From the NCBI GenBank assembly GCA_025464995.1, contig JAODMO010000021.1, positions 1 to 64,000 of the forward strand: DNA of 64,000 nt, in the 5' to 3' direction. Positions 1 to 64,000 of this stretch are shown here, in pieces. Position 1 is the first letter of the stretch; each line of letters begins with the position of its first letter. Origin of the DNA: Microbacteriaceae bacterium. Its GTDB lineage: Bacteria > Actinomycetota > Actinomycetes > Actinomycetales > Microbacteriaceae. The position numbers and the translations under genes are program-made. Under the pieces are notes generated by a model. That model was not told where the DNA came from. It was given only the letters and a program-made list of their open reading frames with translations, and did not search any database.

Positions 1-126
1 CCGACCCTCGACGCCGAGGGCAAGAACACCGTGCGCACTCGCCTGCTCGAGCACTTCGAGGTCGTCGGGGTGGACGACCCGCGCGTCGTCGCGGCTCGCC
101 GTCGCCTCACGGCGCTGCTCTACTAG
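1..126 (+). CDS. C-terminal end of a tetratricopeptide/thioredoxin-like (YbbN-type) protein, partial
   Basis: The frame is open from the first base and ends at TAG, giving 41 residues ending RRRLTALLY. The motif 'VRTRLLEHFEVVGVDDPRV' resembles the C-terminal tail of actinobacterial YbbN-like co-chaperones (thioredoxin domain plus TPR helices), where the last helix reads LLxLFxVxGxDDPRVxxAR. Only the tail is visible, so the thioredoxin part cannot be checked. It runs convergently towards glgB, from which it is separated by a strong bidirectional hairpin. Confidence 0.6.
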   Translation, partial: PTLDAEGKNTVRTRLLEHFEVVGVDDPRVVAARRRLTALLY

Positions 127-140
127 CACGAGCCCGCCAC

Positions 141-180
141 ACGACAGAACGCCCGGGCCATCGCCCGGGCGTTCTGTCGT
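141..180. terminator. Bidirectional hairpin terminator between convergent genes
   Basis: Perfect 18-bp inverted repeat (ACGACAGAACGCCCGGGC, then CATC, then its complement). It lies 14 bases after the upstream stop codon and 8 bases from the glgB stop codon. With no T-tract visible it is an actinobacterial stem-only type and should serve both converging transcripts. Confidence 0.85.
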
Positions 181-188
181 GGGTGCTA

Positions 189-2360
189 CTACTTGCGCAG
201 CTTGAGCCAGAGGCCCGCAAGCGGCGGCAGTGTCAGCTCGGCCGAGGCCGGTCGCCCGTTCCACGGGGTCTCGGTGGCGGTGACGGCGCCGAGGTTGCCC
301 ACGCCGCTTCCGCCGTACTCGACCGCGTCGGTGTTGACGACCTCGTCCCAGATTCCCGCGAACGGAAGCCCGATGCGGCGCGGCCCGACGGGGGCGCCCG
401 AGAAGTTCATGATCACCGCGATGGGGTTGCCCTCGTGATCCCAGCGCAAGAACGAGACGACGTTGTTCTCGGCGTCGCCCGCATCGATCCACTCGAAGCC
501 GCCGGGCTCGTTGTCGCGCTCCCACAGCGGGGCCTCGGCGGTGTAGGTCGCGTTGAGCTTCATCACGAGGCGGTGCAACCCCGCGTGCACGGGCTGGTCG
601 AGGATCCACCAGTCGAGGCCGCGCTCCTCGCTCCACTCCGACGGCTGCCCGAACTCGCTGCCCATGAACAGCAGCTGCTTGCCGGGGTGCGCCCACATGA
701 ACGCGAAGTAGGCGCGAACGTTCGCAAGCTTCTTCCACTGGTCGCCCGGCATCTTGCCGAGCAGCGAACCCTTGCCGTGCACGACCTCGTCGTGGCTTAT
801 CGGCAGCAGGAACTTCTCGGTGTACGCGTAGACCATGCTGAACGTGATCTCGCCGTGGTGGTGAGCGCGGTACATCGGGTCCGTCTCGATGTACGAGAGG
901 CTGTCGTGCATCCAGCCCATGTTCCACTTGATGCCGAAGCCCAGTCCGCCCGCGGCCGTGGGCTCGGTCACTCCCGGCCACGCCGTGGACTCCTCGGCGA
1001 TCATCACGATGCCGGGACTGCGCTTGTAGGCGGTCGCGTTGACCTCCTGCAGCAGGCTGATCGCCTCGAGGTTCTCGCGGCCGCCGTGGATGTTCGGCAG
1101 CCACTGTCCCTCGTCGCGCGAGTAGTCGAGGTAGAGCATGGATGCCACGGCGTCCACCCGGAGTCCGTCGATGTGGAACTCCTCGAGCCAGTACAGTGCG
1201 TTGGCGACGAGGAAGTTGCGCACCTGCGACTGCCCGAAGTTGAAGATCAGCGTGCCCCAGTCCATCTGCTCGCCGCGACGCGGGTCGGAGTGTTCGTAGA
1301 GCGGCTCGCCGTCGAAGCGGGCGAGCGCCCACTCGTCCTTCGGGAAGTGCCCGGGCACCCAGTCCATGATCACGCCGATACCGGCGTTGTGCAGGCTGTC
1401 GATGAGGTACTTGAGCTCGTCGGGGTGGCCGAAGCGGCTCGTCGGCGCGTAGTACCCGGTGACCTGGTATCCCCACGATCCGCCGAACGGATGCTCGGCG
1501 AGGGGCATGAACTCGATGTGCGTGAAGCCGAGCTCGCCCACGTACTCGATGAGCTGGTCGGCGGCCTCACGGTAGCCGAGGCCGGGACGCCACGATCCGA
1601 GGTGCACCTCGTACACGCTCATGGGGGAGTTGTGCGGGTCGGTGGCGGCGCGCTTCTCCAGCCACGCGGCATCCTGCCAGTCGTAGCTCGATTCGAGCAC
1701 CCGCGAACCGGTCGCGGGCGGCACCTCGGTGTAGCGCGCCATCGGGTCCGCTCGAGTGACCCAGTCGCCCGACTGGGTCAGCAGCTCGAACTTGTAGACG
1801 GTGCCGGGCTGGACGCCGGGAACGAAGATCTCCCAGATGCCGTTGTCGTCGAGACGACGCATGGCGTGGGCGTTGCCGAACCAGCCGTTGAAGTCGCCGA
1901 CGACGCGCACCGACTTGGCGTGCGGTGCCCAGACGGAGAAGGCGGTGCCGTCGACGCCCTCGTGCGGACGGAAGTGCGCGCCGAGCACGTGCCACAGCTG
2001 CTCGTGCCGCCCCTCGCCCCACAGGTACAGGTCGATCTCGCCGAACGACGGCACGAAGCGGTACGGGTCTTCGGCGGTCCAGGTCGGACCGTTGTCGTAG
2101 TCGCTCTCGATCACGTAGGCCTGTGAGGGCCCCTCAACGTGGCCCTGCCACAGGCCGTCAGCCACGTGGTCGAGCGCGACGCGCGTGCCGTCGGCCCGCA
2201 CGGCCGTGACGGCCGCGGCGAGCGGACGAAGAACCCGGATGACGTGGCCGTCGTCGACGGGATGCTGGCCGAGCGTGTCGTGCGGCTGGGGGTGGCTTCC
2301 GGAGACGAGGGAGGCGATCAGGCCGGGATGCAGGTCGGGAAGAGCTCGGGCCTGGGTCAT
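189..2360 (-). CDS. glgB: 1,4-alpha-glucan branching enzyme GlgB
   Basis: 723 aa, normal length for a GlgB carrying the N-terminal CBM48 domains. It transfers alpha-1,4 chains to alpha-1,6 positions and so makes the branches of glycogen. An N-terminal beta module is followed by a second CBM48 (FSVWAPHAKSVRVVGDFNGW) and a GH13 barrel with YEVHLGSWRPG, GVIMDWVPGHFPKDEW, IDGLRVDAVASMLYLDYSR (catalytic Asp), MIAEESTAWPGV (catalytic Glu) and LPISHDEVVHGKGS. The start at MTQARALPDL is chosen because its ATG overlaps the glgE stop as ATGA, which implies translational coupling; the longer ORF upstream is only glgE read in the wrong frame. Branching of GlgE-made maltooligosaccharides is the expected joint role. 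Confidence 0.96.
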   Translation of the reverse strand: MTQARALPDLHPGLIASLVSGSHPQPHDTLGQHPVDDGHVIRVLRPLAAAVTAVRADGTRVALDHVADGLWQGHVEGPSQAYVIESDYDNGPTWTAEDPYRFVPSFGEIDLYLWGEGRHEQLWHVLGAHFRPHEGVDGTAFSVWAPHAKSVRVVGDFNGWFGNAHAMRRLDDNGIWEIFVPGVQPGTVYKFELLTQSGDWVTRADPMARYTEVPPATGSRVLESSYDWQDAAWLEKRAATDPHNSPMSVYEVHLGSWRPGLGYREAADQLIEYVGELGFTHIEFMPLAEHPFGGSWGYQVTGYYAPTSRFGHPDELKYLIDSLHNAGIGVIMDWVPGHFPKDEWALARFDGEPLYEHSDPRRGEQMDWGTLIFNFGQSQVRNFLVANALYWLEEFHIDGLRVDAVASMLYLDYSRDEGQWLPNIHGGRENLEAISLLQEVNATAYKRSPGIVMIAEESTAWPGVTEPTAAGGLGFGIKWNMGWMHDSLSYIETDPMYRAHHHGEITFSMVYAYTEKFLLPISHDEVVHGKGSLLGKMPGDQWKKLANVRAYFAFMWAHPGKQLLFMGSEFGQPSEWSEERGLDWWILDQPVHAGLHRLVMKLNATYTAEAPLWERDNEPGGFEWIDAGDAENNVVSFLRWDHEGNPIAVIMNFSGAPVGPRRIGLPFAGIWDEVVNTDAVEYGGSGVGNLGAVTATETPWNGRPASAELTLPPLAGLWLKLRK

Positions 2361-4396
2361 GAGTTGCCTTTCGGGTACTCGACGCGGAGGATGTGGACGG
2401 GTTCGGTGAAGGCGTCGAGCCGCACGTAGTTGTCCACCCCCCAGTGGTAGGTCGCGTGGGTGATCAAGTCGGTCACGGCGAATTGGGTGCCGGGCTCGAT
2501 ACCGAACCGCGTCGGGTCGAGGTGCACGGTGGTCTCGCGCACCGAGTGCGGGTCGAGATTCGCGACGACGATGACGGCGTCGGGCTCTCCCGTCGCCGTG
2601 AACTCGCCGGCGGTGTACTTCGAGTACACGAGCATCGAGTCGTCGCCGCTCCAGTGCACGTCGAGGTTGCGCAGCTGCCGCAGCGACGGGTGGGCCGCAC
2701 GGATCTCGTTGAGCCGACGCAGGTACGGAGCGAGCGAGGCACCGTTCTCCTCGGCGAGGGCGAAGTCGCGAGGCTTGAACTGGAACTTCTCGTTGTCGAT
2801 GTTCTCCTCCGAGCCGGGCCGCGCCACGTTCTCGAACAGCTCGTACCCCGAGTACACGCCCCACGTGGGGCTCGCGGTGGCCGCGATCGCCGCGCGCACC
2901 TTGTAGGCCGGCCGCCCGCCGAACTGCAGGTACTCGGTGAGGATGTCGGGGGTGTTGACGAACAGGTTCGGGCGGAAGGTGTCGCTCGTCTCCGAGGACA
3001 GTTCGGTGAGGTAGGTCTCGAGCTCGAGCTTCGTGTTGCGCCAGGTGAAGTACGTGTACGACTGCTGGAAGCCGACGGCCGCGAGAGACTGCATCATCGC
3101 CGGGCGGGTGAACGCCTCGGCGAGGAAGACGATCTCTGGATGCCGCGAGTTGACCTCGTGCAGCAACCACTCCCAGAAGTGCAGCGGCTTGGTGTGCGGA
3201 TTGTCGACGCGGAAGATCGTCACCCCGACACCGATCCAGTACTCCACGATGCGGAGGATCTCGCGGCTCAGCCCCTCGAAGTCGTTGTCGAAGTTGATCG
3301 GATAGATGTCCTGGTACTTCTTCGGCGGGTTCTCCGCGTACGCGATCGTGCCGTCGGGCAGCGTCGTGAACCACTCCGGATGCTCGGTGACCCACGGGTG
3401 GTCGGGGGAGCACTGCAGCGCGAGGTCGATGGCGATCTCGATGCCGTTCTTCTTCGCCCGGGCGAGGAAGTAGCTGAAGTCCTTGATCGTTCCGAGCTCG
3501 GGGTGGATGGCGTCGTGACCACCCTCGGCAGACCCGATGGCCCACGGCGACCCCGGGTCGTTTGGACCGGCGTCGAGCGTGTTGTTGGGGCCCTTGCGGA
3601 AGCGGCGGCCGATGGGATGGATCGGCGGCAGGTAGACCACGTCGAAACCGAGCGCGGCCACCTCGGGGAGTCGCTTGGCGGCCGTGCGGAAGGTACCCGA
3701 CACCCACGAGCCGTCTCTGCGCTGCTTCGCGCCCTCGCTGCGGGGGAAGAACTCGTACCAGCTGCCGACTCCGGCGCGGGAACGCTCCACCCGCAGGGCC
3801 AGTTCCTCGCTGCGCGTGACGTGGCTGCGGAGCGGGTGTGCGGCGATGTGGCTCACGAGCGCGGGGTCGGTCGCGGCGGCCAGGCGCGCGGTGGGAGACA
3901 GCGACGTGTCGGCGAGGGCGGCCGCGGCATCCGTCACCGCCGTCGACGGAGCGGCCCGCTCGAGGAGTTCGAGTCCGATCGCCAGCATGACGTCGACGTC
4001 GACGCCGGCCGGGACCTTGATCTCGGCGTTGTGCAGCCACGTCGCCCAGTCGTCGGTGAAGCCCTCGATCCGATATGTCCAGAAACCGGGGCTTGCCACG
4101 AGGGCGCGAGTGTGCCACGAGTCGGTTCCGGGCGCACCGGGGTACAGACCGTGTCGCGTTTCGACGCCGGAGGGAGACGTCAGAACCAGAACGCCGCCGA
4201 TCTGGTCGTGTCCCTCACGGAAGATCGTCGCCGAAAACGGCACCACTTCTCCCGCGTAAGCCTTGGCCGGCCAGCGGTTCTCGGGCTGCTGCGGCCTCAG
4301 GAAGCGTATGGGTATGCGTCCGATCCTGGACTGGAATCGAGTAGGCACTGTGGGGGCGGGCGCCGCGGCCACAGTGCGTGTTCGTGTAGTCGCCAC
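2357..4396 (-). CDS. glgE: Alpha-1,4-glucan:maltose-1-phosphate maltosyltransferase GlgE
   Basis: 679 aa from the GTG that reads VATTRTRTV. The enzyme extends alpha-1,4-glucans with maltose-1-phosphate. Visible hallmarks are the GlgE N-terminal region (RFQSRIGRIPIRFLRPQ), VVYLPPIHPIGRRFRKGPNN, GHDAIHPELGTIKDF, IAIDLALQCSPDHPWV, the nucleophile segment VTIFRVDNPHTKPLHFWEW and the acid/base segment IVFLAEAFTRPAMM. The start is preferred over the upstream ATG at 4504 because a TACGGT -10 box sits exactly 6 bases before the GTG, and because family members start near here. The gene overlaps glgB by 4 bases. TreS/Mak or GlgC/GlgM, which supply maltose-1-phosphate, are not in this window. Confidence 0.95.
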   Translation of the reverse strand: MATTRTRTVAAAPAPTVPTRFQSRIGRIPIRFLRPQQPENRWPAKAYAGEVVPFSATIFREGHDQIGGVLVLTSPSGVETRHGLYPGAPGTDSWHTRALVASPGFWTYRIEGFTDDWATWLHNAEIKVPAGVDVDVMLAIGLELLERAAPSTAVTDAAAALADTSLSPTARLAAATDPALVSHIAAHPLRSHVTRSEELALRVERSRAGVGSWYEFFPRSEGAKQRRDGSWVSGTFRTAAKRLPEVAALGFDVVYLPPIHPIGRRFRKGPNNTLDAGPNDPGSPWAIGSAEGGHDAIHPELGTIKDFSYFLARAKKNGIEIAIDLALQCSPDHPWVTEHPEWFTTLPDGTIAYAENPPKKYQDIYPINFDNDFEGLSREILRIVEYWIGVGVTIFRVDNPHTKPLHFWEWLLHEVNSRHPEIVFLAEAFTRPAMMQSLAAVGFQQSYTYFTWRNTKLELETYLTELSSETSDTFRPNLFVNTPDILTEYLQFGGRPAYKVRAAIAATASPTWGVYSGYELFENVARPGSEENIDNEKFQFKPRDFALAEENGASLAPYLRRLNEIRAAHPSLRQLRNLDVHWSGDDSMLVYSKYTAGEFTATGEPDAVIVVANLDPHSVRETTVHLDPTRFGIEPGTQFAVTDLITHATYHWGVDNYVRLDAFTEPVHILRVEYPKGNS

Positions 4397-4402
4397 CTTC
4401 CG

Positions 4403-4408
4403 ACCGTA
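4403..4408 (-). promoter_or_regulatory. Probable -10 box of a leaderless glgE transcript
   Basis: TACGGT on the minus strand, followed by 6 bases (CGGAAG) and then the GTG. This spacing places the transcription start at or within a base of the start codon. No Shine-Dalgarno at usual distance is needed. Confidence 0.5.
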
Positions 4409-4717
4409 CCCCCTATTCGCGCGCGATCGCGGCACCGATTGCGAGCAGTCGGCGTTATGGGGGACCATGCGTGTACCCCCGGACTGGGGTGGATGCTTTT
4501 GCATGCATTTCGGGTACCCTGAAAAGGAAGATATCCGTAGTGTTCCTCAGAACCCACCGCCGGGTCCTGAGGGGCATGGACAGAGACACCCTCGGACTTC
4601 TGAATGTCCGCGGACCCGAACCGCGGACTGGTTGCAACGTAGGGGAACGCCATGGATGGCGGGCTATCGCTCACACGGAAGCCGGGTTGCGGTAATCGAA
4701 CGAACCAAAGGAAGACC
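4409..4717. other. Non-coding stretch between glgE and a small ORF, with two hairpins
   Basis: About 310 bases without a convincing gene. Two structures stand out: an 11-bp stem with one mismatch at 4545-4572 (CCTCAGAACCC / GGGTCCTGAGG) and a perfect 8-bp stem at 4606-4628 (GTCCGCGG / CCGCGGAC). A TACCCT box at 4515-4520 followed by GAAAAGG could be a -10 for rightward transcription, which would make the hairpins a structured leader of the small ORF at 4718 or a small RNA. I recognise no known RNA family. Confidence 0.35.
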
Positions 4718-4873
4718 ATGTTTCCTCGCAGACGCAGACGCATCCTCACCATCGCCGCCGCCTTCGCCGTATTCGCCGCCCTCGGCGCCGCAGCGGCCAC
4801 ACTCCAGGGCATGGAGACCACCGCCGGCACGGACGCCGAGTCGTCCGTCGTCCAGGACGCGATCCGCCCCTGA
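4718..4873 (+). CDS. Small secreted or single-pass membrane protein, 51 aa
   Basis: Starts at ATG behind a good ribosome site (AAGGAAG, 4 bases). The product begins MFPRRRRRILTIAAAFAVFAAL: five arginines, then about 20 hydrophobic residues, then a short polar tail (GMETTAGTDAESSVVQDAIRP). This is a signal-anchor or cleavable signal with a roughly 25-residue exposed tail. There are no cysteines and no recognised domain. Base composition and codon use match the neighbours. It lies between divergent glgE and glgP, with a structured region upstream. Function unknown; the ribosome site and charge pattern argue it is real. Confidence 0.55.
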   Translation: MFPRRRRRILTIAAAFAVFAALGAAAATLQGMETTAGTDAESSVVQDAIRP

Positions 4874-4920
4874 GCGAAGCACGACGCGCTCCGTTCTCCC
4901 GGGCGTCCGCGAACATGTCC

Positions 4921-4926
4921 TAGTGT
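4921..4926 (+). promoter_or_regulatory. Probable -10 box of a leaderless glgP transcript
   Basis: TAGTGT, followed by TGTCGC (6 bases) and the GTG start of glgP. No Shine-Dalgarno is visible, consistent with a leaderless message. Confidence 0.5.
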
Positions 4927-4932
4927 TGTCGC

Positions 4933-7485
4933 GTGAAAGCCATCCGCAGATTTACCGTCCGCACCGTCCTCCCCGAGGCTCTCAGCGGACTGGAGGAACT
5001 CGCCACCAACCTGCGTTGGTCGTGGCATCACCCCACCAAGCAGCTGTTCGCCTCCATCTCGCCGACCGAGTGGGAGCGTAGCGGGCACGATCCGATCGCC
5101 GTACTCGGCGCCGTGGACCCCGCGCGCCTCACCGAGCTCGCAGCGGACGACGACTTCGTCGCCAGCGCCAATGCGCTGCGTGACGAGCTGCACACCTACC
5201 TCAGCGAGCCACGCTGGTACCAGTCGCTCACCGACGCCCCGCCGTCCATCGCCTACTTCTCGCCCGAATTCGGCATCGCCGCGGCGCTTCCGCAGTATTC
5301 GGGGGGGCTCGGTATCCTGGCCGGCGACCACCTGAAGAGCGCGTCCGACCTCGGCGTACCGATCATCGCCGTCGGTCTCTTCTACCGTGCGGGCTACTTC
5401 CGCCAGGCGATCTCCCGCGAGGGCTGGCAGCAGGAGACGTATCCTGTGCTCGATCCCGACGGGCTTCCGCTCAGCGTGTTGCGCCACCCGGACGGCCGCG
5501 CCGCCATGATCACGCTCGCCCTTCCCGACGGTCGCGCGCTCGCCGCGCGCATCTGGCGCGTGCAGGTCGGCCGCGTGAACCTCCTGCTGCTCGACACCGA
5601 CGTGCCGGAGAACGACGACGAGCTGCGCTCGGTCACCGACCGCCTCTACGGCGGCGGCGGCGAGCACCGCCTGCTGCAGGAACTGCTGCTCGGCATCGGC
5701 GGCGTGCGCGCCATCGGCGTCTTCACCGAGCTCACGGGCGCACCCGAGCCGATGGTCTTCCACACCAACGAGGGCCACGCCGGCTTCCTCGGACTCGAGC
5801 GCATCAGTGACCTCATCGGCGGCGGCCTCTCGTTCGCCGAGGCGCTTCAGGTGGTGCGGGCCGGCACCGTGTTCACGACGCACACGCCCGTGCCAGCGGG
5901 GATCGACCGGTTCGAGGCATCCCTCATCACGCGGTACTTCTCCACGGAGCTGCTGCCCGGCGTCGACGTGACGGACGTGCTCGCCCTCGGCGCGGAGAAC
6001 TACGAGGGAGGTGCGCACGACACCTTCAACATGGCGGTCATGGGCCTTCGTCTCGGCCAGCGCGCCAACGGCGTCTCGAAGCTGCACGGCGAGGTCTCCC
6101 GCGGCATGTTCGGCGCGCTCTGGCCGGGCTTCGACCAGGAGGACGTGCCGATCACCTCGGTGACCAACGGCGTGCACGCGCCCACTTGGACCGACCCGCT
6201 GCTGCTCGACCTGGCGAAGTCGAAATTCGGCGCGGGCGACACCACCTCGTGCGACTGGAACTCGCCGGCGATCTCCGACGGCGAGCTCTGGCAGGTGCGC
6301 AACGCCATGCGCACCCAGCTCGTCGGCGACGCGCGTCGCCGCGTCGCAGACGCCTGGCACGAGCAGAACCCCGGCGTCGGCGACCCCATCTGGTACTCGT
6401 CGCTGCTCGATCCCGACATCCTCACGATCGGGTTCGCTCGCCGCGTGCCGACCTACAAGCGCCTGACGCTCATGCTGCACGACGAAGACCGCCTGCGGTC
6501 GCTGCTGCTGCACCCGACGAGACCGATCCAGATCGTCATCGCGGGTAAGTCGCACCCCGCCGACGACGAGGGAAAGCGCCTCATCCAGCGTCTCGTGGAG
6601 TTCGCGTCGGAGCTCGACGTGCGTGAGCGCATCGTCTTCCTTCCGAACTACGACATCGCCATGGCCCAGCTGCTCTACCCGGGAACGGACGTGTGGCTCA
6701 ACAACCCGCTGCGCCCGCTCGAGGCGTGCGGCACGTCGGGCATGAAGGCGGCCCTCAACGGATCCCTCAACCTGTCCATCCTCGACGGCTGGTGGGCCGA
6801 GTTCTACGACCAGGAGAACGGCTGGGCCATCCCGTCCGCCGACTCCGCGGGCGACAGTGCCGAACGCGACAAGCTCGAGGCCGACAGCATGTACGACCTC
6901 ATCGAGCACCAGATCGCGCCGCGCTTCTACGACCGTGGCGCCGACGGGGTTCCGCACCGCTGGGTCGAGTCCATCCGCCACACCCTCTCCACCCTGTCGC
7001 CGGAGCTGTCCGCCGACAGGATGGTGCGGGAGTACGTCGAGCGCCTGTACATCCCCGCGGCCGCCGCCGAAGAGGAGATCAGCGCGGGCGCCTACCAGCC
7101 GGCGCGCGAGCTCGCGGCGTGGAAGACGCGCGTCGCCTCGGCCTGGTCGGGCGTGCAGGTCACCCACGTCGAGTCTGGCGGGGTGGACGCCGTGCCCCAG
7201 GTGGGTGACTCGCTGCACGTGCGCGCGCAGGTCGAGCTCGGCGGCCTGAACGCCGAGGACGTCACGGTGCAGGTGGTCTACGGGCGGGCACGTGACGGCG
7301 ACCGCCTCGTCGACACGCACCACACCGACCTCGAGTTCGCGGCGGCCGCCGGCGAGACGTCGACCTTCGCGGGCACCGTGCAGCTGGGCCGCGCCGGCAG
7401 CTTCGGGTACAACGTCCGTGTCGTTCCGCGCCACCCGCTGCTCGCTTCGGCGGCGGAGATGGGGCTCGTCGCGGTCGCCGTGTAG
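4933..7485 (+). CDS. glgP: Alpha-glucan (glycogen/maltodextrin) phosphorylase
   Basis: 850 aa. It releases glucose-1-phosphate from alpha-1,4-glucans using pyridoxal phosphate. It belongs to the shorter actinobacterial type with an N-terminal DUF3417 module (NLRWSWHHPTKQLFASI, about residues 20-110), then the GT35 core: YFSPEFGIAAALPQYSGGLGILAGDHLKSASDLG, HTNEGHAGFLGLERI, FTTHTPVPAGIDRF, and the PLP-binding segment LEACGTSGMKAALNGSLNLSILDGWW with the Schiff-base lysine. A C-terminal beta domain completes it. Its GTG start has no ribosome site but a well-placed -10 box. It is divergent from glgE and functions with glgX downstream in glucan breakdown. Confidence 0.95.
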   Translation: MKAIRRFTVRTVLPEALSGLEELATNLRWSWHHPTKQLFASISPTEWERSGHDPIAVLGAVDPARLTELAADDDFVASANALRDELHTYLSEPRWYQSLTDAPPSIAYFSPEFGIAAALPQYSGGLGILAGDHLKSASDLGVPIIAVGLFYRAGYFRQAISREGWQQETYPVLDPDGLPLSVLRHPDGRAAMITLALPDGRALAARIWRVQVGRVNLLLLDTDVPENDDELRSVTDRLYGGGGEHRLLQELLLGIGGVRAIGVFTELTGAPEPMVFHTNEGHAGFLGLERISDLIGGGLSFAEALQVVRAGTVFTTHTPVPAGIDRFEASLITRYFSTELLPGVDVTDVLALGAENYEGGAHDTFNMAVMGLRLGQRANGVSKLHGEVSRGMFGALWPGFDQEDVPITSVTNGVHAPTWTDPLLLDLAKSKFGAGDTTSCDWNSPAISDGELWQVRNAMRTQLVGDARRRVADAWHEQNPGVGDPIWYSSLLDPDILTIGFARRVPTYKRLTLMLHDEDRLRSLLLHPTRPIQIVIAGKSHPADDEGKRLIQRLVEFASELDVRERIVFLPNYDIAMAQLLYPGTDVWLNNPLRPLEACGTSGMKAALNGSLNLSILDGWWAEFYDQENGWAIPSADSAGDSAERDKLEADSMYDLIEHQIAPRFYDRGADGVPHRWVESIRHTLSTLSPELSADRMVREYVERLYIPAAAAEEEISAGAYQPARELAAWKTRVASAWSGVQVTHVESGGVDAVPQVGDSLHVRAQVELGGLNAEDVTVQVVYGRARDGDRLVDTHHTDLEFAAAAGETSTFAGTVQLGRAGSFGYNVRVVPRHPLLASAAEMGLVAVAV

Positions 7486-7509
7486 CGGTCGCTGGGCCCG
7501 TCGAAGCTC

Positions 7510-8004
7510 CTATTCGCGCGCGATCGCCGCCACGCTGCCCCCGGTGATGCGAAGCAGGTCGGCGGGCGCGAGCTCGATGTCGAAGCCGCGCCGCCCCCCG
7601 GAGACGAAGATCGAGGGGTAGAGCTCAGCCGTCTCGTCGAGCACCGTGGGGTGCGGCGTCTTCTGTCCGATCGGGCTGATGCCTCCGACGATGTAGCCGG
7701 TCTTGCGCTGCGCGACGGCGGGGTCTGCCATGACCGCCTTCTTCCCTCCGATGGCACGAGCGAGGGCCCGGAGGTCGAGCGTGCCCGTGACCGGCACGAT
7801 GGCGACGACGAGCGAGCCGTCCACCTCGGCGAGCAGCGTCTTGAACACCTGCTCGGGGTCGAGGCCGAGGGCGGACGCCGCCTCGGTGCCGTAGTTCGTG
7901 TTCGCCGCGTCGTGCTCGTAGGCGTGAGGGAGGAACCGGATGCCGGCCGCCGTAAGGGCCACCGTCGCGGGGGTGCCCCCCGCGGCATCCGTGTGCTTGC
8001 TCAT
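7510..8004 (-). CDS. ybaK: Cys-tRNA(Pro)/Cys-tRNA(Cys) deacylase, YbaK/EbsC family
   Basis: 164 aa, the usual family length. Members hydrolyse mischarged Cys-tRNA(Pro) in trans. The conserved core is visible: EQVFKTLLAEVDGSLVVAIVPVTGTLDLRALARAIGGKKAVMADPAVAQRKTGYIVGGISPIGQK, with the K of VFKTL and the GGISP(I/F)GQ signature. Start MSKHTDAAGG is chosen because the longer ORF upstream is glgX in another frame. CACACT sits 7 bases before the ATG, so the message may be leaderless. It is 5 bases from the glgX stop; same strand, but metabolically unrelated. Confidence 0.92.
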   Translation of the reverse strand: MSKHTDAAGGTPATVALTAAGIRFLPHAYEHDAANTNYGTEAASALGLDPEQVFKTLLAEVDGSLVVAIVPVTGTLDLRALARAIGGKKAVMADPAVAQRKTGYIVGGISPIGQKTPHPTVLDETAELYPSIFVSGGRRGFDIELAPADLLRITGGSVAAIARE

Positions 8005-8009
8005 GAGTC

Positions 8010-10055
8010 CTAGTGTGCCCGAAACAGCTGCATGGAGGTACCGACGACCGTGCGCTCGCTGCCCGGCGGGAGCGGCGGGTGGCCCAGCGGCGGCTCGGTG
8101 TGCGACGAGTCCCAGATCAGCTCGTACCCCGTGACGCCCTCGTGCTCCGGCAGCGTGACGGTGACGGGCTCCTCGAGACCGTGCACGACGAGCAGGATGC
8201 GGTTGAACTCCTCGACCTCGGGGGTCGAGGCGGCGAGGTACTGGAGCGTGCGCTCGGCGGGGGAGTCCCAGTCGGCGTCCGACATCGAGAGTCCCTCCTT
8301 GTTGTACCAGTCCATCTGGTTCGCCGAGGGCACCGTCTCGCCGAAGGTTCCGAATCGCACCGGGCGCAGGGCGGGGTTCTCCCGGCGCAGCCGGGCGAGT
8401 GTTCTCGAGACCTCGAGCATGCCGCGCTGCCACTCGTCGTGCTCCCACGCCATCCAGGTCAGCTCGCTGTCGTGGCAGTACGCGTTGTTGTTGCCACGCT
8501 GGCTGCGACCGAACTCGTCGCCCGCCGTGATCATCGGCACACCGGCCGAGAGCATGAGGGTGCCGAGCATATTGCGCTGAGCGCGGCACCGCGCCTCGCG
8601 GATCCCCTCGTCGTCGGTGGGCCCTTCGACCCCGTGGTTGAAGGAGTGGTTGTTCCCGGTGCCGTCGCGATTGTCTTCGCCGTTGCCGAGGTTGTGCTTC
8701 TCGTTGTAGGCGGTGAGGTCGGCCATCGTGAAGCCGTCGTGCGCGGTGACGAAATTGACGGATGCCAGCGGCCCACGCTCGCGCGTGAAGACGTGTGCCG
8801 ATCCCGCGAGCCGCCGGGCGAACGAGCCGATGCCGTTCGAGGCCGAATCTCCCGCCCGCGCGGCCCCCACATCGGTGAGCCAGAAGTCGCGGGTGCGGTC
8901 GCGGTAGCCGTCGTTCCACTCCAGGAAGCCCAGTGGGAAGTTGCCGACCTGCCAGCCGCCCATGCCGACGTCCCACGGCTCGGCGATCATCTTGACTCCG
9001 GCGAGGGCGGGATTGGCGACGATCGCGGCGAGGAGGGGGTGCTCCGGGTCGTACTCGACGCCGTCGTCGCGGCCGAGGGTGACGGCGAGGTCGAACCGGA
9101 AGCCGTCTACCTGCACCTCGTTGGCCCAGTACTCGAGCGAGTCGAGCACGAGTTGCTGCGCGGCCGGGGCGGAGAAGTCGACGGTGTTGCCGCATCCGGT
9201 CACGTCTATATAAGTGCCGTCCTCGGTCTGGCGGTAGTACGACGCGTTGTCGATGCCGCGCAGGCTCGTCGTCGGCCCGTCGGCCCCCTCCTCCGCGGTG
9301 TGGTTGTAGACCACGTCGAGGATGACCTCGAGCCCCGCCGCGTGGAGGTTTTTGACCATCGTCTTCACCTCGCGCAGCACGTCGCCCGCGCCTCCCGCTT
9401 GCGCCGCCCTGGTGGCGTACTCCGCGTGCGGGGTGAAGAAGTTGAGCGTGTTGTAGCCCCAGTAGTTGGTGAGGCCCTGCTTGATCAGCCGTTGTTCGCT
9501 GATCGACTGGTGGATGGGCAGCAGCTCGATCGCGGTTATGCCCAACCCGGTGAGGTAGGCGATCGTCGCGGGATGGCCGAGTCCCGCGTAGGTGCCGCGG
9601 AGCGCCTCCGGCAGGTCGGTGTTGAGCTTCGTGAGGCCCTTGACGTGCGCCTCGTAGAAGACGCTGTGGTCGAGGGGGATGGCGGGCTTGGTGACCCCCT
9701 CCCAGTCGAAGGCGTCGTCGAGCACGGTGGAGCGCCACTCGCCCGCGGACGTTCGCGCGAGACCCCGCGCGTACGGATCGACGAGGTCGAGAACCGGATC
9801 GAAGCGGTGGGTCGGCCCCGTCGGACCGGTGGCACGGACGGTGTAGAGCGCCCCGGCGACCAGGTCAGGCGACTCGGCAGTCCATACGTCGTTCTCGTCC
9901 CGTCGCATCGCAACGGCTGAGGAGAGCCAGTTGGAGTCGCGCTCGTCGTACAGGCAGAGTTCCATGGCCGTGGCGTTGGCCGACCAGACCTTCAACAGCC
10001 CCCCGGTGGATGTGGCGCGCACGCCGAGCGTGCCGGAACCGGGTACCAATGACAT
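8010..10055 (-). CDS. glgX: Glycogen debranching enzyme GlgX (isoamylase type)
   Basis: 681 aa. It hydrolyses alpha-1,6 branches, particularly short chains left by phosphorylase. It has an N-terminal CBM48-like region (LLKVWSANATAMELCLYDE), then a GH13 barrel: VFYEAHVKGLTKLNTDLPEALRGTYAGLG, ILDVVYNHTAEEGADGPT, VDGFRFDLAVTLGR (nucleophile Asp), KMIAEPWDVGMGGWQVG (acid Glu) and NFVTAHDGFTMADLTAYNEKHNLGNGEDNRDG. The start at MSLVPGSG is chosen because TAGTGT lies 7 bases upstream (leaderless). The track ORF continues upstream only as the antisense of the cysteine desulfurase. It is divergent from the desulfurase with only 39 bases between starts. Confidence 0.95.
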   Translation of the reverse strand: MSLVPGSGTLGVRATSTGGLLKVWSANATAMELCLYDERDSNWLSSAVAMRRDENDVWTAESPDLVAGALYTVRATGPTGPTHRFDPVLDLVDPYARGLARTSAGEWRSTVLDDAFDWEGVTKPAIPLDHSVFYEAHVKGLTKLNTDLPEALRGTYAGLGHPATIAYLTGLGITAIELLPIHQSISEQRLIKQGLTNYWGYNTLNFFTPHAEYATRAAQAGGAGDVLREVKTMVKNLHAAGLEVILDVVYNHTAEEGADGPTTSLRGIDNASYYRQTEDGTYIDVTGCGNTVDFSAPAAQQLVLDSLEYWANEVQVDGFRFDLAVTLGRDDGVEYDPEHPLLAAIVANPALAGVKMIAEPWDVGMGGWQVGNFPLGFLEWNDGYRDRTRDFWLTDVGAARAGDSASNGIGSFARRLAGSAHVFTRERGPLASVNFVTAHDGFTMADLTAYNEKHNLGNGEDNRDGTGNNHSFNHGVEGPTDDEGIREARCRAQRNMLGTLMLSAGVPMITAGDEFGRSQRGNNNAYCHDSELTWMAWEHDEWQRGMLEVSRTLARLRRENPALRPVRFGTFGETVPSANQMDWYNKEGLSMSDADWDSPAERTLQYLAASTPEVEEFNRILLVVHGLEEPVTVTLPEHEGVTGYELIWDSSHTEPPLGHPPLPPGSERTVVGTSMQLFRAH

Positions 10056-10062
10056 GGGTCCC

Positions 10063-10068
10063 ACACTA
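10063..10068 (-). promoter_or_regulatory. Probable -10 box of a leaderless glgX transcript
   Basis: TAGTGT on the minus strand, 7 bases (GGGACCC) before the ATG. The 39-base gap to the divergent desulfurase gene leaves almost no room for leaders; the desulfurase has CATGCT 6 bases before its own ATG. The two divergent promoters must interleave. Confidence 0.5.
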
Positions 10069-10094
10069 AGCGCCTCGTGGGTCATGCTTGTTAC

Positions 10095-11267
10095 ATGCCC
10101 ATCTACCTGGACCACGCGGCGACTTCGCCGATGTCGACGGAGGTGATCGCCGCCTACGCCTCGGCGCTCGCCGTGGTCGGCAACCCCGCGTCGATCCACA
10201 GCCAGGGCCAGAATGCCAAGCGCATGCTCGAAGAGGCCCGGGAGCAGGTCGCCGCTTCGGTCGGCGCCGACTCGGTCGAGGTGACGTTCACCGGCGGCGG
10301 AACCGAGGCGGTCAACCTCGGCATCAAGGGACTGTGGTGGGCGCGGGAGGGCAAGCGGCGCATCCTCGTGCCCATGGGCGAGCACCACGCCACGATCGAC
10401 ACCATCGAATGGCTCGAGAAGCACGAGGGCGCGGTCATCGACTGGATTCCGATCGACGACCTCGGGCGTATCGACCTCGTCGCCCTCGACGCCGCGCTCG
10501 ACGACGACGTCGCGCTCGTCACGCTGCTCTCCGCCAACAACGAGGTGGGCACCATCCAGCCCGTCGCCGATGTCGCCGCGCTGGCGGCGAAGCACGGCGT
10601 GCCGGTTCACGTCGACGCGATCGCCGGCTACGGCTACCTGCCGATCGACTTCCACGGGCTCGGCGTCGCCGCCCTCTCCATCTCGGCGCACAAGATCGGC
10701 GGGCCGGCGGGAATCGGGGCGCTCGTGATTGCGCGCGGCGCCACGATCGTGCCGTTGTTCCACGGCGGCAACCAACAGCGCGCGCGATCGGGCACCCAGG
10801 ATGTGGCGGGTGCCGTCGCCTTCGGGCTCGCCGCCCTCAGCGCCACCGCGAGGCTCGACGAGCACGCGGCGCGGCTGCGTTCCCTCCGCGACCGGCTCGT
10901 CGCCGGCATCCGCACCGCCGTTCCGTCGGCTCACCTGCGCGGGGACCCCACGGTCGGCGGCCGGCTGCCCGGCAACGCCCACTTCACCTTCGACGGCTGC
11001 GAGGGCGACTCCCTGCTGTTCCTGCTGGATGTCGCGGGTTTCTCGGTGTCGACCGGCTCCGCCTGCCAGGCCGGTGTGCCGGAGGCGTCGCACGTTCTCA
11101 CCGCGATGGGGCTCAGCGAAGCGGATGCGCGCGGGGCGCTACGGATGACCCTCGGCACGCACACGACGGAGGCGGAGATCGACTCCCTCGTCGCCGCGCT
11201 GCCCGAGGCGGTGGAGCGTGCGAGCCGCGCGGGCCTCGCCGAGCGTCGACCCACGTTCGGCCGCTGA
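10095..11267 (+). CDS. Cysteine desulfurase (NifS/IscS-like, class V aminotransferase)
   Basis: 390 aa. A PLP enzyme that takes sulfur from cysteine as a protein-bound persulfide. Visible motifs: [15 protein letters not shown] at the N-terminus, [54 protein letters not shown], the PLP lysine in [31 protein letters not shown], and the persulfide cysteine in [10 protein letters not shown]. In [11 protein letters not shown] the usual Gln-Ala of VHVDAVQA is replaced by Ile-Ala. Start ATG at 10095 gives the canonical (M)[10 protein letters not shown]-terminus. It is followed 61 bases later by mnmA, the standard partner in tRNA 2-thiouridine synthesis, so it probably serves as the sulfur donor there. 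Confidence 0.93.
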
Positions 11268-11315
11268 GCCGTCAGGCCTCCGACGCGCGCACGGGCGGTC
11301 GGGGCGACGCGCCCG

Positions 11316-11321
11316 TACACT
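11316..11321 (+). promoter_or_regulatory. Probable -10 box of a leaderless mnmA transcript
   Basis: TACACT, 7 bases (GGAACTC) before the mnmA ATG. The gene therefore may have its own promoter as well as readthrough from the desulfurase gene. Confidence 0.5.
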
Positions 11322-11328
11322 GGAACTC

Positions 11329-12465
11329 ATGAGAGTTGTCGCGGCGATGAGTGGCGGAGTGGACTCCGCGGTCGCCGCGGCCCGCGCCGTCGAGGCCGGC
11401 CACGAGGTGGTCGGGGTGCACCTCGCCCTGAGCCGCATGCCCGGCACGCTGCGCACCGGCGCCCGCGGCTGCTGCACCATCGAGGATTCGATGGACGCCC
11501 AGCGCGCCGCGAACATCATCGGCATCCCGTACTACGTGTGGGACTTCTCGGAGCGGTTCAAGCTGGACGTGGTCGAGGACTTCATCGACGAGTACGCCGC
11601 GGGCCGCACCCCCAACCCGTGCATGCGCTGCAACGAGCGCATCAAGTTCTCCGCCCTGCTCGAGAAGGCGCTCGCGCTCGGATTCGACGCGGTCGCGACC
11701 GGCCACTACGCCGACATCCGCACCGACGCCGACGGCAACGCCGAACTGCACCGCGCGGCGACCTGGGCAAAAGACCAGTCGTACGTGCTCGGCGTGCTCA
11801 CGGCCGACCAGCTCGCGCACTCGCTCTTCCCGCTCGGCTCGACTCCGAGCAAGGCCGAGGTGCGCGCCGAGGCCGCCGCGCGCGGCTTCAGCGTGGCGAA
11901 CAAGCCCGACTCGCACGACATCTGCTTCATCCCCGACGGAAACACCCGTGGCTGGCTCGCCGAGAAGGTCGGCGCCGAGCAGGGCGATATCCTCGACCGC
12001 TCGGGCGTCGTGCTCGGCAAGCACGAGGGCGCACTCGCCTTCACCATCGGCCAGCGCAAGGGGCTGAACATCGGCTACCCCTCCGACGACGGCATGCCGC
12101 GTTTCGTGCTCGAGGTGCAGCCCAAGACGAACACCGTGGTCGTCGGTCCCAAGGAGGCGCTCGACCTCGGCGAGCTGGCGGGCAGCAGCTTCACCTGGGC
12201 GGGCCTCGGACCGGTCGAGTCGGGCATCGCCACGACGCTGCCGGATGGCTCGATCTCACCGTTCGAGTGCGAGGTGCAGATCCGCGCCCACGCCGACCCC
12301 GTGCCGGCTGTCGTGTCGATCGAGGCGGGCGAGATGGTCATCCGCCCGAGCGACCCGATCAACGGCGTATCGCCCGGCCAGACGGCCGTCGTCTACGTCG
12401 GCACGCGGGTGCTCGGGCAGTGCACGATCGACCGCACCGTGAGCGCCGTCCCCGTTCCCGCCTAG
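11329..12465 (+). CDS. mnmA: tRNA-specific 2-thiouridylase MnmA
   Basis: 378 aa, typical length. It adenylates and thiolates U34 in tRNAs for Lys, Glu and Gln. The PP-loop ATP-binding motif [10 protein letters not shown] lies at about residue 9. The catalytic cysteine pair is in [12 protein letters not shown] and [11 protein letters not shown], and TGHYA precedes the tRNA-binding part; a central and C-terminal beta-barrel follow ([16 protein letters not shown]). The start is taken at [10 protein letters not shown]; the track ORF runs further upstream without similarity. Sits directly after the cysteine desulfurase. Its stop overlaps by 4 bases the end of a convergent membrane-protein gene. 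Confidence 0.95.
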
Positions 12466-13049
12466 GCCCCGCCCGCGGCGATCGCGCTGTCGGCCGCGTC
12501 GCGAGACGTCACGAGCGGCGCGCGCGGACGCATCCAACCCCACGTCGCTAGGCCCACGGCCACGACGATGGCGAACGTGTCGACGAAGAGCCGCCAGACG
12601 TCGTGGGCGAGCCCGCCCGCGACGAGGATGTAGTACCGGTTGTCCGTCTGCCCGCCTTGCGTGAAGGGGTTCACCGGCGAGTCGCTCGTCAGCAACCGGA
12701 CGGCCTCGAATCCGATCGAGATCGCGAGCCCGATCGCGAGGGCTACGAGCGTGCGCACGATGACGTGGCTCACGGCCTGCAGCGGCCGCAGCGGTGCCGC
12801 GAGCCAGAACGACAGGTAGACACCGACCGCCATCGGCAGGATGCGCCCCGCCGCATACGGCACGATCGACTGGAAGGCGGGCCCGGCGTAGTCGAAGCCG
12901 TCGAGCGACTCGAGGGTGCTTCCCTGCGTATAGACGACGCCGATCACGCCTTCGGCGACGCTCACCACGAAGGCCACGAAGCCGAAGGCCAGCGCCGCAA
13001 GCGCGGCGGCGCGGGGGTGCCGCGCTCGGTCGGGGATGACTTCCGTCAT
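12462..13049 (-). CDS. Conserved multi-pass membrane protein of unknown function, 195 aa
   Basis: Four hydrophobic stretches are visible: [68 protein letters not shown] and [21 protein letters not shown] polar segment ([19 protein letters not shown]) separates the third and fourth. No catalytic motif is seen and I do not recognise the family. The ATG is preceded by GAGAGGATC, a usable ribosome site. The 3' end overlaps mnmA convergently. Confidence 0.75.
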
Positions 13050-13249
13050 GGGATCCTCTCGTGCGCCGTCAGGGCGGCGCGGTACACACCGGTGTGATGA
13101 CGCTCACCCTATCCGCGGGGCGCGGCGCGGCAAAGGATTCCTCGGGATTTCGCGTGTCGCGTCGGGACTTACTGCTCTGGGGCCCCCGTGAACCGCGGCG
13201 TAGCGTCTGCACCATAGCGCGGCATCCCCGCCACGAGAGGGAGATCGAC

Positions 13250-15526
13250 ATGACCATCACCGACAACGCCCGAGACGGCCTCCGCGACGGCACCGAGAAC
13301 AGCGCGGCCTGGCGGTCGTTCACCCCGGGACCGTGGCAGGACGCGATCGACCTCCGCGACTTCATCCAGCGCAACTACCTGCCCTACGCCGGCGACTCCT
13401 CGTTCCTCACCGGACCGACCGACCGCACCACCGCGATGTGGGCGAGACTGACCGCGATGTTCCCCGAGGAGCGCGCGAAGGGCGTCTACGACATCGACGC
13501 TCTGACACCCGCGACGATCACCGCTCATGCGCCCGGCTACATCGACGAGCCCAACGAGCTCATTGTCGGCCTGCAGACCGACGCGCCCCTCAAGCGCGCG
13601 ATCATGCCCTTCGGGGGCTGGCGCATGGTCGCCACCTCGCTCGAGACCTACGGCTTCGCGGTGCCCGCCGAGCTCGAGAAGATCTTCACGACCTACCGCA
13701 AGACGCACAACGACGGCGTCTTCGACGTCTACCCGCCCGCCGTCAAGCGCGCGCGGCACAGCCACCTGATCACGGGTCTGCCCGACGCCTACGGCCGAGG
13801 CCGCATCATCGGCGACTACCGCCGCGTCGCGCTGTACGGCGTGAACGCGCTCATCGCGGCGAAGAAGGCCGAGCACGCGCTGCTCGACCTCGACTTCTCG
13901 ACGGAGGAGATCATCCGCTCCCGCGAGGAGAACGCCGAACAGGTGCGGGCCCTCCGGGAACTCCTCCAGATGGCCGCGAGCTACGGCTACGACATCAGCG
14001 TGCCGGCGCGCACCGCACGCGAGGCGGTGCAGTGGTTGTACTTCGCTTACCTCGGCGCGGTGAAGGAACAGAATGGCGCGGCGATGTCGTTCGGACGCAA
14101 CACGGGCTTCCTCGACATCTACATGGAACGGGATCTCGCGGCCGGAGTGCTCACCGAGGCCGGTGCGCAGGAGCTCATCGACGATCTCGTGATCAAGCTG
14201 CGCATCGTGCGCTTCCTGCGCACGCCCGAGTACGACGCCCTGTTCTCCGGCGACCCGACCTGGGTGACGGAGTCGATCGGCGGCATGGGGGAGGATGGCC
14301 GGCCGATGGTCACCAAGACGGCCTTCCGCTTCCTGCAGACGCTGTACAACCTCGGGCCTGCTCCCGAGCCCAACCTCACCGTGCTGTGGAGCGACGCGAT
14401 GCCGGCGGGCTTCAAGCGGTTCTGCGCGCAGGTGTCGATCGACACGTCGGCCATCCAGTACGAGTCCGACCCGCTGATCCGCGAGGCCTGGGGCGACGAC
14501 GCCGCGATCGCCTGCTGCGTCTCGCCGATGCGGGTCGGCAAGCAGATGCAGTTCTTCGGCGCCCGGGTCAACGTGGCCAAGGCCATGCTCTACGCGGTCA
14601 ACGGAGGTCGCGACGAGCTGACGGGCGAACAGATCGCCCCGGCGTCGACCCCCATCGCCGGCCCCGTGCTCGACTACGACACGGTGTGGTCCGCCTACCT
14701 CGGCCTGCTCGAGTGGCTCGCCGAGACCTACGTCGACGCGCTCAACTGCATCCACTACATGCACGACAAGTACGCCTACGAGCGGCTCGAGATGGCCCTG
14801 CACGACGGCACGGTGCTGCGCACCCTCGCCTGCGGCATTGCCGGGCTGAGCGTCGCCGCCGACTCGCTGTCGGCGATCAAGTACGCCACAGTGCGACCCG
14901 TGCGCGACGCCACCGGTCTCGTCGTCGACTACGAGATCGAGGGCGAGTACCCGGCATTCGGCAACGACGACGACCGTGTCGACGCCATCGCCGTCGAGAT
15001 CGTCGAGCGGTTCATGGCGATGGTGCGCAGGCACCCCGCCTACCGCGGAGCGACCCACACGCAGTCGGTGCTGACCATCACCTCCAACGTCGTCTACGGC
15101 AAGAAGACCGGCAACACCCCCGACGGCCGCCGCGCCGGCATGCCGTTCGCTCCCGGCGCCAACCCGATGAACGGCCGCGACACCCATGGAATGCTCGCCT
15201 CGGCGCTCAGCGTCGCGAAGCTGCCGTACGACCAGGCGCAAGACGGCATCTCACTCACGACCACCGTCGTGCCGAGCGGGCTGGGCCACGCCAAGCCGGA
15301 ACAGGTGAGCAACCTCGTCGGCCTGCTCGACGCCTACGTGGGGTCTGACGGCTACCACATGAACATCAACGTGCTCAGTCGCGAGACGCTCGTCGACGCC
15401 ATGGAACACCCGGAGAACTACCCTCAGCTCACCATCCGCGTCTCCGGCTACGCCGTCAACTTCGTGCGCCTCACGAGGGAGCAGCAGCTCGACGTGATCA
15501 GCCGCACCTTCCATACGGGGGTCTAG
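13250..15526 (+). CDS. pflB: Formate C-acetyltransferase (pyruvate formate-lyase)
   Basis: 758 aa, matching classical PflB (about 760). It converts pyruvate and CoA to acetyl-CoA and formate under anoxic conditions. The adjacent catalytic cysteines are in [26 protein letters not shown]. The C-terminal glycyl-radical loop is [16 protein letters not shown]. Also present are [47 protein letters not shown] and [12 protein letters not shown]. Start [10 protein letters not shown] has a GAGAGGGAG ribosome site 6 bases upstream; the longer track ORF adds an implausible N-terminus. The activase follows after 2 bases. The 200 bases upstream contain no FNR-type palindrome that I can see. Confidence 0.97.
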
Positions 15527-15528
15527 CG

Positions 15529-16314
15529 ATGCGCACCCCGGTCTCGATCGAACTGCATCACTCCGAGATGGAGGCGATCCGCGACGGTGGCGTCGCCAGC
15601 GTGCACTCGTGGGAGCTCGTGACCGCGGTCGACGGGCCGGGCACCCGCATGACGCTGTTCCTCTCCGGATGCCCGCTGCGCTGTCAGTACTGCCACAACC
15701 CCGACACGTGGAAGATCAGAGACGGCCAGATCACCACCATCGAGGAGATCCTCGCGCGCGTCGACCACTACCGACCCGTGTTCGCGGCGACCGGCGGCGG
15801 GCTCACGATCTCCGGGGGAGAGCCGCTCATGCAGCCCGCGTTCGTCGAGCGCATATTCGCGGAGTGCCGAGCGCGCGGAATCCACACGGTGCTCGACACC
15901 TCGGGCTATCTCGGCCGACGTGCATCCGACGCACTCCTCGACGCCGTCGACCTCGTGCTGCTCGACGTCAAGTCGGGCCTGGCCGATACCTACCGGGAGG
16001 TGACGGGGCGCGAGCTGGCCCCGACCGTCGAGTTCGGCGGACGGCTCGCCGAGCGAGGCATCGCGGTCTGGGTGCGGTACGTGCTCGTGCCCGGCCTCAC
16101 CGACGCGGTAGCCAACGTGGATGCCGCGGCGGAGATCGTCTCCCGCTGGCCCAACGTCGAGCGGGTCGAGGTGCTGCCCTTCCACCAGATGGGGGAGGAC
16201 AAGTGGGAGCGCCTCGGCGAGCCCTACCGGCTGGCCGACGTCTCGCCGCCGACCGACGAACTGCAGGAGCGGGTGCGCGCGCAGTTCCGGGCGCGGGGAA
16301 TCGTGACCTACTGA
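15529..16314 (+). CDS. pflA: Pyruvate formate-lyase-activating enzyme (radical SAM)
   Basis: 261 aa. It generates the glycyl radical on PFL using SAM and a 4Fe-4S cluster. The CxxxCxxC cluster motif is CPLRCQYCHNPDTW at about residues 49-62. FAATGGGLTISGGEPLMQP is the SAM-binding GGEP motif, and VLLDVKSG and VWVRYVLVPGLTD follow as in other PFL-AEs. The segment WELVTAVDGPGTRMTLFLSGC before the cluster matches the activase N-terminus. The gene begins 2 bases after the pflB stop, so the two are surely co-transcribed. Confidence 0.96.
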   Translation: MRTPVSIELHHSEMEAIRDGGVASVHSWELVTAVDGPGTRMTLFLSGCPLRCQYCHNPDTWKIRDGQITTIEEILARVDHYRPVFAATGGGLTISGGEPLMQPAFVERIFAECRARGIHTVLDTSGYLGRRASDALLDAVDLVLLDVKSGLADTYREVTGRELAPTVEFGGRLAERGIAVWVRYVLVPGLTDAVANVDAAAEIVSRWPNVERVEVLPFHQMGEDKWERLGEPYRLADVSPPTDELQERVRAQFRARGIVTY

Positions 16315-16345
16315 TCAACCCCGCGGTGATGTCGTCGGCTGTCCG

Positions 16346-19119
<2,774 letters not shown>

Positions 19120-19125
19120 GCGAGC

Positions 19126-19131
19126 ACTGTA
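19126..19131 (-). promoter_or_regulatory. Probable -10 box of the leaderless VOC gene
   Basis: TACAGT on the minus strand, 6 bases (GCTCGC) before the ATG. Confidence 0.45.
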
Positions 19132-19210
19132 CGACTGCGGTGGGGTCGCGGGAAGCCCCATTCGTCCCGCGGTGTGCCGAGGACAGCGCCTGCCACGAGG
19201 AGCTACCGGG

Positions 19211-19669
19211 TCAGCGGACGCTCTTCTTGGGCAGCAGGGTGAAGCGCAGCGAGACCTCGTCGCCGGAGAGGGTCAGGATGTCGCCACCGAGGGTCGAGCC
19301 AGTCACGGCCGAGAGCGCGGCCAGGTACCGCGTCTCGAGGGCATCCCGCTCCTCGCCGCACGACATCCTCGTCTGCGCCATCGGCCCGAGGGCGATCGTG
19401 TCGCCGTCGATGGTGATGGAGCCCGAGTAGCGGTTGCACGGGGCCTGCCCCGCGACCTCGGCCCCGTGGACGGCCAGTGTCACGGCGACCCCCGCGACGG
19501 GCAGCGACCCGTCGGCGTCGCTCGCTTTGGCCAGCTGCCACTCCCCGTTGATGCCTGTCATCGTCGTCGCCCCCGTGTCATCGCCCGGTCCGACCTCGCT
19601 GCCGGCTCCCGCCGCACATCCCGTGAGGGGGAGGGCGAGGGCACCGAGCACGGCGAGAGCGGGTCTCAT
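19211..19669 (-). CDS. META/HslJ-like domain lipoprotein (copy 1)
   Basis: 152 aa starting MRPALAVLGALALPLTGCAAG, a lipoprotein signal with lipobox LTGC. The mature part is one META-type domain: INGEWQLAKASDADGSLPVAGVAVTLAVHGAEVAGQAPCNRYSGSITID, then MAQTRMSCGEERDALETRYLAALSAV. The CNxYxG motif and the second cysteine (SC) typical of META domains are both present. These proteins are thought to sit in the cell envelope; their role here is unknown. Two clear paralogues lie within 2.4 kb. Confidence 0.85.
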   Translation of the reverse strand: MRPALAVLGALALPLTGCAAGAGSEVGPGDDTGATTMTGINGEWQLAKASDADGSLPVAGVAVTLAVHGAEVAGQAPCNRYSGSITIDGDTIALGPMAQTRMSCGEERDALETRYLAALSAVTGSTLGGDILTLSGDEVSLRFTLLPKKSVR

Positions 19670-19714
19670 ACCTCTATTGACGCACGGCACGGCTGGATCG
19701 TTGGGGTTGCCCTG

Positions 19715-20215
19715 TCACTCGTCGTCTTCGGACTCGAAGGCCAGCGAGTATGAACCGCCGCGAGTGGAGAGGGTCAGCACTCCTCCCGCAAACTCGGCAC
19801 GCACGGGCTCGCTCGTCACGAATGACTCGAAATCGGCGAGGCCGGGGGTCGGCGCGGGGCATCCCGACTCGTCGACGCGCAGGTCGGTGACGCGCAACTC
19901 CATGGCGTTCTCGAGCTCGTAGTCCGCCTCGAAGGTGCGGCACCCCGCGGTGCCGGTGACGGTGTCGCTGTCCGCCATGGTGATCGAGGTCGTGCCGATC
20001 GTCGATCGCACGGCCGCGGCATCCAGCGGCCCCGCCTTCACGTCGCGCAGCGTCCAGGTCTCGTCACCGCTGACGCTGTCCACTCCCGTCGGGGTGGGAA
20101 CCGCGCTCGCGGATGCGCTCGGCGGGAGCGGCGTCGGTGACGAGATCAGCGGCGCCATGGTGCAGCCGACGAGCACCAGGGCGGAGAGTGCGATGAAGGG
20201 CAGGGGTGCGCGCAT
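19715..20215 (-). CDS. META/HslJ-like lipoprotein (copy 2, divergent)
   Basis: 166 aa starting MRAPLPFIALSALVLVGCTMAP (lipobox LVGC). A Pro/Ser/Ala/Thr linker of about 25 residues (SSPTPLPPSASASAVPTPTG) precedes a META-like domain: ETWTLRDVKAGPL, TVTGTAGCRTFEADYELENAMELRVTDLRVDESGCPAPTPGLADFESFV, GGVLTLSTRGGSYSLAFE. The first conserved Cys is in GTAGCRTF rather than PCNRYSG, so it is a more distant member than copies 1 and 3. Same strand as copy 1, 45 bases upstream of it; the two may be co-transcribed. Confidence 0.75.
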   Translation of the reverse strand: MRAPLPFIALSALVLVGCTMAPLISSPTPLPPSASASAVPTPTGVDSVSGDETWTLRDVKAGPLDAAAVRSTIGTTSITMADSDTVTGTAGCRTFEADYELENAMELRVTDLRVDESGCPAPTPGLADFESFVTSEPVRAEFAGGVLTLSTRGGSYSLAFESEDDE

Positions 20216-20309
20216 GCGAGTCCTCAGGTTCGGGTCACCCTCCACTCTCGCAAACCCTGCGCTCCAGTCAAGGGGGTCGGCTCGGCGTGCCCGTCGGCGC
20301 CCGTGCCGG

Positions 20310-20315
20310 TATCGT
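20310..20315 (+). promoter_or_regulatory. Probable -10 box of the leaderless catalase-like gene
   Basis: TATCGT, then CGGGGCG (7 bases), then ATG. Confidence 0.45.
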
Positions 20316-20322
20316 CGGGGCG

Positions 20323-21144
20323 ATGACAGGCAGAAATGGGGCGCTCGCGGCGGTGGCGGGGCGTGCGCTCGCGGCGGTGACGGGCGCCATCATGCTCGTG
20401 CGGCGGCCGCGGCCCATCCACTCCCGGGGCGTCGTGCTCAGCGGCAGTGTGCGCTGGCTCGCCGGGCCGCGGCGCCGGGCCGCCGGCATCCGGTGGATCG
20501 ACACGCCCCCGTCCGGCGGCACGCAGCGCGTGACGGCGCGGGTCTCCCGCGGCGTCGGCCTGCCCCCGCAACTGCCCGACATCATCGGGCTCGCGCTCAG
20601 GTTCGAGACTCCGGCAGGCCCGGCCGACGTGGAGTTGTCGTCGACGGGCTTCGACGTGCCGGGGCGGTACATGCTGCTGCCGCACCGTTCGGCGTCGAGC
20701 CCCTGGTACAGCACCCTGCTGCCGTACCGCGGTTCGCTCGGACCGGTGCAGCTGGCCGCGCGCACTCGGCGCCCGCTCGACCTGCCGCCCATCGACTCCG
20801 ACCTCGCCGAGCGGCTGACCGGCGAAGACTGGCTGCTCGACCTGTACTGGGCCGACGCGCGGTCGCGCTGGCGCCGCTTCGCGGAGCTGCGCCTCTCCGC
20901 CATCGAGAGGCCCCCCGCCGTCGTCGACGTCTCTCCGGCCACCGAGGTCTCCGGCCAGGCACTGCGTTTCGACGCGGTGCTGCGACCCCTGCCCGGCGCC
21001 GAGTCGTACCGCTGGGCGGCCGACCTCCGACGCCCGGCCTACCGGCGGGCGCAGGAAGGCGGCGGGCAGCGCCCGTCGGCGCGCAGCGCGGCCGAATCGC
21101 TCACTCGAGCGACTCGAAGACGAGCCGCACCGCGCTCTTCGTGA
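20323..21144 (+). CDS. Catalase-like-fold protein of unknown function
   Basis: 273 aa. The segment HSRGVVLSGSVRWL, then TQRVTARVSRGVGLPPQLPDIIGLALRFETPAGPADVELSSTG and RYMLLPHRSASSPWYSTLLPYRG follows the beta-barrel pattern of catalase-superfamily proteins (ARFSRGxGLP...D..GLAVRF), found in many actinobacterial hypothetical proteins. The catalase active-site His-Asn pair and the heme-ligand Tyr region (RLFSYPDTHRHR) are not seen, so catalase activity is not expected. A putative N-terminal hydrophobic stretch (ALAAVTGAIMLV) may peripherally attach it to the membrane. The start is the leaderless ATG; the track ORF extends further without support. Its 3' end overlaps the convergent META copy 3 by 44 bases. 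Confidence 0.65.
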   Translation: MTGRNGALAAVAGRALAAVTGAIMLVRRPRPIHSRGVVLSGSVRWLAGPRRRAAGIRWIDTPPSGGTQRVTARVSRGVGLPPQLPDIIGLALRFETPAGPADVELSSTGFDVPGRYMLLPHRSASSPWYSTLLPYRGSLGPVQLAARTRRPLDLPPIDSDLAERLTGEDWLLDLYWADARSRWRRFAELRLSAIERPPAVVDVSPATEVSGQALRFDAVLRPLPGAESYRWAADLRRPAYRRAQEGGGQRPSARSAAESLTRATRRRAAPRSS

Positions 21145-21547
21145 GCGGCCCGCTCACGCCCGAGAGGGACAGCCGCTCGCCGCTGAGACCGCCCGCGCCG
21201 ACGGCCTCGAGCGCCGCGAAGTAGCGGGACTCGAGCACACCGAGCTCCGCGGGGTCGCAGCCGCGTATGGTCGACGCCATCTCCGAGAAGTCGACGGCGC
21301 GTATATCCTCGGTCAAGGTTCCGCGGTAGGTGTTGCACGGCCCCTCGCCGGAGAAGGAGTCGCCCTCGATGGTGAGCGTGATGGAGCTGCCCTCGAGATC
21401 GAGCCTCCCGCCGCCATCCGTGCCGTCGATGAGTCGCCATTGCCCCTCGATTCCGTGCGTTCCGCGGGGCGCGGTCATGTGAGCCGGCGACATCGGCAGG
21501 CATCCGGTGAGGGCGAGCACACCGGCGACGGCGAGTACCGCACGCAT
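21101..21547 (-). CDS. META/HslJ-like domain lipoprotein (copy 3)
   Basis: 148 aa starting MRAVLAVAGVLALTGCLPMSP, with lipobox LTGC and a GGGAGGGAGCGCGAGGG ribosome region upstream. The domain reads GIEGQWRLIDGTDGGGRLDLEGSSITLTIEGDSFSGEGPCNTYRGTL, then MASTIRGCDPAELGVLESRYFAALEAV, closely parallel to copy 1 (PCNRYSG / SC...ALETRYLAALSAV), which suggests local duplication. An alternative start 13 codons upstream is possible but lacks a comparable ribosome site. The 3' end overlaps the catalase-like gene. Confidence 0.85.
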   Translation of the reverse strand: MRAVLAVAGVLALTGCLPMSPAHMTAPRGTHGIEGQWRLIDGTDGGGRLDLEGSSITLTIEGDSFSGEGPCNTYRGTLTEDIRAVDFSEMASTIRGCDPAELGVLESRYFAALEAVGAGGLSGERLSLSGVSGPLTKSAVRLVFESLE

Positions 21548-21634
21548 CCCTCGCGCTCCCTCCCGCGTCCGCTTCACGCCCAACACGGTACGCGGGCCGA
21601 CCCGTGCTGCGCCAGCCCCGAACCGTGTCGTGGG

Positions 21635-23287
21635 CTATTCGGCGTCGCGTCTGGCGCCGTCGACCCTCTCCGTGTCGCGCACCGTGCGAAGCTCGGCCGT
21701 CGTCACGTCGGTCGGCCGCTGCCCCGGCTCCCACATGTGGTTCACCGCTGCCGTGACCGACGTGTCTGCAGCCGCGGCGGACGCGAGCGCGCGCTCGAGT
21801 CGGCTCTGGCGATGCCGCAGCCACAGGCCGAGCACGATGATGAGCACGAGCGCGAGGTAACAGATCGCGGCGAAGGGGCGGGTGAACAGCGCCGTCAGGT
21901 CGCCCTGGCTGAGCTGCAGCGCTCGCCGCAGCTGGGCCTCCGCCATCGGGCCGAGGATGAGGCCGATGACGAGCGGTGCGATGGGATAGCCGTACTTGCG
22001 TAGGAAGTATCCGACGATGCCGATCACGAGCAGGATCACGATGTCGACGATCGAGAAGTTCACCGCGTAGGCGCCGAGAGCGGCGAAGGTGAGGATGCCC
22101 GCGTACAGGTACGGTCGTGGGATCTGCAGCAGCTTCACCCAGATGCCGACGAGGGGCAGGTTGAGCACGAGCAGCATGACGTTGCCGATGTAGAGGCTCG
22201 CGATGAGCGCCCACACGAGCGCCGGCTGGTTGGCGAACAACTGCGGGCCCGGCTGGATGCCGTATGACTGGAACGCCGTCAGGATGATGGCCGCCGTCGC
22301 CGTCGTCGGCAGGCCGAGCGTCAGCAGCGGCACGAGCACGCCCGCGGCCGCGGCGTTGTTCGCCGCCTCCGGGCCCGCGACGCCCTCGATCGCGCCGCGC
22401 CCGAACTCGTTCTTGTGCCTGCTGAGCTTCTTCTCGCTCGCGTACGACAGGAAGGTCGCGACATCCGCCCCGCCCGCCGGGATGGTGCCGATCGGGAAGC
22501 CGATCGCGGTGCCGCGGAGCCACGGCTTCCACGAGCGACGCCAGTCGTCCCTCGTCATCCAGCTGCGCCATCCGCGGGTCACCGGAACGAGCGCGACCGG
22601 GCCATGGCGCAGCCGGCTGGCGACGTAGAGCGTCTCTCCCACGGCGAAGAGGCCGACGGCCACGAGCACGACGTCGATGCCGTCGGCGAGGGGCAGCAGG
22701 CCGAACGTGTAGCGCTGCTGGCCGGAGAGGATCTCGGTGCCGACGAGGCCGAGGAAGAGCCCGACGCCGAGAGAGGTGAGTCCGCGCCAGACGGAGGAGC
22801 CGAGGAGCGCGCCCACGGTGATGAAGGCGATGACCATGAGGGCGACGTAGTCGGCGGGTGCCAGGTTGACGGCCCATTTCGCGATGATCGGCGCGAGCAG
22901 GGTGAGTCCGAGCGTCGCGATGGTGCCGGCGATGAACGAGCCGATCGCCGCCGTTGCGAGCGCCGCCGCGCCGCGCCCCATCTTGGCCATCTTGTTGCCC
23001 TCGAGCGCCGTGACGATCGACGCCGACTCCCCGGGGGTGTTGAGCAGGATGCTCGTGGTCGACCCTCCGTACATGCCGCCGTAGTAGATGCCCGCGAAGG
23101 TGATCAGGGCGGCGGTGGGGTCGAGTGCGTAGGTGAGCGGCAGCAGCAGCGCCACCGTCATCGCCGGGCCGATGCCCGGCAGCACGCCGACGGCGGTGCC
23201 GATGAGCACCCCGAGGAAGCCGTAGATGAGGTACTCGGGCTGGAGGGCTGTCGCGAAGCCCTCCAGCAGGCTCATGATGTTGTCCAC
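21635..23287 (-). CDS. tctA: Tripartite tricarboxylate transporter, large permease TctA
   Basis: 550 aa with about 11-12 membrane segments. Family hallmarks: [159 protein letters not shown] polar tail ([15 protein letters not shown]...) extends past the last helix. It starts 1 base after the tctB stop, so tctC-tctB-tctA form one operon. Substrate is likely citrate or another di/tricarboxylate; sequence alone cannot decide. Confidence 0.95.
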
Positions 23288-23288
23288 G

Positions 23289-23831
23289 TCAGCCTCTCAG
23301 GGTGCGCAGGATGGGGTCGAGCCAGGCGAGGGCCGGACCGGAGGGAAGGGAGAGTCCGAGCAGGCCGCCGAAGAGCACGTAGACGACGAGGCCCATGGCG
23401 AGCCCGACGAGAAGGGCCACCCACCAGCGCTTGGCGCCGAGCGACCACGCGACGCCGCCGAACAGCACGGCGGCCGCGAACGGCCAGCCGATGATCTCGA
23501 TGAGGGCGATGTGGGCGATGCCGAATCCGACGATCTTCGCGAGCGTGATCCAGTCGGTCTGCGAGTGCGAGTCGATGTCCTCGCCCTCATCCTGCTCGGC
23601 GAGGCGGCCGCGCACGATGCCGACGATCACCATGACCGCCGAGACGACGAGGATGGTGCCGACCAGGAACGGGAAGACGCGCGGGCCGACCTGCGTGCCC
23701 GTGGCGGGCAGCCGGATGGCGAAGGCGCCGACGAAGACGAACACGCCCAGCGCGAGGGCGAGCCCCGCGAAGATGTATTCGCCGACCTTCGAACGGGATG
23801 CGTCGACCGGCGCGATACCGGGGGTGGACAT
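23289..23831 (-). CDS. tctB: Tripartite tricarboxylate transporter, small permease TctB
   Basis: 180 aa from [12 protein letters not shown], with four membrane helices ([94 protein letters not shown]). The motif [15 protein letters not shown] after helix 1 is the usual TctB signature (GPxxFP). It lies 2 bases after tctC and 1 base before tctA. The track's longer N-terminus is read-through of tctC in another frame. Confidence 0.92.
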
Positions 23832-23833
23832 GC

Positions 23834-24844
23834 TCAGCCGACCAACCCGATGTTGGTCAGCGTCGTGGTGACCTCGGCGATGTTGCTGTCGAGGTAGTCG
23901 GCGAAGTCGTCTCCCGTGAGGAAGGCGTCGGCCCAGCCGCGCGTCTCGAGTTCGTCGGTCCACGCGGCGCTGTCGTGCAGCTCGGTGACCACGTCGATGA
24001 GGGCTTGCTTGTCGGCCTTGGAGATGTCGGCCGGGGCGAGCAGCCCGCGCCAGTTGGTCAGCACGACGTCATAGCCCTCCTCGGTGATCGTCGGCACGTC
24101 GGGCAGGTTCTCGGCCGGTTCGGCGGACGACACGGCGAGGGCCTTCATGGTGCCGGCGTCGATGTGCTCGATGAACTCGCCGATGCCCGAGATGCCCGCC
24201 GAGGCGTTGTTGCCGAGGATGAGGGCGACGGCCTCACCGCCGCCCGAGTTCGGGATGTAGTTGAGGCTCTCCGCGATCTCGGAACCGGACAGCCCGGCCT
24301 CCTCGAGCATGAGGCCCGCGAGGATGTGATCGGCGCCGCCCGCCGATCCGCCGGTGACGCTCACGTCCTGTCCGTTGTCGACGATGTCTTCGACGAGGTC
24401 TTCCAGGGTGTCGTACGTCGAGTCGGCGGGAACGACGACGACGAGCGGTTCCTCGGTGAGGCGTGCGATCGGCGTCGTGTCCTCCATCCGGTTCTCCGCG
24501 GCGTTCGTCTCGACGGCCCCGACCATCACGAGCCCGGTCACCATCACGGTGTGCGGGTCCTTCTCGTTGGCGAGCGAGGCGAGCCCCACGGTTCCGCCGG
24601 CGCCGCCGATGTTGGTGACGGGCGCGCTGTCGACGATGCCCTCGCCGGTGAGCGCCTGGGCGACCGAGCGCCCCGTCTGATCCCAGCCGCCGCCGGGTTC
24701 CGCAGGGACGATGATCTGCAGGTCGGTGACCGCGGCGCTGTCGGACGCGTCCGACCCTCCGCCGCCTTCGGTCGCGGGGCTGCTGCAGGACGCCAGGGTG
24801 ACGGCGGTGGCCGCGGCTGCAATGACAAGTGCGAGTCGTCGCAT
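23834..24844 (-). CDS. tctC: Tripartite tricarboxylate transporter solute-binding lipoprotein TctC
   Basis: 336 aa. Lipoprotein signal MRRLALVIAAAATAVTLASCSSP, then a Gly/Ser/Asp linker and a Bug/TctC fold: LQIIVPAEPGGGWDQTGRSVAQAL, VTNIGGAGGTVGLASLANEKDPHTVMVTG, VSVTGGSAGGADHILAGLML, LNYIPNSGGGEAVALILGNNASAGISGIGEF, LPDVPTITEEGYDVVLTNWRGLLAP. The start has an AGGAGA ribosome site. First gene of the operon, divergent from the sensor kinase with 180 bases between. That gap probably holds both promoters and the regulator's binding site. Confidence 0.94.
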   Translation of the reverse strand: MRRLALVIAAAATAVTLASCSSPATEGGGGSDASDSAAVTDLQIIVPAEPGGGWDQTGRSVAQALTGEGIVDSAPVTNIGGAGGTVGLASLANEKDPHTVMVTGLVMVGAVETNAAENRMEDTTPIARLTEEPLVVVVPADSTYDTLEDLVEDIVDNGQDVSVTGGSAGGADHILAGLMLEEAGLSGSEIAESLNYIPNSGGGEAVALILGNNASAGISGIGEFIEHIDAGTMKALAVSSAEPAENLPDVPTITEEGYDVVLTNWRGLLAPADISKADKQALIDVVTELHDSAAWTDELETRGWADAFLTGDDFADYLDSNIAEVTTTLTNIGLVG

Positions 24845-25024
24845 GGATCTTCTCCTCGTTGAGTGTCCGCCTCGTTGCGAACGCGATGATGCTGTTGAGC
24901 ACGGTAGCCACAGCACGCGTCCCGCCCGGTGTTTCGTAACTATTGGCCACAGATCGAGCCCGTGGATACGGGACTCGGCTGGCTGCCCGCCGCCGAGGGG
25001 CGCGACAATGGGGGAGTGAGAGCA

Positions 25025-26662
25025 ATGTCGCTTCGGTTCCAGCTCCTGCTGCTGCAGGCGCTCATCGTGTGCGCCGTGGTGCTCGCCACGGGCATCGTGG
25101 CCGCGAGTCTCTCCGAGCGGCAGGTGCGCGACGCCTTTCTCGACCGGATGATCGGCGTCGCGCAATCGGTCGCGACCCTTCCTGCCATCCGCGACGCCTT
25201 CGACGACGACGACCCTTCCGCCGTCATCCAGCCCGTCGCCGAGGTCATCCGCGAGGCCTCAGACGTGACGTACGTCGTGGTGACGGATGCCGTGGGCATC
25301 CGTTACTCGCACCCCGATGCGGCGCGCATCGGCGAGCGGGTGTCGACCGACCCCTCGGTGCCGCTCTCCGGAGAGATGTTCGTCGGGACGCAGACCGGCA
25401 CCCTCGGCGAGTCGTGGCGAGCGAAGGTGCCGGTGCGGTCGGCGCAGGGGGACGTGATCGGCACGGTGTCCGTCGGCATCCTCGAGTCGGCGGTGCGCGA
25501 CGACTTCCTCGGCGGCCTCGGCGGTCTCGTCGCGGCGCTCATCGCGTCGGCCGTTGTCGGCATCTTCGGCGCCGCATGGGTCACCGCCATCATCCGTCGT
25601 CGCATCTACCGCCTGGAGCCGAAGGAGATCGCGTCGCTCGTCGGCTCGCGCGAGACCATGCTGCATGGCATGAGCGAGGGTGTCATCAGCGTGGACGAGA
25701 GCGGCACGATCGCGCTCGTCAACGACGCGGCGCTCGAACTGCTCGATCTCGAGGACGACCGGCTGACCGGACGTCCGGCCGCCGACGTGCTCGACCCCTC
25801 CCTCGTGCGGGTGCTCGAGCGGGGAGAGGCCGGCGGCCAGCTCGTGCTCGCGGGCGAGCGCGTCCTCGTCGCCCGAAGCACCGGCACCGAGCTCGAGGGG
25901 CGCACGGTCGGAGCGACGCTGCTCGTGCGCGACCACACCGAGCTGCACCAGCTGCTGCGGGAGATGGACGGCGCGCAGTCTCTCACCAACGGCCTGCGCG
26001 CCCAGGCTCACGAGTTCGCCAACAAGCTGCACGTGATCTCGGGGTTGCTCGAGTTGGGGCTCGTCGACGATGCACGCGAATTCGTCGAGCGCACGAGTGC
26101 GGGCGGCGCCTTGCGGGTGCCGGGCGAGGACACGATCCGGGAGCTGCCGGAGCTCGGCGCGCTCCTGCTCGTCAAGACCAGCCACGGGCGCGAGCTCGGG
26201 ATGTCCATCGCCATCACGCCGTCGCCACCGTTGCCCGCCTCCTTGCGCGCGGATGCCGCGGCGACCCTGCGCGGTGACCTCGTGACGGTCGTGGGCAACC
26301 TCGTCGACAATGCCCTCGAGGCGTGTTCGGCGGGCAACCGCATAGACCTTGGCTTCGTCATCGACGACGATCGAGTGCGTGTGACCGTGGCGGACGACGG
26401 CAACGGAATACCCCCCGACCAGTTGGAGCGCGTCTTCCAGGCCGGGGTGTCGTCGAAGGTGCTGGCGGATGACGGCTCGGGAGTGAACTACCGGCGCAGG
26501 GGCATTGGGCTCACGCTCGTGCGGAGGACCGTGTTGCGCGCCGGCGGCACGGTGACCGCCGGGCGGTCGGTGCTCGGCGGTGCCCTGTTCACGGTCGAGC
26601 TGCCACTCGGCGACCTCGCGGCCGTGCAGCCCTTGCCGGTGTTCCCTGGAGCGCGAGCGTGA
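25025..26662 (+). CDS. CitA/DcuS-type sensor histidine kinase
   Basis: 545 aa from MSLRFQLLLLQAL (GGGGGAG ribosome site). Topology: TM1 (LLLLQALIVCAVVLATGIVAA), extracytoplasmic PAS-like sensor (about 35-180: ATLPAIRDAF, DVTYVVVTDAVGIRYSHPDAARIGERV), TM2 (LGGLVAALIASAVVGIFGAAWVTAI), cytoplasmic PAS (MLHGMSEGVISVDESGTIALVNDAAL), then SpoOB-type H-box with phospho-acceptor His in LRAQAHEFANKLHVISGLLELG, and an ATPase domain (VVGNLVDNALEA; DDGNGIPPDQLERVFQAG; GIGLTLVRRTV). The sensor domain type (DcuS/CitA) binds di- and tricarboxylates, fitting the divergent tctCBA operon. The response-regulator gene overlaps its stop (GTGA). Confidence 0.94.
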   Translation: MSLRFQLLLLQALIVCAVVLATGIVAASLSERQVRDAFLDRMIGVAQSVATLPAIRDAFDDDDPSAVIQPVAEVIREASDVTYVVVTDAVGIRYSHPDAARIGERVSTDPSVPLSGEMFVGTQTGTLGESWRAKVPVRSAQGDVIGTVSVGILESAVRDDFLGGLGGLVAALIASAVVGIFGAAWVTAIIRRRIYRLEPKEIASLVGSRETMLHGMSEGVISVDESGTIALVNDAALELLDLEDDRLTGRPAADVLDPSLVRVLERGEAGGQLVLAGERVLVARSTGTELEGRTVGATLLVRDHTELHQLLREMDGAQSLTNGLRAQAHEFANKLHVISGLLELGLVDDAREFVERTSAGGALRVPGEDTIRELPELGALLLVKTSHGRELGMSIAITPSPPLPASLRADAAATLRGDLVTVVGNLVDNALEACSAGNRIDLGFVIDDDRVRVTVADDGNGIPPDQLERVFQAGVSSKVLADDGSGVNYRRRGIGLTLVRRTVLRAGGTVTAGRSVLGGALFTVELPLGDLAAVQPLPVFPGARA

Positions 26663-27351
26663 CGGTCTCGGCTGCTCTCCGCACGATCATCGTCGACGAC
26701 GACATCGAGGTGGCGTCGCTGCACGCCCGCTTCGTGGCGGCGCATCCCGCGTTCTCGGTGGCCGCCACGGCGCACAACGGGCCCGCCGCGCTGCGCCTCA
26801 TCGCCGAGCACCGCCCCGACCTCGTGCTGCTCGACTTCGACCTCCCCGGCCTCTCGGGCCTCGAGGTGTTGCGCGACGTGCGCGCGCTCGGCGGCGTGCA
26901 ACCGGAGGTGATAGCGGTGACCGCGGCGCGCGACGTCGACAGCGTGCGCCAGGCGCGGAGTGCCGGCATCCAGCACTACCTCGTGAAGCCGTTCACCGCC
27001 GCCAACCTCAACGCGCGCCTCGACGACGTCGCCCGCGACCGGCTCGCGCTGGTGCAGTCGGGAACGCGCGACGAACTGGCACAGCGTGACATCGACGCAC
27101 TCATGCGCATAGGCTCCCGCCCACGCGCCCCGCTGCCGAAGGGGTTGAGCGGGGAGACCCTGGCCACGGTCGAGTCCGCGCTCGGCACCGCGCCGAACAG
27201 CTCGGCCGCGGAGATCGCCGAGCTCTCCGGACTGTCGCGGGTGAGCGCCCGGCGCTACCTGGAGTACCTCGTCACGGTGAACCGCGCGCTCAAGTCGCTC
27301 GACTACGCCACGGCGGGGCGCCCGTCGACGAGGTTCAGCGTGGCGGGCTGA
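26659..27351 (+). CDS. CitB/DcuR-type response regulator
   Basis: 230 aa with GTG start overlapping the kinase stop by 4 bases. Receiver domain at residues 1-125: LRTIIVDDDIEVAS (acidic pair), LVLLDFDLPGLSGLEVL with phospho-acceptor Asp, VTAARD, YLVKPF with the conserved Lys. The C-terminal part has a winged-helix/HTH: AAEIAELSGLSRVSARRYLEYLVTVNRA. This is the CitB/DpiA layout. Expected to activate tctCBA when the kinase senses its ligand; this is inferred from position. The 3' end overlaps a convergent lipoprotein gene by 17 bases. Confidence 0.93.
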   Translation: MTVSAALRTIIVDDDIEVASLHARFVAAHPAFSVAATAHNGPAALRLIAEHRPDLVLLDFDLPGLSGLEVLRDVRALGGVQPEVIAVTAARDVDSVRQARSAGIQHYLVKPFTAANLNARLDDVARDRLALVQSGTRDELAQRDIDALMRIGSRPRAPLPKGLSGETLATVESALGTAPNSSAAEIAELSGLSRVSARRYLEYLVTVNRALKSLDYATAGRPSTRFSVAG

Positions 27352-27751
27352 GCGACTTCCGGGTGGCGCCGTCGCCCGCGACCAGGACGAACGAGCCCGC
27401 GGCTCCTTCCCGCTCGATGAGCAGCGAGTCGCCGACGACTCGAGCCTCGAAGGCTTGACCCGGCGCGTCGGACACCCCTGTCTCCTGATCGCCCGAGGCG
27501 TCGAAGCCGCGGCATCCGGCGCTGCCGTGCAGGGTGCCGTTGGACGCGAAGTCGAGTTCGCCCTGGCCCTGCAACGGGAGGTCGCGGCCAGCGGTGGCGA
27601 CCTGGTCGAGCGTCCACGTCGACCCGACGAGGTCGGACGGCTTCGTGTCGCGGAGCGGCCGCCCCGGACGAGCGGCGCAGCCGCACAGCCGCATGACCCG
27701 GAACGCGATCGACAGGGCGAGTGCTCTCACGAATGGACCTCCTATCGGCAA
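27335..27751 (-). CDS. Small META-like lipoprotein (copy 4, distant)
   Basis: 138 aa from ATG, or about 131 from an internal GTG (VRALALSIAF). A hydrophobic signal ends in MRLCGCAARPG, an acceptable lipobox with Cys. The mature part resembles a short META-type domain: LVGSTWTLDQVATAGRDLPLQGQGELDFASNGTLHGSAGCRGFDASGDQET, like copy 2 (GTAGCRTFEA). It lacks the second conserved cysteine segment and is shorter than copies 1-3. Function unknown. Overlaps the end of the response-regulator gene convergently. Confidence 0.65.
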   Translation of the reverse strand: MPIGGPFVRALALSIAFRVMRLCGCAARPGRPLRDTKPSDLVGSTWTLDQVATAGRDLPLQGQGELDFASNGTLHGSAGCRGFDASGDQETGVSDAPGQAFEARVVGDSLLIEREGAAGSFVLVAGDGATRKSLSPPR

Positions 27752-27872
27752 AGACGTTCGACGCGACAGGAACGTTGGTCACTCCGCATCTGCGGTCGCG
27801 CCTCTCGGGCTGCGGTTAAGATGGAACGTCACTCGCGCGAGCCTCCGCCGGCTCCCCATCCCATGGAGTTCC

Positions 27873-28172
27873 ATGTCTGAATTAACGACCGACGTCGTCT
27901 CGCATCTCGCGCATCTCGCGCGCATCGCGTTGACGCCCGAAGAGATCGAGACGCTTTCGGGCGAGCTCGGCGTCATCCTCGACAACGTCGCGAAGGTGAG
28001 CGAGGTCGCGACCCCCGACGTGCCCATGACGAGCCACCCCATTCCCCTTGTGAACGTGTTCCGCCCCGACATCGCCGGCGAGACCCTCACGGCCGAGCAG
28101 GCGCTCGCCGGGGCCCCCGAGCACGACGGTGCGCGCTTCAAGGTCTCCGCGATCCTGGGCGAGGAGCAGTGA
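27873..28172 (+). CDS. gatC: Asp-tRNA(Asn)/Glu-tRNA(Gln) amidotransferase subunit C
   Basis: 99 aa, normal size. Sequence [56 protein letters not shown] matches the helical N-terminus and the linker that wraps GatA; the end reads [17 protein letters not shown] as in other GatC. GGAG lies 5 bases before the ATG. First gene of gatC-gatA-gatB, whose product amidates misacylated Glu-tRNA(Gln). Confidence 0.96.
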
Positions 28173-28174
28173 CC

Positions 28175-29713
28175 ATGACCCTCTTCACCCTCAGCGCCAG
28201 CGCGCTCGCCGGCAAGCTCGCGTCGGGCGAGGTCTCCTCCGTCGAGGCCACGCAGTCGCACCTCGACCGCATCGCGGCCGTCGACGGCGACGTGCACGCC
28301 TTCCTCCACATCTCCGACGCGGCCCTCGAGACGGCCGCCGCGGTCGACGCCAAGCGCGCCGCGGGCGAGAAACTCGGGCCCCTCGCCGGCGTGCCCGTAG
28401 CCATCAAGGACGTCTTGTGCACGATCGACATGCCGTCGACCGCGGGCAGCCGCATCCTCGAGGGCTGGGTGCCGCCGTACGACGCCACCGTCGTCGCTCG
28501 ACTCCGGGCGGCCAACCTCATCCCGCTCGGCAAGACGAACATGGACGAGTTCGCGATGGGGTCGAGCACCGAGCACTCCGCCTTCGGGCCCACCCACAAC
28601 CCGTGGGATCTCGAGCGCATCCCCGGAGGCTCGGGCGGCGGATCGGCCGCCGCGGTCGCCGCCTTCGAGGCGCCGCTCGCCCTCGGCTCCGACACCGGTG
28701 GCTCCATCCGCCAGCCCGCCGCCGTGACCGGCTCGGTCGGCGTCAAGCCCACGTACGGCGGGGTCTCCCGCTACGGCGCGATCGCGCTGGCCAGCTCGCT
28801 CGACCAGGTCGGCCCGGTCTCGCGCACAGTGCTCGACGCGGCTCTGCTCCACGACGTGATCGGCGGTCATGACCCGCGCGACTCCACCTCCCTCCGCGAC
28901 GAATGGCCGAGCTTCAGCGCCGCGGCTCTCGCGGGCCAGAAAGCCGAGAGCCTCACGGGACTCCGTGTCGGCGTCGTCAGGCAACTCGATGCTCCCGGCT
29001 TCCAGCACGGCGTGACGCAGCGCTTCCACGAGAGTCTCGAGACCCTCGCGGCGGCGGGCGCCGAGATCATCGAGGTCGATGCACCCAACTTCGAGTACGC
29101 GGTCGCCGCCTACTACCTGATCTTGCCCGCCGAGGCGTCGAGCAACCTCGCGAAGTTCGACTCCGTGCGTTTCGGGCTGCGGGTGAACCCTGTGGGGGGA
29201 GGGACGGTCGAAGACGTCATGGCCGCCACGCGCGAACAGGGCTTCGGACCCGAGGTCAAGCGCCGCATCATCCTCGGCACCTACGCGCTCAGCGCCGGCT
29301 ACTACGACGCCTACTACGGCAGCGCGCAGAAGGTGCGCACGCTCATCCAGAGCGACTTCGCCGCGGCCTTCGACAAGGTCGACGTGCTCGTCAGCCCCGC
29401 GGCGCCGACGACCGCGTTCAAGATCGGCGAGAAGATCGACGACCCGCTCGCGATGTACCTCAACGACGTCACGACGATCCCGGCGAACCTCGCCGGGATC
29501 CCCGGCATGAGCCTGCCCATCGGCCTCGCGCCCGAAGACGGGCTTCCCGTCGGCATCCAGATCATGGCTCCCGCCCGCGCCGATGCGCGCCTTTACGGGG
29601 TGGGCGCCACGCTCGAGCGACTGCTCGAGGAGAAGTGGGGCCACACCCTCATCAGCCGTGCCCCCGACCTGACCCAGACCGAGATGCGCGCCGCAACAGA
29701 AGGAGCCATCTGA
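28175..29713 (+). CDS. gatA: Asp-tRNA(Asn)/Glu-tRNA(Gln) amidotransferase subunit A
   Basis: 512 aa. Amidase-signature enzyme that releases ammonia from glutamine. Catalytic Lys in [11 protein letters not shown]; cis-Ser and nucleophile Ser in [38 protein letters not shown]. The start is placed at ATG 28175, because GAGGAG is 8 bases upstream, rather than at the overlapping GTG 28169, which would have only 2 bases; the track uses the latter. It ends in TGATG, overlapping the gatB start by one base. Confidence 0.96.
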
Positions 29714-31230
29714 TGGCCAAGGCCGAACTGATGGACTTCGACAAGGCACTCGAGCTCTTCGAGCCGGTGCTCGGCTTCGAGGTGCACATCGAGCTCAACA
29801 CGAAGACCAAGATGTTCTCGGACGCGCCCAACCCGGCCAACTCCGAGAACCAGGGCGCCGAGCCGAACACGCAGATCACCCCCGTCGACCTCGGGCTCCC
29901 GGGCAGCCTTCCGGTAGTGAACGAGCAGGCGGTGAAGTTCGCGATCAGCCTCGGGCTGGCGCTCGGTTGCGAGATCGCACCCTCCAGCCGCTTCGCGCGC
30001 AAGAACTACTTCTACCCCGACCTCGCGAAGAACTACCAGATCAGCCAGTCGGACGAGCCGATCGCCCACGACGGCAACGTCGAGGTCGAGCTGCCGAACG
30101 GCAAGGTCTTCCAGGTCTCCATCGAGCGCGCCCACATGGAGGAGGATGCCGGCAAGCTCACGCACGTCGGCGGTGCGACCGGTCGCATCCAGGGCGCCGA
30201 GTACTCGCTCGTCGACTACAACCGCGCGGGCGTTCCCCTCGTCGAGATCGTCACCAACATCATCTACGGCGCCGAGGGCGACGCACCCGAGCTGGCGAAG
30301 GCGTACGTCTCGACGATCCGCGACATCGCGACGGCGCTCGGCATCTCCGAGGCGAAGATGGAGCGCGGAAACCTGCGCTGCGACGCCAACATCTCCCTGT
30401 CGCCCCGCGGATCCGGCAAGCTCGGCACCCGCACGGAGACCAAGAACGTCAACTCGCTGCGCAGCGTCGAGCGCGCCATCCGCTACGAGATCCAGCGCCA
30501 GGCGGCCATCCTCGCGAAGGGCGGCACCATCACGCAGGAGACGCGGCACTGGCACGAAGACACCGGCGTGACGAGCGCCGGGCGTCCGAAGAGCGACGCC
30601 GACGACTACCGCTACTTCCCCGAGCCCGACCTGCTGCCCGTGCAGCCGAGTGTCGAGCTCATCGAGGAGTTGCGCGCCGCGCTTCCCGAGGCTCCCGCGG
30701 TGCGTCGTCGCCGCCTCAAGGAGGCGTGGAGCTTCACCGATCTCGAGTTCCAGGACGTGCTCAACTCCGGCCTGCTCGTCGAGGTGGAGGAGACGGTGGC
30801 CGCCGGTGCCGCGCCCGCCCAGGCGCGCAAGTGGTGGACGGGCGAGATCGCGCGCCTCGCCAACGCGGCCGGTGTCGACGCGTCATCCCTCGTGTCGCCC
30901 CTGCACGTGTCGTTGCTCATCGCGATGATCGAGAACGGCGAGCTGACCGACCGGCTCGCGCGCCAGGTGCTTGAGGGGGTCGTGGCCGGCGAGGGCAGCC
31001 CCGCCGATGTCACGAAGGCCCGTGGGCTCGTGGTCGTGTCCGACGACGGCCCGCTCATCGCGGCGATCGACGAGGCGCTCGCGGCCCAGCCCGACGTGCT
31101 CGAGAAGATCCGCGACGGCAAGGTGCAGGCCGCGGGCGCCGTCATCGGCGCGGTCATGAAGGCCATGCGGGGCACGGCGGATGCCGCGCGCGTCCGCGAG
31201 CTCGTGCTGGAGCGGGCGCAGCAGCAGTAG
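29713..31230 (+). CDS. gatB: Asp-tRNA(Asn)/Glu-tRNA(Gln) amidotransferase subunit B
   Basis: 505 aa from [36 protein letters not shown]. It phosphorylates and amidates the tRNA-bound Glu or Asp. Motifs: [91 protein letters not shown], and a YqeY-like C-terminal tRNA-binding domain. The ATG overlaps the gatA stop. The track's longer ORF is gatA in a different frame. Confidence 0.97.
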
Positions 31231-31257
31231 CCGGCGTCGCGCGCGGCATCCGACAAC

Positions 31258-32280
31258 TCAAGCGAGGTCTCGGTGTCGCTGCGCGATGGCTGCGGCACCG
31301 TAGGGATAGTCGGAGACGACGGGCGCGCTCACCTCGGTCAGCAGCCGCAGCTGCGCGGAGTCGAGCGAGACAGACGCCGCCCCCAGATTGTCCGAGAGCT
31401 GCTCGACGCTGCGCGCGCCCAGGATGACGGACGTCACGGCGGGCTGCGCCTCGAGCCACGCGAGAGCCACCTGGGCGGATGTCGCGCCCAGCTGCTTTGC
31501 GACGTCGGCCACGGCGTCGATGATCCGCCACGTGCGAGCCTGCTCGTTGCGCGGCCCCCACGCCTCCATGCCGCGTTCGGGATCCTCGCCCAGTCGCGTC
31601 GAGCCGGTTGGATCGGTGTCACGCCGGTACTTCCCCGTCAGCCAGCCGCCGCCGAGCGGTGACCAGGGCAGCAGGCCCATGTCGGCGTCGATGGCCGCCG
31701 GCACGATCTCCGACTCGATCTCCCGCACGAGCAGGTTGTACTGCGGCTGAAGCGTGACCGGGGGAGCGAACCCGCACGACTTCGCGACATGAACCGCCTT
31801 CGTCAGCTGCCAGCCGAGGAAATTCGAGAAGCCGTAGTACCCGATCTTGCCCGCGCGGATGGCATCGTCGAGGAAGCGCAGCGACTCCTCGAGCGGCGTC
31901 AGGGCGTCCCACGCGTGCAACTGATACAGGTCGACATGCTCGGTACCGAGGCGACGCAACGAGTCGTCGAGAGCCCGGGCCAGGTGGCGGCGGCTCGTTC
32001 CACGGTCGTTCGCGTCTGTTCCCATCGCGAACCGACCCTTGGTCGCGAGCACCAGCTGCTCACGTTCGGAGGGATGAGCGGCGAGCCAGCTGCCGATGAT
32101 CTCCTCCGACACCCCGGCGCTGTAGACATCCGCCGTGTCGACGAACGTGCCGCCGGACTCGACGAAGGTGTCGAGCAGGTCGTGGGATGTCGCCTCGTCG
32201 GCCTCCGAGCCGAACGTCATGGTGCCGAGCGCGTAGGTCGAGACGACCGCTCCGCTGTTTCCGAGAGTGCGATAGTGCAT
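31258..32280 (-). CDS. Aldo/keto reductase (voltage-gated K-channel beta-subunit-like class)
   Basis: 340 aa from MHYRTLGNSGAVVSTYALGTMTFG. NADPH-dependent (alpha/beta)8 reductase. The tetrad is visible: Asp and Tyr in FVDTADVYSAGVSE, Lys in LVLATKGRF, His in LYQLHAWD. The tail VILGARSVEQLSDNL is the usual coenzyme-binding segment. It lies 28 bases downstream of the GH38 gene on the same strand, so it may act on a sugar or aglycone released by that system; substrate not assignable. Confidence 0.9.
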   Translation of the reverse strand: MHYRTLGNSGAVVSTYALGTMTFGSEADEATSHDLLDTFVESGGTFVDTADVYSAGVSEEIIGSWLAAHPSEREQLVLATKGRFAMGTDANDRGTSRRHLARALDDSLRRLGTEHVDLYQLHAWDALTPLEESLRFLDDAIRAGKIGYYGFSNFLGWQLTKAVHVAKSCGFAPPVTLQPQYNLLVREIESEIVPAAIDADMGLLPWSPLGGGWLTGKYRRDTDPTGSTRLGEDPERGMEAWGPRNEQARTWRIIDAVADVAKQLGATSAQVALAWLEAQPAVTSVILGARSVEQLSDNLGAASVSLDSAQLRLLTEVSAPVVSDYPYGAAAIAQRHRDLA

Positions 32281-32308
32281 GCGGGGTTCCTCTTCCTGTG
32301 TCGAGACG

Positions 32309-35300
32309 TTATGGCTGAAGTTGTGCACCCGCGGAACGAGAGACCCGCAGGGTGACGATCTGGAAGGCACGAAGAGCGAGCCGGACCCCGGTTCCGTCTT
32401 CGGACTGTACTGCGTCGGGCGAGACCGCTCTCTCGAGGAGATCCGTCTCGATGACCGAGCCTGTGGCCAGGCCGAAGCGCACCGCGCCGGTGGTGCGAGA
32501 ACCGCGCGCTTCGTAAAGCCGAACGATGATGTCGCCCGACCTGTCCTCGGCGAGCTTGACCGCTTCGATCACGATCGACGGGTTCTCGCTCACGATGAGC
32601 GGCTCGAGGGCCGATCCGCTGGCTTCGCGGAGAGGGAGGTTGATGCGGTACCCCTCGTCCACGGCGCCCAGCACGTCGGGGCTGAGCCCGATCGACGTGC
32701 GCAGCGTGTGCACCCCCTGGTCGGCGGTCGGGTCGGGGAACGTCGGCGCGCGAAGCAGCGACTCGCGCACCGTCGTCGTCGTGCCGCCGCCGTCGCGGGT
32801 GCGTCGGGTGATGTCGTGGCCGTACGTTGAGTCGTTGGCCACGACCACGCCGAAACCGGGCTCGCCCACGAACACCCACCGGTGGGCGCATGTCTCGAAT
32901 CGTGCCGAGTCCCACGAGGTGTTCGCGTGGGTGGGGCGGTAGACGTGGCCGAACTGGATCTCCGACGCGGCCCGGTCGGTGTGCACGTCGAGCGGGAAGG
33001 CGAGCTTGAGCAGCTTCTGCCGCTCGTGCCAGTCGACGGTCGTCACGATGTCGAGCGACGACTGGCGCGGTGCGAGGCTGATCTCCTGGGAGACCGTGGA
33101 TGATCCGAAGGAGCGGCGCACGCGCACGGTGGCCGATCCCGAGCCATTCGACACGAGTTCGACCGAGTCGGCCTCGACCAGCTCGGTGCCGTTGCGCTGG
33201 TAGTGCTCGTCGAGGTCCCATGCATCCCACTGTGTCGGGGTGTCGCGGAAGAGCTGCAGCACGTTTCCCCGGGCTCCCTCGGGAATCGCCTCGCGACCCG
33301 TGGCGACATCGACGAGGGATGTGAGCAGCCCGCGGTCGTCGATGACCGCGCGCACGACGCCGTTCTCGAGTGTGAACCCTCCGCCGAGCGGCTCGGCGCT
33401 GGCTGGTTCCGCGTCGGCCACCGGTGCCGCCGAGAGAGCCGGCACGCCCGCGACGGCGAACGGTGATGCGTTGAAGCTCACCGGGTCGCCGCCATCGGGC
33501 CCCGCGAGGGCGGCTATGGAGTGCGAGATCACGTCTTCCAGCTCCACTGCCACTGCGGCGTGGGCGGCTTCGGCGACCTGGTGCACCCAGGCGATCGACG
33601 TGCCGGGCAGGATGTCGTGGAATTGATTCAAGAGCACCGTCTCCCACACGGCCGTGAGCCGGTCGTACGGGTAGACGGCTCCCGACCTGACATTGGCGGT
33701 GGTCGCCCACAACTCCGCCTCCCTCAGCAGGTGTTCGCTGCGTCGATTCCCGGCCTTCGTGTTGGCCTGCGAGGTGTAGGTGCCGCGATGGAACTCGAGG
33801 TACAGCTCTCCCGACCACACGGGCGGTGTGGGGTACGACCTCTCCGCCTCTTCGAAGAAGGCGAGCGGTGTCGCGATGCGAACGGTCGGCGAACCCTCCA
33901 GCGAGCGAGTGCGCTCGGCCGCCGCGAGCATCTCGCGGGTCGGGCCGCCACCACCATCCCCGAAGCCGAATGGAACGAGGGACACGTTGGAGGCGCCCTT
34001 CTCGTTGTACTGGCGCTGCGCGCGCGCGAGCTCTTGGCCCGAGAGCACGGAGTTGTAGGTGTCGACCGGGGGGAAGTGGGTGAACACCTGCGTTCCGTCG
34101 ATGCCCTCCCACGAGAACGTGTGGTGGGGCATCACATTCGTCTCGTTCCAACTGATCTTCTGGGTGAGGAAGTACTTCGACCCCGCTGCCGTCACGATCT
34201 GCGGCAGGGCGGCGGTGTACCCGAACGAGTCGGGAAGCCACACCTCGAGGGGCTCGATGCCGAATTCGCGCATGAAGAAGGTCTTGCCCGCGAGCAGCTG
34301 CCGCGCCAGCGCCTCTCCGCCGGGCATGTTGGTGTCTGACTCGACCCACATTCCACCGACCGGCACGAACCGGCCCTCGACGGCACGCTCGCGGATCCGC
34401 TCGAAGAGCTGTGGGTAGTGCTGCTTCATCCACGAGTACTGCTGCGCGGAGGAACACGCGAAGATGAAGTCCGGGTCTTCGTCCATCAGGTGCAGCACGT
34501 TGGAGAACGTGCGGGCACACTTGCGAATGGTCTCACGCACCGGCCAGAGCCATGCCGAATCGATGTGCGCGTGACCCACGGCGACGATGCGGTGAGCGCT
34601 CGCATACGCGGGCTGTGCGAGGACGGGGGCGAGGATGCCTCGGCCGACCCCCGCGGTGCCGCTGATGTCGTCCGGGTCCATCCGGTCGGTGACCTGCTCG
34701 AGTGCTCGCAGGATCTCCGCTGTGCGCGGCAGGTCCTCACCCAGCTCCTCCATGAGGCCGAACAGCGTCCAGACGTCGCGGTCGAGATTCCACACCTCGA
34801 GGTCGAGGAGAGCCACGTCGAGTCGGCGCAGCCGGTAGATGGGATCGGTGCCGGCGGTGGCCTTGTCGCCCACCGCCGTGGGCTGGAATGCCCAGTCGCT
34901 GCCGACGTCGGGATTCGACGCCGCCTCGATGTACACGTCGATCGTGCCGCCGGGCCCCACTGTGAGCGGAACGTAGTTGTTGAGAGGCTCGATGGCCTTC
35001 AGGATGTCTCCCTCGGGGTCGAAGACGAGTCCCTCGGCCTGGAACCCTGGTTGACCGGAGAGAAAGCCGAGGTCGACCAGCAGCTCGGTGCGGGTCTCGA
35101 GGGCGTCGAAGTCGGCCCACTGCGCCGGAACGACGCCCGTGACGTGAAACCACGTTGTGCCCCATGGCTTGCCCCACGATTGACCGACGGCGAATGGGAC
35201 GAATTCCTGGTCGACGGCCTCCGCGAACGGCACCGGTTCGTCGGGCACCTCCCAGGCAGACACGGAGAGCGGGGCCGAGGTGCGATACACAGCGGGCGAC

Positions 35301-35359
35301 ACCCGCTCGCTGAGAAAGCGGCGGACGCGAGCGCGGATGAGGACAGAGTTGTTGTGCAC
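32309..35359 (-). CDS. Alpha-mannosidase, glycoside hydrolase family 38
   Basis: 1016 aa from a GTG (VHNNSVLIRARVRRFLSERV) with AAGGAG 8 bases upstream; the track ORF adds a spurious N-terminus. Retaining, metal-dependent exo-mannosidase. Catalytic-domain motifs: VGHAHIDSAWLWPVRETIRKCARTFSNVLHLMDEDPDF (metal-binding His and Asp), GGMWVESDTNMPGGEALARQLLAGKTFF (nucleophile Asp), LPDSFGYTAALPQIV, KISWNETNVMPHHTFSWEGIDGTQVFTHFPP, then a helical middle region and a large beta-sandwich end. No signal peptide, so cytoplasmic: the ABC system presumably imports mannosides that this enzyme cleaves. Located 26 bases after the second permease gene. Confidence 0.95.
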   Translation of the reverse strand: MHNNSVLIRARVRRFLSERVSPAVYRTSAPLSVSAWEVPDEPVPFAEAVDQEFVPFAVGQSWGKPWGTTWFHVTGVVPAQWADFDALETRTELLVDLGFLSGQPGFQAEGLVFDPEGDILKAIEPLNNYVPLTVGPGGTIDVYIEAASNPDVGSDWAFQPTAVGDKATAGTDPIYRLRRLDVALLDLEVWNLDRDVWTLFGLMEELGEDLPRTAEILRALEQVTDRMDPDDISGTAGVGRGILAPVLAQPAYASAHRIVAVGHAHIDSAWLWPVRETIRKCARTFSNVLHLMDEDPDFIFACSSAQQYSWMKQHYPQLFERIRERAVEGRFVPVGGMWVESDTNMPGGEALARQLLAGKTFFMREFGIEPLEVWLPDSFGYTAALPQIVTAAGSKYFLTQKISWNETNVMPHHTFSWEGIDGTQVFTHFPPVDTYNSVLSGQELARAQRQYNEKGASNVSLVPFGFGDGGGGPTREMLAAAERTRSLEGSPTVRIATPLAFFEEAERSYPTPPVWSGELYLEFHRGTYTSQANTKAGNRRSEHLLREAELWATTANVRSGAVYPYDRLTAVWETVLLNQFHDILPGTSIAWVHQVAEAAHAAVAVELEDVISHSIAALAGPDGGDPVSFNASPFAVAGVPALSAAPVADAEPASAEPLGGGFTLENGVVRAVIDDRGLLTSLVDVATGREAIPEGARGNVLQLFRDTPTQWDAWDLDEHYQRNGTELVEADSVELVSNGSGSATVRVRRSFGSSTVSQEISLAPRQSSLDIVTTVDWHERQKLLKLAFPLDVHTDRAASEIQFGHVYRPTHANTSWDSARFETCAHRWVFVGEPGFGVVVANDSTYGHDITRRTRDGGGTTTTVRESLLRAPTFPDPTADQGVHTLRTSIGLSPDVLGAVDEGYRINLPLREASGSALEPLIVSENPSIVIEAVKLAEDRSGDIIVRLYEARGSRTTGAVRFGLATGSVIETDLLERAVSPDAVQSEDGTGVRLALRAFQIVTLRVSRSAGAQLQP

Positions 35360-35385
35360 GGTGGAGCTCCTTGCGGTGGTGGTGG

Positions 35386-36222
35386 TCAGCCCTTGACGGC
35401 GCCGGCCATGGCTGATGATCCCCCGAGCACGCGCGATACGAAGACGTAGAGCGTGATTACCGGGAGGGAATAGAGGAGGGAGAACGCCGCGAGTTGGCCA
35501 TAGGCCACCGTGCCGTATTGCCCGAAGAACGCGAAGATGCTCACGGCGGCCGGAAGCTTCTCGGGTGACAGCAGCAGCACGAACGGCACGAAGAAGTTGC
35601 CCCATGCTCCGATGAACACGAAGATGAAGACCACCGCGAGCCCGGGCCGCATGAGCGGGATGACGATGCGCGTGAGGGTCTCGAGCATGGATGCGCCATC
35701 CATCCACGCGGCCTCCTCCAAGGTCACCGGAACGCTGTCCATGAAATTCTTCGTCATGTAGATCGCGATCGGCAGGCTCGTCGCCGCGAGGAAGAGCGTC
35801 GCTCCGAGCAGTGAGTCGATGAGATTGAACGCCACGAACAGGGCGTACACGGGAACCATCATGGCGGTTATGGGCAGGCAGGTGCCGAAGAGGACGCCGT
35901 AGAGGAACGGCTTGTTCACACGCATCCTGTACCGCGACAGCGGGTAGGCGGCGAGCACAGCGACGCTCACCGTGATGAGCGCACAGCCACCGGCGAGGAA
36001 CACACTGTTCAGGAGGGGCACGAACGCCGTCTCGGGCGTCATCACGTCGATGAAGTTCTGCAAGGAGAAAGTCTCCGGCAGCTTGATCGAGAGTGTGGCG
36101 CGGGTATCGACGGAGGCGAGCGCCAGCCAGACGAGCGGCAGGGCGAACGCAGCGGTGACGAGCAGCAGCACCGCGTTCGAGGCGAGCTTCATCGAGCGCC
36201 TGCTTGGTGATGTCATTCCCAT
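35386..36222 (-). CDS. Carbohydrate ABC transporter permease, MalG type
   Basis: 278 aa from MGMTSPSRRSMKLASNAVLLLV. Six membrane helices. The EAA loop that docks the ATPase reads VTLEEAAWMDGASMLETLTRIVIPLMRPGL. C-terminal KG as in MalG-like proteins. Starts 1 base after the first permease's stop. The longer ORF start in the track lies inside the upstream permease gene. Confidence 0.93.
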   Translation of the reverse strand: MGMTSPSRRSMKLASNAVLLLVTAAFALPLVWLALASVDTRATLSIKLPETFSLQNFIDVMTPETAFVPLLNSVFLAGGCALITVSVAVLAAYPLSRYRMRVNKPFLYGVLFGTCLPITAMMVPVYALFVAFNLIDSLLGATLFLAATSLPIAIYMTKNFMDSVPVTLEEAAWMDGASMLETLTRIVIPLMRPGLAVVFIFVFIGAWGNFFVPFVLLLSPEKLPAAVSIFAFFGQYGTVAYGQLAAFSLLYSLPVITLYVFVSRVLGGSSAMAGAVKG

Positions 36223-36223
36223 G

Positions 36224-37171
36224 TCAATCGACTTCCGGCTTGAGCGCACGGATGTACGCGATGGAGAAGATGGCACCGACGATCAGCATGATGGTGGCGA
36301 TCGCCGTTCCGAATCCGAGCTTGCCGAATTGAAATGCCTCTTGAAATGCGAGCACGGGGAGCGTGGAGCTGTCCGTGCCGGGGCCGCCGCCCGTCATGAC
36401 GAATATCAGGGTGAACACTGACAGCGTCTGCAGCGTCGTGAGCATGAGATTGGTCGAGATGCTGCGCCGGATCATCGGGAGCGTGATGAACACGAGCCGC
36501 TGCCATCCGCGGGCACCGTCGACCTCGGCGGACTCGGTGACCTCGGGCGGAACGTCTTGCAGGGCGGCGGAGTACACGAGCATCGAGAACGCGGTGCCAC
36601 GCCAGATGTTGGCCAGGATGACCGACAGCATCGGCAGCGCATACAACCAATTGGGGCCGTCGATGCCGATTCCGGAGAGCATGGTGTTGAGGGTGCCGGT
36701 GTCGTTGAAGAACGCGTATGCCGCGAACGACGCGACGATCTCGGGGAGGACCCACGCGGTCACGACCACGGTGCCGACGAGCGAGCGGATGATGCGGCTG
36801 GAGGACCGCATCAAAATCGCGAGGCCGAGCCCGACGACGTTCTGGCCGACGATCGCCGACGCGATGAGGAACACCAGGGTGAGCAGCACCGACTTGGGGA
36901 AGTCCGGGTCGGCGAAGAGGGCGGTGTAGTTGCGCAGACCGACGAAGGTCGAGTTCTGGGCCGATGCCCCCGACAATGACGAATCGGTGAGCGACCCGTA
37001 GAAGGAGCTGATGACGGGGCCGAGGAGGAAGACCGCCAACAGCACCGTCGCGGGCAGGAGGGGGATGCTGCGCAGCAGCGAGCGGCGCGTTGCGGTGGTC
37101 GAGCGGACCGGCCGAGGGGGCGGCTCGTGGCCGGGCACCCGGTCAGACCGCACCAGTGTCGGTGCAGACAT
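36224..37171 (-). CDS. Carbohydrate ABC transporter permease, MalF type
   Basis: 315 aa. A basic N-terminus precedes TM1 (SIPLLPATVLLAVFLLGPVISSFYGSLTD), with six helices in all. The ATPase-docking loop is VPPEVTESAEVDGARGWQRLVFITLPMIRRSI. It lies 3 bases after the solute-binding gene's stop and 1 base before the MalG-type gene. No ATPase gene is in the cluster, so it probably uses a shared MsiK-type ATPase encoded elsewhere, as is common in actinobacteria. Confidence 0.94.
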   Translation of the reverse strand: MSAPTLVRSDRVPGHEPPPRPVRSTTATRRSLLRSIPLLPATVLLAVFLLGPVISSFYGSLTDSSLSGASAQNSTFVGLRNYTALFADPDFPKSVLLTLVFLIASAIVGQNVVGLGLAILMRSSSRIIRSLVGTVVVTAWVLPEIVASFAAYAFFNDTGTLNTMLSGIGIDGPNWLYALPMLSVILANIWRGTAFSMLVYSAALQDVPPEVTESAEVDGARGWQRLVFITLPMIRRSISTNLMLTTLQTLSVFTLIFVMTGGGPGTDSSTLPVLAFQEAFQFGKLGFGTAIATIMLIVGAIFSIAYIRALKPEVD

Positions 37172-37174
37172 CGA

Positions 37175-38530
37175 TCACTCCCCGCTTGTCGTGTTGTCTT
37201 CTCCGACGATGCCGACCACCGCGTCGTCGTACGCCGCGGCGGCGTCTTCCGGGCTCTGCTGGCCGGTCATGACCGACTCCATCGCCACCGTGATAGCGCT
37301 CGAGATTTCGGCGTAGTCACTGGTTGCCGGCCGGAAGTTCGTGACCTCGACGATGTCGGAGAAGAATCCGAAACTCGGGTTCGCCTCCTGGTAGGCCGGG
37401 TCTTTCGAGACGTCGTCGCGAACGGCGATCTGGCTCGCCGCGACGTCGTACGCCTGCGAGTTCTCCTTGTTGAGGGCGAGGGAGATGAAGTCCCACGCAG
37501 CATCCGGGTTCTTCGACTTGGCGCCCATGGCGAGCGTCCAGCCGCCCGACATGCTCGTCGCCCCCGGCTCGTCGCCGGTCTGCGTCGGCATCGCGGCCTG
37601 GCCCATGACGTCGCTCCACTCGGGCCAGGGCGCCGTGCCGGTCTCGAGCCACGTGCCGCTGAGCCAGGAACCGTCGATCCCCATGGCGAGCTTGCCCTGC
37701 GGCATCCACTCGGCCGACACGAGGTTGCCCACGTTCTTGTCGAGCGCCTGCTCGGGAGTCGGGCCGAGATCCCCCTGGTAGACGTCTTCGATGAACCCGA
37801 GCGAGTCGACGAAGCCCTTCGACCCCGTCACCCACTTCTTCGAGTCGGTGTCGTACAGCGTGTCGCCGGTGCCGTAGAGGAGCATCTCGAAGCCCTGCAT
37901 GGTCGCGGCCTCTCCCTGCGCCTTGCCGGAATACACGTTGAGCGGTGTGACGTCGGGGAGTTCGTCCTTGATCGTCGCGGCGGCGTCGAGCACGTCCTCC
38001 CACGTCTTCGGCTCGAACGGCACCGGCAGGCCGGCCTGGGCGAAGAGCTCCTTGTTGTACCAGATGGCACGGGTGTCGGTGCCCATCGGGATGCCGTAGG
38101 TCTTTCCGTCGCTGCCGAGACCGGCGCTCTTCGCGTTCTCGTAGAAGTTTCCCCATTCGTCCCACTTCGCGGTGTAGGCGTCGAGTGCCGCGAGGTATCC
38201 CGCGTCGCTGTCGGGCTGCACCCGGAAGGTGTCTTCGTACATGACGTCGGGTGCCGTCGCAGCCGACTTGTTCATGAGGGCGAGCTTCGTCGCGTAGTCG
38301 TTCTCCTGGGCCTCGATGGGCACCAGCTTCACCGTCATCCCCTTGTGGGCGGCTTCGAACTCTGCCTTCACGGCTTTCATGTGGTTGTCGACTTGGACGA
38401 ACGTGCCGAACTTCTGGTATGCGACCTTGATGGTGTCCGACTGGCCGCTGGATTCCCCGGCCGAGCAGCCTGACAGGATGAGCGCTGCGACAGCACCTAA
38501 TGAGATGACCGTAACCGTCGATATTTTCAT
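37175..38530 (-). CDS. Carbohydrate ABC transporter solute-binding lipoprotein
   Basis: 451 aa from MKISTVTVISLGAVAALILSGCSAG (lipobox LSGC; GAGGA ribosome site). Cluster-B/MalE-like fold: IKVAYQKFGTFVQVDNHMKAVKAEFEAAHKGMTVKLVPIEAQENDYATKLALM, APDVMYEDTFRVQ, YGIPMGTDTRAIWYNKELFAQAGLPVPFEPKTWEDVLDAAATI, GKLAMGIDGSWLSGTW, MSGGWTLAMGAKSKNPDAAWDFISLAL. First gene of a five-gene minus-strand operon (binding protein, two permeases, mannosidase, reductase). A promoter and ROK-type operator lie just upstream. Confidence 0.95.
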   Translation of the reverse strand: MKISTVTVISLGAVAALILSGCSAGESSGQSDTIKVAYQKFGTFVQVDNHMKAVKAEFEAAHKGMTVKLVPIEAQENDYATKLALMNKSAATAPDVMYEDTFRVQPDSDAGYLAALDAYTAKWDEWGNFYENAKSAGLGSDGKTYGIPMGTDTRAIWYNKELFAQAGLPVPFEPKTWEDVLDAAATIKDELPDVTPLNVYSGKAQGEAATMQGFEMLLYGTGDTLYDTDSKKWVTGSKGFVDSLGFIEDVYQGDLGPTPEQALDKNVGNLVSAEWMPQGKLAMGIDGSWLSGTWLETGTAPWPEWSDVMGQAAMPTQTGDEPGATSMSGGWTLAMGAKSKNPDAAWDFISLALNKENSQAYDVAASQIAVRDDVSKDPAYQEANPSFGFFSDIVEVTNFRPATSDYAEISSAITVAMESVMTGQQSPEDAAAAYDDAVVGIVGEDNTTSGE

Positions 38531-38597
38531 GGAATCCTCTTTGAGTCCGTGGTGCTGGTTCCCTCGGCGCCTTCGCCGGTGGCAGTGCGTTCGTATA

Positions 38598-38626
38598 ACT
38601 AAACCTGTTGGACTAATTCCTGTCAA
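38598..38626 (-). promoter_or_regulatory. Promoter with probable ROK-repressor operator for the mannoside operon
   Basis: On the minus strand: TTGACA, 17 bases, TTTAGT. The spacer and -10 contain TTAGTCCAACAGGTTTAGT, i.e. two TTAGT/TTTAGT half sites with central GTT/AAC elements. ROK/XylR-type regulators commonly bind TTAGT...ACTAA-like sites, and a ROK gene lies immediately upstream. A repressor bound here would overlap the -35 to -10 region. The half sites are direct rather than clearly palindromic, so the operator call is tentative. Confidence 0.5.
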
Positions 38627-38665
38627 GAGAAGCCGTCGTTCGGCGCGACGGTGTCTCGCAGGCGG

Positions 38666-39895
38666 TCAGGGGGCGATATAGAGCGTCGACGACCGTGGAG
38701 ACAACGTCGCATCGAGTACGAGGCACGCGGCACCGACCGCTGCCACGTTGTCGCCGACGGTGGATTCGGCGACCGTGACCGGCCCCGTCGTCATCAGCGC
38801 GGGCGATCGGTTGATCAATTCGACGACATTGCGCGACACCGCCGTCGAGATGCGCTGCCAGTAGGGGCCCCCGAAGACGACGTGGGGGATGTCGAGCACG
38901 TTGACGATGGTAACGATGGCATCGGCCATGTGGCGCGCCACTCCGTCGAGCAGATCGACCGCCCGCTCGTCCCCGGCATACGCCAGCTGAGCGACGCGGG
39001 AGAAGCTCTCGTCGACGACGGCCGTCCCGAGTGGAACCGCGGGGGAGTCGAGGAGGCCGGCCGCGATGGCGCTGCCGACAATCGTCTCCGGGCTCACCGC
39101 GTCGCCGAGGCAGCCACGCCGTCCGCAACGGCAGACGGGGCCGTCGGGATCGACGATGACGTGCCCCACGTCGCCCGCATTGCTGGTGGTGCCTCGAAGG
39201 ACCTCCCGGCCCAGTACGATTCCCACGCCGACTCCGGTGCCGTAGTAGAAGAACACGAAGCTGTCGCGCTCGTGTCCCGTGCTCGTCCACAGCTCGGCCA
39301 CCGCCGCGCTGGTGACGTCCTTCTCGAGTAGGACGAAGAGCCCCGTCGCCTTCGCCAACTCGTCGCGCAACGCGACGCCGTGCCAGTTCGTGAGAAGGGG
39401 TGGATCGAGCACTATGCCGCGATTGATATCGATCGGACCCGGTGACGCGATGCCGACACCGAGAACGCGAGACCGGTCGATCCCGGACTCCTCGATGATC
39501 GCCTCGATAGAGTCGCGCATCTCAGCGACGACGGTGGCGGGGTCGACCGCGGAGGTGGTGTGGGTGGCGCTGTGGGCGAGGATCTCGCCGTCGATGTTCA
39601 GCAGTACGTAGTTCGTCACGGCAGGGTCGATGTGCACGCCGATCGCGTAATGGCCCGAAGGATCGAGTTGCAGGATGGTGCGCGGCTTGCCGACTCCCAG
39701 ATTCTGGATGCCTGCCTCACGGATGATGCCCGCATCCAGCAATCGGCGCGACACGTTGGACACCGTCTGGGCGCTGAGTCCCGTTTGTTCGGCAATCTCG
39801 ACGCGGCTCAGCCCCGCCGGGGTGCGACGGATGGTGTCGAGCACGACCGTCTGGTTGAATCCGCCGAGTGCGCGGAGATTCGAGCCTCGTTGCAT
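38666..39895 (-). CDS. ROK-family transcriptional regulator
   Basis: 409 aa from MQRGSNLRALGGFNQTVVLDTIRR. An N-terminal winged HTH (LSRVEIAEQTGLSAQTVSNVSRRLLDAGII, about 25-65) is followed by a ROK sugar-kinase-like domain: AIGVHIDPAVTNYVLLNIDGEIL, GVGIASPGPIDINRGIV, SFVFFYYGTGVGVGIVLGREVLRGTTSNAGDVGHVIVDPDGPVCRCGRRGCLGDAVS (zinc motif CxCGxxGCLG), and a phosphate-type loop. Lies 135 bases upstream of the binding-protein gene in the same direction; presumed repressor of the operon, relieved by a mannose-containing ligand. Confidence 0.93.
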   Translation of the reverse strand: MQRGSNLRALGGFNQTVVLDTIRRTPAGLSRVEIAEQTGLSAQTVSNVSRRLLDAGIIREAGIQNLGVGKPRTILQLDPSGHYAIGVHIDPAVTNYVLLNIDGEILAHSATHTTSAVDPATVVAEMRDSIEAIIEESGIDRSRVLGVGIASPGPIDINRGIVLDPPLLTNWHGVALRDELAKATGLFVLLEKDVTSAAVAELWTSTGHERDSFVFFYYGTGVGVGIVLGREVLRGTTSNAGDVGHVIVDPDGPVCRCGRRGCLGDAVSPETIVGSAIAAGLLDSPAVPLGTAVVDESFSRVAQLAYAGDERAVDLLDGVARHMADAIVTIVNVLDIPHVVFGGPYWQRISTAVSRNVVELINRSPALMTTGPVTVAESTVGDNVAAVGAACLVLDATLSPRSSTLYIAP

Positions 39896-40282
39896 CCTGT
39901 CTCCTCGCCTCGTGCGCAGGGTGCCAGTATGCCCTTCTCGCTGGCGGCCGCTCAACTGGCCCGCTCACGTCGATGCCGGCGCATCCTCGATACGACCACG
40001 TCCCTCGTCTACCATCGTCTCGTGGATGGTGCACCGTCACGACCCGCGTCATCTTCATCCAGGCGCCGGTGCCGGGGCGCACGACGAGGGGTTCTCCGTC
40101 GACTTCCGACGGATGCCGAAGGAGGACGACGATGTCGTGCCGTTCGCGCACCGCGACCTCCACGCGGCCGCCCTCCCACGCTCGATCACGCGGACGACGT
40201 CGGGTGGGCACCAGCTCGGCGACGACCTGCGGATGATCGCTGCCGACATCCGCGCGACCGTATGAGTGTTGGCGTGCGCCGC
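39896..40282. other. Stretch without a recognisable gene
   Basis: About 390 bases upstream of the ROK gene. Open frames exist on both strands but neither is convincing. The minus strand has a phrase EVAVRERHDIVVLLRHPSEVDGEPLVVRPG with no start or ribosome site that makes sense; the plus strand has VDFRRMPKEDDDVVPFAHRDLHAAALPRS ending at 40265. I cannot assign either. Next to a gene remnant, it may be decayed coding DNA; the ROK promoter must also lie here. Confidence 0.4.
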
Positions 40283-40455
40283 TCACGCGTCTTGCAGCGC
40301 GAAGCTCACCGCCTCGTCGATCGAGAGGTCCGGCGCGAGATGGAGTCGCTCGACCGCGACTCGTGCATCTTCCGTTCGGCGGCGAGCTCCTTGAGGGTAG
40401 AACTGACGAAGACGCGCAGCCGTTGATCGGGCGTTCGGATACCACCCGAGGTGGT
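40283..40455 (-). pseudogene. Remnant of a DUF4062/AAA-ATPase-TPR regulator: head joined to tail
   Basis: Reading the minus strand, one frame gives SGGIRTPDQRLRVFVSSTLKELAAERK, the conserved start of DUF4062-domain ATPase/LuxR-like regulators (family pattern RLRVFVSSTxxELAxERxAxRxAIERLxLxPVMFELGARPHPP). After a frameshift the next frame reads ARVAVERLHLAP, continuing the same motif, then switches directly to DLSIDEAVSFALQDA and a stop, which resembles the extreme C-terminus of such proteins (LSLDEAVAYAL). The intact protein would be several hundred residues to over 1000; here about 55 remain. So this looks like an internal deletion plus a frameshift. No start codon is evident in the head frame. 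Confidence 0.6.
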
Positions 40456-40531
40456 TTTCGTGCGTAGATTGTGGCGCTTGCAGCGCGCGTCTACCCCTCC
40501 GGCGTGCGATGCCTGGCGGGATCAGCCGCGG

Positions 40532-40954
40532 TCAGGCGGGCGGCCACACCCCGATGATGATCGCCATGATGACGATCGTCACGAACTCATGCGCGATGTT
40601 GAGCACCGTCAGTCCCGACGGGCGGCCGTCGAAGGCGTCGTGGGTGATGAACCGTGCGGCCGTGAACCCGGCCCACAGGATGATGGCCGTGACGAGCGCG
40701 TTGAGGAAGAAGCTGCCGCCGTAGAAGTCGAGCGAGATGAAGGCGGCTCCGGCCAGCACCCACGCGGTGATGAAGCTCACGATGACCGTGACGGCGATCG
40801 GCCACGTGGCGTCTTTCGCGTTGCCCGACGGCGTGATGTTGGCCTGCTTCATCCAGTAGTTGCCGAAGACGCGCGGGGTGTACCAGATCGAGCCGACCAC
40901 CATGCTCGAGAGCGTCGCGAGAAACACGGCCCAGTAGTTGATGTCGGGAACCAT
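40532..40954 (-). CDS. DUF1761-family membrane protein
   Basis: 140 aa with four helices (YWAVFLATLSSMVVGSIWYT; PIAVTVIVSFITAWVLAGAAF; FFLNALVTAIILWAGFTAARFI; EFVTIVIMAIIIGVW). The N-terminal SSMVVGSIWYTPRVFGNYWMKQANI is the DUF1761 signature. GAAGGAGGGGG precedes the ATG. Function unknown. Its upstream region carries two CTATAAGCC copies resembling the operator region of the satD-like gene nearby. Confidence 0.88.
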   Translation of the reverse strand: MVPDINYWAVFLATLSSMVVGSIWYTPRVFGNYWMKQANITPSGNAKDATWPIAVTVIVSFITAWVLAGAAFISLDFYGGSFFLNALVTAIILWAGFTAARFITHDAFDGRPSGLTVLNIAHEFVTIVIMAIIIGVWPPA

Positions 40955-41002
40955 GGTCCCCCTCCTTCGCTTCGTTGACCACAGTGTAGGACTTCCGTGC
41001 GC

Positions 41003-41039
41003 CTATAAGCCTATGGCTGATATCACGCAGCTATAAGCC
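41003..41039. promoter_or_regulatory. Paired CTATAAGCC repeats upstream of the DUF1761 gene
   Basis: CTATAAGCC occurs at 41003-41011 and 41031-41039, 28 bases apart, in the short gap between two minus-strand genes. On the minus strand a TACACT -10-like box lies about 14-20 bases downstream of the first copy, so the nearer copy overlaps the -35 region of the DUF1761 promoter. The TATAAGC core also appears next to the satD-like start. Confidence 0.45.
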
Positions 41040-41041
41040 AT

Positions 41042-41881
41042 TCAGTTAAGGGCGGTGAAGCGGAGGACTATGGCGACGACGAGCACGAGCCCCCAGCTCG
41101 CGAAGCTGCCCACGAGGAAATACTCGGCCTTCGACCCCGCGGCGTCGTCTTTCGAGATCTCCGGGAAACGGATGATGCCCTTGGCCGCCACGACGGCGGC
41201 GATGGCGGTGAACTCGCCCGAGAGCGCAAGGGTCAGCAGGAAGATGCGTTCGAGCGGCCCGATGAAGCGTCCGCCTTTCAATGGCGCGAACGGCTCTGCG
41301 GCCGCCGCGACGGCGGGCCCCGCCGCCCGGCGCGACCACCGGCGCGAGCGCGGTGCCTCGACCTCCGTCGGCACGGGTGCCGAATCGGCCTGTTGCGCTT
41401 CCGACCCTGTGCCGCGCAGCGCCGCTCGCACGATCACGTTGGCGGTCTCGAACAGGAAGAGCACGCCGCCCACGGCGAGGGCGAAGGTGCTGAACGACAC
41501 CTCGTCGAGGGCGGTGTACGGCAACCGGGCGTACCAGCGGGTGAGCCATCCGGCCGGCGGGGCGACCGCGGGGCCCGCGACGAAGACGACGACGACCGCG
41601 AGTGCCAGCCCGCGGACGGCCCAATAGGCGGGGCGGTCGGAAGTCGCGCCCGTGCGCCGGGCATCGGGCGCGGCCGACGCGAACGGCGCAGTGGCCACGA
41701 TCCAGGAGACGAGGGCCGCGACCCCGACCGCGTTCCACCACCAGTCGAGACCGGTGCCCATAGCGCCGACTACGAAGACGGCCGCACCGGCGAGCGCGGC
41801 AGGCCAGAGCCCACCCGGCGCACGCGACCGCATCAGGTCGGAGACGCCGAGCGCGGCGAGGAGGAGGGCGAGGAGGATCAC
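41042..41881 (-). CDS. Membrane protein coupled to the SatD-family gene
   Basis: 279 aa from a GTG that overlaps the upstream gene's stop (GTGA). It has about seven hydrophobic segments: VILLALLLAALGV, LWPAALAGAAVFVVGAMGTG, WWNAVGVAALVSWIVATAPF, ALAVVVVFVAGPAV, FSTFALAVGGVLFLFETANVIV, RIFLLTLALSGEFTAIAAVVAAKGIIRF, YFLVGSFASWGLVLVVAIVLRF. The loop between helices 5 and 6 is cytoplasmic and basic. The C-terminal phrase AAKGIIRFPEISKDDAAGSKAEYFLVGSFASW looks conserved in proteins linked to SatD-like genes. Role unknown; the coupling argues that it works with, or is controlled by, the SatD protein. Confidence 0.75.
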   Translation of the reverse strand: MILLALLLAALGVSDLMRSRAPGGLWPAALAGAAVFVVGAMGTGLDWWWNAVGVAALVSWIVATAPFASAAPDARRTGATSDRPAYWAVRGLALAVVVVFVAGPAVAPPAGWLTRWYARLPYTALDEVSFSTFALAVGGVLFLFETANVIVRAALRGTGSEAQQADSAPVPTEVEAPRSRRWSRRAAGPAVAAAAEPFAPLKGGRFIGPLERIFLLTLALSGEFTAIAAVVAAKGIIRFPEISKDDAAGSKAEYFLVGSFASWGLVLVVAIVLRFTALN

Positions 41882-42576
41882 GCGGCACCCCCGAGGATGA
41901 GGGTCTCGCTCGCGAGCAGGGCGGTCGCGCCGCTGCGTGAGAGACTCTGCGAGACCGCAGACTGGGAGATGCCCTCCTCGCGGGCGAGCTGCGCCTGGGT
42001 GCGCTCGAGCAGCTGTCCGAGCAGCAGCCTCCGGGCACGCGGCTGCATGGCGCCGACCATCTGGTCGCGGCAGAGGAGGTACGCGTTGACGAGGTGCTCG
42101 GCCGGGACGCCCGCCGGGGGCGCGTCCGCCGACGGTTCCGGGTCGGCGGAGTCGCCGGTAGCGAACCACGTGCGCACGAAGCCGAGCCGGGAGTACTCGT
42201 GCTCCCGTGCGGTGCCGATCGCCCTCCGCGCCGACCACCAGGCCGAACCATCCTGAATCGACCCCACCGCACCGGTGCCGACCGTGCGCAGCTCGCCGAG
42301 CCCGATGCCGAAGCGGCACTCCGCGCCGTCGGGGAGGCGCAGGCGCACGAGGAGTGTCGCACGCAGCGCCGCCGACAGGCCGGTGTACGCGCCCTGGAAC
42401 TCGTCGCCGACGGTGGGTTCGAGCGGCTGCAGCGCGGGCACGAGTCCATTGACGTCGCGGAGCACGTCGACGACCTCTGCCTGCAGCGCCCGGCGATCGG
42501 GATGCGTGCGTGACCGCGAGATGTCGACGATGACGGCGACGGCGTATCGCGATTCGTCGAGCTGCGAGCGACCCAT
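41878..42576 (-). CDS. SatD-family protein with C-terminal HTH
   Basis: 232 aa. The N-terminal part fits SatD-family proteins: YAVAVIVDISRSRTHPDRRALQAEVVDVLRDVN, LEPTVGDEFQGAYTGLSAALRATLLVRLRLPDGAECRFGIGLGEL (a nucleotide-cyclase-like beta/alpha fold with GDEFQ). The C-terminal part has a sigma-70 region-4-like HTH: LLLGQLLERTQAQLAREEGISQSAVSQSLSRSGATALL. SatD is named from the Streptococcus secretion/acid-tolerance locus, but its biochemistry is unknown. Start ATG is leaderless: TAAGCT lies 6 bases upstream. Coupled to the following membrane gene by a 4-base overlap. I infer a regulator that may bind the nearby TAAGC palindromes. Confidence 0.8.
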   Translation of the reverse strand: MGRSQLDESRYAVAVIVDISRSRTHPDRRALQAEVVDVLRDVNGLVPALQPLEPTVGDEFQGAYTGLSAALRATLLVRLRLPDGAECRFGIGLGELRTVGTGAVGSIQDGSAWWSARRAIGTAREHEYSRLGFVRTWFATGDSADPEPSADAPPAGVPAEHLVNAYLLCRDQMVGAMQPRARRLLLGQLLERTQAQLAREEGISQSAVSQSLSRSGATALLASETLILGGAA

Positions 42577-42624
42577 ATCGTAAGCTTAGCGCTTATACCG
42601 GGCCGATATAAGGCCCAAGCTTAT
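42577..42624 (-). promoter_or_regulatory. Promoter and two TAAGC inverted repeats before the SatD-family gene
   Basis: IR1 at 42581-42595 is TAAGC-N5-GCTTA; IR2 at 42608-42624 is ATAAG-N7-CTTAT. On the minus strand the -10 box TAAGCT (42583-42588) sits 6 bases before the ATG and inside IR1, so a protein bound to IR1 would block RNA polymerase. This is an autoregulation layout. The motif core TATAAGC is shared with the gap before the DUF1761 gene. Confidence 0.55.
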
Positions 42625-42819
42625 GTCGCCGCGTGTCGCGGCGATCGGGGCGGGCCCTCGATCTCGACGGCGGGCCACATTCCAGCCGACGGCTCACCCG
42701 GGCCGACATCGATGAGCCGCACCTCGCCGGCGAAGTCTGGGCCGGGACGAACCAGCCTGCGCGGCCGGGTGCACGCGCCCCCGCCCGCGGCGAGCAGCGG
42801 TTGCGAGGACGGCGTGCCG

Positions 42820-43716
42820 TCATCCCGGGTCGCGCGGTGAGATGGTGAATTCGACGTTCGCCCCGGTCCACTGGATGTACACCCGGTCTGCCACGACATT
42901 GACTCCCAATTGGTGAAATTCCTCGGCGGTGACACACACCTCCGCCATCTCCGTGCTGGCCGAGAGCGCGGTCGTCACGATGCAATAGCCGGCCCCCCGG
43001 TCCTGCGCGACCCAGACCCGCAGGCGGCCCGCCGACCCGACGTAGCGGGATGACGCCGGGTCGACCGCGTTTCCGGCTTGGGGCAGCTCGTCGACGGGAG
43101 CCTGCGCGACGTCGAACCATGTCCTCGCACCTATCCGGGCGTCCCCCCGCTCTGCCTCGGCGGGTTCGGCCGAGCGGCTTCCGCCCTGCGTCGCCGAAGC
43201 GTCTCCCGTCGGCTGCGCCTCTCGGCCTGCCGAGCCCAACCCGGCCACGGTGAAGATAACTGCGGTGGCCAGAAGGCCGCCCGCGAACGCCGCGGCAAGA
43301 GGGAGCCATCTCCGTCGCTCCGGTTGAGCGACGTCCACTACAGCGTCCCCTTGCGATCCTGCGGGTGAACCAGATCGGGATTCCGTTGTCGCGGCCTCGT
43401 AGCGGCGAATGCCGTCTTCCAGTGCCGTGGTCGCTGCTTGTCGGGATGAGTACGCGTCGCGCAGCGCGGCCGCAGCGACTTCCACCTCGTCGGCGCTGTG
43501 TCCGGGTCCGAAGACGATCCGCTCGTGCTCCGCGGCCGTTGCGGACGCAATCCCGCTGTCGACCTGCTGGCCCGGCCGACAGATGTCCCGCAGCAGCTCG
43601 ATCGGATCCTCAGACCCGGAATATCCTTCCAAGAAGCGTGCCAGGGCGTGCGGGCTCGAGGAGATCTCGCCGAGTACCGCACAAGCCCTCGCCCGCCACT
43701 CGTCCCGGTCGTTCAT
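42820..43716 (-). CDS. Single-pass membrane protein of unknown function
   Basis: 298 aa from MNDRDEWRARACAVLGEISSSPHALARFLEGYSG. The N-terminal 140 residues are cytoplasmic and helical with predicted coiled-coil character (EVEVAAAALRDAYSSRQAATTALEDGIRRYEAAT). One TM follows (WLPLAAAFAGGLLATAVIFTVAGL, about 155-178), then a Ser/Ala/Glu-rich linker and an external domain with two cysteines (GYCIVTTALSASTEMAEVCVTAEEFHQLGVNVVADRVYIQWT). The layout recalls anti-sigma-like membrane proteins but no zinc motif or sigma gene is present. The track ORF begins further upstream without a ribosome site. Not recognised. Confidence 0.65.
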   Translation of the reverse strand: MNDRDEWRARACAVLGEISSSPHALARFLEGYSGSEDPIELLRDICRPGQQVDSGIASATAAEHERIVFGPGHSADEVEVAAAALRDAYSSRQAATTALEDGIRRYEAATTESRSGSPAGSQGDAVVDVAQPERRRWLPLAAAFAGGLLATAVIFTVAGLGSAGREAQPTGDASATQGGSRSAEPAEAERGDARIGARTWFDVAQAPVDELPQAGNAVDPASSRYVGSAGRLRVWVAQDRGAGYCIVTTALSASTEMAEVCVTAEEFHQLGVNVVADRVYIQWTGANVEFTISPRDPG

Positions 43717-43870
43717 CCATCGACCATAAGTCTCAGCCCAGGGGATCGTGGAGACCGTTGCGCTGTGCCATAACGACTCACCCGGGTCGAATGGAGCAAC
43801 CGCCCCGCTGCGCATCGTTGCGTACGTCGATGACGGGAGTGGCGTGTTCGCCGGTCGTCGCGCCGCCGCG

Positions 43871-43876
43871 TACCGT
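43871..43876 (+). promoter_or_regulatory. Probable -10 box of the leaderless DUF3054 gene
   Basis: TACCGT, then GGACGC (6 bases), then ATG. Confidence 0.45.
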
Positions 43877-43882
43877 GGACGC

Positions 43883-44287
43883 ATGACGACGTCACGCTCC
43901 GACACCTTGCGTTTTCCGCCCTTCTGGGCTGCGGCGATCGACGGCGCCGTCGTGCTGCTCTTCGTGCTCATCGGCCGGGCGTCGCACGACGAAGATCCGG
44001 TGATCGGGGCGCTCACCACCTACTGGCCCTTTCTTGTCGGGCTGCTGCTCGGTTGGCTGATCGCCCGCGGATGGCGCGCGCCGCTCTCGCTCGTGCGCAC
44101 GGCGCTCCCCGTCTGGGCCGTCACGGTCGTGGTCGGGCTGCTGCTGCGCGCGGTGACGGGCCAGGGGGTTCAGCCGAGCTTCGTGATCGTCACGAGCGTC
44201 GTCCTCGCCGTCTTCCTTCTCGGCTGGCGCGCGGTCGTGGGCTTCGTCGTACGTCGTCAGTCGCGCAAGGCGCTCACCCGCACGTAG
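43883..44287 (+). CDS. DUF3054-family membrane protein
   Basis: 134 aa. Four helices: FWAAAIDGAVVLLFVLIGRASH, YWPFLVGLLLGWLIARGW, LPVWAVTVVVGLLLRAV, PSFVIVTSVVLAVFLLGWRAVVGFV. The pattern D(G)AVVLLFVLIGRASHDE...G...T.WPFL.G...GW is the DUF3054 signature, a small actinobacterial membrane family without known function. Start is the leaderless ATG. The 3' end overlaps the convergent GH43 gene by 31 bases. Confidence 0.85.
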   Translation: MTTSRSDTLRFPPFWAAAIDGAVVLLFVLIGRASHDEDPVIGALTTYWPFLVGLLLGWLIARGWRAPLSLVRTALPVWAVTVVVGLLLRAVTGQGVQPSFVIVTSVVLAVFLLGWRAVVGFVVRRQSRKALTRT

Positions 44288-46194
44288 TCGAAGCGGCTCT
44301 CGAAGCCCGCGCCACCCATCGACACGAGGCCGATGCGCGGTGAGGCGAGGTCGTGGCTCCACGTGCCGCCGCGCACCCAGTTGCGCCCGTTGATGCTCGT
44401 GTACGCGGTGTACAGCCCGTCGTGGTGCACGATGCGCAGGTATGTCGACTCTCCGACCGGCCCGACGACGGTGTTGCCGTAGTTGGGGTAGCCCGTGGGC
44501 ACCGGCGACTCCTGCTTCATGAACTCGGTCTGCCTCGTCTCCCAGATGGAGCTCGAGGCGAGCTTGACGTAGTTGCCGTCGTCGCCGTAGATCAAGAGTC
44601 CGCCCTGCACGTAGTTGTAGCAGCATCCCTCGGCGGGAACCGTGACGGTGACCTTCGTCTCGACGACGTAGTCGCCCTCGGGGGCAGGCTCGGTGAGCAC
44701 CGAAGCGAGCGGCTCTGCCGGCGGGTGTAGGTCGGCTGCCTGCGTCTGCCAGCGCAACTGGCCGTTGCGCAGCTGGAAGGATGCCGATTCGGGCCGGATC
44801 CAAGTCCAGCCGGTCAGTATCGAGTCGTTGAAGCTGTCGCTGAGGCGCGCGTAGGTCTTGCCGACCCGCACGTCGCGCACGAATCGCGGACGGTAGGCCG
44901 TCGTGTCGCCGGGTTGCGCCGCGGGGGCGGGCATCGTCTCGTCGGAGGGACCAGCGCCCCCGCGCACGACCGGCCAACCCTGGCGCCAGTCGAGCGGGTC
45001 GAGGAGCGCGGGCCGCTTCGTGTAGCCGACATCGTTCACGTAGTACGGGTCGCCCTGGTCGACGGCGTGGTAGATCGTCCAGTCCTGGCCGGCGAAGTCG
45101 GTGAAGACGGTGTTGTGGCCCGCGCCGATCCACCGGTTTCCGTTCTGGGTGAGCACGGGGGTGCCTCCGACGCGTCCGGCGAGCACGGAGACACCGTCAC
45201 GGTCGACGAACGGCCCCAGCGGGCTCTTCGAGCGGGCGGCGAAGACGGAGTACCCCGTGAGCGGACCGCGGCAGCAGTCCGTGGCCGACGCGAGCAGGTA
45301 GTACCACCCGCCATGGCGCAGCACGACCGCTCCCTCGTAGCGGTTGGCGATGGTGATGCGGGTCTCGGATGCCGCGATGGACGTGAGCCCGTCGGAGGCG
45401 AGCTCGCGCACGAAGATGCCGCCGAAGTAGCTGCCGAAGTACAGGTAGGTCGCGCTCCCGGTCGTCAGCACCTCGGGGTCGAACTGCCAACGACCACCGG
45501 CGTCGGGGGTCACGACCGGCACGCCCGTGTCGGTCCACGGGCCTGTGGGGCTGTCGCTCGTCGCGACGCCGATGGCGGACGGCCCTGGCTCGCTGGATCC
45601 GGCGGGCGGTGTCGTCTGGGAGGCGCCGAAGTAGAGGAGGTAGCGGCCGTCGCGGTAGGCGATCTCGGGCGCCCAGATGCCTCCGGTCGCTGCCACCCAC
45701 GACGGCTTGGTCGGGAAGGCGTCGCCGACGTAGGTCCAGGTCACGAGGTCGGTCGAGCGGAACATCGGCATGTTGTGGATGACGAGGCCGCCGGCGGCGT
45801 CGCGCTCGTCTTCGTACAGCGCGTCGGAGGTGCAGTAGAGATACCAGTTGGTGTCGCCGGCCTGCTGGCCGCGGATGATGTCGGGGTCGGCGCAACTCTC
45901 GGCCTCACCGCCGGGGATCGAGAGGTGGAGCGGGTTGCTGTACTCCGTCGCGGGCTCGCCGGGAGGTGTGGGCGTCGGGGTCGGTGTGGCCGTCGGGGTC
46001 GGTGAGGCGGTGGGCGTGGGCGTGGGCGTCGGCGTCGGCGTCGGCGTGGCCGTCGCTGTCGGCGTGGGGCTCGGCGACGCGGTCGCACTCGGAGTCGGGG
46101 TCGGCCCTGGGGTCGGATCCGCGGTGGCCGCGGCCACCGGGGCGGAGAGCAGGGCGGCCATCACAAGGGCGATGCCGGCACGTCGAAACACCAT
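44257..46194 (-). CDS. Secreted GH43 arabinan endo-hydrolase/arabinofuranosidase-like enzyme
   Basis: 645 aa. Signal peptide MVFRRAGIALVMAALLSAPVAAATA, a roughly 50-residue Pro-Thr(-Ala/Ser) linker, then a five-bladed GH43 domain: ESCADPDIIRGQQAGDTNWYLYCTSD (base Asp), MFRSTDLVTWTYVGDAF, GGIWAPEIAYRDGRYLLYFGAS, GRWQFDPEVLTTGSATYLYFGS (acid Glu), RYEGAVVLRHGGWYYLLASATDCCRG, GAGHNTVFTDFAGQDWTIYHAVD. A C-terminal concanavalin-like domain (FNDSILTGWTWIRPESASFQLRNGQLRWQ... YVRVSALRD) resembles modules of plant-polysaccharide enzymes. Extracellular release of arabino-oligosaccharides is the likely job; the exact linkage is not certain. Confidence 0.88.
   Translation of the reverse strand: MVFRRAGIALVMAALLSAPVAAATADPTPGPTPTPSATASPSPTPTATATPTPTPTPTPTPTASPTPTATPTPTPTPPGEPATEYSNPLHLSIPGGEAESCADPDIIRGQQAGDTNWYLYCTSDALYEDERDAAGGLVIHNMPMFRSTDLVTWTYVGDAFPTKPSWVAATGGIWAPEIAYRDGRYLLYFGASQTTPPAGSSEPGPSAIGVATSDSPTGPWTDTGVPVVTPDAGGRWQFDPEVLTTGSATYLYFGSYFGGIFVRELASDGLTSIAASETRITIANRYEGAVVLRHGGWYYLLASATDCCRGPLTGYSVFAARSKSPLGPFVDRDGVSVLAGRVGGTPVLTQNGNRWIGAGHNTVFTDFAGQDWTIYHAVDQGDPYYVNDVGYTKRPALLDPLDWRQGWPVVRGGAGPSDETMPAPAAQPGDTTAYRPRFVRDVRVGKTYARLSDSFNDSILTGWTWIRPESASFQLRNGQLRWQTQAADLHPPAEPLASVLTEPAPEGDYVVETKVTVTVPAEGCCYNYVQGGLLIYGDDGNYVKLASSSIWETRQTEFMKQESPVPTGYPNYGNTVVGPVGESTYLRIVHHDGLYTAYTSINGRNWVRGGTWSHDLASPRIGLVSMGGAGFESRFDYVRVSALRD
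45962..46114 (-). repeat. Low-complexity Pro-Thr linker DNA repeat in the GH43 gene
   Basis: About 150 bases of imperfect 6-base repeats (ACGCCG/ACACCG-type, encoding Pro-Thr and Ala-Thr) within the coding sequence. It forms a flexible and probably O-glycosylated linker between signal peptide and catalytic domain. Copy-number changes here would keep the reading frame when in whole hexamers. Confidence 0.7.
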
Positions 46195-46276
46195 GGGAGA
46201 CCTCCACTACGTCGGGGAATGCGTCCGAGGCTACCCCCCGGGTCGACCCATTCCTAGGGGTTGCGGTCATCCGTGC

Positions 46277-47362
46277 TCACGCGGATCGTTCCTCTGCCGA
46301 GGCCGCGTCGCGCGCCAGCTCCTCGATCATCGCCTCGTAGCGGTCGATCATTCCATCGAAGGCGAAGGGGAGGGACGCCTCTCGAGCGTGTGAACGGCGG
46401 ATGCGGCGTGCCGCCAGCATCGCGTCGGCGAGAGCCGTCGCATCCGTCGACGCCGCGACCGCACCGGCGGTCTCGCCGATGATCTCGCGCATCGCGCCGT
46501 TGGGGAGTGCCGCGACCGGTGTGCCGCACGCGAGCGCCTCCACCACGGTGAGGCCGAACGGCTCGTCCCACAGGGGGGAGGCGACGAACACCTCACCCGA
46601 TGCGAGGAAGCGGGCGAGTTCGGCGTGAGTGAGGTGCCCGCGATAGCGAGCGTCGCGGCCGAGTCGAGGGGCGATCTCGGCGTCGAAGTAGTCGCGCCGC
46701 GAGATCGGGCCGGCGAACTCGATCTCCATGCCCGCGAGGCGTGCGGCGTCGATGGCGAGGTGCAGGCCCTTCTCCTTCGTGATGCGGGCGGCCCAGATGG
46801 CGAGGCGCGGCGTGTGCCGTCGGGCGGTCGGCGCCCACCCGTCGAGCTTGATCCCGTTGTGCACCACGCTCACGTCGGGCAGCAGCGAGCGCCATCCACG
46901 GGCGTTGCTCTCCGACACCGTGGCGTACGAGTGGAGCGGGCTCGGAGCCCATCCCGGCTTCGACACGATGGCCGTGACGTCGTCGAGATTGGCCGGCGTG
47001 TGCAGGATCGTCAGCATCGGGATGTCGCGCATCGAGCTGTAGGGCAGCGAGCTCAGCGAGTTGTTGATCACCACGTCGAAGTCTCGGCGGCGGATCTCTT
47101 CGATGCTGTGGTGCACCGCCTCCGCGAGGAACCCCTGCTGCTGCTTCCGCACGAGGGCGCTCGCGAGATTGACGAACTCGAAGTCGTGCGGCACGAGCGG
47201 GAAGACCGTGGCGGAGCTGACCGATCCCTCCTTTGCGAACAGCGTCACGTCGTGGCCGCGGTCGACGAGGGCGTCGGCGAGCATCGCGGTGTGCGCCTCG
47301 GTTCCGCCCTGGTACGGCTCCGCGATCGGGTGGTGCATGTGGCTCAAAATCGCGATCTTCAC
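46277..47362 (-). CDS. Glycosyltransferase family 4
   Basis: 361 aa from a GTG (VKIAILSHMHHPIAEPYQGGTEAHTAMLADALVDRGHDVTLFA). GT-B fold: the N-terminal GGTE loop is seen in UDP-sugar GT4 enzymes; SVVHNGIKLDGWAP, AIWAARITKEKGLHLAIDAARLAG, YRGHLTHAELARFLASGEVFVASPLWDEPFGLTVVEALACGTPVAALPNGAMREIIGETAGAV carries the EPFGLTVVEA nucleotide-sugar motif. GTGA overlap with the GT2-like gene upstream, so it is the third gene of a coupled operon. Acceptor unknown. Confidence 0.92.
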   Translation of the reverse strand: MKIAILSHMHHPIAEPYQGGTEAHTAMLADALVDRGHDVTLFAKEGSVSSATVFPLVPHDFEFVNLASALVRKQQQGFLAEAVHHSIEEIRRRDFDVVINNSLSSLPYSSMRDIPMLTILHTPANLDDVTAIVSKPGWAPSPLHSYATVSESNARGWRSLLPDVSVVHNGIKLDGWAPTARRHTPRLAIWAARITKEKGLHLAIDAARLAGMEIEFAGPISRRDYFDAEIAPRLGRDARYRGHLTHAELARFLASGEVFVASPLWDEPFGLTVVEALACGTPVAALPNGAMREIIGETAGAVAASTDATALADAMLAARRIRRSHAREASLPFAFDGMIDRYEAMIEELARDAASAEERSA

Positions 47363-48186
47363 GCGGGGGCTCCTGTCGGTTCGGCGGGCGAGTAGTCGCC
47401 GGTGGTCGGATCGCGACGCACGATGCCGAGCGACTCGAAGGCGTCGAGCCAGCCGCGCATGGGCCAGAATCCCCAGCGGGCGGCGAAGATGCGGCCGTTC
47501 GCGAGGATGTCGTCGCGATGGTGCACGGGTGGGTCGTGCGTCTCGTGGTGCTGGTGGAAGGCCTCCGCGCCGCCGACCCACGCGAGCGGAACGTCGCAGT
47601 CACGCGCGACGAGGCCGAAGTCGGTGTCTTCGGCGCCGTAGCCGGCGTATCCCTCGTGGAACCCGCCGAGCCGGGCCCAGGTGTCGGATGTCACGGCGAA
47701 CGACAACGACCAGAACAGCTCGTGGTTGCCGAACGCCACTTCGCCGTCGGGAGGTCGCGGTCGGAAGTCGTGCACGTGGGCCAGCTCGCCGAACCGCTCC
47801 GGGGCGTCGTAGTCGGTCGCTGCGGGGAGGTAGCCCACGGCACCCGTGAGCAGCGCCCGCGGGTGCTGCCGCGCGGCATCCGCGTACCGCTCGAGCAGGC
47901 GCGGCGAGGGGATGCAGTCCACGTCGAGGAACACCACGAGATCGGCGCCGCCGTCGAGGGCTCGGCGCGCTCCGAGGTTGCGCGCGGCCGCGAGCGGCAG
48001 TCGGCCCGGTGCGTCCATCCGCAGGATACTCGCGGTCGGGGAGGTCGGTCGCCAATCGCGCAGCGGATCGTTCATGCCGACGACGATGTAGTCGTCGGCG
48101 GAGAGGGTGGATGCCGCGAGCCCGGCGTGCTGGCGCCGGAGGTGGTCGTGGCGTCCCGACACGATCGTCACCACGGCGACCCTCAC
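47359..48186 (-). CDS. Glycosyltransferase family 2-like
   Basis: 275 aa from a GTG (VRVAVVTIVSGRHDHLRRQHAGLAA). GT-A fold: MDAPGRLPLAAARNLGARRALDGGADLVVFLDVDCIPSPRLLERY includes the DxD-type LDVDC; the C-terminal half has FGNHELFWSLSFAVTSDTWARLGGFHEGYAGYGAEDTDFGLVAR with the ED(T/S)DF catalytic-base motif. It overlaps the genes on both sides by 4 bases (GTGA), implying a fixed stoichiometry of all three transferases. Likely synthesises a glycolipid or cell-surface saccharide. Confidence 0.92.
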   Translation of the reverse strand: MRVAVVTIVSGRHDHLRRQHAGLAASTLSADDYIVVGMNDPLRDWRPTSPTASILRMDAPGRLPLAAARNLGARRALDGGADLVVFLDVDCIPSPRLLERYADAARQHPRALLTGAVGYLPAATDYDAPERFGELAHVHDFRPRPPDGEVAFGNHELFWSLSFAVTSDTWARLGGFHEGYAGYGAEDTDFGLVARDCDVPLAWVGGAEAFHQHHETHDPPVHHRDDILANGRIFAARWGFWPMRGWLDAFESLGIVRRDPTTGDYSPAEPTGAPA

Positions 48187-49181
48187 GCGCCGAGCCGTCC
48201 GGTCGCGGCGACGCGGTCGATGATGGAGGCGGCGCGTGCGGTCGCACCGCCGTCGCACCACCGGGCCCACCGCCCGCCGTCGAGCGCGGCGGTGTCGCGA
48301 AGCAGTGCGGCCCAATCATCCGGCAGCTCGCCGTCGACGACGGTCGCGGGGTGGTCGCCGCGCGCGAACGCGGCCGCCTGCACGCGTTGTTCGTCGTGCG
48401 GCCGGTCTTCGGGCACGAACACCGCCGGAGCGCGAGACGCCGCGATCTCCGCGATCGCGTTCTGGCCGCAGTGCGCGAACACGACGGCCGACGTGCGCAG
48501 CGCGTGCGCGACGGTCGACGCGTCGGCGTTGTCGAGCACGACCCAGTCTTTGTCGGGCAGCGCCGCCCGCGCGTGGGAGATCACTCTCGCCAGGGCGCTC
48601 TCGCCGCGGGTGCCCCGGCCGCCGAGCACCGCGATGCGGTCGGGGTGGCGCAGCGTCGACTCGCCGGGGCGGGCGACGGGGATGCGGCTGATCGCGCCGA
48701 CCGTCTCGACGCGAGGCGCCACATCGGGCGCCACCTCGAGGGCGTCGTTGCCGCTCGGCCACATCGCGATGATCGCGTTCGCCGCCCGGAAGCCGAGGGT
48801 GTGGGCGTAGTCGGTGCGGTCGCCGGGTTGGGCGATCGTGACGACGGGCACGCCGTGCAGCCGCACGAGAAGCGCGACCTCGACGGAGACGTCGACGACG
48901 ACCGCGTCGGGCCGCGTCGCCGCGAGCCACTGCGAGATGAGCGCCATCCGGGCGGCGAGCCCCGGCGACCGCAGGGGCGCCCAGTGCAGCGCGCCGTTCG
49001 CCGTCGGCTCCGAGCCTTCGCGGTCGGCGTGGTCGAGAGGAAGGGCGACCCACGTGCCCGCGTAGCCGACGGGTCGCGGCGCCGAGCTGAGGATGGTGAC
49101 GGGGCCGTCGAGGTGGTCGATGACGGCGAGTGCGCGGTTGAGGTGACCGACGCCGCGATGGTGGACGTAGTAGCCGATCAC
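48183..49181 (-). CDS. MurG/GT28-like glycosyltransferase
   Basis: 332 aa from a GTG (VIGYYVHHRGVGHLNRALAVIDHL). The GxGHLNR loop is the sugar-nucleotide loop of MurG-like GT-B enzymes. The C-terminal part has DRIAVLGGRGTRGES and VVFAHCGQNAIAEIAASRAPAVFVPEDRPHDEQRVQAAAF, the HCGxNxxxE motif used for UDP-sugar binding. First large gene of the three-transferase operon; its GTG overlaps the stop of an eight-codon upstream ORF. Confidence 0.88.
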   Translation of the reverse strand: MIGYYVHHRGVGHLNRALAVIDHLDGPVTILSSAPRPVGYAGTWVALPLDHADREGSEPTANGALHWAPLRSPGLAARMALISQWLAATRPDAVVVDVSVEVALLVRLHGVPVVTIAQPGDRTDYAHTLGFRAANAIIAMWPSGNDALEVAPDVAPRVETVGAISRIPVARPGESTLRHPDRIAVLGGRGTRGESALARVISHARAALPDKDWVVLDNADASTVAHALRTSAVVFAHCGQNAIAEIAASRAPAVFVPEDRPHDEQRVQAAAFARGDHPATVVDGELPDDWAALLRDTAALDGGRWARWCDGGATARAASIIDRVAATGRLGA

Positions 49182-49204
49182 GGGGCAAATTCGGCTGTCG
49201 ACAT
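49178..49204 (-). CDS. Leaderless eight-codon upstream ORF coupled to the glycosyltransferase operon
   Basis: ATG TCG ACA GCC GAA TTT GCC CCG TGA encodes MSTAEFAP. Its TGA overlaps the GTG of the MurG-like gene as GTGA, the same coupling used between the three large genes. A TAGCGT -10 box lies 6 bases before the ATG, so the mini-ORF would be the first thing read on a leaderless transcript, and the large gene, which has no clear Shine-Dalgarno, would be reached by termination-reinitiation. Inference from spacing only. Confidence 0.45.
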   Translation of the reverse strand: MSTAEFAP

Positions 49205-49210
49205 GCCTTC

Positions 49211-49216
49211 ACGCTA
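49211..49216 (-). promoter_or_regulatory. Probable -10 box of the glycosyltransferase operon
   Basis: TAGCGT on the minus strand, 6 bases (GAAGGC) before the mini-ORF ATG. Confidence 0.45.
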
Positions 49217-49283
49217 CGCGCGAGCGCTTCTTGTCGTTTGGCCTTGCGTTGGCCCGAGAAGTGCCTTAGAGCGGGTAGGCAGA

Positions 49284-50330
49284 TCAGCCCTTGAGCCGCA
49301 CGAGCCGGATCTGGTTGGTCTCGTCGAGGTCGGCCACGGCGTCGCGAGACTTGATGAAGTCGGAGAACGAGCGATAGCCGAGTGCTTTCTCGCTGAACGA
49401 CGGATCCATGCGCTTCATCTGCTCCTTCACCGACGAGCTGTGCAGCCAGTCGGCGTCGTCCTTCTCGTGGCCGAGCCGCAGCGCCCGCTCGAGGAGCCCC
49501 GTAGCGACATCCTGCGGGTCTTCGGGCTCTGCCTCCCCGCGGGTCGTGATGGTCGCTGCCGCTTTGGCGCGCCTCGCCGTCTTCCGCGGCACGTCCGGGG
49601 AGGCCACGGGCTCCGACGTCGCGGCGACGGTGCCGTCAGGAGTGCGGTCGGTCGACGCGTCGCCCTCGCTCGACCCGGCGTCGACCGCGGCGGCGGCCGA
49701 CTTGCGCGTCGACGTGCGGGACGTCGCGCGGGCACCCGGCGCGCGGGCGGCGACGGGCGTGATGCCGGGCAGGGCGTCGTAGGTTGCGAACTCGTCGCAC
49801 GCTGCGGCAAGCGACTTGCTCGTCGAGCCGGCCACGCCGATGCCGACGACATACCGGCCGAGGCGCTTGCAGCGCTGTGCGAGGGCGATGTAGTCGGAAT
49901 CGCCCGCGACGATCACGACGTGCGTGAGGTCGGGCAGGCGGAACATGTCCTCCACCGCATCGACGGCGAGGCGGATGTCGGCACCGTTCTTCGTGTAGGC
50001 GGCGGTCGGGAACAGCTGCACGAGATCGACGGCCCGGCTGACGAGTTGGCCGCGGTAGTCGGCGTTGACCGATGCCGACCAGTCGGCGTAGGCCCGCGTC
50101 AGCACGAGGGTGCCGAACGACGACGCGAAGTCGATGATGGCGCCGACATCCACCGTTGCACGGGCGAGCCGCTCCGTGATCTCGGGGTCGGCTGTCTTGT
50201 CGTCGGTGTCGAAGCCGCGTGCCCGGTCTTTCTGGAATTGTCCGCGCCCGTGCAGCTGGTCGTAGCGCGAGATGACGATGTTGTCGAAGTCGATGTAGAC
50301 GGCGACACGGGTGTCAGCGGGGTCGGTCAT
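49284..50330 (-). CDS. NYN-domain (PIN-like) protein with C-terminal OST-HTH/LOTUS-type domain
   Basis: 348 aa from MTDPADTRVAVYIDFDNI, with GGAGAGA before the ATG. The NYN ribonuclease-like domain is at about 8-165: VAVYIDFDNIVISRY, YADWSA, NGADIRLAVDAVEDMF, VVIVAGDSDYIALAQRCKRLGRYVVGIG, carrying the conserved acidic residues. A low-complexity middle (ARAPGARATSRTSTRKSAAAAVDAG) leads to a C-terminal winged module (LLERALRLGHEKDDADWLHSSSVKEQMKRMDPSFSEKALGYRSFSDFIKS) of the LOTUS type that binds RNA. Probably an RNA-processing enzyme; target unknown. Confidence 0.9.
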   Translation of the reverse strand: MTDPADTRVAVYIDFDNIVISRYDQLHGRGQFQKDRARGFDTDDKTADPEITERLARATVDVGAIIDFASSFGTLVLTRAYADWSASVNADYRGQLVSRAVDLVQLFPTAAYTKNGADIRLAVDAVEDMFRLPDLTHVVIVAGDSDYIALAQRCKRLGRYVVGIGVAGSTSKSLAAACDEFATYDALPGITPVAARAPGARATSRTSTRKSAAAAVDAGSSEGDASTDRTPDGTVAATSEPVASPDVPRKTARRAKAAATITTRGEAEPEDPQDVATGLLERALRLGHEKDDADWLHSSSVKEQMKRMDPSFSEKALGYRSFSDFIKSRDAVADLDETNQIRLVRLKG

Positions 50331-50421
50331 GTGGTCTCTCTCCATTTCGACAAGGTCCCAGTATCGCTGGTTCTGGGCCGATAGCCTCTGATGGCAGCCT
50401 CACCTCCGACCGAAGAGTTCC

Positions 50422-51774
50422 ATGCCTCCCGCCAGCACCGCCCCCCGACTCATGTCGCCGCAGTACCTGTGGACGACGATCGGCTCGATCAGCCTCATCT
50501 TCCTCGCGGCATTCGAGTCACTCGCCGTGACGACCATCATGCCGACCATCAGCCGCGACCTCGACGGCGAGGCACTGTACTCGCTCGCCTTCTCGTCGAC
50601 CTTGGCCGCGGGAGTTATCGGCATGGTCGTCGCCGGCGGATGGGCAGACCGGTCGGGGCCGAACCGGCCCCTCATGGCAGCGATGGCCGTGTTCGTCGTG
50701 GGGCTCGCCCTGTCGGGCACGGCCACCGACATGAACGTGTTCGTGCTCGGTCGCTTCCTGCAGGGCCTCGGTTCGGGGGCGATCAACGTCGCGCTCTACG
50801 TGGTCGTCGCCCGCATCTACGCCCCGGCGCTGCATCCACGGATCTTCGGTGCGTTCGCCGCGGCCTGGGTGCTGCCGTCGCTCATCGGGCCGCCGCTCGC
50901 GGGAGTCGTCGCCGACACGGTCGGCTGGCACTGGGTCTTCCTCGGCGTCGGCCTGCTCATGGTCGTCGCTGCGGCGGCCATCGTGCCGTCGCTGCTCCAG
51001 TTGCGTGCCGTCTCCGGTTCGGCCGACCAGCGCACGGGCACCGGCCGGGGTGTGCTGTGGTCGATGGTCGTCGCGGCCGGCGTGCTCGGCATCAGCGTCG
51101 GGGGTGAAGGTGGGGGAGCGTTCGCGTGGCCGACCGCGGCAGTGGCTCTCGTCGTCGTCATCGTCGCGCTGCGTCCGCTGCTGCCGCGACGCACGCTGCT
51201 CGCGGCCGTCGGGCTGCCCGCGACCGTGCTCCTGCGCGGCGCGGTGGCGGCGGCCTTCTTCGCGACCGAGGTGTACCTGCCCTACCTGCTCCACGACGTC
51301 TATGGGCTGTCGACCTCGCTCTCGGGCGTCATCCTCACCGTCGGGGCAGTGTCGTGGGCGGCGGGCTCGGCGGTGCAGGGCCGCCTAGGCGAGCGGATGT
51401 CGCACTCCACGACGGTGCGCATCGGCGCGAGCATCCTGTTCGTCGGCGTCGCGGTGCAGCTGCTCACGGCCGTGGCGGCGCTGTCACCCGTCGTCGCCGC
51501 GGCCGGCTGGCTGCTCGCGGGAGGCGGGATGGGCCTCGTCTTCCCGCGTATCTCCACCGTCGTGCTCTCCCGCTCGACCGAGCGCGACCAGGGCTTCACC
51601 AGCGCGGCGATGACGATCGCGGACTCCGCCGGGGGAGCCGTCGCGATCGCCTTCGCCGGGCTGCTGTTCACCGCCTTCGGCTCGGCGGCCGACGGCGGGT
51701 TCGTGGCGGCCCTCGCGCTCACCACGGTGCTCGCGCTGGCCGCCGTGCCGGTCGCCTTCCGCGTGCGCGACTGA
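50422..51774 (+). CDS. MFS transporter (DHA2/EmrB-like)
   Basis: 450 aa with 12-14 helices. N-terminal pattern YLWTTIGSISLIFLAAFESLAVTTIMPTISRDLDG, motif A as GGWADRSGPNRPLM, motif C-like IGPPLAGVVADTVGWHWVFLGVGLLMV (GxxxGP..GG-type region in helix 5), which marks drug/H+ antiporters. No regulator gene is adjacent. Start ATG has a weak GAAGAG upstream. It is divergent from the NYN gene with 91 bases between; substrate unknown. Confidence 0.88.
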   Translation: MPPASTAPRLMSPQYLWTTIGSISLIFLAAFESLAVTTIMPTISRDLDGEALYSLAFSSTLAAGVIGMVVAGGWADRSGPNRPLMAAMAVFVVGLALSGTATDMNVFVLGRFLQGLGSGAINVALYVVVARIYAPALHPRIFGAFAAAWVLPSLIGPPLAGVVADTVGWHWVFLGVGLLMVVAAAAIVPSLLQLRAVSGSADQRTGTGRGVLWSMVVAAGVLGISVGGEGGGAFAWPTAAVALVVVIVALRPLLPRRTLLAAVGLPATVLLRGAVAAAFFATEVYLPYLLHDVYGLSTSLSGVILTVGAVSWAAGSAVQGRLGERMSHSTTVRIGASILFVGVAVQLLTAVAALSPVVAAAGWLLAGGGMGLVFPRISTVVLSRSTERDQGFTSAAMTIADSAGGAVAIAFAGLLFTAFGSAADGGFVAALALTTVLALAAVPVAFRVRD

Positions 51775-51925
51775 CCGGGCGGAAACTGGCGGCCGGGATG
51801 TCGGTGCCGATCGTCTCGCCCGTGGCGGTCTCGAGCGATGCGGTGCGGGCGTCGCGCATCGAGGCCGCCGTTCCGCCTTTGCTCGCGTAGTCATCGAGGA
51901 CGCTGACGGTAAAGCTGTGGGGATG

Positions 51926-52417
51926 TCAGGTCTGGTCTGCGACCACGAGTGACTCGAGGGCCGCTAGGGCGGGCACCTGCCCGCGAACGAGGCGTGTGCG
52001 TGCCGCCTCGATGCCACACCATTCGACCGTGTCGAGCTCGGGGAACGTCATCATCCTGCTTGATCCTCGCGGCCATTCGACCGTCACGGTGGCCCCCTGG
52101 AGGTCGAGCAGCTCAATGTCTGACTCCCCGGCGAACACGGTGACGACCTTGCCCGAGGTGTAGCGGAATTCGCCGAGCGACACGTACTCCACGTCGGGTG
52201 CCGCCCGCCCGATCTCCTCTTCGAACTCGCGAAGCGCTGCGGCGTACGGATCCTCCCCGGGCTCGATGAGCCCCTTCGGTATCGACCAGGCGGCCGACAT
52301 CTTGTGCGCCCAGAACGGGCCGCCCATGTGCCCGAGCAGCACGGACAGTCCGCCGTCGTCCTGCCGCCGGTACAGCAGGATGCCCGCGCTGTGTTCTCCG
52401 GAGACCGGCACGCTCAC
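51926..52417 (-). CDS. Nudix hydrolase
   Basis: 163 aa from a GTG (VSVPVSGEHSAGILLYRRQDDGGLSVLLGHMGGPFWAHKMSAAWSIPKG). The Nudix box is present: GLIEPGEDPYAAALREFEEEIGRAA (GX5EX7REUXEEXGU). The HMGGPFW..K...AWSIPKG segment is typical of actinobacterial NTP/NUDIX proteins of unknown substrate. The GTG overlaps the stop of the ThDP enzyme gene, so translation is coupled. Confidence 0.92.
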   Translation of the reverse strand: MSVPVSGEHSAGILLYRRQDDGGLSVLLGHMGGPFWAHKMSAAWSIPKGLIEPGEDPYAAALREFEEEIGRAAPDVEYVSLGEFRYTSGKVVTVFAGESDIELLDLQGATVTVEWPRGSSRMMTFPELDTVEWCGIEAARTRLVRGQVPALAALESLVVADQT

Positions 52418-54222
52418 GCTCGATCCGTCGGGTCCTGCTCGTGGGACGCGTACTCGTCGAGCAACCGGCCGGCTCGCTCTGCGTCGCCGCCCTCCGCGTC
52501 GATCGCCGATCGCATCTGCTCGAGCTTGTTCGCCCCCGCGGGGAACGGGGGCAGCAGGGGCACCGCCGCGTCTGTGACGATCTCCAAGAGGAACGGACGG
52601 TCGGCGGCGAGGGCCCGCCGCCAGGCGTCGGCGAGATCCTCCGGGGCGTCGACGCGTTCGCCTGCCAGCCCCAGCAGCGTGGCGTAGTCGGCGTACGGGA
52701 ACTGCGGCAGGTCTTGGCTGGCGCCGAAGCGCGGGCCACCCTCCATCTCCCGCTGCTCCCAGCTCACCTCGGCCAGGTCGCCGTTGTTGAGCACGCAGAT
52801 CACGAACCGCGGGTCGCTCCACTCCCTCCACATGCGGCTCACAGTCACGAGTTCGGCAATGCCCGTCATCTGGAACCCGCCGTCTCCCGACAGCACGACC
52901 ATCGGGCGGTCTGGCGCGTCGAGCTTTCCCGCGATCGCGTAGGGAACGGAGCATCCCATCGACGCCAGCGTGCCGGAGACGTGCGCCACCACGCCGCGCG
53001 GCAGCACAAGTTGGCGCGCGTACCAGTAGACGACGCTGCCGACATCGAGCGCGATGCGAGCATCCGCGGGCAGTTGCGAGCTCAGCTCGGCGAGCGCGCG
53101 CTCCGGGTTGATCGGCTGCGCCGGTACCGCCGCGCGTCGAGCCGCGATGTCCTTCCACTCGGTCACAGAGCGCTCCACGTCCGCTCGCCAGCCGGAGTGA
53201 TCGGGGTCCGGCCGCGAGTCTGCGATGAGCGGCAGGAGCGCCCCGAGCGTCATCGCCGCATCCCCGACGAGGCCGAGCTCGATCGGGTAGCGGTTTCCGA
53301 TGACCTGACCGTCGATATCGATCTGCACGGCTCGCGCCTGCCCGGGCGCCGGGTAGAACTCCGTCCACGGGTCGTTCGAGCCGACGATGAGCAGGGTGTC
53401 GCAGTTGTCGAGCAGGAAGGCGCTCGCGGTCGTGCCGAGGTGGCCCATCGTGCCGGTTGCGTTCGGCAACGACTCGTCGACGACGGGCTTGCCCAGCAGG
53501 CTCGTGGTGATGCCCGCGCCGAGCGCATCCGCGATCGCCACGACCTCCTCTTCGGCCGCCCTGGCACCCTGCCCGACGAGAACGGCCACGCGCTCCCCGG
53601 CCGAGAGGATCGCGGCCGCTTTCTGGAGATCTTCGATCAGGGGGAGCACCCTCGGTGCCCGGTATTCCGCCGCGGTCTGCACGATGCCGTGTTCCTGCTG
53701 CAGTTGCGGCGCCGCCTCGTCCTGGATGTCGTGGGGGAGGATCACAACGGTCGGCGACCGGGTCGCGAGCGCCGTGCGAAACGCCCGGTCGAGCACGAGG
53801 GGGAGCTGCTCGGCCGTGGAGACAAGTTGGCAGAACTGGCTCGCGACGTCGGCGAAGAGCGTGGAGAGGTTGATCTCCTGCATGTATCCCGAACCGAGAA
53901 CGCTCGTCGCCTGCTGGCCGACGACGGCCACTACCGGCACCCCGTCGAGCTTGGCGTCGTAGAGCCCGTTGAGCAGGTGGATGGCGCCCGGACCCTGGGT
54001 CGACGTGACGACGCCGACGTGCCCGGAGAACTTGGCATGCCCCACCGCCATGAACGCGGCGTTCTCCTCGTGACGCGCCTGGATGAAGCGTGGGCCGTCC
54101 TCCGCCCGGTTGAGAGCCTCCATCAGCCCGTTGATGCCGTCGCCGCTGTACCCGAACAGGCGGTCGACCCCCCATTCCCCCAGTCTCTGCACGATGAGAT
54201 CGGCCACGTTGCCTTCGGCCAT
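52414..54222 (-). CDS. Thiamine-diphosphate-dependent enzyme, pyruvate oxidase/acetolactate synthase-like
   Basis: 602 aa from MAEGNVADLIVQRLGEWGVDRLFGYSGDGINGLMEALNRAEDGPRFIQARHEENAAFMAVGHAKFSG; the ThDP-activating Glu is in ARHEENAAFMA. Central Rossmann-like domain: RVAVLVGQGARAAEEEVVAIADALGAGITTSLLGK. C-terminal ThDP/Mg motif GDGGFQMTGIAELVTVSRMWREWSDPRFVICVLNNGD. GAGGAGGAGAA precedes the ATG. Similar to PoxB-like 'thiamine pyrophosphate-requiring' proteins often found in stress clusters with SRPBCC and aldo/keto reductase genes, both of which are nearby. Substrate unproven. Confidence 0.88.
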   Translation of the reverse strand: MAEGNVADLIVQRLGEWGVDRLFGYSGDGINGLMEALNRAEDGPRFIQARHEENAAFMAVGHAKFSGHVGVVTSTQGPGAIHLLNGLYDAKLDGVPVVAVVGQQATSVLGSGYMQEINLSTLFADVASQFCQLVSTAEQLPLVLDRAFRTALATRSPTVVILPHDIQDEAAPQLQQEHGIVQTAAEYRAPRVLPLIEDLQKAAAILSAGERVAVLVGQGARAAEEEVVAIADALGAGITTSLLGKPVVDESLPNATGTMGHLGTTASAFLLDNCDTLLIVGSNDPWTEFYPAPGQARAVQIDIDGQVIGNRYPIELGLVGDAAMTLGALLPLIADSRPDPDHSGWRADVERSVTEWKDIAARRAAVPAQPINPERALAELSSQLPADARIALDVGSVVYWYARQLVLPRGVVAHVSGTLASMGCSVPYAIAGKLDAPDRPMVVLSGDGGFQMTGIAELVTVSRMWREWSDPRFVICVLNNGDLAEVSWEQREMEGGPRFGASQDLPQFPYADYATLLGLAGERVDAPEDLADAWRRALAADRPFLLEIVTDAAVPLLPPFPAGANKLEQMRSAIDAEGGDAERAGRLLDEYASHEQDPTDRA

Positions 54223-54341
54223 CACGTTCTCCTCCTCGATAGTCGTCCACATCAGGATCGATCACTCGCCGTCTCGGCACCACCGATTGTGTCGCGGCCG
54301 GGAGACTGCGATCATTCGTCGAACGCCGTCCGCCCCAACGC

Positions 54342-54375
54342 GAGGGGCCCCGGCAGCGTGCTGTCGGGGCCCCTC
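54342..54375. terminator. Strong hairpin after the SRPBCC gene
   Basis: GAGGGGCCCCG, 12-base loop region that can itself pair in part (GCAGCGTGCTGT), then CGGGGCCCCTC: an 11-bp perfect stem. It lies 15 bases past the stop of the SRPBCC gene and upstream of the ThDP enzyme gene, isolating the two minus-strand units. Confidence 0.8.
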
Positions 54376-54390
54376 ATCTGGTCTCGCCTG

Positions 54391-54846
54391 TCAGGACTGG
54401 ACGTCTCCGCGCCACGCGCCCGTCTCCGACCCCTGCGACTCGATGAACTTCTTGAAGTTCTTGAGGTCGCCCTTAATCACGTGGTCGTCGACGCCGAGCA
54501 CCGCGCCGGCCTTCTCGGCGAGGCCGCTGGCCTCCCAGTCGAGCTGCACGGTCACGCGCGACTTGTCGTCCGCGAGCTTGTGGAAGGTCACGACTCCGGC
54601 GTGGTTCTCCTCGCCGCCCACGCTGTTCCACGCGACGCGCTCGTCCGGGTGCTGCTCGGTTATGTCGGCGTCGAACTCACGCTCGATGCCGGCGATCTTC
54701 ACCTTCCAATGAGTGAGGGTGTCGGTCACCTGAGTGATCGACTCGACGTAGCTGAGGAACTTGGGAAACGACTCGAACTGGGTCCACTGGTTGTACGCCG
54801 TGGAGACGGGAACATCAACGTCGATTGTTTCGATTACCTGGGGCAT
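54391..54846 (-). CDS. SRPBCC-family (polyketide cyclase/dehydrase-like) protein
   Basis: 151 aa. START-like fold: MPQVIETIDVDVPVSTAYNQWTQFESFPKFLSYVESITQVTDTLTHWKVKIAGIEREFDADITEQHPDERVAWNSVGGEENHAGVVTFHKLADDKSRVTVQLDWEASGLAEKAGAVLGVDDHVIKGDLKNFKKFIESQG. Family members bind hydrophobic ligands; this subfamily (often paired with general-stress genes) has no assigned reaction. A GAGGAGACC ribosome site precedes the ATG. Followed by a strong hairpin terminator. Confidence 0.9.
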   Translation of the reverse strand: MPQVIETIDVDVPVSTAYNQWTQFESFPKFLSYVESITQVTDTLTHWKVKIAGIEREFDADITEQHPDERVAWNSVGGEENHAGVVTFHKLADDKSRVTVQLDWEASGLAEKAGAVLGVDDHVIKGDLKNFKKFIESQGSETGAWRGDVQS

Positions 54847-55037
54847 GTGGTCTCCTCGTTCTGCTGGTCGAATTGCGTAGATACCCTTCGACGCTACGCA
54901 GCAACGGAGAAAGACGCCCGGCCCTCGCCACGCGTGCCAGCTGCTGGTACTGTCCCCATCCCGCGTCCCCGCGTACAGCTTCGGCCGCGTGGAAGGCGTT
55001 GACTGTAGTCCCCGCCCCCGTGCATAGAAGGAGAACG

Positions 55038-55871
55038 ATGAACGCCGTACCCACGATCACCCTCAACAACGGTACCGAGGTCCCCCAGCTCGGCTTCGGT
55101 GTCTTCCAGATCCCGCCGGAGGACACGAAGCGCGCCACCCTCCAGGCCCTCGAGGTCGGCTATCGCCACATCGACACCGCCGAGATGTACGGCAACGAGA
55201 AAGGTGTCGGCGAGGCCGTCGCGGAGTCGGGACTGGCCCGCGAAGACATCTTCGTCACCAGCAAGCTCAACAATGGTTTCCACGCACGCGCGGATGCACT
55301 CGCCGCCTTCGACACGAGCCTCGACGACCTCGGCTTCGGCTACCTCGACCTCTTCCTCATCCACTGGCCCCTCCCCGCCGTCGGCGACTACGTCGAGACG
55401 TGGAAGGCCATGGAGGAGATGAAGGCGTCCGGGCGCGTGGAGGCCATCGGAGTCTCCAACTTCCAACCCGCCCACCTGCAGCGTCTGTTCGATGAGACGG
55501 AGACCGTGCCCGCGGTGAACCAGATCGAGGTGCACCCGTACCTCACGCAGGACGACGTGCGAGCCTTCAACATCGAGCACGGCATCCTCACCGAGGCATG
55601 GTCTCCGATCGCACAGGGAGCAGTGCTGAACGACCCGACGATCACCGCGATCGCGGAGCGTCTCCACCGCACCCCCGCGCAGGTCACACTGCGCTGGCAC
55701 ATCCAGCGCGGAGACATCGTCTTCCCGAAGTCAGCAACACGCAGCCGCATCGAGGAGAACTTCGCGATCTTCGACTTCGAACTGCCCGACGCGGATGTCG
55801 CAGCCATCACCGCCCTCGACCGTGGCGAGCGCACCGGCCCGAACCCCGACGAGTTCAACTACATCCCGTAG
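55038..55871 (+). CDS. Aldo/keto reductase, 2,5-diketo-D-gluconate reductase-like (AKR5 type)
   Basis: 277 aa from MNAVPTITLNNGTEVPQLGFGVFQIPPEDTKRATLQALEVGYRHIDTAEMYGNE (Asp and Tyr of the tetrad), Lys in DIFVTSKLNNG, His in DLFLIHWPLPAVG. Signature stretches VSNFQPAHLQRLFDE and IVFPKSATRSRIEENFAIFDFEL. GAAGGAGAACG precedes the ATG; the track ORF upstream is spurious. Ends at a 17-bp-stem terminator. Confidence 0.94.
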   Translation: MNAVPTITLNNGTEVPQLGFGVFQIPPEDTKRATLQALEVGYRHIDTAEMYGNEKGVGEAVAESGLAREDIFVTSKLNNGFHARADALAAFDTSLDDLGFGYLDLFLIHWPLPAVGDYVETWKAMEEMKASGRVEAIGVSNFQPAHLQRLFDETETVPAVNQIEVHPYLTQDDVRAFNIEHGILTEAWSPIAQGAVLNDPTITAIAERLHRTPAQVTLRWHIQRGDIVFPKSATRSRIEENFAIFDFELPDADVAAITALDRGERTGPNPDEFNYIP

Positions 55872-55889
55872 TCGCACTCGGCGAGACGA

Positions 55890-55933
55890 CGCGAGAAGCC
55901 GCACGCTCCTTACGGGGCGTGCGGCTTCTCGCG
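55890..55933. terminator. Perfect 17-bp hairpin shared by converging genes
   Basis: CGCGAGAAGCCGCACGC, 10-base loop, and its exact complement. It lies 19 bases after the aldo/keto reductase stop and 11 bases from the stop of the small acidic gene on the other strand, so it can terminate both. Confidence 0.85.
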
Positions 55934-55944
55934 TCTCGGGCCTT

Positions 55945-56112
55945 CTATGAGGTCATCGGCTCGCCGCCGGCCTCGCTCGTCGGCACCGCCTCCGACTCCT
56001 CGTCTTCCTCGGGATTGAAGTTGCTGCCGTCGCCGAGGCTCACGGCGATGCCGTCGTCCGAAGCGGGGATCGTGCCGTCGGTGCCGAGGCCGTCGTCTTT
56101 GGTGTCGCTCAT
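55945..56112 (-). CDS. Small acidic protein, 55 aa
   Basis: Too short for the ORF track. The product is MSDTKDDGLGTDGTIPASDDGIAVSLGDGS..., rich in Asp, Glu and Gly, with no hydrophobic segment and no cysteine, ending GGEPMTS. The ribosome site GAAGGAGAA is 5 bases before the ATG and is the best in the neighbourhood. Such disordered acidic micro-proteins are common in Microbacteriaceae stress-type regions, but I know no function. The convergent terminator at its end supports a genuine transcript. Confidence 0.7.
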   Translation of the reverse strand: MSDTKDDGLGTDGTIPASDDGIAVSLGDGSNFNPEEDEESEAVPTSEAGGEPMTS

Positions 56113-56166
56113 TGCGTTCTCCTTCGTTGGGTCCCGGCTCGCCGTTCGGCCGACCGTGCTACTGGT

Positions 56167-56304
56167 CTACCCCGCGAGCGTGTGCACCTCAAGGTCGTGG
56201 CGGGAGTCGGCTCCGGCGCCCAGAGGCGGTAGCGGGTCGGCGCTGATCGCCGTCAGCGAAACGTGCAGCGTCCCCGAGGCGGGAATGAAATCATGGTGAG
56301 GACG
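56167..56304 (-). pseudogene. Possible 3' fragment of a lost gene
   Basis: On the minus strand an open stretch of 45 codons reads HDFIPASGTLHVSLTAISADPLPPLGAGADSRHDLEVHTLAG and then stops. It has protein-like composition but no ATG/GTG/TTG start, and a TAA precedes it directly at the HAIR element. It may be the tail of a decayed gene or chance. No family recognised. Confidence 0.22.
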
Positions 56305-56308
56305 TTAA

Positions 56309-56329
56309 CTTGAGTCGAAGGCACTCAAG
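56309..56329 (+). promoter_or_regulatory. HAIR element (HspR operator)
   Basis: CTTGAGT-CGAAGGC-ACTCAAG is an exact match to the HspR-associated inverted repeat CTTGAGT-N7-ACTCAAG known from dnaK and clpB promoters of Streptomyces and mycobacteria. It ends 18 bases before the TTG start of the Clp ATPase gene. HspR with DnaK as corepressor should therefore repress this gene until heat shock. The hspR gene is not in the window. Confidence 0.9.
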
Positions 56330-56347
56330 TTTCACCGGGAGGTCCAA

Positions 56348-58888
<2,541 letters not shown>

Positions 58889-58909
58889 GCCGCCGCGGCC
58901 TCCCGCAGA

Positions 58910-59542
58910 ATGGATCGCATGACCGCACCGGCCGAGTTCATCGACTCCACGCTGCAGCGCGAGGGCGACGGGTACCGGGGCGACGCCGAGCGGCGTCGCC
59001 TCGGCAGCACCCTCGCGTTCTACGGTGCGTCGGTCGGCGCGGTGCGGGGCACGGTGCGCGACGCCCTGCGGCGCCATCCCTCGCTCACCCATGACGACGT
59101 CACCGCGTTGAGTTCGGAGTTGTGGGCGCAGCCGGTCTTCGAACGCAGGCTCGCCGCGATCGTGCTGCTGCAGTCGCGGGTGTCGCTGCTGCGCAACTCA
59201 GACCTCACGCGGATCGAGGGCTTCGTGCGCGACGCACGGCTGCGCGCGCTGGTCGACCCGCTCGCCATCGACGTCGTCGGCCCGCTCGTCGAATCGTTGG
59301 ATGGCGCCCGCCGCACCCGCGCGGACACCGCACTCGAGCGGTGGTCCGCCGACCCCGACCCGTGGTTGGGCAGGGCCGCCGTGCTCGCTCCGCTGCGCGC
59401 TCTGCGGTCGGGAACGGGCGACTGGGACGGTTTCGCGCGGAGGGCACGAGCTGTGGGCAGAGATGCGGACGAGGAGAAAAAACAGGCACTGGGGTTTGTT
59501 ATGCGAGAGGTCGCCATATCCAGACCCGATCTGAGGCTGTAG
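58910..59542 (+). CDS. DNA alkylation repair (AlkD-like HEAT) family protein
   Basis: 210 aa from ATG 58910; an in-frame ATG three codons later is equally possible. Repeating helices of HEAT type: GTVRDALRRHPSLTHDDVTALSSELWAQPVFERRLAAIVLLQSRVSLLRNSDLTRIEGFVRDARLRALVDPLAIDVVGPLV, ERWSADPDPWLGRAAVLAPLRAL, KKQALGFVMREVAISRPDL. The segment LWAQPVFERRLAAIVLLQ and DPDPWLGRAAVLA correspond to the AlkC/AlkD core that binds alkylated bases; the catalytic Asp/Trp pair can only be proposed (WSADPDPW). Begins 21 bases after the Clp gene; may be co-transcribed. Confidence 0.78.
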   Translation: MDRMTAPAEFIDSTLQREGDGYRGDAERRRLGSTLAFYGASVGAVRGTVRDALRRHPSLTHDDVTALSSELWAQPVFERRLAAIVLLQSRVSLLRNSDLTRIEGFVRDARLRALVDPLAIDVVGPLVESLDGARRTRADTALERWSADPDPWLGRAAVLAPLRALRSGTGDWDGFARRARAVGRDADEEKKQALGFVMREVAISRPDLRL

Positions 59543-59616
59543 CCTACGTGGGTTGCCCCCGAGACCCCGGGTCAGCCGACCAACGTCTGTGGTGAACCAG
59601 GAATGAGGCCGAACCC

Positions 59617-60126
59617 GTGAAGCTCACGTATCGTGCCTCGGAGGTCGTGCGCTTCCGCGAGGTCGGATCCGATGTCCGTTGGATCGACATCAAGCACTTC
59701 GATCTCATCGGTTCGGGGTCTGCGCGCGACATCCTCTCGGCCGTCATCTCCAATCCCTGGTACGACGACGACTACGCGAGCCCGTCGGGAGCACTGCCGG
59801 TTCCGTCGCGCGGGCTGCACGGGCCATATGTTCTCGACCGCGTCTCCGTCGGATCGTTCATGAAGGTCAGCACTCGCGCCTGCTTCGATGCGATCGAGGC
59901 GTGGGCCGGCCAGCTGGGGCCGCTACCGAGCGCCTTCACGGCTAAGTGGGAGGGGCTCGTCAGCGGCCTCCTCTCCCACGCGTCTGCCGTGTACCGGCTG
60001 CCGTCGCTCGGGCCGACGGCCGAGCACGAGTGGGGCACCCACTTGGGAGCCATGGGTTTCCACGAATTCATCATCGTCTCGGCGCGCAGCTCGTCCGTGG
60101 CCCTGCTGGTCGCGAGCGACGACTAG
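59617..60126 (+). CDS. Hypothetical protein, 169 aa
   Basis: GTG start with GAATGAGG about 7 bases before. Soluble alpha/beta-like composition with no signal or TM: MKLTYRASEVVRFREVGSDVRWIDIKHFDLIGSGSARDILSAVISNPWYDDDY, SVGSFMKVSTRACFDAIEAWAGQLGPLPSAF, WGTHLGAMGFHEFIIVSARSSSVALLVASDD. The last 30 residues resemble a C-terminal immunity-type or lipocalin-like strand pattern, but I would not name it. GC and codon use are slightly less extreme than its neighbours. Followed by a pseudogene, so the area is turning over. Confidence 0.55.
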   Translation: MKLTYRASEVVRFREVGSDVRWIDIKHFDLIGSGSARDILSAVISNPWYDDDYASPSGALPVPSRGLHGPYVLDRVSVGSFMKVSTRACFDAIEAWAGQLGPLPSAFTAKWEGLVSGLLSHASAVYRLPSLGPTAEHEWGTHLGAMGFHEFIIVSARSSSVALLVASDD

Positions 60127-60250
60127 CCTCGTTCGCCCGTTACACGGGAGGCCGGCATGCCGAGCGAAGAAGAGACGGGCGTGGATCATGGTGCCCGCAG
60201 CGGTCTACCTCGCCATCGTGCTCTCGGCGCTGCCGGGCTCGACCGCGAAG

Positions 60251-60629
60251 ATGATCGCCCACCGCAAGGGACGTCGTCGGTGCTGCCCGCCGACGACATC
60301 CAGAAGCCGACACCCGGAGACGACGAGGTGCTCCTCCGGGTCGCCGCGGCATCCATTCACATCGCCGCGGGAGGCGGCGTCGGCGACTTCGCCGTGCCGA
60401 TGGCGAAGGCGCTCGGCGCGCACGTCACCGGTGTCTGCAGCGCCGAAGCTCGACGTCGTGCGCTCGGTCCACCAAGGCGCCAGACCTCGTCGATCTGCGC
60501 ACTCGGGGCGAGAGACGCACGCTCCGCCCCGTCATCGACTCGAGCTACCCTCTCGCGAGGCGGGATGCACCGCGTCAAGCAGCACCTCGCGGGGGGCAGG
60601 GTCATCATCACCATGCCCCCGCGGAGTAG
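60251..60629 (+). pseudogene. Remnant of a medium-chain (quinone oxidoreductase-like) dehydrogenase
   Basis: Fragments in successive frames: MIAHRK, then (frameshift) GTSSVLPADDIQKPTPGDDEVLLRVAAASIH, which is a normal MDR N-terminus (..YGxxxVLxxxDIxxPxPGDxEVLxRVxAASI). It then jumps without the next about 110 residues to IAAGGGVGDFAVPMAKALGAHVTGVCSA, the nucleotide-binding segment. Another shift gives PKLDVVRSVHQGA, and the tail appears as RPVIDSSYPLA and, after a further shift, HLAGGRVIITM (family: RPVIDRTYPLxE...GHARGKVVITV). At least one large in-frame deletion and three frameshifts are therefore present. Non-functional. Confidence 0.75.
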
Positions 60630-60645
60630 GCCGCGCCGACAGCTG

Positions 60646-61785
60646 TCAGGCGGCCGGGTGCAGCACGACCTTGGTCCAGCCATCCACTCGCTTGTCGAAC
60701 TGGTCGAACGCGTGCGGCGCCTCATCGAGCGACAGTTCGTGCGACACGATGCTGCCGGGCGTGGCGTTGCCGTGGATGATCAGGTCGCGTAGCTCGCGGT
60801 TGTACCTCTTGACCGGGCACTGTCCAGTGCCGATGCTGACGCCCTTGGTGAACGCGGTACCGAAGTCGAAGGCGATGCGGCCCTCCTTCGCCTCCTCCGT
60901 GGCGCCGCCCGGGTCGACCGGGTTGTAGACGCCGACCACGCCGATGGCGCCGGTTGCCCGCACGACCTGCACGAGGTTGTCCATGACGAGGGCGGGGTGC
61001 TCCTGTCCGGTCGCGTCGTGGGCCTGGTAGCCGACGGCCTCGACACCTGAGTCGACTCCACGCCCGTTCGTCGCATCCATGATGGCCTCGACCACGTCGC
61101 CCGTGGAGAGGTCGACCGCGGTGGCGCCGAACGTCTCGGCGAGGGCGAGCCGGTCGGGCTCGAAGTCGACGACGAAGACCTGGGACGCGCCGCGCAGGGC
61201 AGCGCTGTGCGCCGCCATGAGGCCGACGGGCCCCGCACCGAAGACCGCCACCGACTTGCCGGGCGACACCTTGGCGAGTTCGGTGGCGTGGTAGCCGGTG
61301 GGGAAGATGTCGGAGAGCATCGTGAAGTCGAGTTCGTGCTCGGTGCCCTCCGGCAGCTTGAGCAGGTTGAAGTCGGCCCACGGCACGCGCAGCAGCTCCG
61401 CCTGGCCGCCCCAGTATGGTCCCATCTGCGGGTAGCCGTACCCGGCGCCGGGTTGGCCGGAGGGGTTGGCGCGCAGGCATGCTGACGTGAACCCGTCGTT
61501 GCAGTTGCGGCACGTGCCGCACGCGAGGTTGAAGGGAACGGAGACCCGATCGCCCACCGTGATGCGGTCGACCCCGGCACCCACCTCCTCGACGATTCCC
61601 ATGTTCTCGTGGCCGAACACCATTCCGGAATCGAACTCCGCCCTGCCTTCGTAGGGGTGCAGGTCGCTTCCGCAGATGTTGGCGCTCGTGATGCGGATGA
61701 TGGCGTCGAGGGGCTTCTCGATCGTCGGGTCGGCCACGTTCTCGACGGATACGTCGAATGGACCGTTGTATACGACTGCCTTCAT
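60646..61785 (-). CDS. Zinc-dependent alcohol dehydrogenase, glutathione-independent formaldehyde dehydrogenase-like
   Basis: 379 aa from MKAVVYNGPFDVSVENVADPTI (AAGGAGAG ribosome site). Catalytic zinc ligands: Cys in NICGSDLHPYEGR and HE in GMVFGHENMGIVEEVG. Structural zinc: CGTCRNCNDGFTSAC. NAD-binding GAGPVGLMAAHSAALRGASQVFVVDFEPDRLALAETFGA, with Asp after the Gly motif favouring NAD. The insert AVGYQAHDATGQEHPALVMDNLVQVVRATGAIGVVGVYNPVDPGGATEEAKEGRIAFDFG is characteristic of formaldehyde-dismutase/FdhA-like members. Substrate an aldehyde or alcohol; exact one unknown. Lies across from the MDR remnant. Confidence 0.9.
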   Translation of the reverse strand: MKAVVYNGPFDVSVENVADPTIEKPLDAIIRITSANICGSDLHPYEGRAEFDSGMVFGHENMGIVEEVGAGVDRITVGDRVSVPFNLACGTCRNCNDGFTSACLRANPSGQPGAGYGYPQMGPYWGGQAELLRVPWADFNLLKLPEGTEHELDFTMLSDIFPTGYHATELAKVSPGKSVAVFGAGPVGLMAAHSAALRGASQVFVVDFEPDRLALAETFGATAVDLSTGDVVEAIMDATNGRGVDSGVEAVGYQAHDATGQEHPALVMDNLVQVVRATGAIGVVGVYNPVDPGGATEEAKEGRIAFDFGTAFTKGVSIGTGQCPVKRYNRELRDLIIHGNATPGSIVSHELSLDEAPHAFDQFDKRVDGWTKVVLHPAA

Positions 61786-61927
61786 GAAACTCTCCTTGCG
61801 TTCTCGGGATGTTGTCCCAGCCAACGCCGCCGCCGACATACCGACAAGGGGGTTGTTCCCCGCGAGCGACGCGTTAGAACCCGCACCAGCCGGTCGAGTA
61901 GGGCGCCGTGGCGCCCGTATCGAGACC

Positions 61928-63070
61928 TCAGCGACGAGCCTGCTTGAGCGCCAACACGCGCCGCGCCGCATCGTCGACCCGGTCGGCGAACGCCGCATCG
62001 GCCCGGGCCTTCGCCACGACAGCATCCACCATCTCGAACGACATCGCGGGGGTGCGTGCCACCAGCACCATGTCGCATCCGGCCTCAATCGCCAGAATCG
62101 CCCGGTCGGCGGGGGCCCACGCCTGCACCTGGGCAGACGCCGCCACGTCGTCGGTCATGATCACGCCGTCGAAGCCGAGCTCGTCGCGCAGCAATCCCGA
62201 CACGACGGACTCCGAGAACAGGGCGGGCGCCGTCGGGTCGATCGCCGTGTACGTCGCCGACGACATCATGATGCTCTGCGCCCCGGCCCCGATCTCCGCG
62301 CGGTAGATGTCGACGCTCGGCGACCCTGCGGTCGTGACGGAGTCGACGACGTTGCTCGACGTGTCGGTATTCTGCGTGACGAGCCCCAGCCCGGGGAAGT
62401 GTTTGAGCACGCTCACGACGCCTCCCGCGGTCATCCCCTCACGAAACGACCGAGCCTTGGCGAGGATCGTCGCCGGGTCGTGCCCGTACCCGCGATCGAA
62501 GACGCCGATGGGCGGGTTGGATGCGGCGGCCGCCGCCGAGGGAACCAGGTCGACGACCGGGGCGAGGTTCATGTTCACGCCCGCCGACGCGAGCTCGCCG
62601 GCCCACACCGTCGCGTCGGCGCGCAGCGTCACGGCGTCGAGCCTGCCCTGGTCGACCGCGGTCGGGATGTCGCTGAAGCCCGGCCCGCGCAGCACCTGCA
62701 CCTGGCCGCCCTCCTGGTCGGTGGCGATGAGAAGCGGCACGCCCGCGGTCGACTCCGCGGTCACGAGCGCGGTGAATCGCGCGGTCACCGCGGCCGTGGC
62801 TGCGGTGCCGGTGCCCGATCGGCCGGCGAGGAACACGTTGCCGACGTGCCGGTCGCGCACGGCCGCGAGCGTCTCCGCCTCCCCGGCGATGGCTCCCGTG
62901 CCGACCATGAAGAGCTGCCCGACGCGCTGCTCCAGCGTGAGGCCGGCGATCGGATCGACGGTCGGCGTGGGGGTCGGGGCGGCCGTGCTCGGCGGCGCTG
63001 ACGGGGCGGCACCGGGGGTCGCGCAGCCGACGAGCCCCACCGCCAGCAGCATCGCGAGAGACGCAATCAT
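61928..63070 (-). CDS. Glycoside hydrolase family 3 lipoprotein (NagZ/LpqI-like)
   Basis: 380 aa from MIASLAMLLAVGLVGCATP (lipobox VGC; GAGAGGTG 6 bases before); a longer start at 63124 would add a basic N-terminus. After a Pro/Thr linker comes a GH3 barrel: LTLEQRVGQLFMVG, IATDQEGGQVQVLRGPGFSDIPTA, VNMNLAPVVDLVPS, PPIGVFDRGYGHDPATI, VVSVLKHFPGLGLVTQNTDTSSNVV, IMMSSATYTAIDPTAPALFSESVVSGLLRDELGFDGVIMTDD (nucleophile Asp). In NagZ the loop after KHFPG carries an Asp-Ser-His dyad; here it reads TDTSS, as in LpqI-like actinobacterial forms. Expected to act on muropeptide GlcNAc at the cell surface. Confidence 0.88.
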   Translation of the reverse strand: MIASLAMLLAVGLVGCATPGAAPSAPPSTAAPTPTPTVDPIAGLTLEQRVGQLFMVGTGAIAGEAETLAAVRDRHVGNVFLAGRSGTGTAATAAVTARFTALVTAESTAGVPLLIATDQEGGQVQVLRGPGFSDIPTAVDQGRLDAVTLRADATVWAGELASAGVNMNLAPVVDLVPSAAAAASNPPIGVFDRGYGHDPATILAKARSFREGMTAGGVVSVLKHFPGLGLVTQNTDTSSNVVDSVTTAGSPSVDIYRAEIGAGAQSIMMSSATYTAIDPTAPALFSESVVSGLLRDELGFDGVIMTDDVAASAQVQAWAPADRAILAIEAGCDMVLVARTPAMSFEMVDAVVAKARADAAFADRVDDAARRVLALKQARR

Positions 63071-63228
63071 GCGAGGCACCTCTCGGCGGCCGCTGCCCGA
63101 ACCCGTTCTTCTCACTCGATCCATAGTACGAGGCAGCGCGTGGCGAATCGCTGGGAACCCCGCTCAGCCGGTGGGCAGGTCGCTCAGCGACCGTATCGAG
63201 ACCCGCCCCGACGCGGCACGATGAGCCC

Positions 63229-63596
63229 ATGACCGTCGATGGTCTGTACCGCGACCTGCACGCCTACCGGGGACATCCGAGCGCACGATGTCCGCATGCC
63301 GAGCCGCCTTCGGTGGCGCAGCGGTCATCGACCCCGGTCAGGTGTCCGGGAGCGAAGACGGCGGTCTGCTGGTGACCGCCGCGCACGCGCCGCTGGTTCA
63401 CCGGGTGCTCGGAGGAGCGGACCCGGCGGCCTACCTCGAAGCCGCACGCGCGGGCACCATCGACCGCGACATCCCGTCGAACCACTTCGCTCTCGTGCAG
63501 CAGCCGACCCTCGATCGCGGATTCGCCGCGCTCGTCACCGCCGCCAGGAAGTGGCCGCGGGCGGATGTCGCGGCCGAAAGTGACACTCGCGCCTGA
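63229..63596 (+). pseudogene. Remnant of an M20-family amidohydrolase/peptidase: head joined to tail
   Basis: ATG 63229 gives MTVDGLYRDLHAYRGHPSA, a typical M20 amidohydrolase start (xLYRDLHAHPELS), which loses the family pattern after about 15 residues. In another frame (from about 63366) LVTAAHAPLVHRVLGGADPAAYLEAARAGTIDRDIPSNHFALVQQPTLDRGFAALVTAARKW runs to a stop; this is the usual M20 C-terminus (...GGTDPxxYxxAxAAGTVxRDIPSNHSPxFAPVxEPTLxTGVxALVxAARxWL). The some 300 residues with the metal ligands and dimerisation domain are missing. A non-functional remnant, with a shift between head and tail. Confidence 0.75.
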
Positions 63597-63623
63597 ACGT
63601 TCGGCCGCGGATGTCACTTTCGG
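63574..63623. repeat. 12-bp inverted repeat at the end of the amidohydrolase remnant
   Basis: CCGAAAGTGACA at 63574-63585 and its complement TGTCACTTTCGG at 63612-63623, with 26 bases between. It could be a terminator of the former gene or a dispersed palindromic element; there is only one copy in the window. Confidence 0.5.
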
Positions 63624-63840
63624 GCGCGAGACGTCCCGTCGGCACCGGTCGACGATGATCGACGACGACAGCGCGGGAGCTTTGCGGCGCGGCGCCCGCA
63701 CGAATCGCAGCGCAGCCGACAAACCCGCGCGGCCCCAAAAGCGCGCCAGCACTGATTTGAACCCGATGTCGAGAACGCCCGATCGGTTCCGACTCAGCTG
63801 TGAGGCGCCCACCGGTGGTGCACGGTGTGAGGAGAAGACG

Positions 63841-64000
63841 ATGAAATACGTGATCGATCTCGACGAGAAGCTGCGGCGGTCGGGGCAGATGGTCTACAAC
63901 GAGGGCCTACGCTCGGTCGCTCGGTCGCTCGGTCGCTCGGTCGCGAAACGGCGGTACCTGGCACTCACGCTGGACCGGCTGAAGGAGGAGCCGCCGGTTG
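63841..64000 (+). CDS. N-terminal part of an unknown protein, cut by the window end
   Basis: ATG with GTGAGGAGAAG just before. Product so far: MKYVIDLDEKLRRSGQMVYNEGLRSVARSLGRSVAKRRYLALTLDRLKEEPPV..., 53 residues, basic and helical. An 8-bp repeat in four copies lies within it. No family recognised from this fragment. Confidence 0.55.
   Translation, partial: MKYVIDLDEKLRRSGQMVYNEGLRSVARSLGRSVAKRRYLALTLDRLKEEPPV
63912..63943 (+). repeat. Four perfect copies of an 8-bp tandem repeat inside a coding start
   Basis: CTCGGTCG x4, continuing the partial repeat unit on both sides. The unit is not a multiple of three, so gain or loss of one copy shifts the frame. Removing three copies would leave ...GLRSVAKRRYLAL..., a smooth join, which suggests that one copy was the original state. 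Confidence 0.8.

Follow-up and report, generated by a model that had tools for sequence, protein, structure and literature searches.

The satD-family gene in the analysed window (the whole stretch of 64,000 nucleotides) raises the question of which protein reads the inverted repeats overlapping its promoter, and which neighboring genes these repeats control. The first-pass annotation had proposed that SatD reads them through a C-terminal helix-turn-helix (HTH), and that a TATAAGC motif shared with the next gene joins SatD, a coupled membrane protein, and a DUF1761 protein in one small envelope-sensing regulon. Our comparison of sequences favors a narrower reading, which we consider likely: a two-gene autoregulated satD-membrane module, in which SatD would act on tandem repeats.

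Paired operators in the window

TATAAGC occurred three times in the 64 kb, against an expectation of 0.26, and a count of three was reached in none of 100 shuffles. The sequence confirmed the two inverted repeats noted earlier at the satD promoter as well as the two TATAAGC copies close to the DUF1761 gene, and the pattern is far above chance. The motif was also better ordered than first noted. On the gene strand, both places carried tandem inverted repeats of the form ATAAG-N7-CTTAT-N11-ATAAG-N7-CTTAT, and the period between the paired 17-bp inverted repeats (ATAAG-N7-CTTAT) was exactly 28 bp in both. The first place, operator O1 (42580–42624, minus strand), spans the satD promoter with inverted repeats at 42608–42624 and 42580–42596 and is kept in orthologues; in the gene direction (42624–42580) it reads ATAAG-N7-CTTAT-N11-ATAAG-N7-CTTAC, with half-site matches at 19 of 20 positions. 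The second, operator O2 (41005–41049, minus strand), overlaps the membrane gene at its stop codon and is degenerate, reading TTAAC-N7-CTTAT-N11-ATCAG-N7-CTTAT from 41049 to 41005 (17 of 20). O2 also carries TAGGCT (41008–41013) in the same register as the −10 hexamer of O1. The position weight matrix (PWM) scores were 52.4 for O1 and 38.5 for O2, and the best other place within a 12-kb stretch scored −18.

Exact matches to ATAAGC-N22-ATAAGC in the 2.87-Mb genome (2,871,031 bp) were limited to two, at 41005–41038 on the plus strand and 42591–42624 on the minus strand, and allowing one mismatch added nothing to these two window sites. The sole further match in this genome, on contig C59, had two mismatches and was background-level by PWM. 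These results indicate that, in this genome, the sites are confined to the two places in the window.

Conservation of the satD promoter

We compared the upstream regions of 80 satD loci from named genomes and 29 from Microbacteriaceae. Tandem inverted repeats stood directly before the start codon in most of them, so that the palindromes, which had first been noticed in a single genome, proved to be kept with fixed spacing across Actinobacteria. The repeated word was ATAAG, ATCAG, or ATTAG in Microbacteriaceae, with spacers of 7 and 11 (28-bp period), and TGAAG with the same spacers in mycobacteria, Phycicoccus, and propionibacteria; Actinomyces used CTTGT-N12-ACAAG. Additional repeats extended beyond the start codon in mycobacteria and Phycicoccus. 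Within the approximately 10 kb scanned per locus, exact repeats of the clade words were almost confined to the satD promoter.

The −10 hexamer TAAGCT (42583–42588, minus strand) lies inside the proximal repeat of O1, 6 nt before the satD ATG. In 93 of 103 loci, a TANNNT hexamer preceded an in-frame start by 5–8 nt, the distance being exactly 6 nt in 79 cases, compared with 0 of 613 control windows. Given this geometry, satD looks leaderless in these 93 loci, with the −10 embedded in the operator, and the leaderless promoter suggested for the window gene agrees with most of its orthologues.

The genome scans gave two additional real-looking sites, one in G037 and one in contig C19 of G090, and a wider SatD regulon was rejected. 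The G037 site (L149, 8131–8175) is a strong SatD-type operator (PWM 42.9) approximately 50 nt upstream of a convergent α/β-hydrolase gene, with the satD operon of a congener alongside. The G090 site (L176, 5362–5406; PWM 38.0) is operator-like, lies far from satD and just upstream of a 199-aa ORF, and its surroundings look like a mobile-element region.

SatD family and cyclase fold

The satD gene (41878–42576, minus strand) encodes a protein with an N-terminal domain of predicted class III cyclase fold and a C-terminal HTH whose recognition helix is ISQSAVSQSLSRSG. SatD matched Pfam PF16264 with 37.3 bits (cut-off, 29) over profile positions 2–114 of 211, and all 59 aligned SatD members matched this profile. 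The predicted model had a pLDDT of 91.9, and Foldseek placed its N-terminal domain among class III cyclases, with the cyclase domain of Rv1900c first (E 5.4e-6) and the cUMP synthase 7r65 among the matches. Both the family and the cyclase fold given in the first-pass annotation were confirmed by these matches. The TVGDE segment of SatD aligned with the metal-binding TVGD of cyclases, with D58 opposite the cyclase GD, and D18, D58, and E59 were invariant in the 59 sequences. The two metal-binding Asp residues of class III cyclases would correspond to D18 and D58, of which D18 was assigned by strand position only. In a motif comparison, as distinct from a superposition, the position of the base-specifying Lys was variable and that of the cyclase Asn was Trp in the SatD consensus. 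These models indicate that the N-terminal domain has a class III cyclase fold. Cyclase activity is at most a possibility, as catalytic positions other than D18, D58, and E59 are not typical, and control by a nucleotide is a guess, because SatD shows no clear counterpart of the usual base-binding Lys or transition-state Asn.

The SatD family is named after the sat (secretion and acid tolerance) genes of Streptococcus mutans. A literature search, to which subscription journals were mostly external, found no description of a SatD regulator, regulatory role, or operator, in line with the earlier impression that the system is undescribed.

SatD as the probable reader of the sites

The C-terminal HTH of SatD gave a weak Pfam match below the cut-off. 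The operator word varies by clade (ATNAG, ACAAG, TGAAG, or TTAAG), and we compared it with the recognition helix of the SatD encoded at the same locus. The helix contained (S/T)QSAVSQ at ATNAG loci, SQQAVS(E/D) at most ACAAG loci, and (S/T)(A/P/D/E)SA(V/N)SQ at TGAAG loci. The residue following the helix Ser/Thr was Gln in 48 of 48 loci whose word begins with A and was not Gln in 34 of 34 loci whose word begins with T; helix residue and word agreed in 82 of 82 loci, a count that leaves out approximately 20 loci with no clear word. This agreement is confounded by descent. On the best tree of the N-terminal domain, helix residue and word each changed four times and the independent pairs agreed in four of four cases. 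Two independent changes lay on well-supported branches, and the sign test was not significant, 0.05 being unreachable with so few pairs. The most telling cases for the link are the single-lineage switches within Microbacteriaceae, namely L154 (Asp with TGAAG) and L170 (Pro with TTAAG), of which L154 may reflect acquisition of the locus and not a change within the lineage, because the tree places it with other genera. The conserved operators and the helix-operator match together make SatD very probably the reader of the palindromes, as the first-pass annotation had supposed, and very probably the regulator of the operon that its gene forms with that of the membrane partner.

Membrane partner

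The membrane partner gene (41042–41881, minus strand) begins within satD, with a 4-nt overlap between its start and the satD stop. Its product has approximately 7–8 predicted helices (model pLDDT 87.2). The gene adjoined satD in nearly all loci, with the 4-nt overlap in most, and in loci of the SANSQ type it was divergent from satD, with an operator region common to both. By gene order it is a conserved partner of satD, which bears out the coupled membrane protein proposed earlier. The invariant residues of the partner were G203, G204, G208, E211, R212, K234, R238, E241, E253, G258, and S262. The partner matched no Pfam family above the cut-off and no fold in the PDB, and the PF11750 profile had no match among 51 partner members. 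Its C-terminus may at most resemble DUF3307 proteins.

The operon end and the DUF1761 gene

We searched for O2 in other loci using a weight matrix built from 18 promoter sites. In many loci it placed a second site where the membrane gene ends, frequently beginning exactly 15 nt short of the stop codon's last base. When the spacer was allowed to vary by one base, the sites in 16 of 42 loci outscored every one of 3,793 background windows except one, and this exception was the real-looking α/β-hydrolase promoter site in G037. L170 added one locus to give approximately 17 in all, and a recognisable O2 was absent from more than half of the loci. The genes after O2 were either unrelated (DUF1761, EamA-type permease, VOC, NIF3, and NYN) or convergent (leuA-like, HxlR-like, and ligase-like), where all names other than DUF1761 were assigned by eye from the sequences. 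Since the next gene is unrelated or convergent, O2 appears to belong to the satD-membrane operon, and its position marks the 3′ end of this operon, whatever gene follows. Four genomes had a NYN-domain-like gene (MxxPTEGRVAVYIDFDN...) adjoining the satD operon or close to it, upstream in L151 and L153 and downstream in L155 and L008.

The DUF1761 gene of the window (40532–40954, minus strand; Pfam DUF1761, 82.8 bits) has O2 50 nt 5′ of it. We found no operator at any of 14 DUF1761 genes of relatives, where the best PWM scores were −7.9 or lower, and the flanking sequence available for the other loci placed DUF1761 next to satD in almost none of them. The proposal that DUF1761 is a regulon member was thus not upheld, and DUF1761 was rejected as a conserved partner; it is probably only a local neighbor. 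The TAGGCT in the O1 −10 register was absent from other O2 sites, and since the window O2 carries it, O2 may affect DUF1761 in this genome only. Farther along the window, 44257–46194 (minus strand) encodes a secreted protein of 645 aa that resembles glycosidases and has a long linker of Pro-Thr repeats behind its signal peptide.

Proposed mechanism and alternatives

In the mechanism that we favor, the C-terminal HTH of SatD would bind the tandem 17-bp inverted repeats. Because the −10 of the leaderless promoter lies within the proximal repeat, bound SatD would most likely block RNA polymerase, and this geometry suggests that satD would be repressed together with the membrane gene, its translationally coupled partner, most likely making SatD an autorepressor. 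O2, approximately 1.5 kb away, would probably serve as an auxiliary site through looping or as a transcription roadblock. The cyclase-fold domain would probably bind, and possibly convert, a nucleotide that tunes SatD binding, and the membrane protein could be a sensor or an effector.

It is conceivable, if unlikely, that SatD activates its own operon or does either depending on a ligand. The window promoter has no good visible −35, and the distal repeat is situated about where an activator could touch the polymerase, whereas the coverage of the −10 by the proximal repeat and the repeats that continue past the start codon in mycobacteria and Phycicoccus suit blocking. That all three genes form an envelope-sensing regulon, with SatD in control of its own gene and of those for the membrane protein and DUF1761, is a less probable reading. 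It would account for the TAGGCT hexamer peculiar to the window O2 and for the 50-nt distance to DUF1761, which is also a small membrane-type protein, but the operator-free DUF1761 genes of the relatives, the different neighbors elsewhere, and the presence of O2 before unrelated or convergent genes argue against it.

Two further readings are very improbable. Another regulator could read the repeats, SatD being merely one of its targets, as the binding by SatD is a prediction and its HTH scores below the Pfam cut-off; however, the sites are confined to satD operons, and from clade to clade they change together with the recognition helix of SatD. Alternatively, the operon-end repeats could be an RNA feature, such as a weak terminator or processing hairpins, a reading to which we give slightly less credence still. 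Some O2 repeats form perfect 6-bp stems (for example, ATCAGC-N5-GCTGAT in L157), but the stems are short and A+T-rich, with no evident U run, and O2 shares its 45-bp layout with O1, which, being upstream of a leaderless start, would lie outside the transcript.

Relation to known systems

The proposed SatD module resembles several known systems in part. The mycobacterial cyclase-HTH fusion proteins, e.g., Rv0386, likewise join a cyclase-type domain to an HTH, and SatD shares with class III adenylyl/guanylyl cyclases the fold and the TVGDE/TVGD alignment; it differs from all of these in being small, with a single short HTH, its own operator, and apparently atypical Lys and Asn positions. Pycsar, which combines a uridylate cyclase with a membrane effector, also pairs a gene for a cyclase-fold protein with an adjacent gene for a membrane protein, and its likeness to SatD extends to the 7r65 fold match, whereas the SatD pair has an HTH and self-operators and lacks a PADLOC match. 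Autorepressors of the lac and gal type use auxiliary distant operators, and the likeness lies in an operator over the promoter with a distant second one; SatD differs in its protein family and in the location of O2 at the 3′ end of the operon. For the family PF16264 itself, the present work adds a putative regulatory role and an operator, neither of which we found described.

These findings offer a testable role for a family of unknown function whose members extend from Microbacteriaceae as far as mycobacteria and Actinomyces. In this role, SatD would read a defined, evolving operator and govern a conserved membrane protein that matches no PDB fold, and the Gln-to-adenine code predicts a binding word for each SatD. 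We regard as tentative, and rather doubtful, the broader view that SatD-membrane pairs are widespread nucleotide-gated self-repressing modules, with a cyclase-fold domain that would produce or detect a nucleotide, an HTH that would repress the operon via clade-specific tandem operators, and a harmful membrane effector that SatD would hold in check in a Pycsar-like or toxin-antitoxin-like manner. The satD gene of S. pyogenes, known here from its published description alone, is reported to be accessory yet essential where present (PMC11323703). By analogy, and taking that gene by its description, this would fit a protein restraining a harmful partner, and such a role may help explain why satD is essential where present though many strains lack it.

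Distribution and second family

A sequence search with SatD gave a match in 34 of 200 Microbacteriaceae genomes. Searches of phages and IMG/VR found no relatives, and the PADLOC profiles had no match for SatD, its partner, or DUF1761. One conjugative Arthrobacter plasmid bears a satD operon with O1-like and O2-like sites. With this single plasmid copy and the absence of phage, IMG/VR, and PADLOC matches, a link to phages or defence was rejected.

Profile searches revealed a distant second SatD-membrane family, each profile of which matched 120 of the 200 Microbacteriaceae genomes; the SatD and membrane matches were mostly side by side, as read by eye. The genome of the window (G000) itself carries such a pair at 1597–2163 and 2244–2762 of contig C55 (L240), and a third match to the membrane partner was found at the edge of contig C47 (264–833). 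Inverted repeats averaged 2.35 per 150 nt upstream of 40 second-family loci, compared with 0.088 in the background, and were often of the form ATCAAG/CTTGAT.
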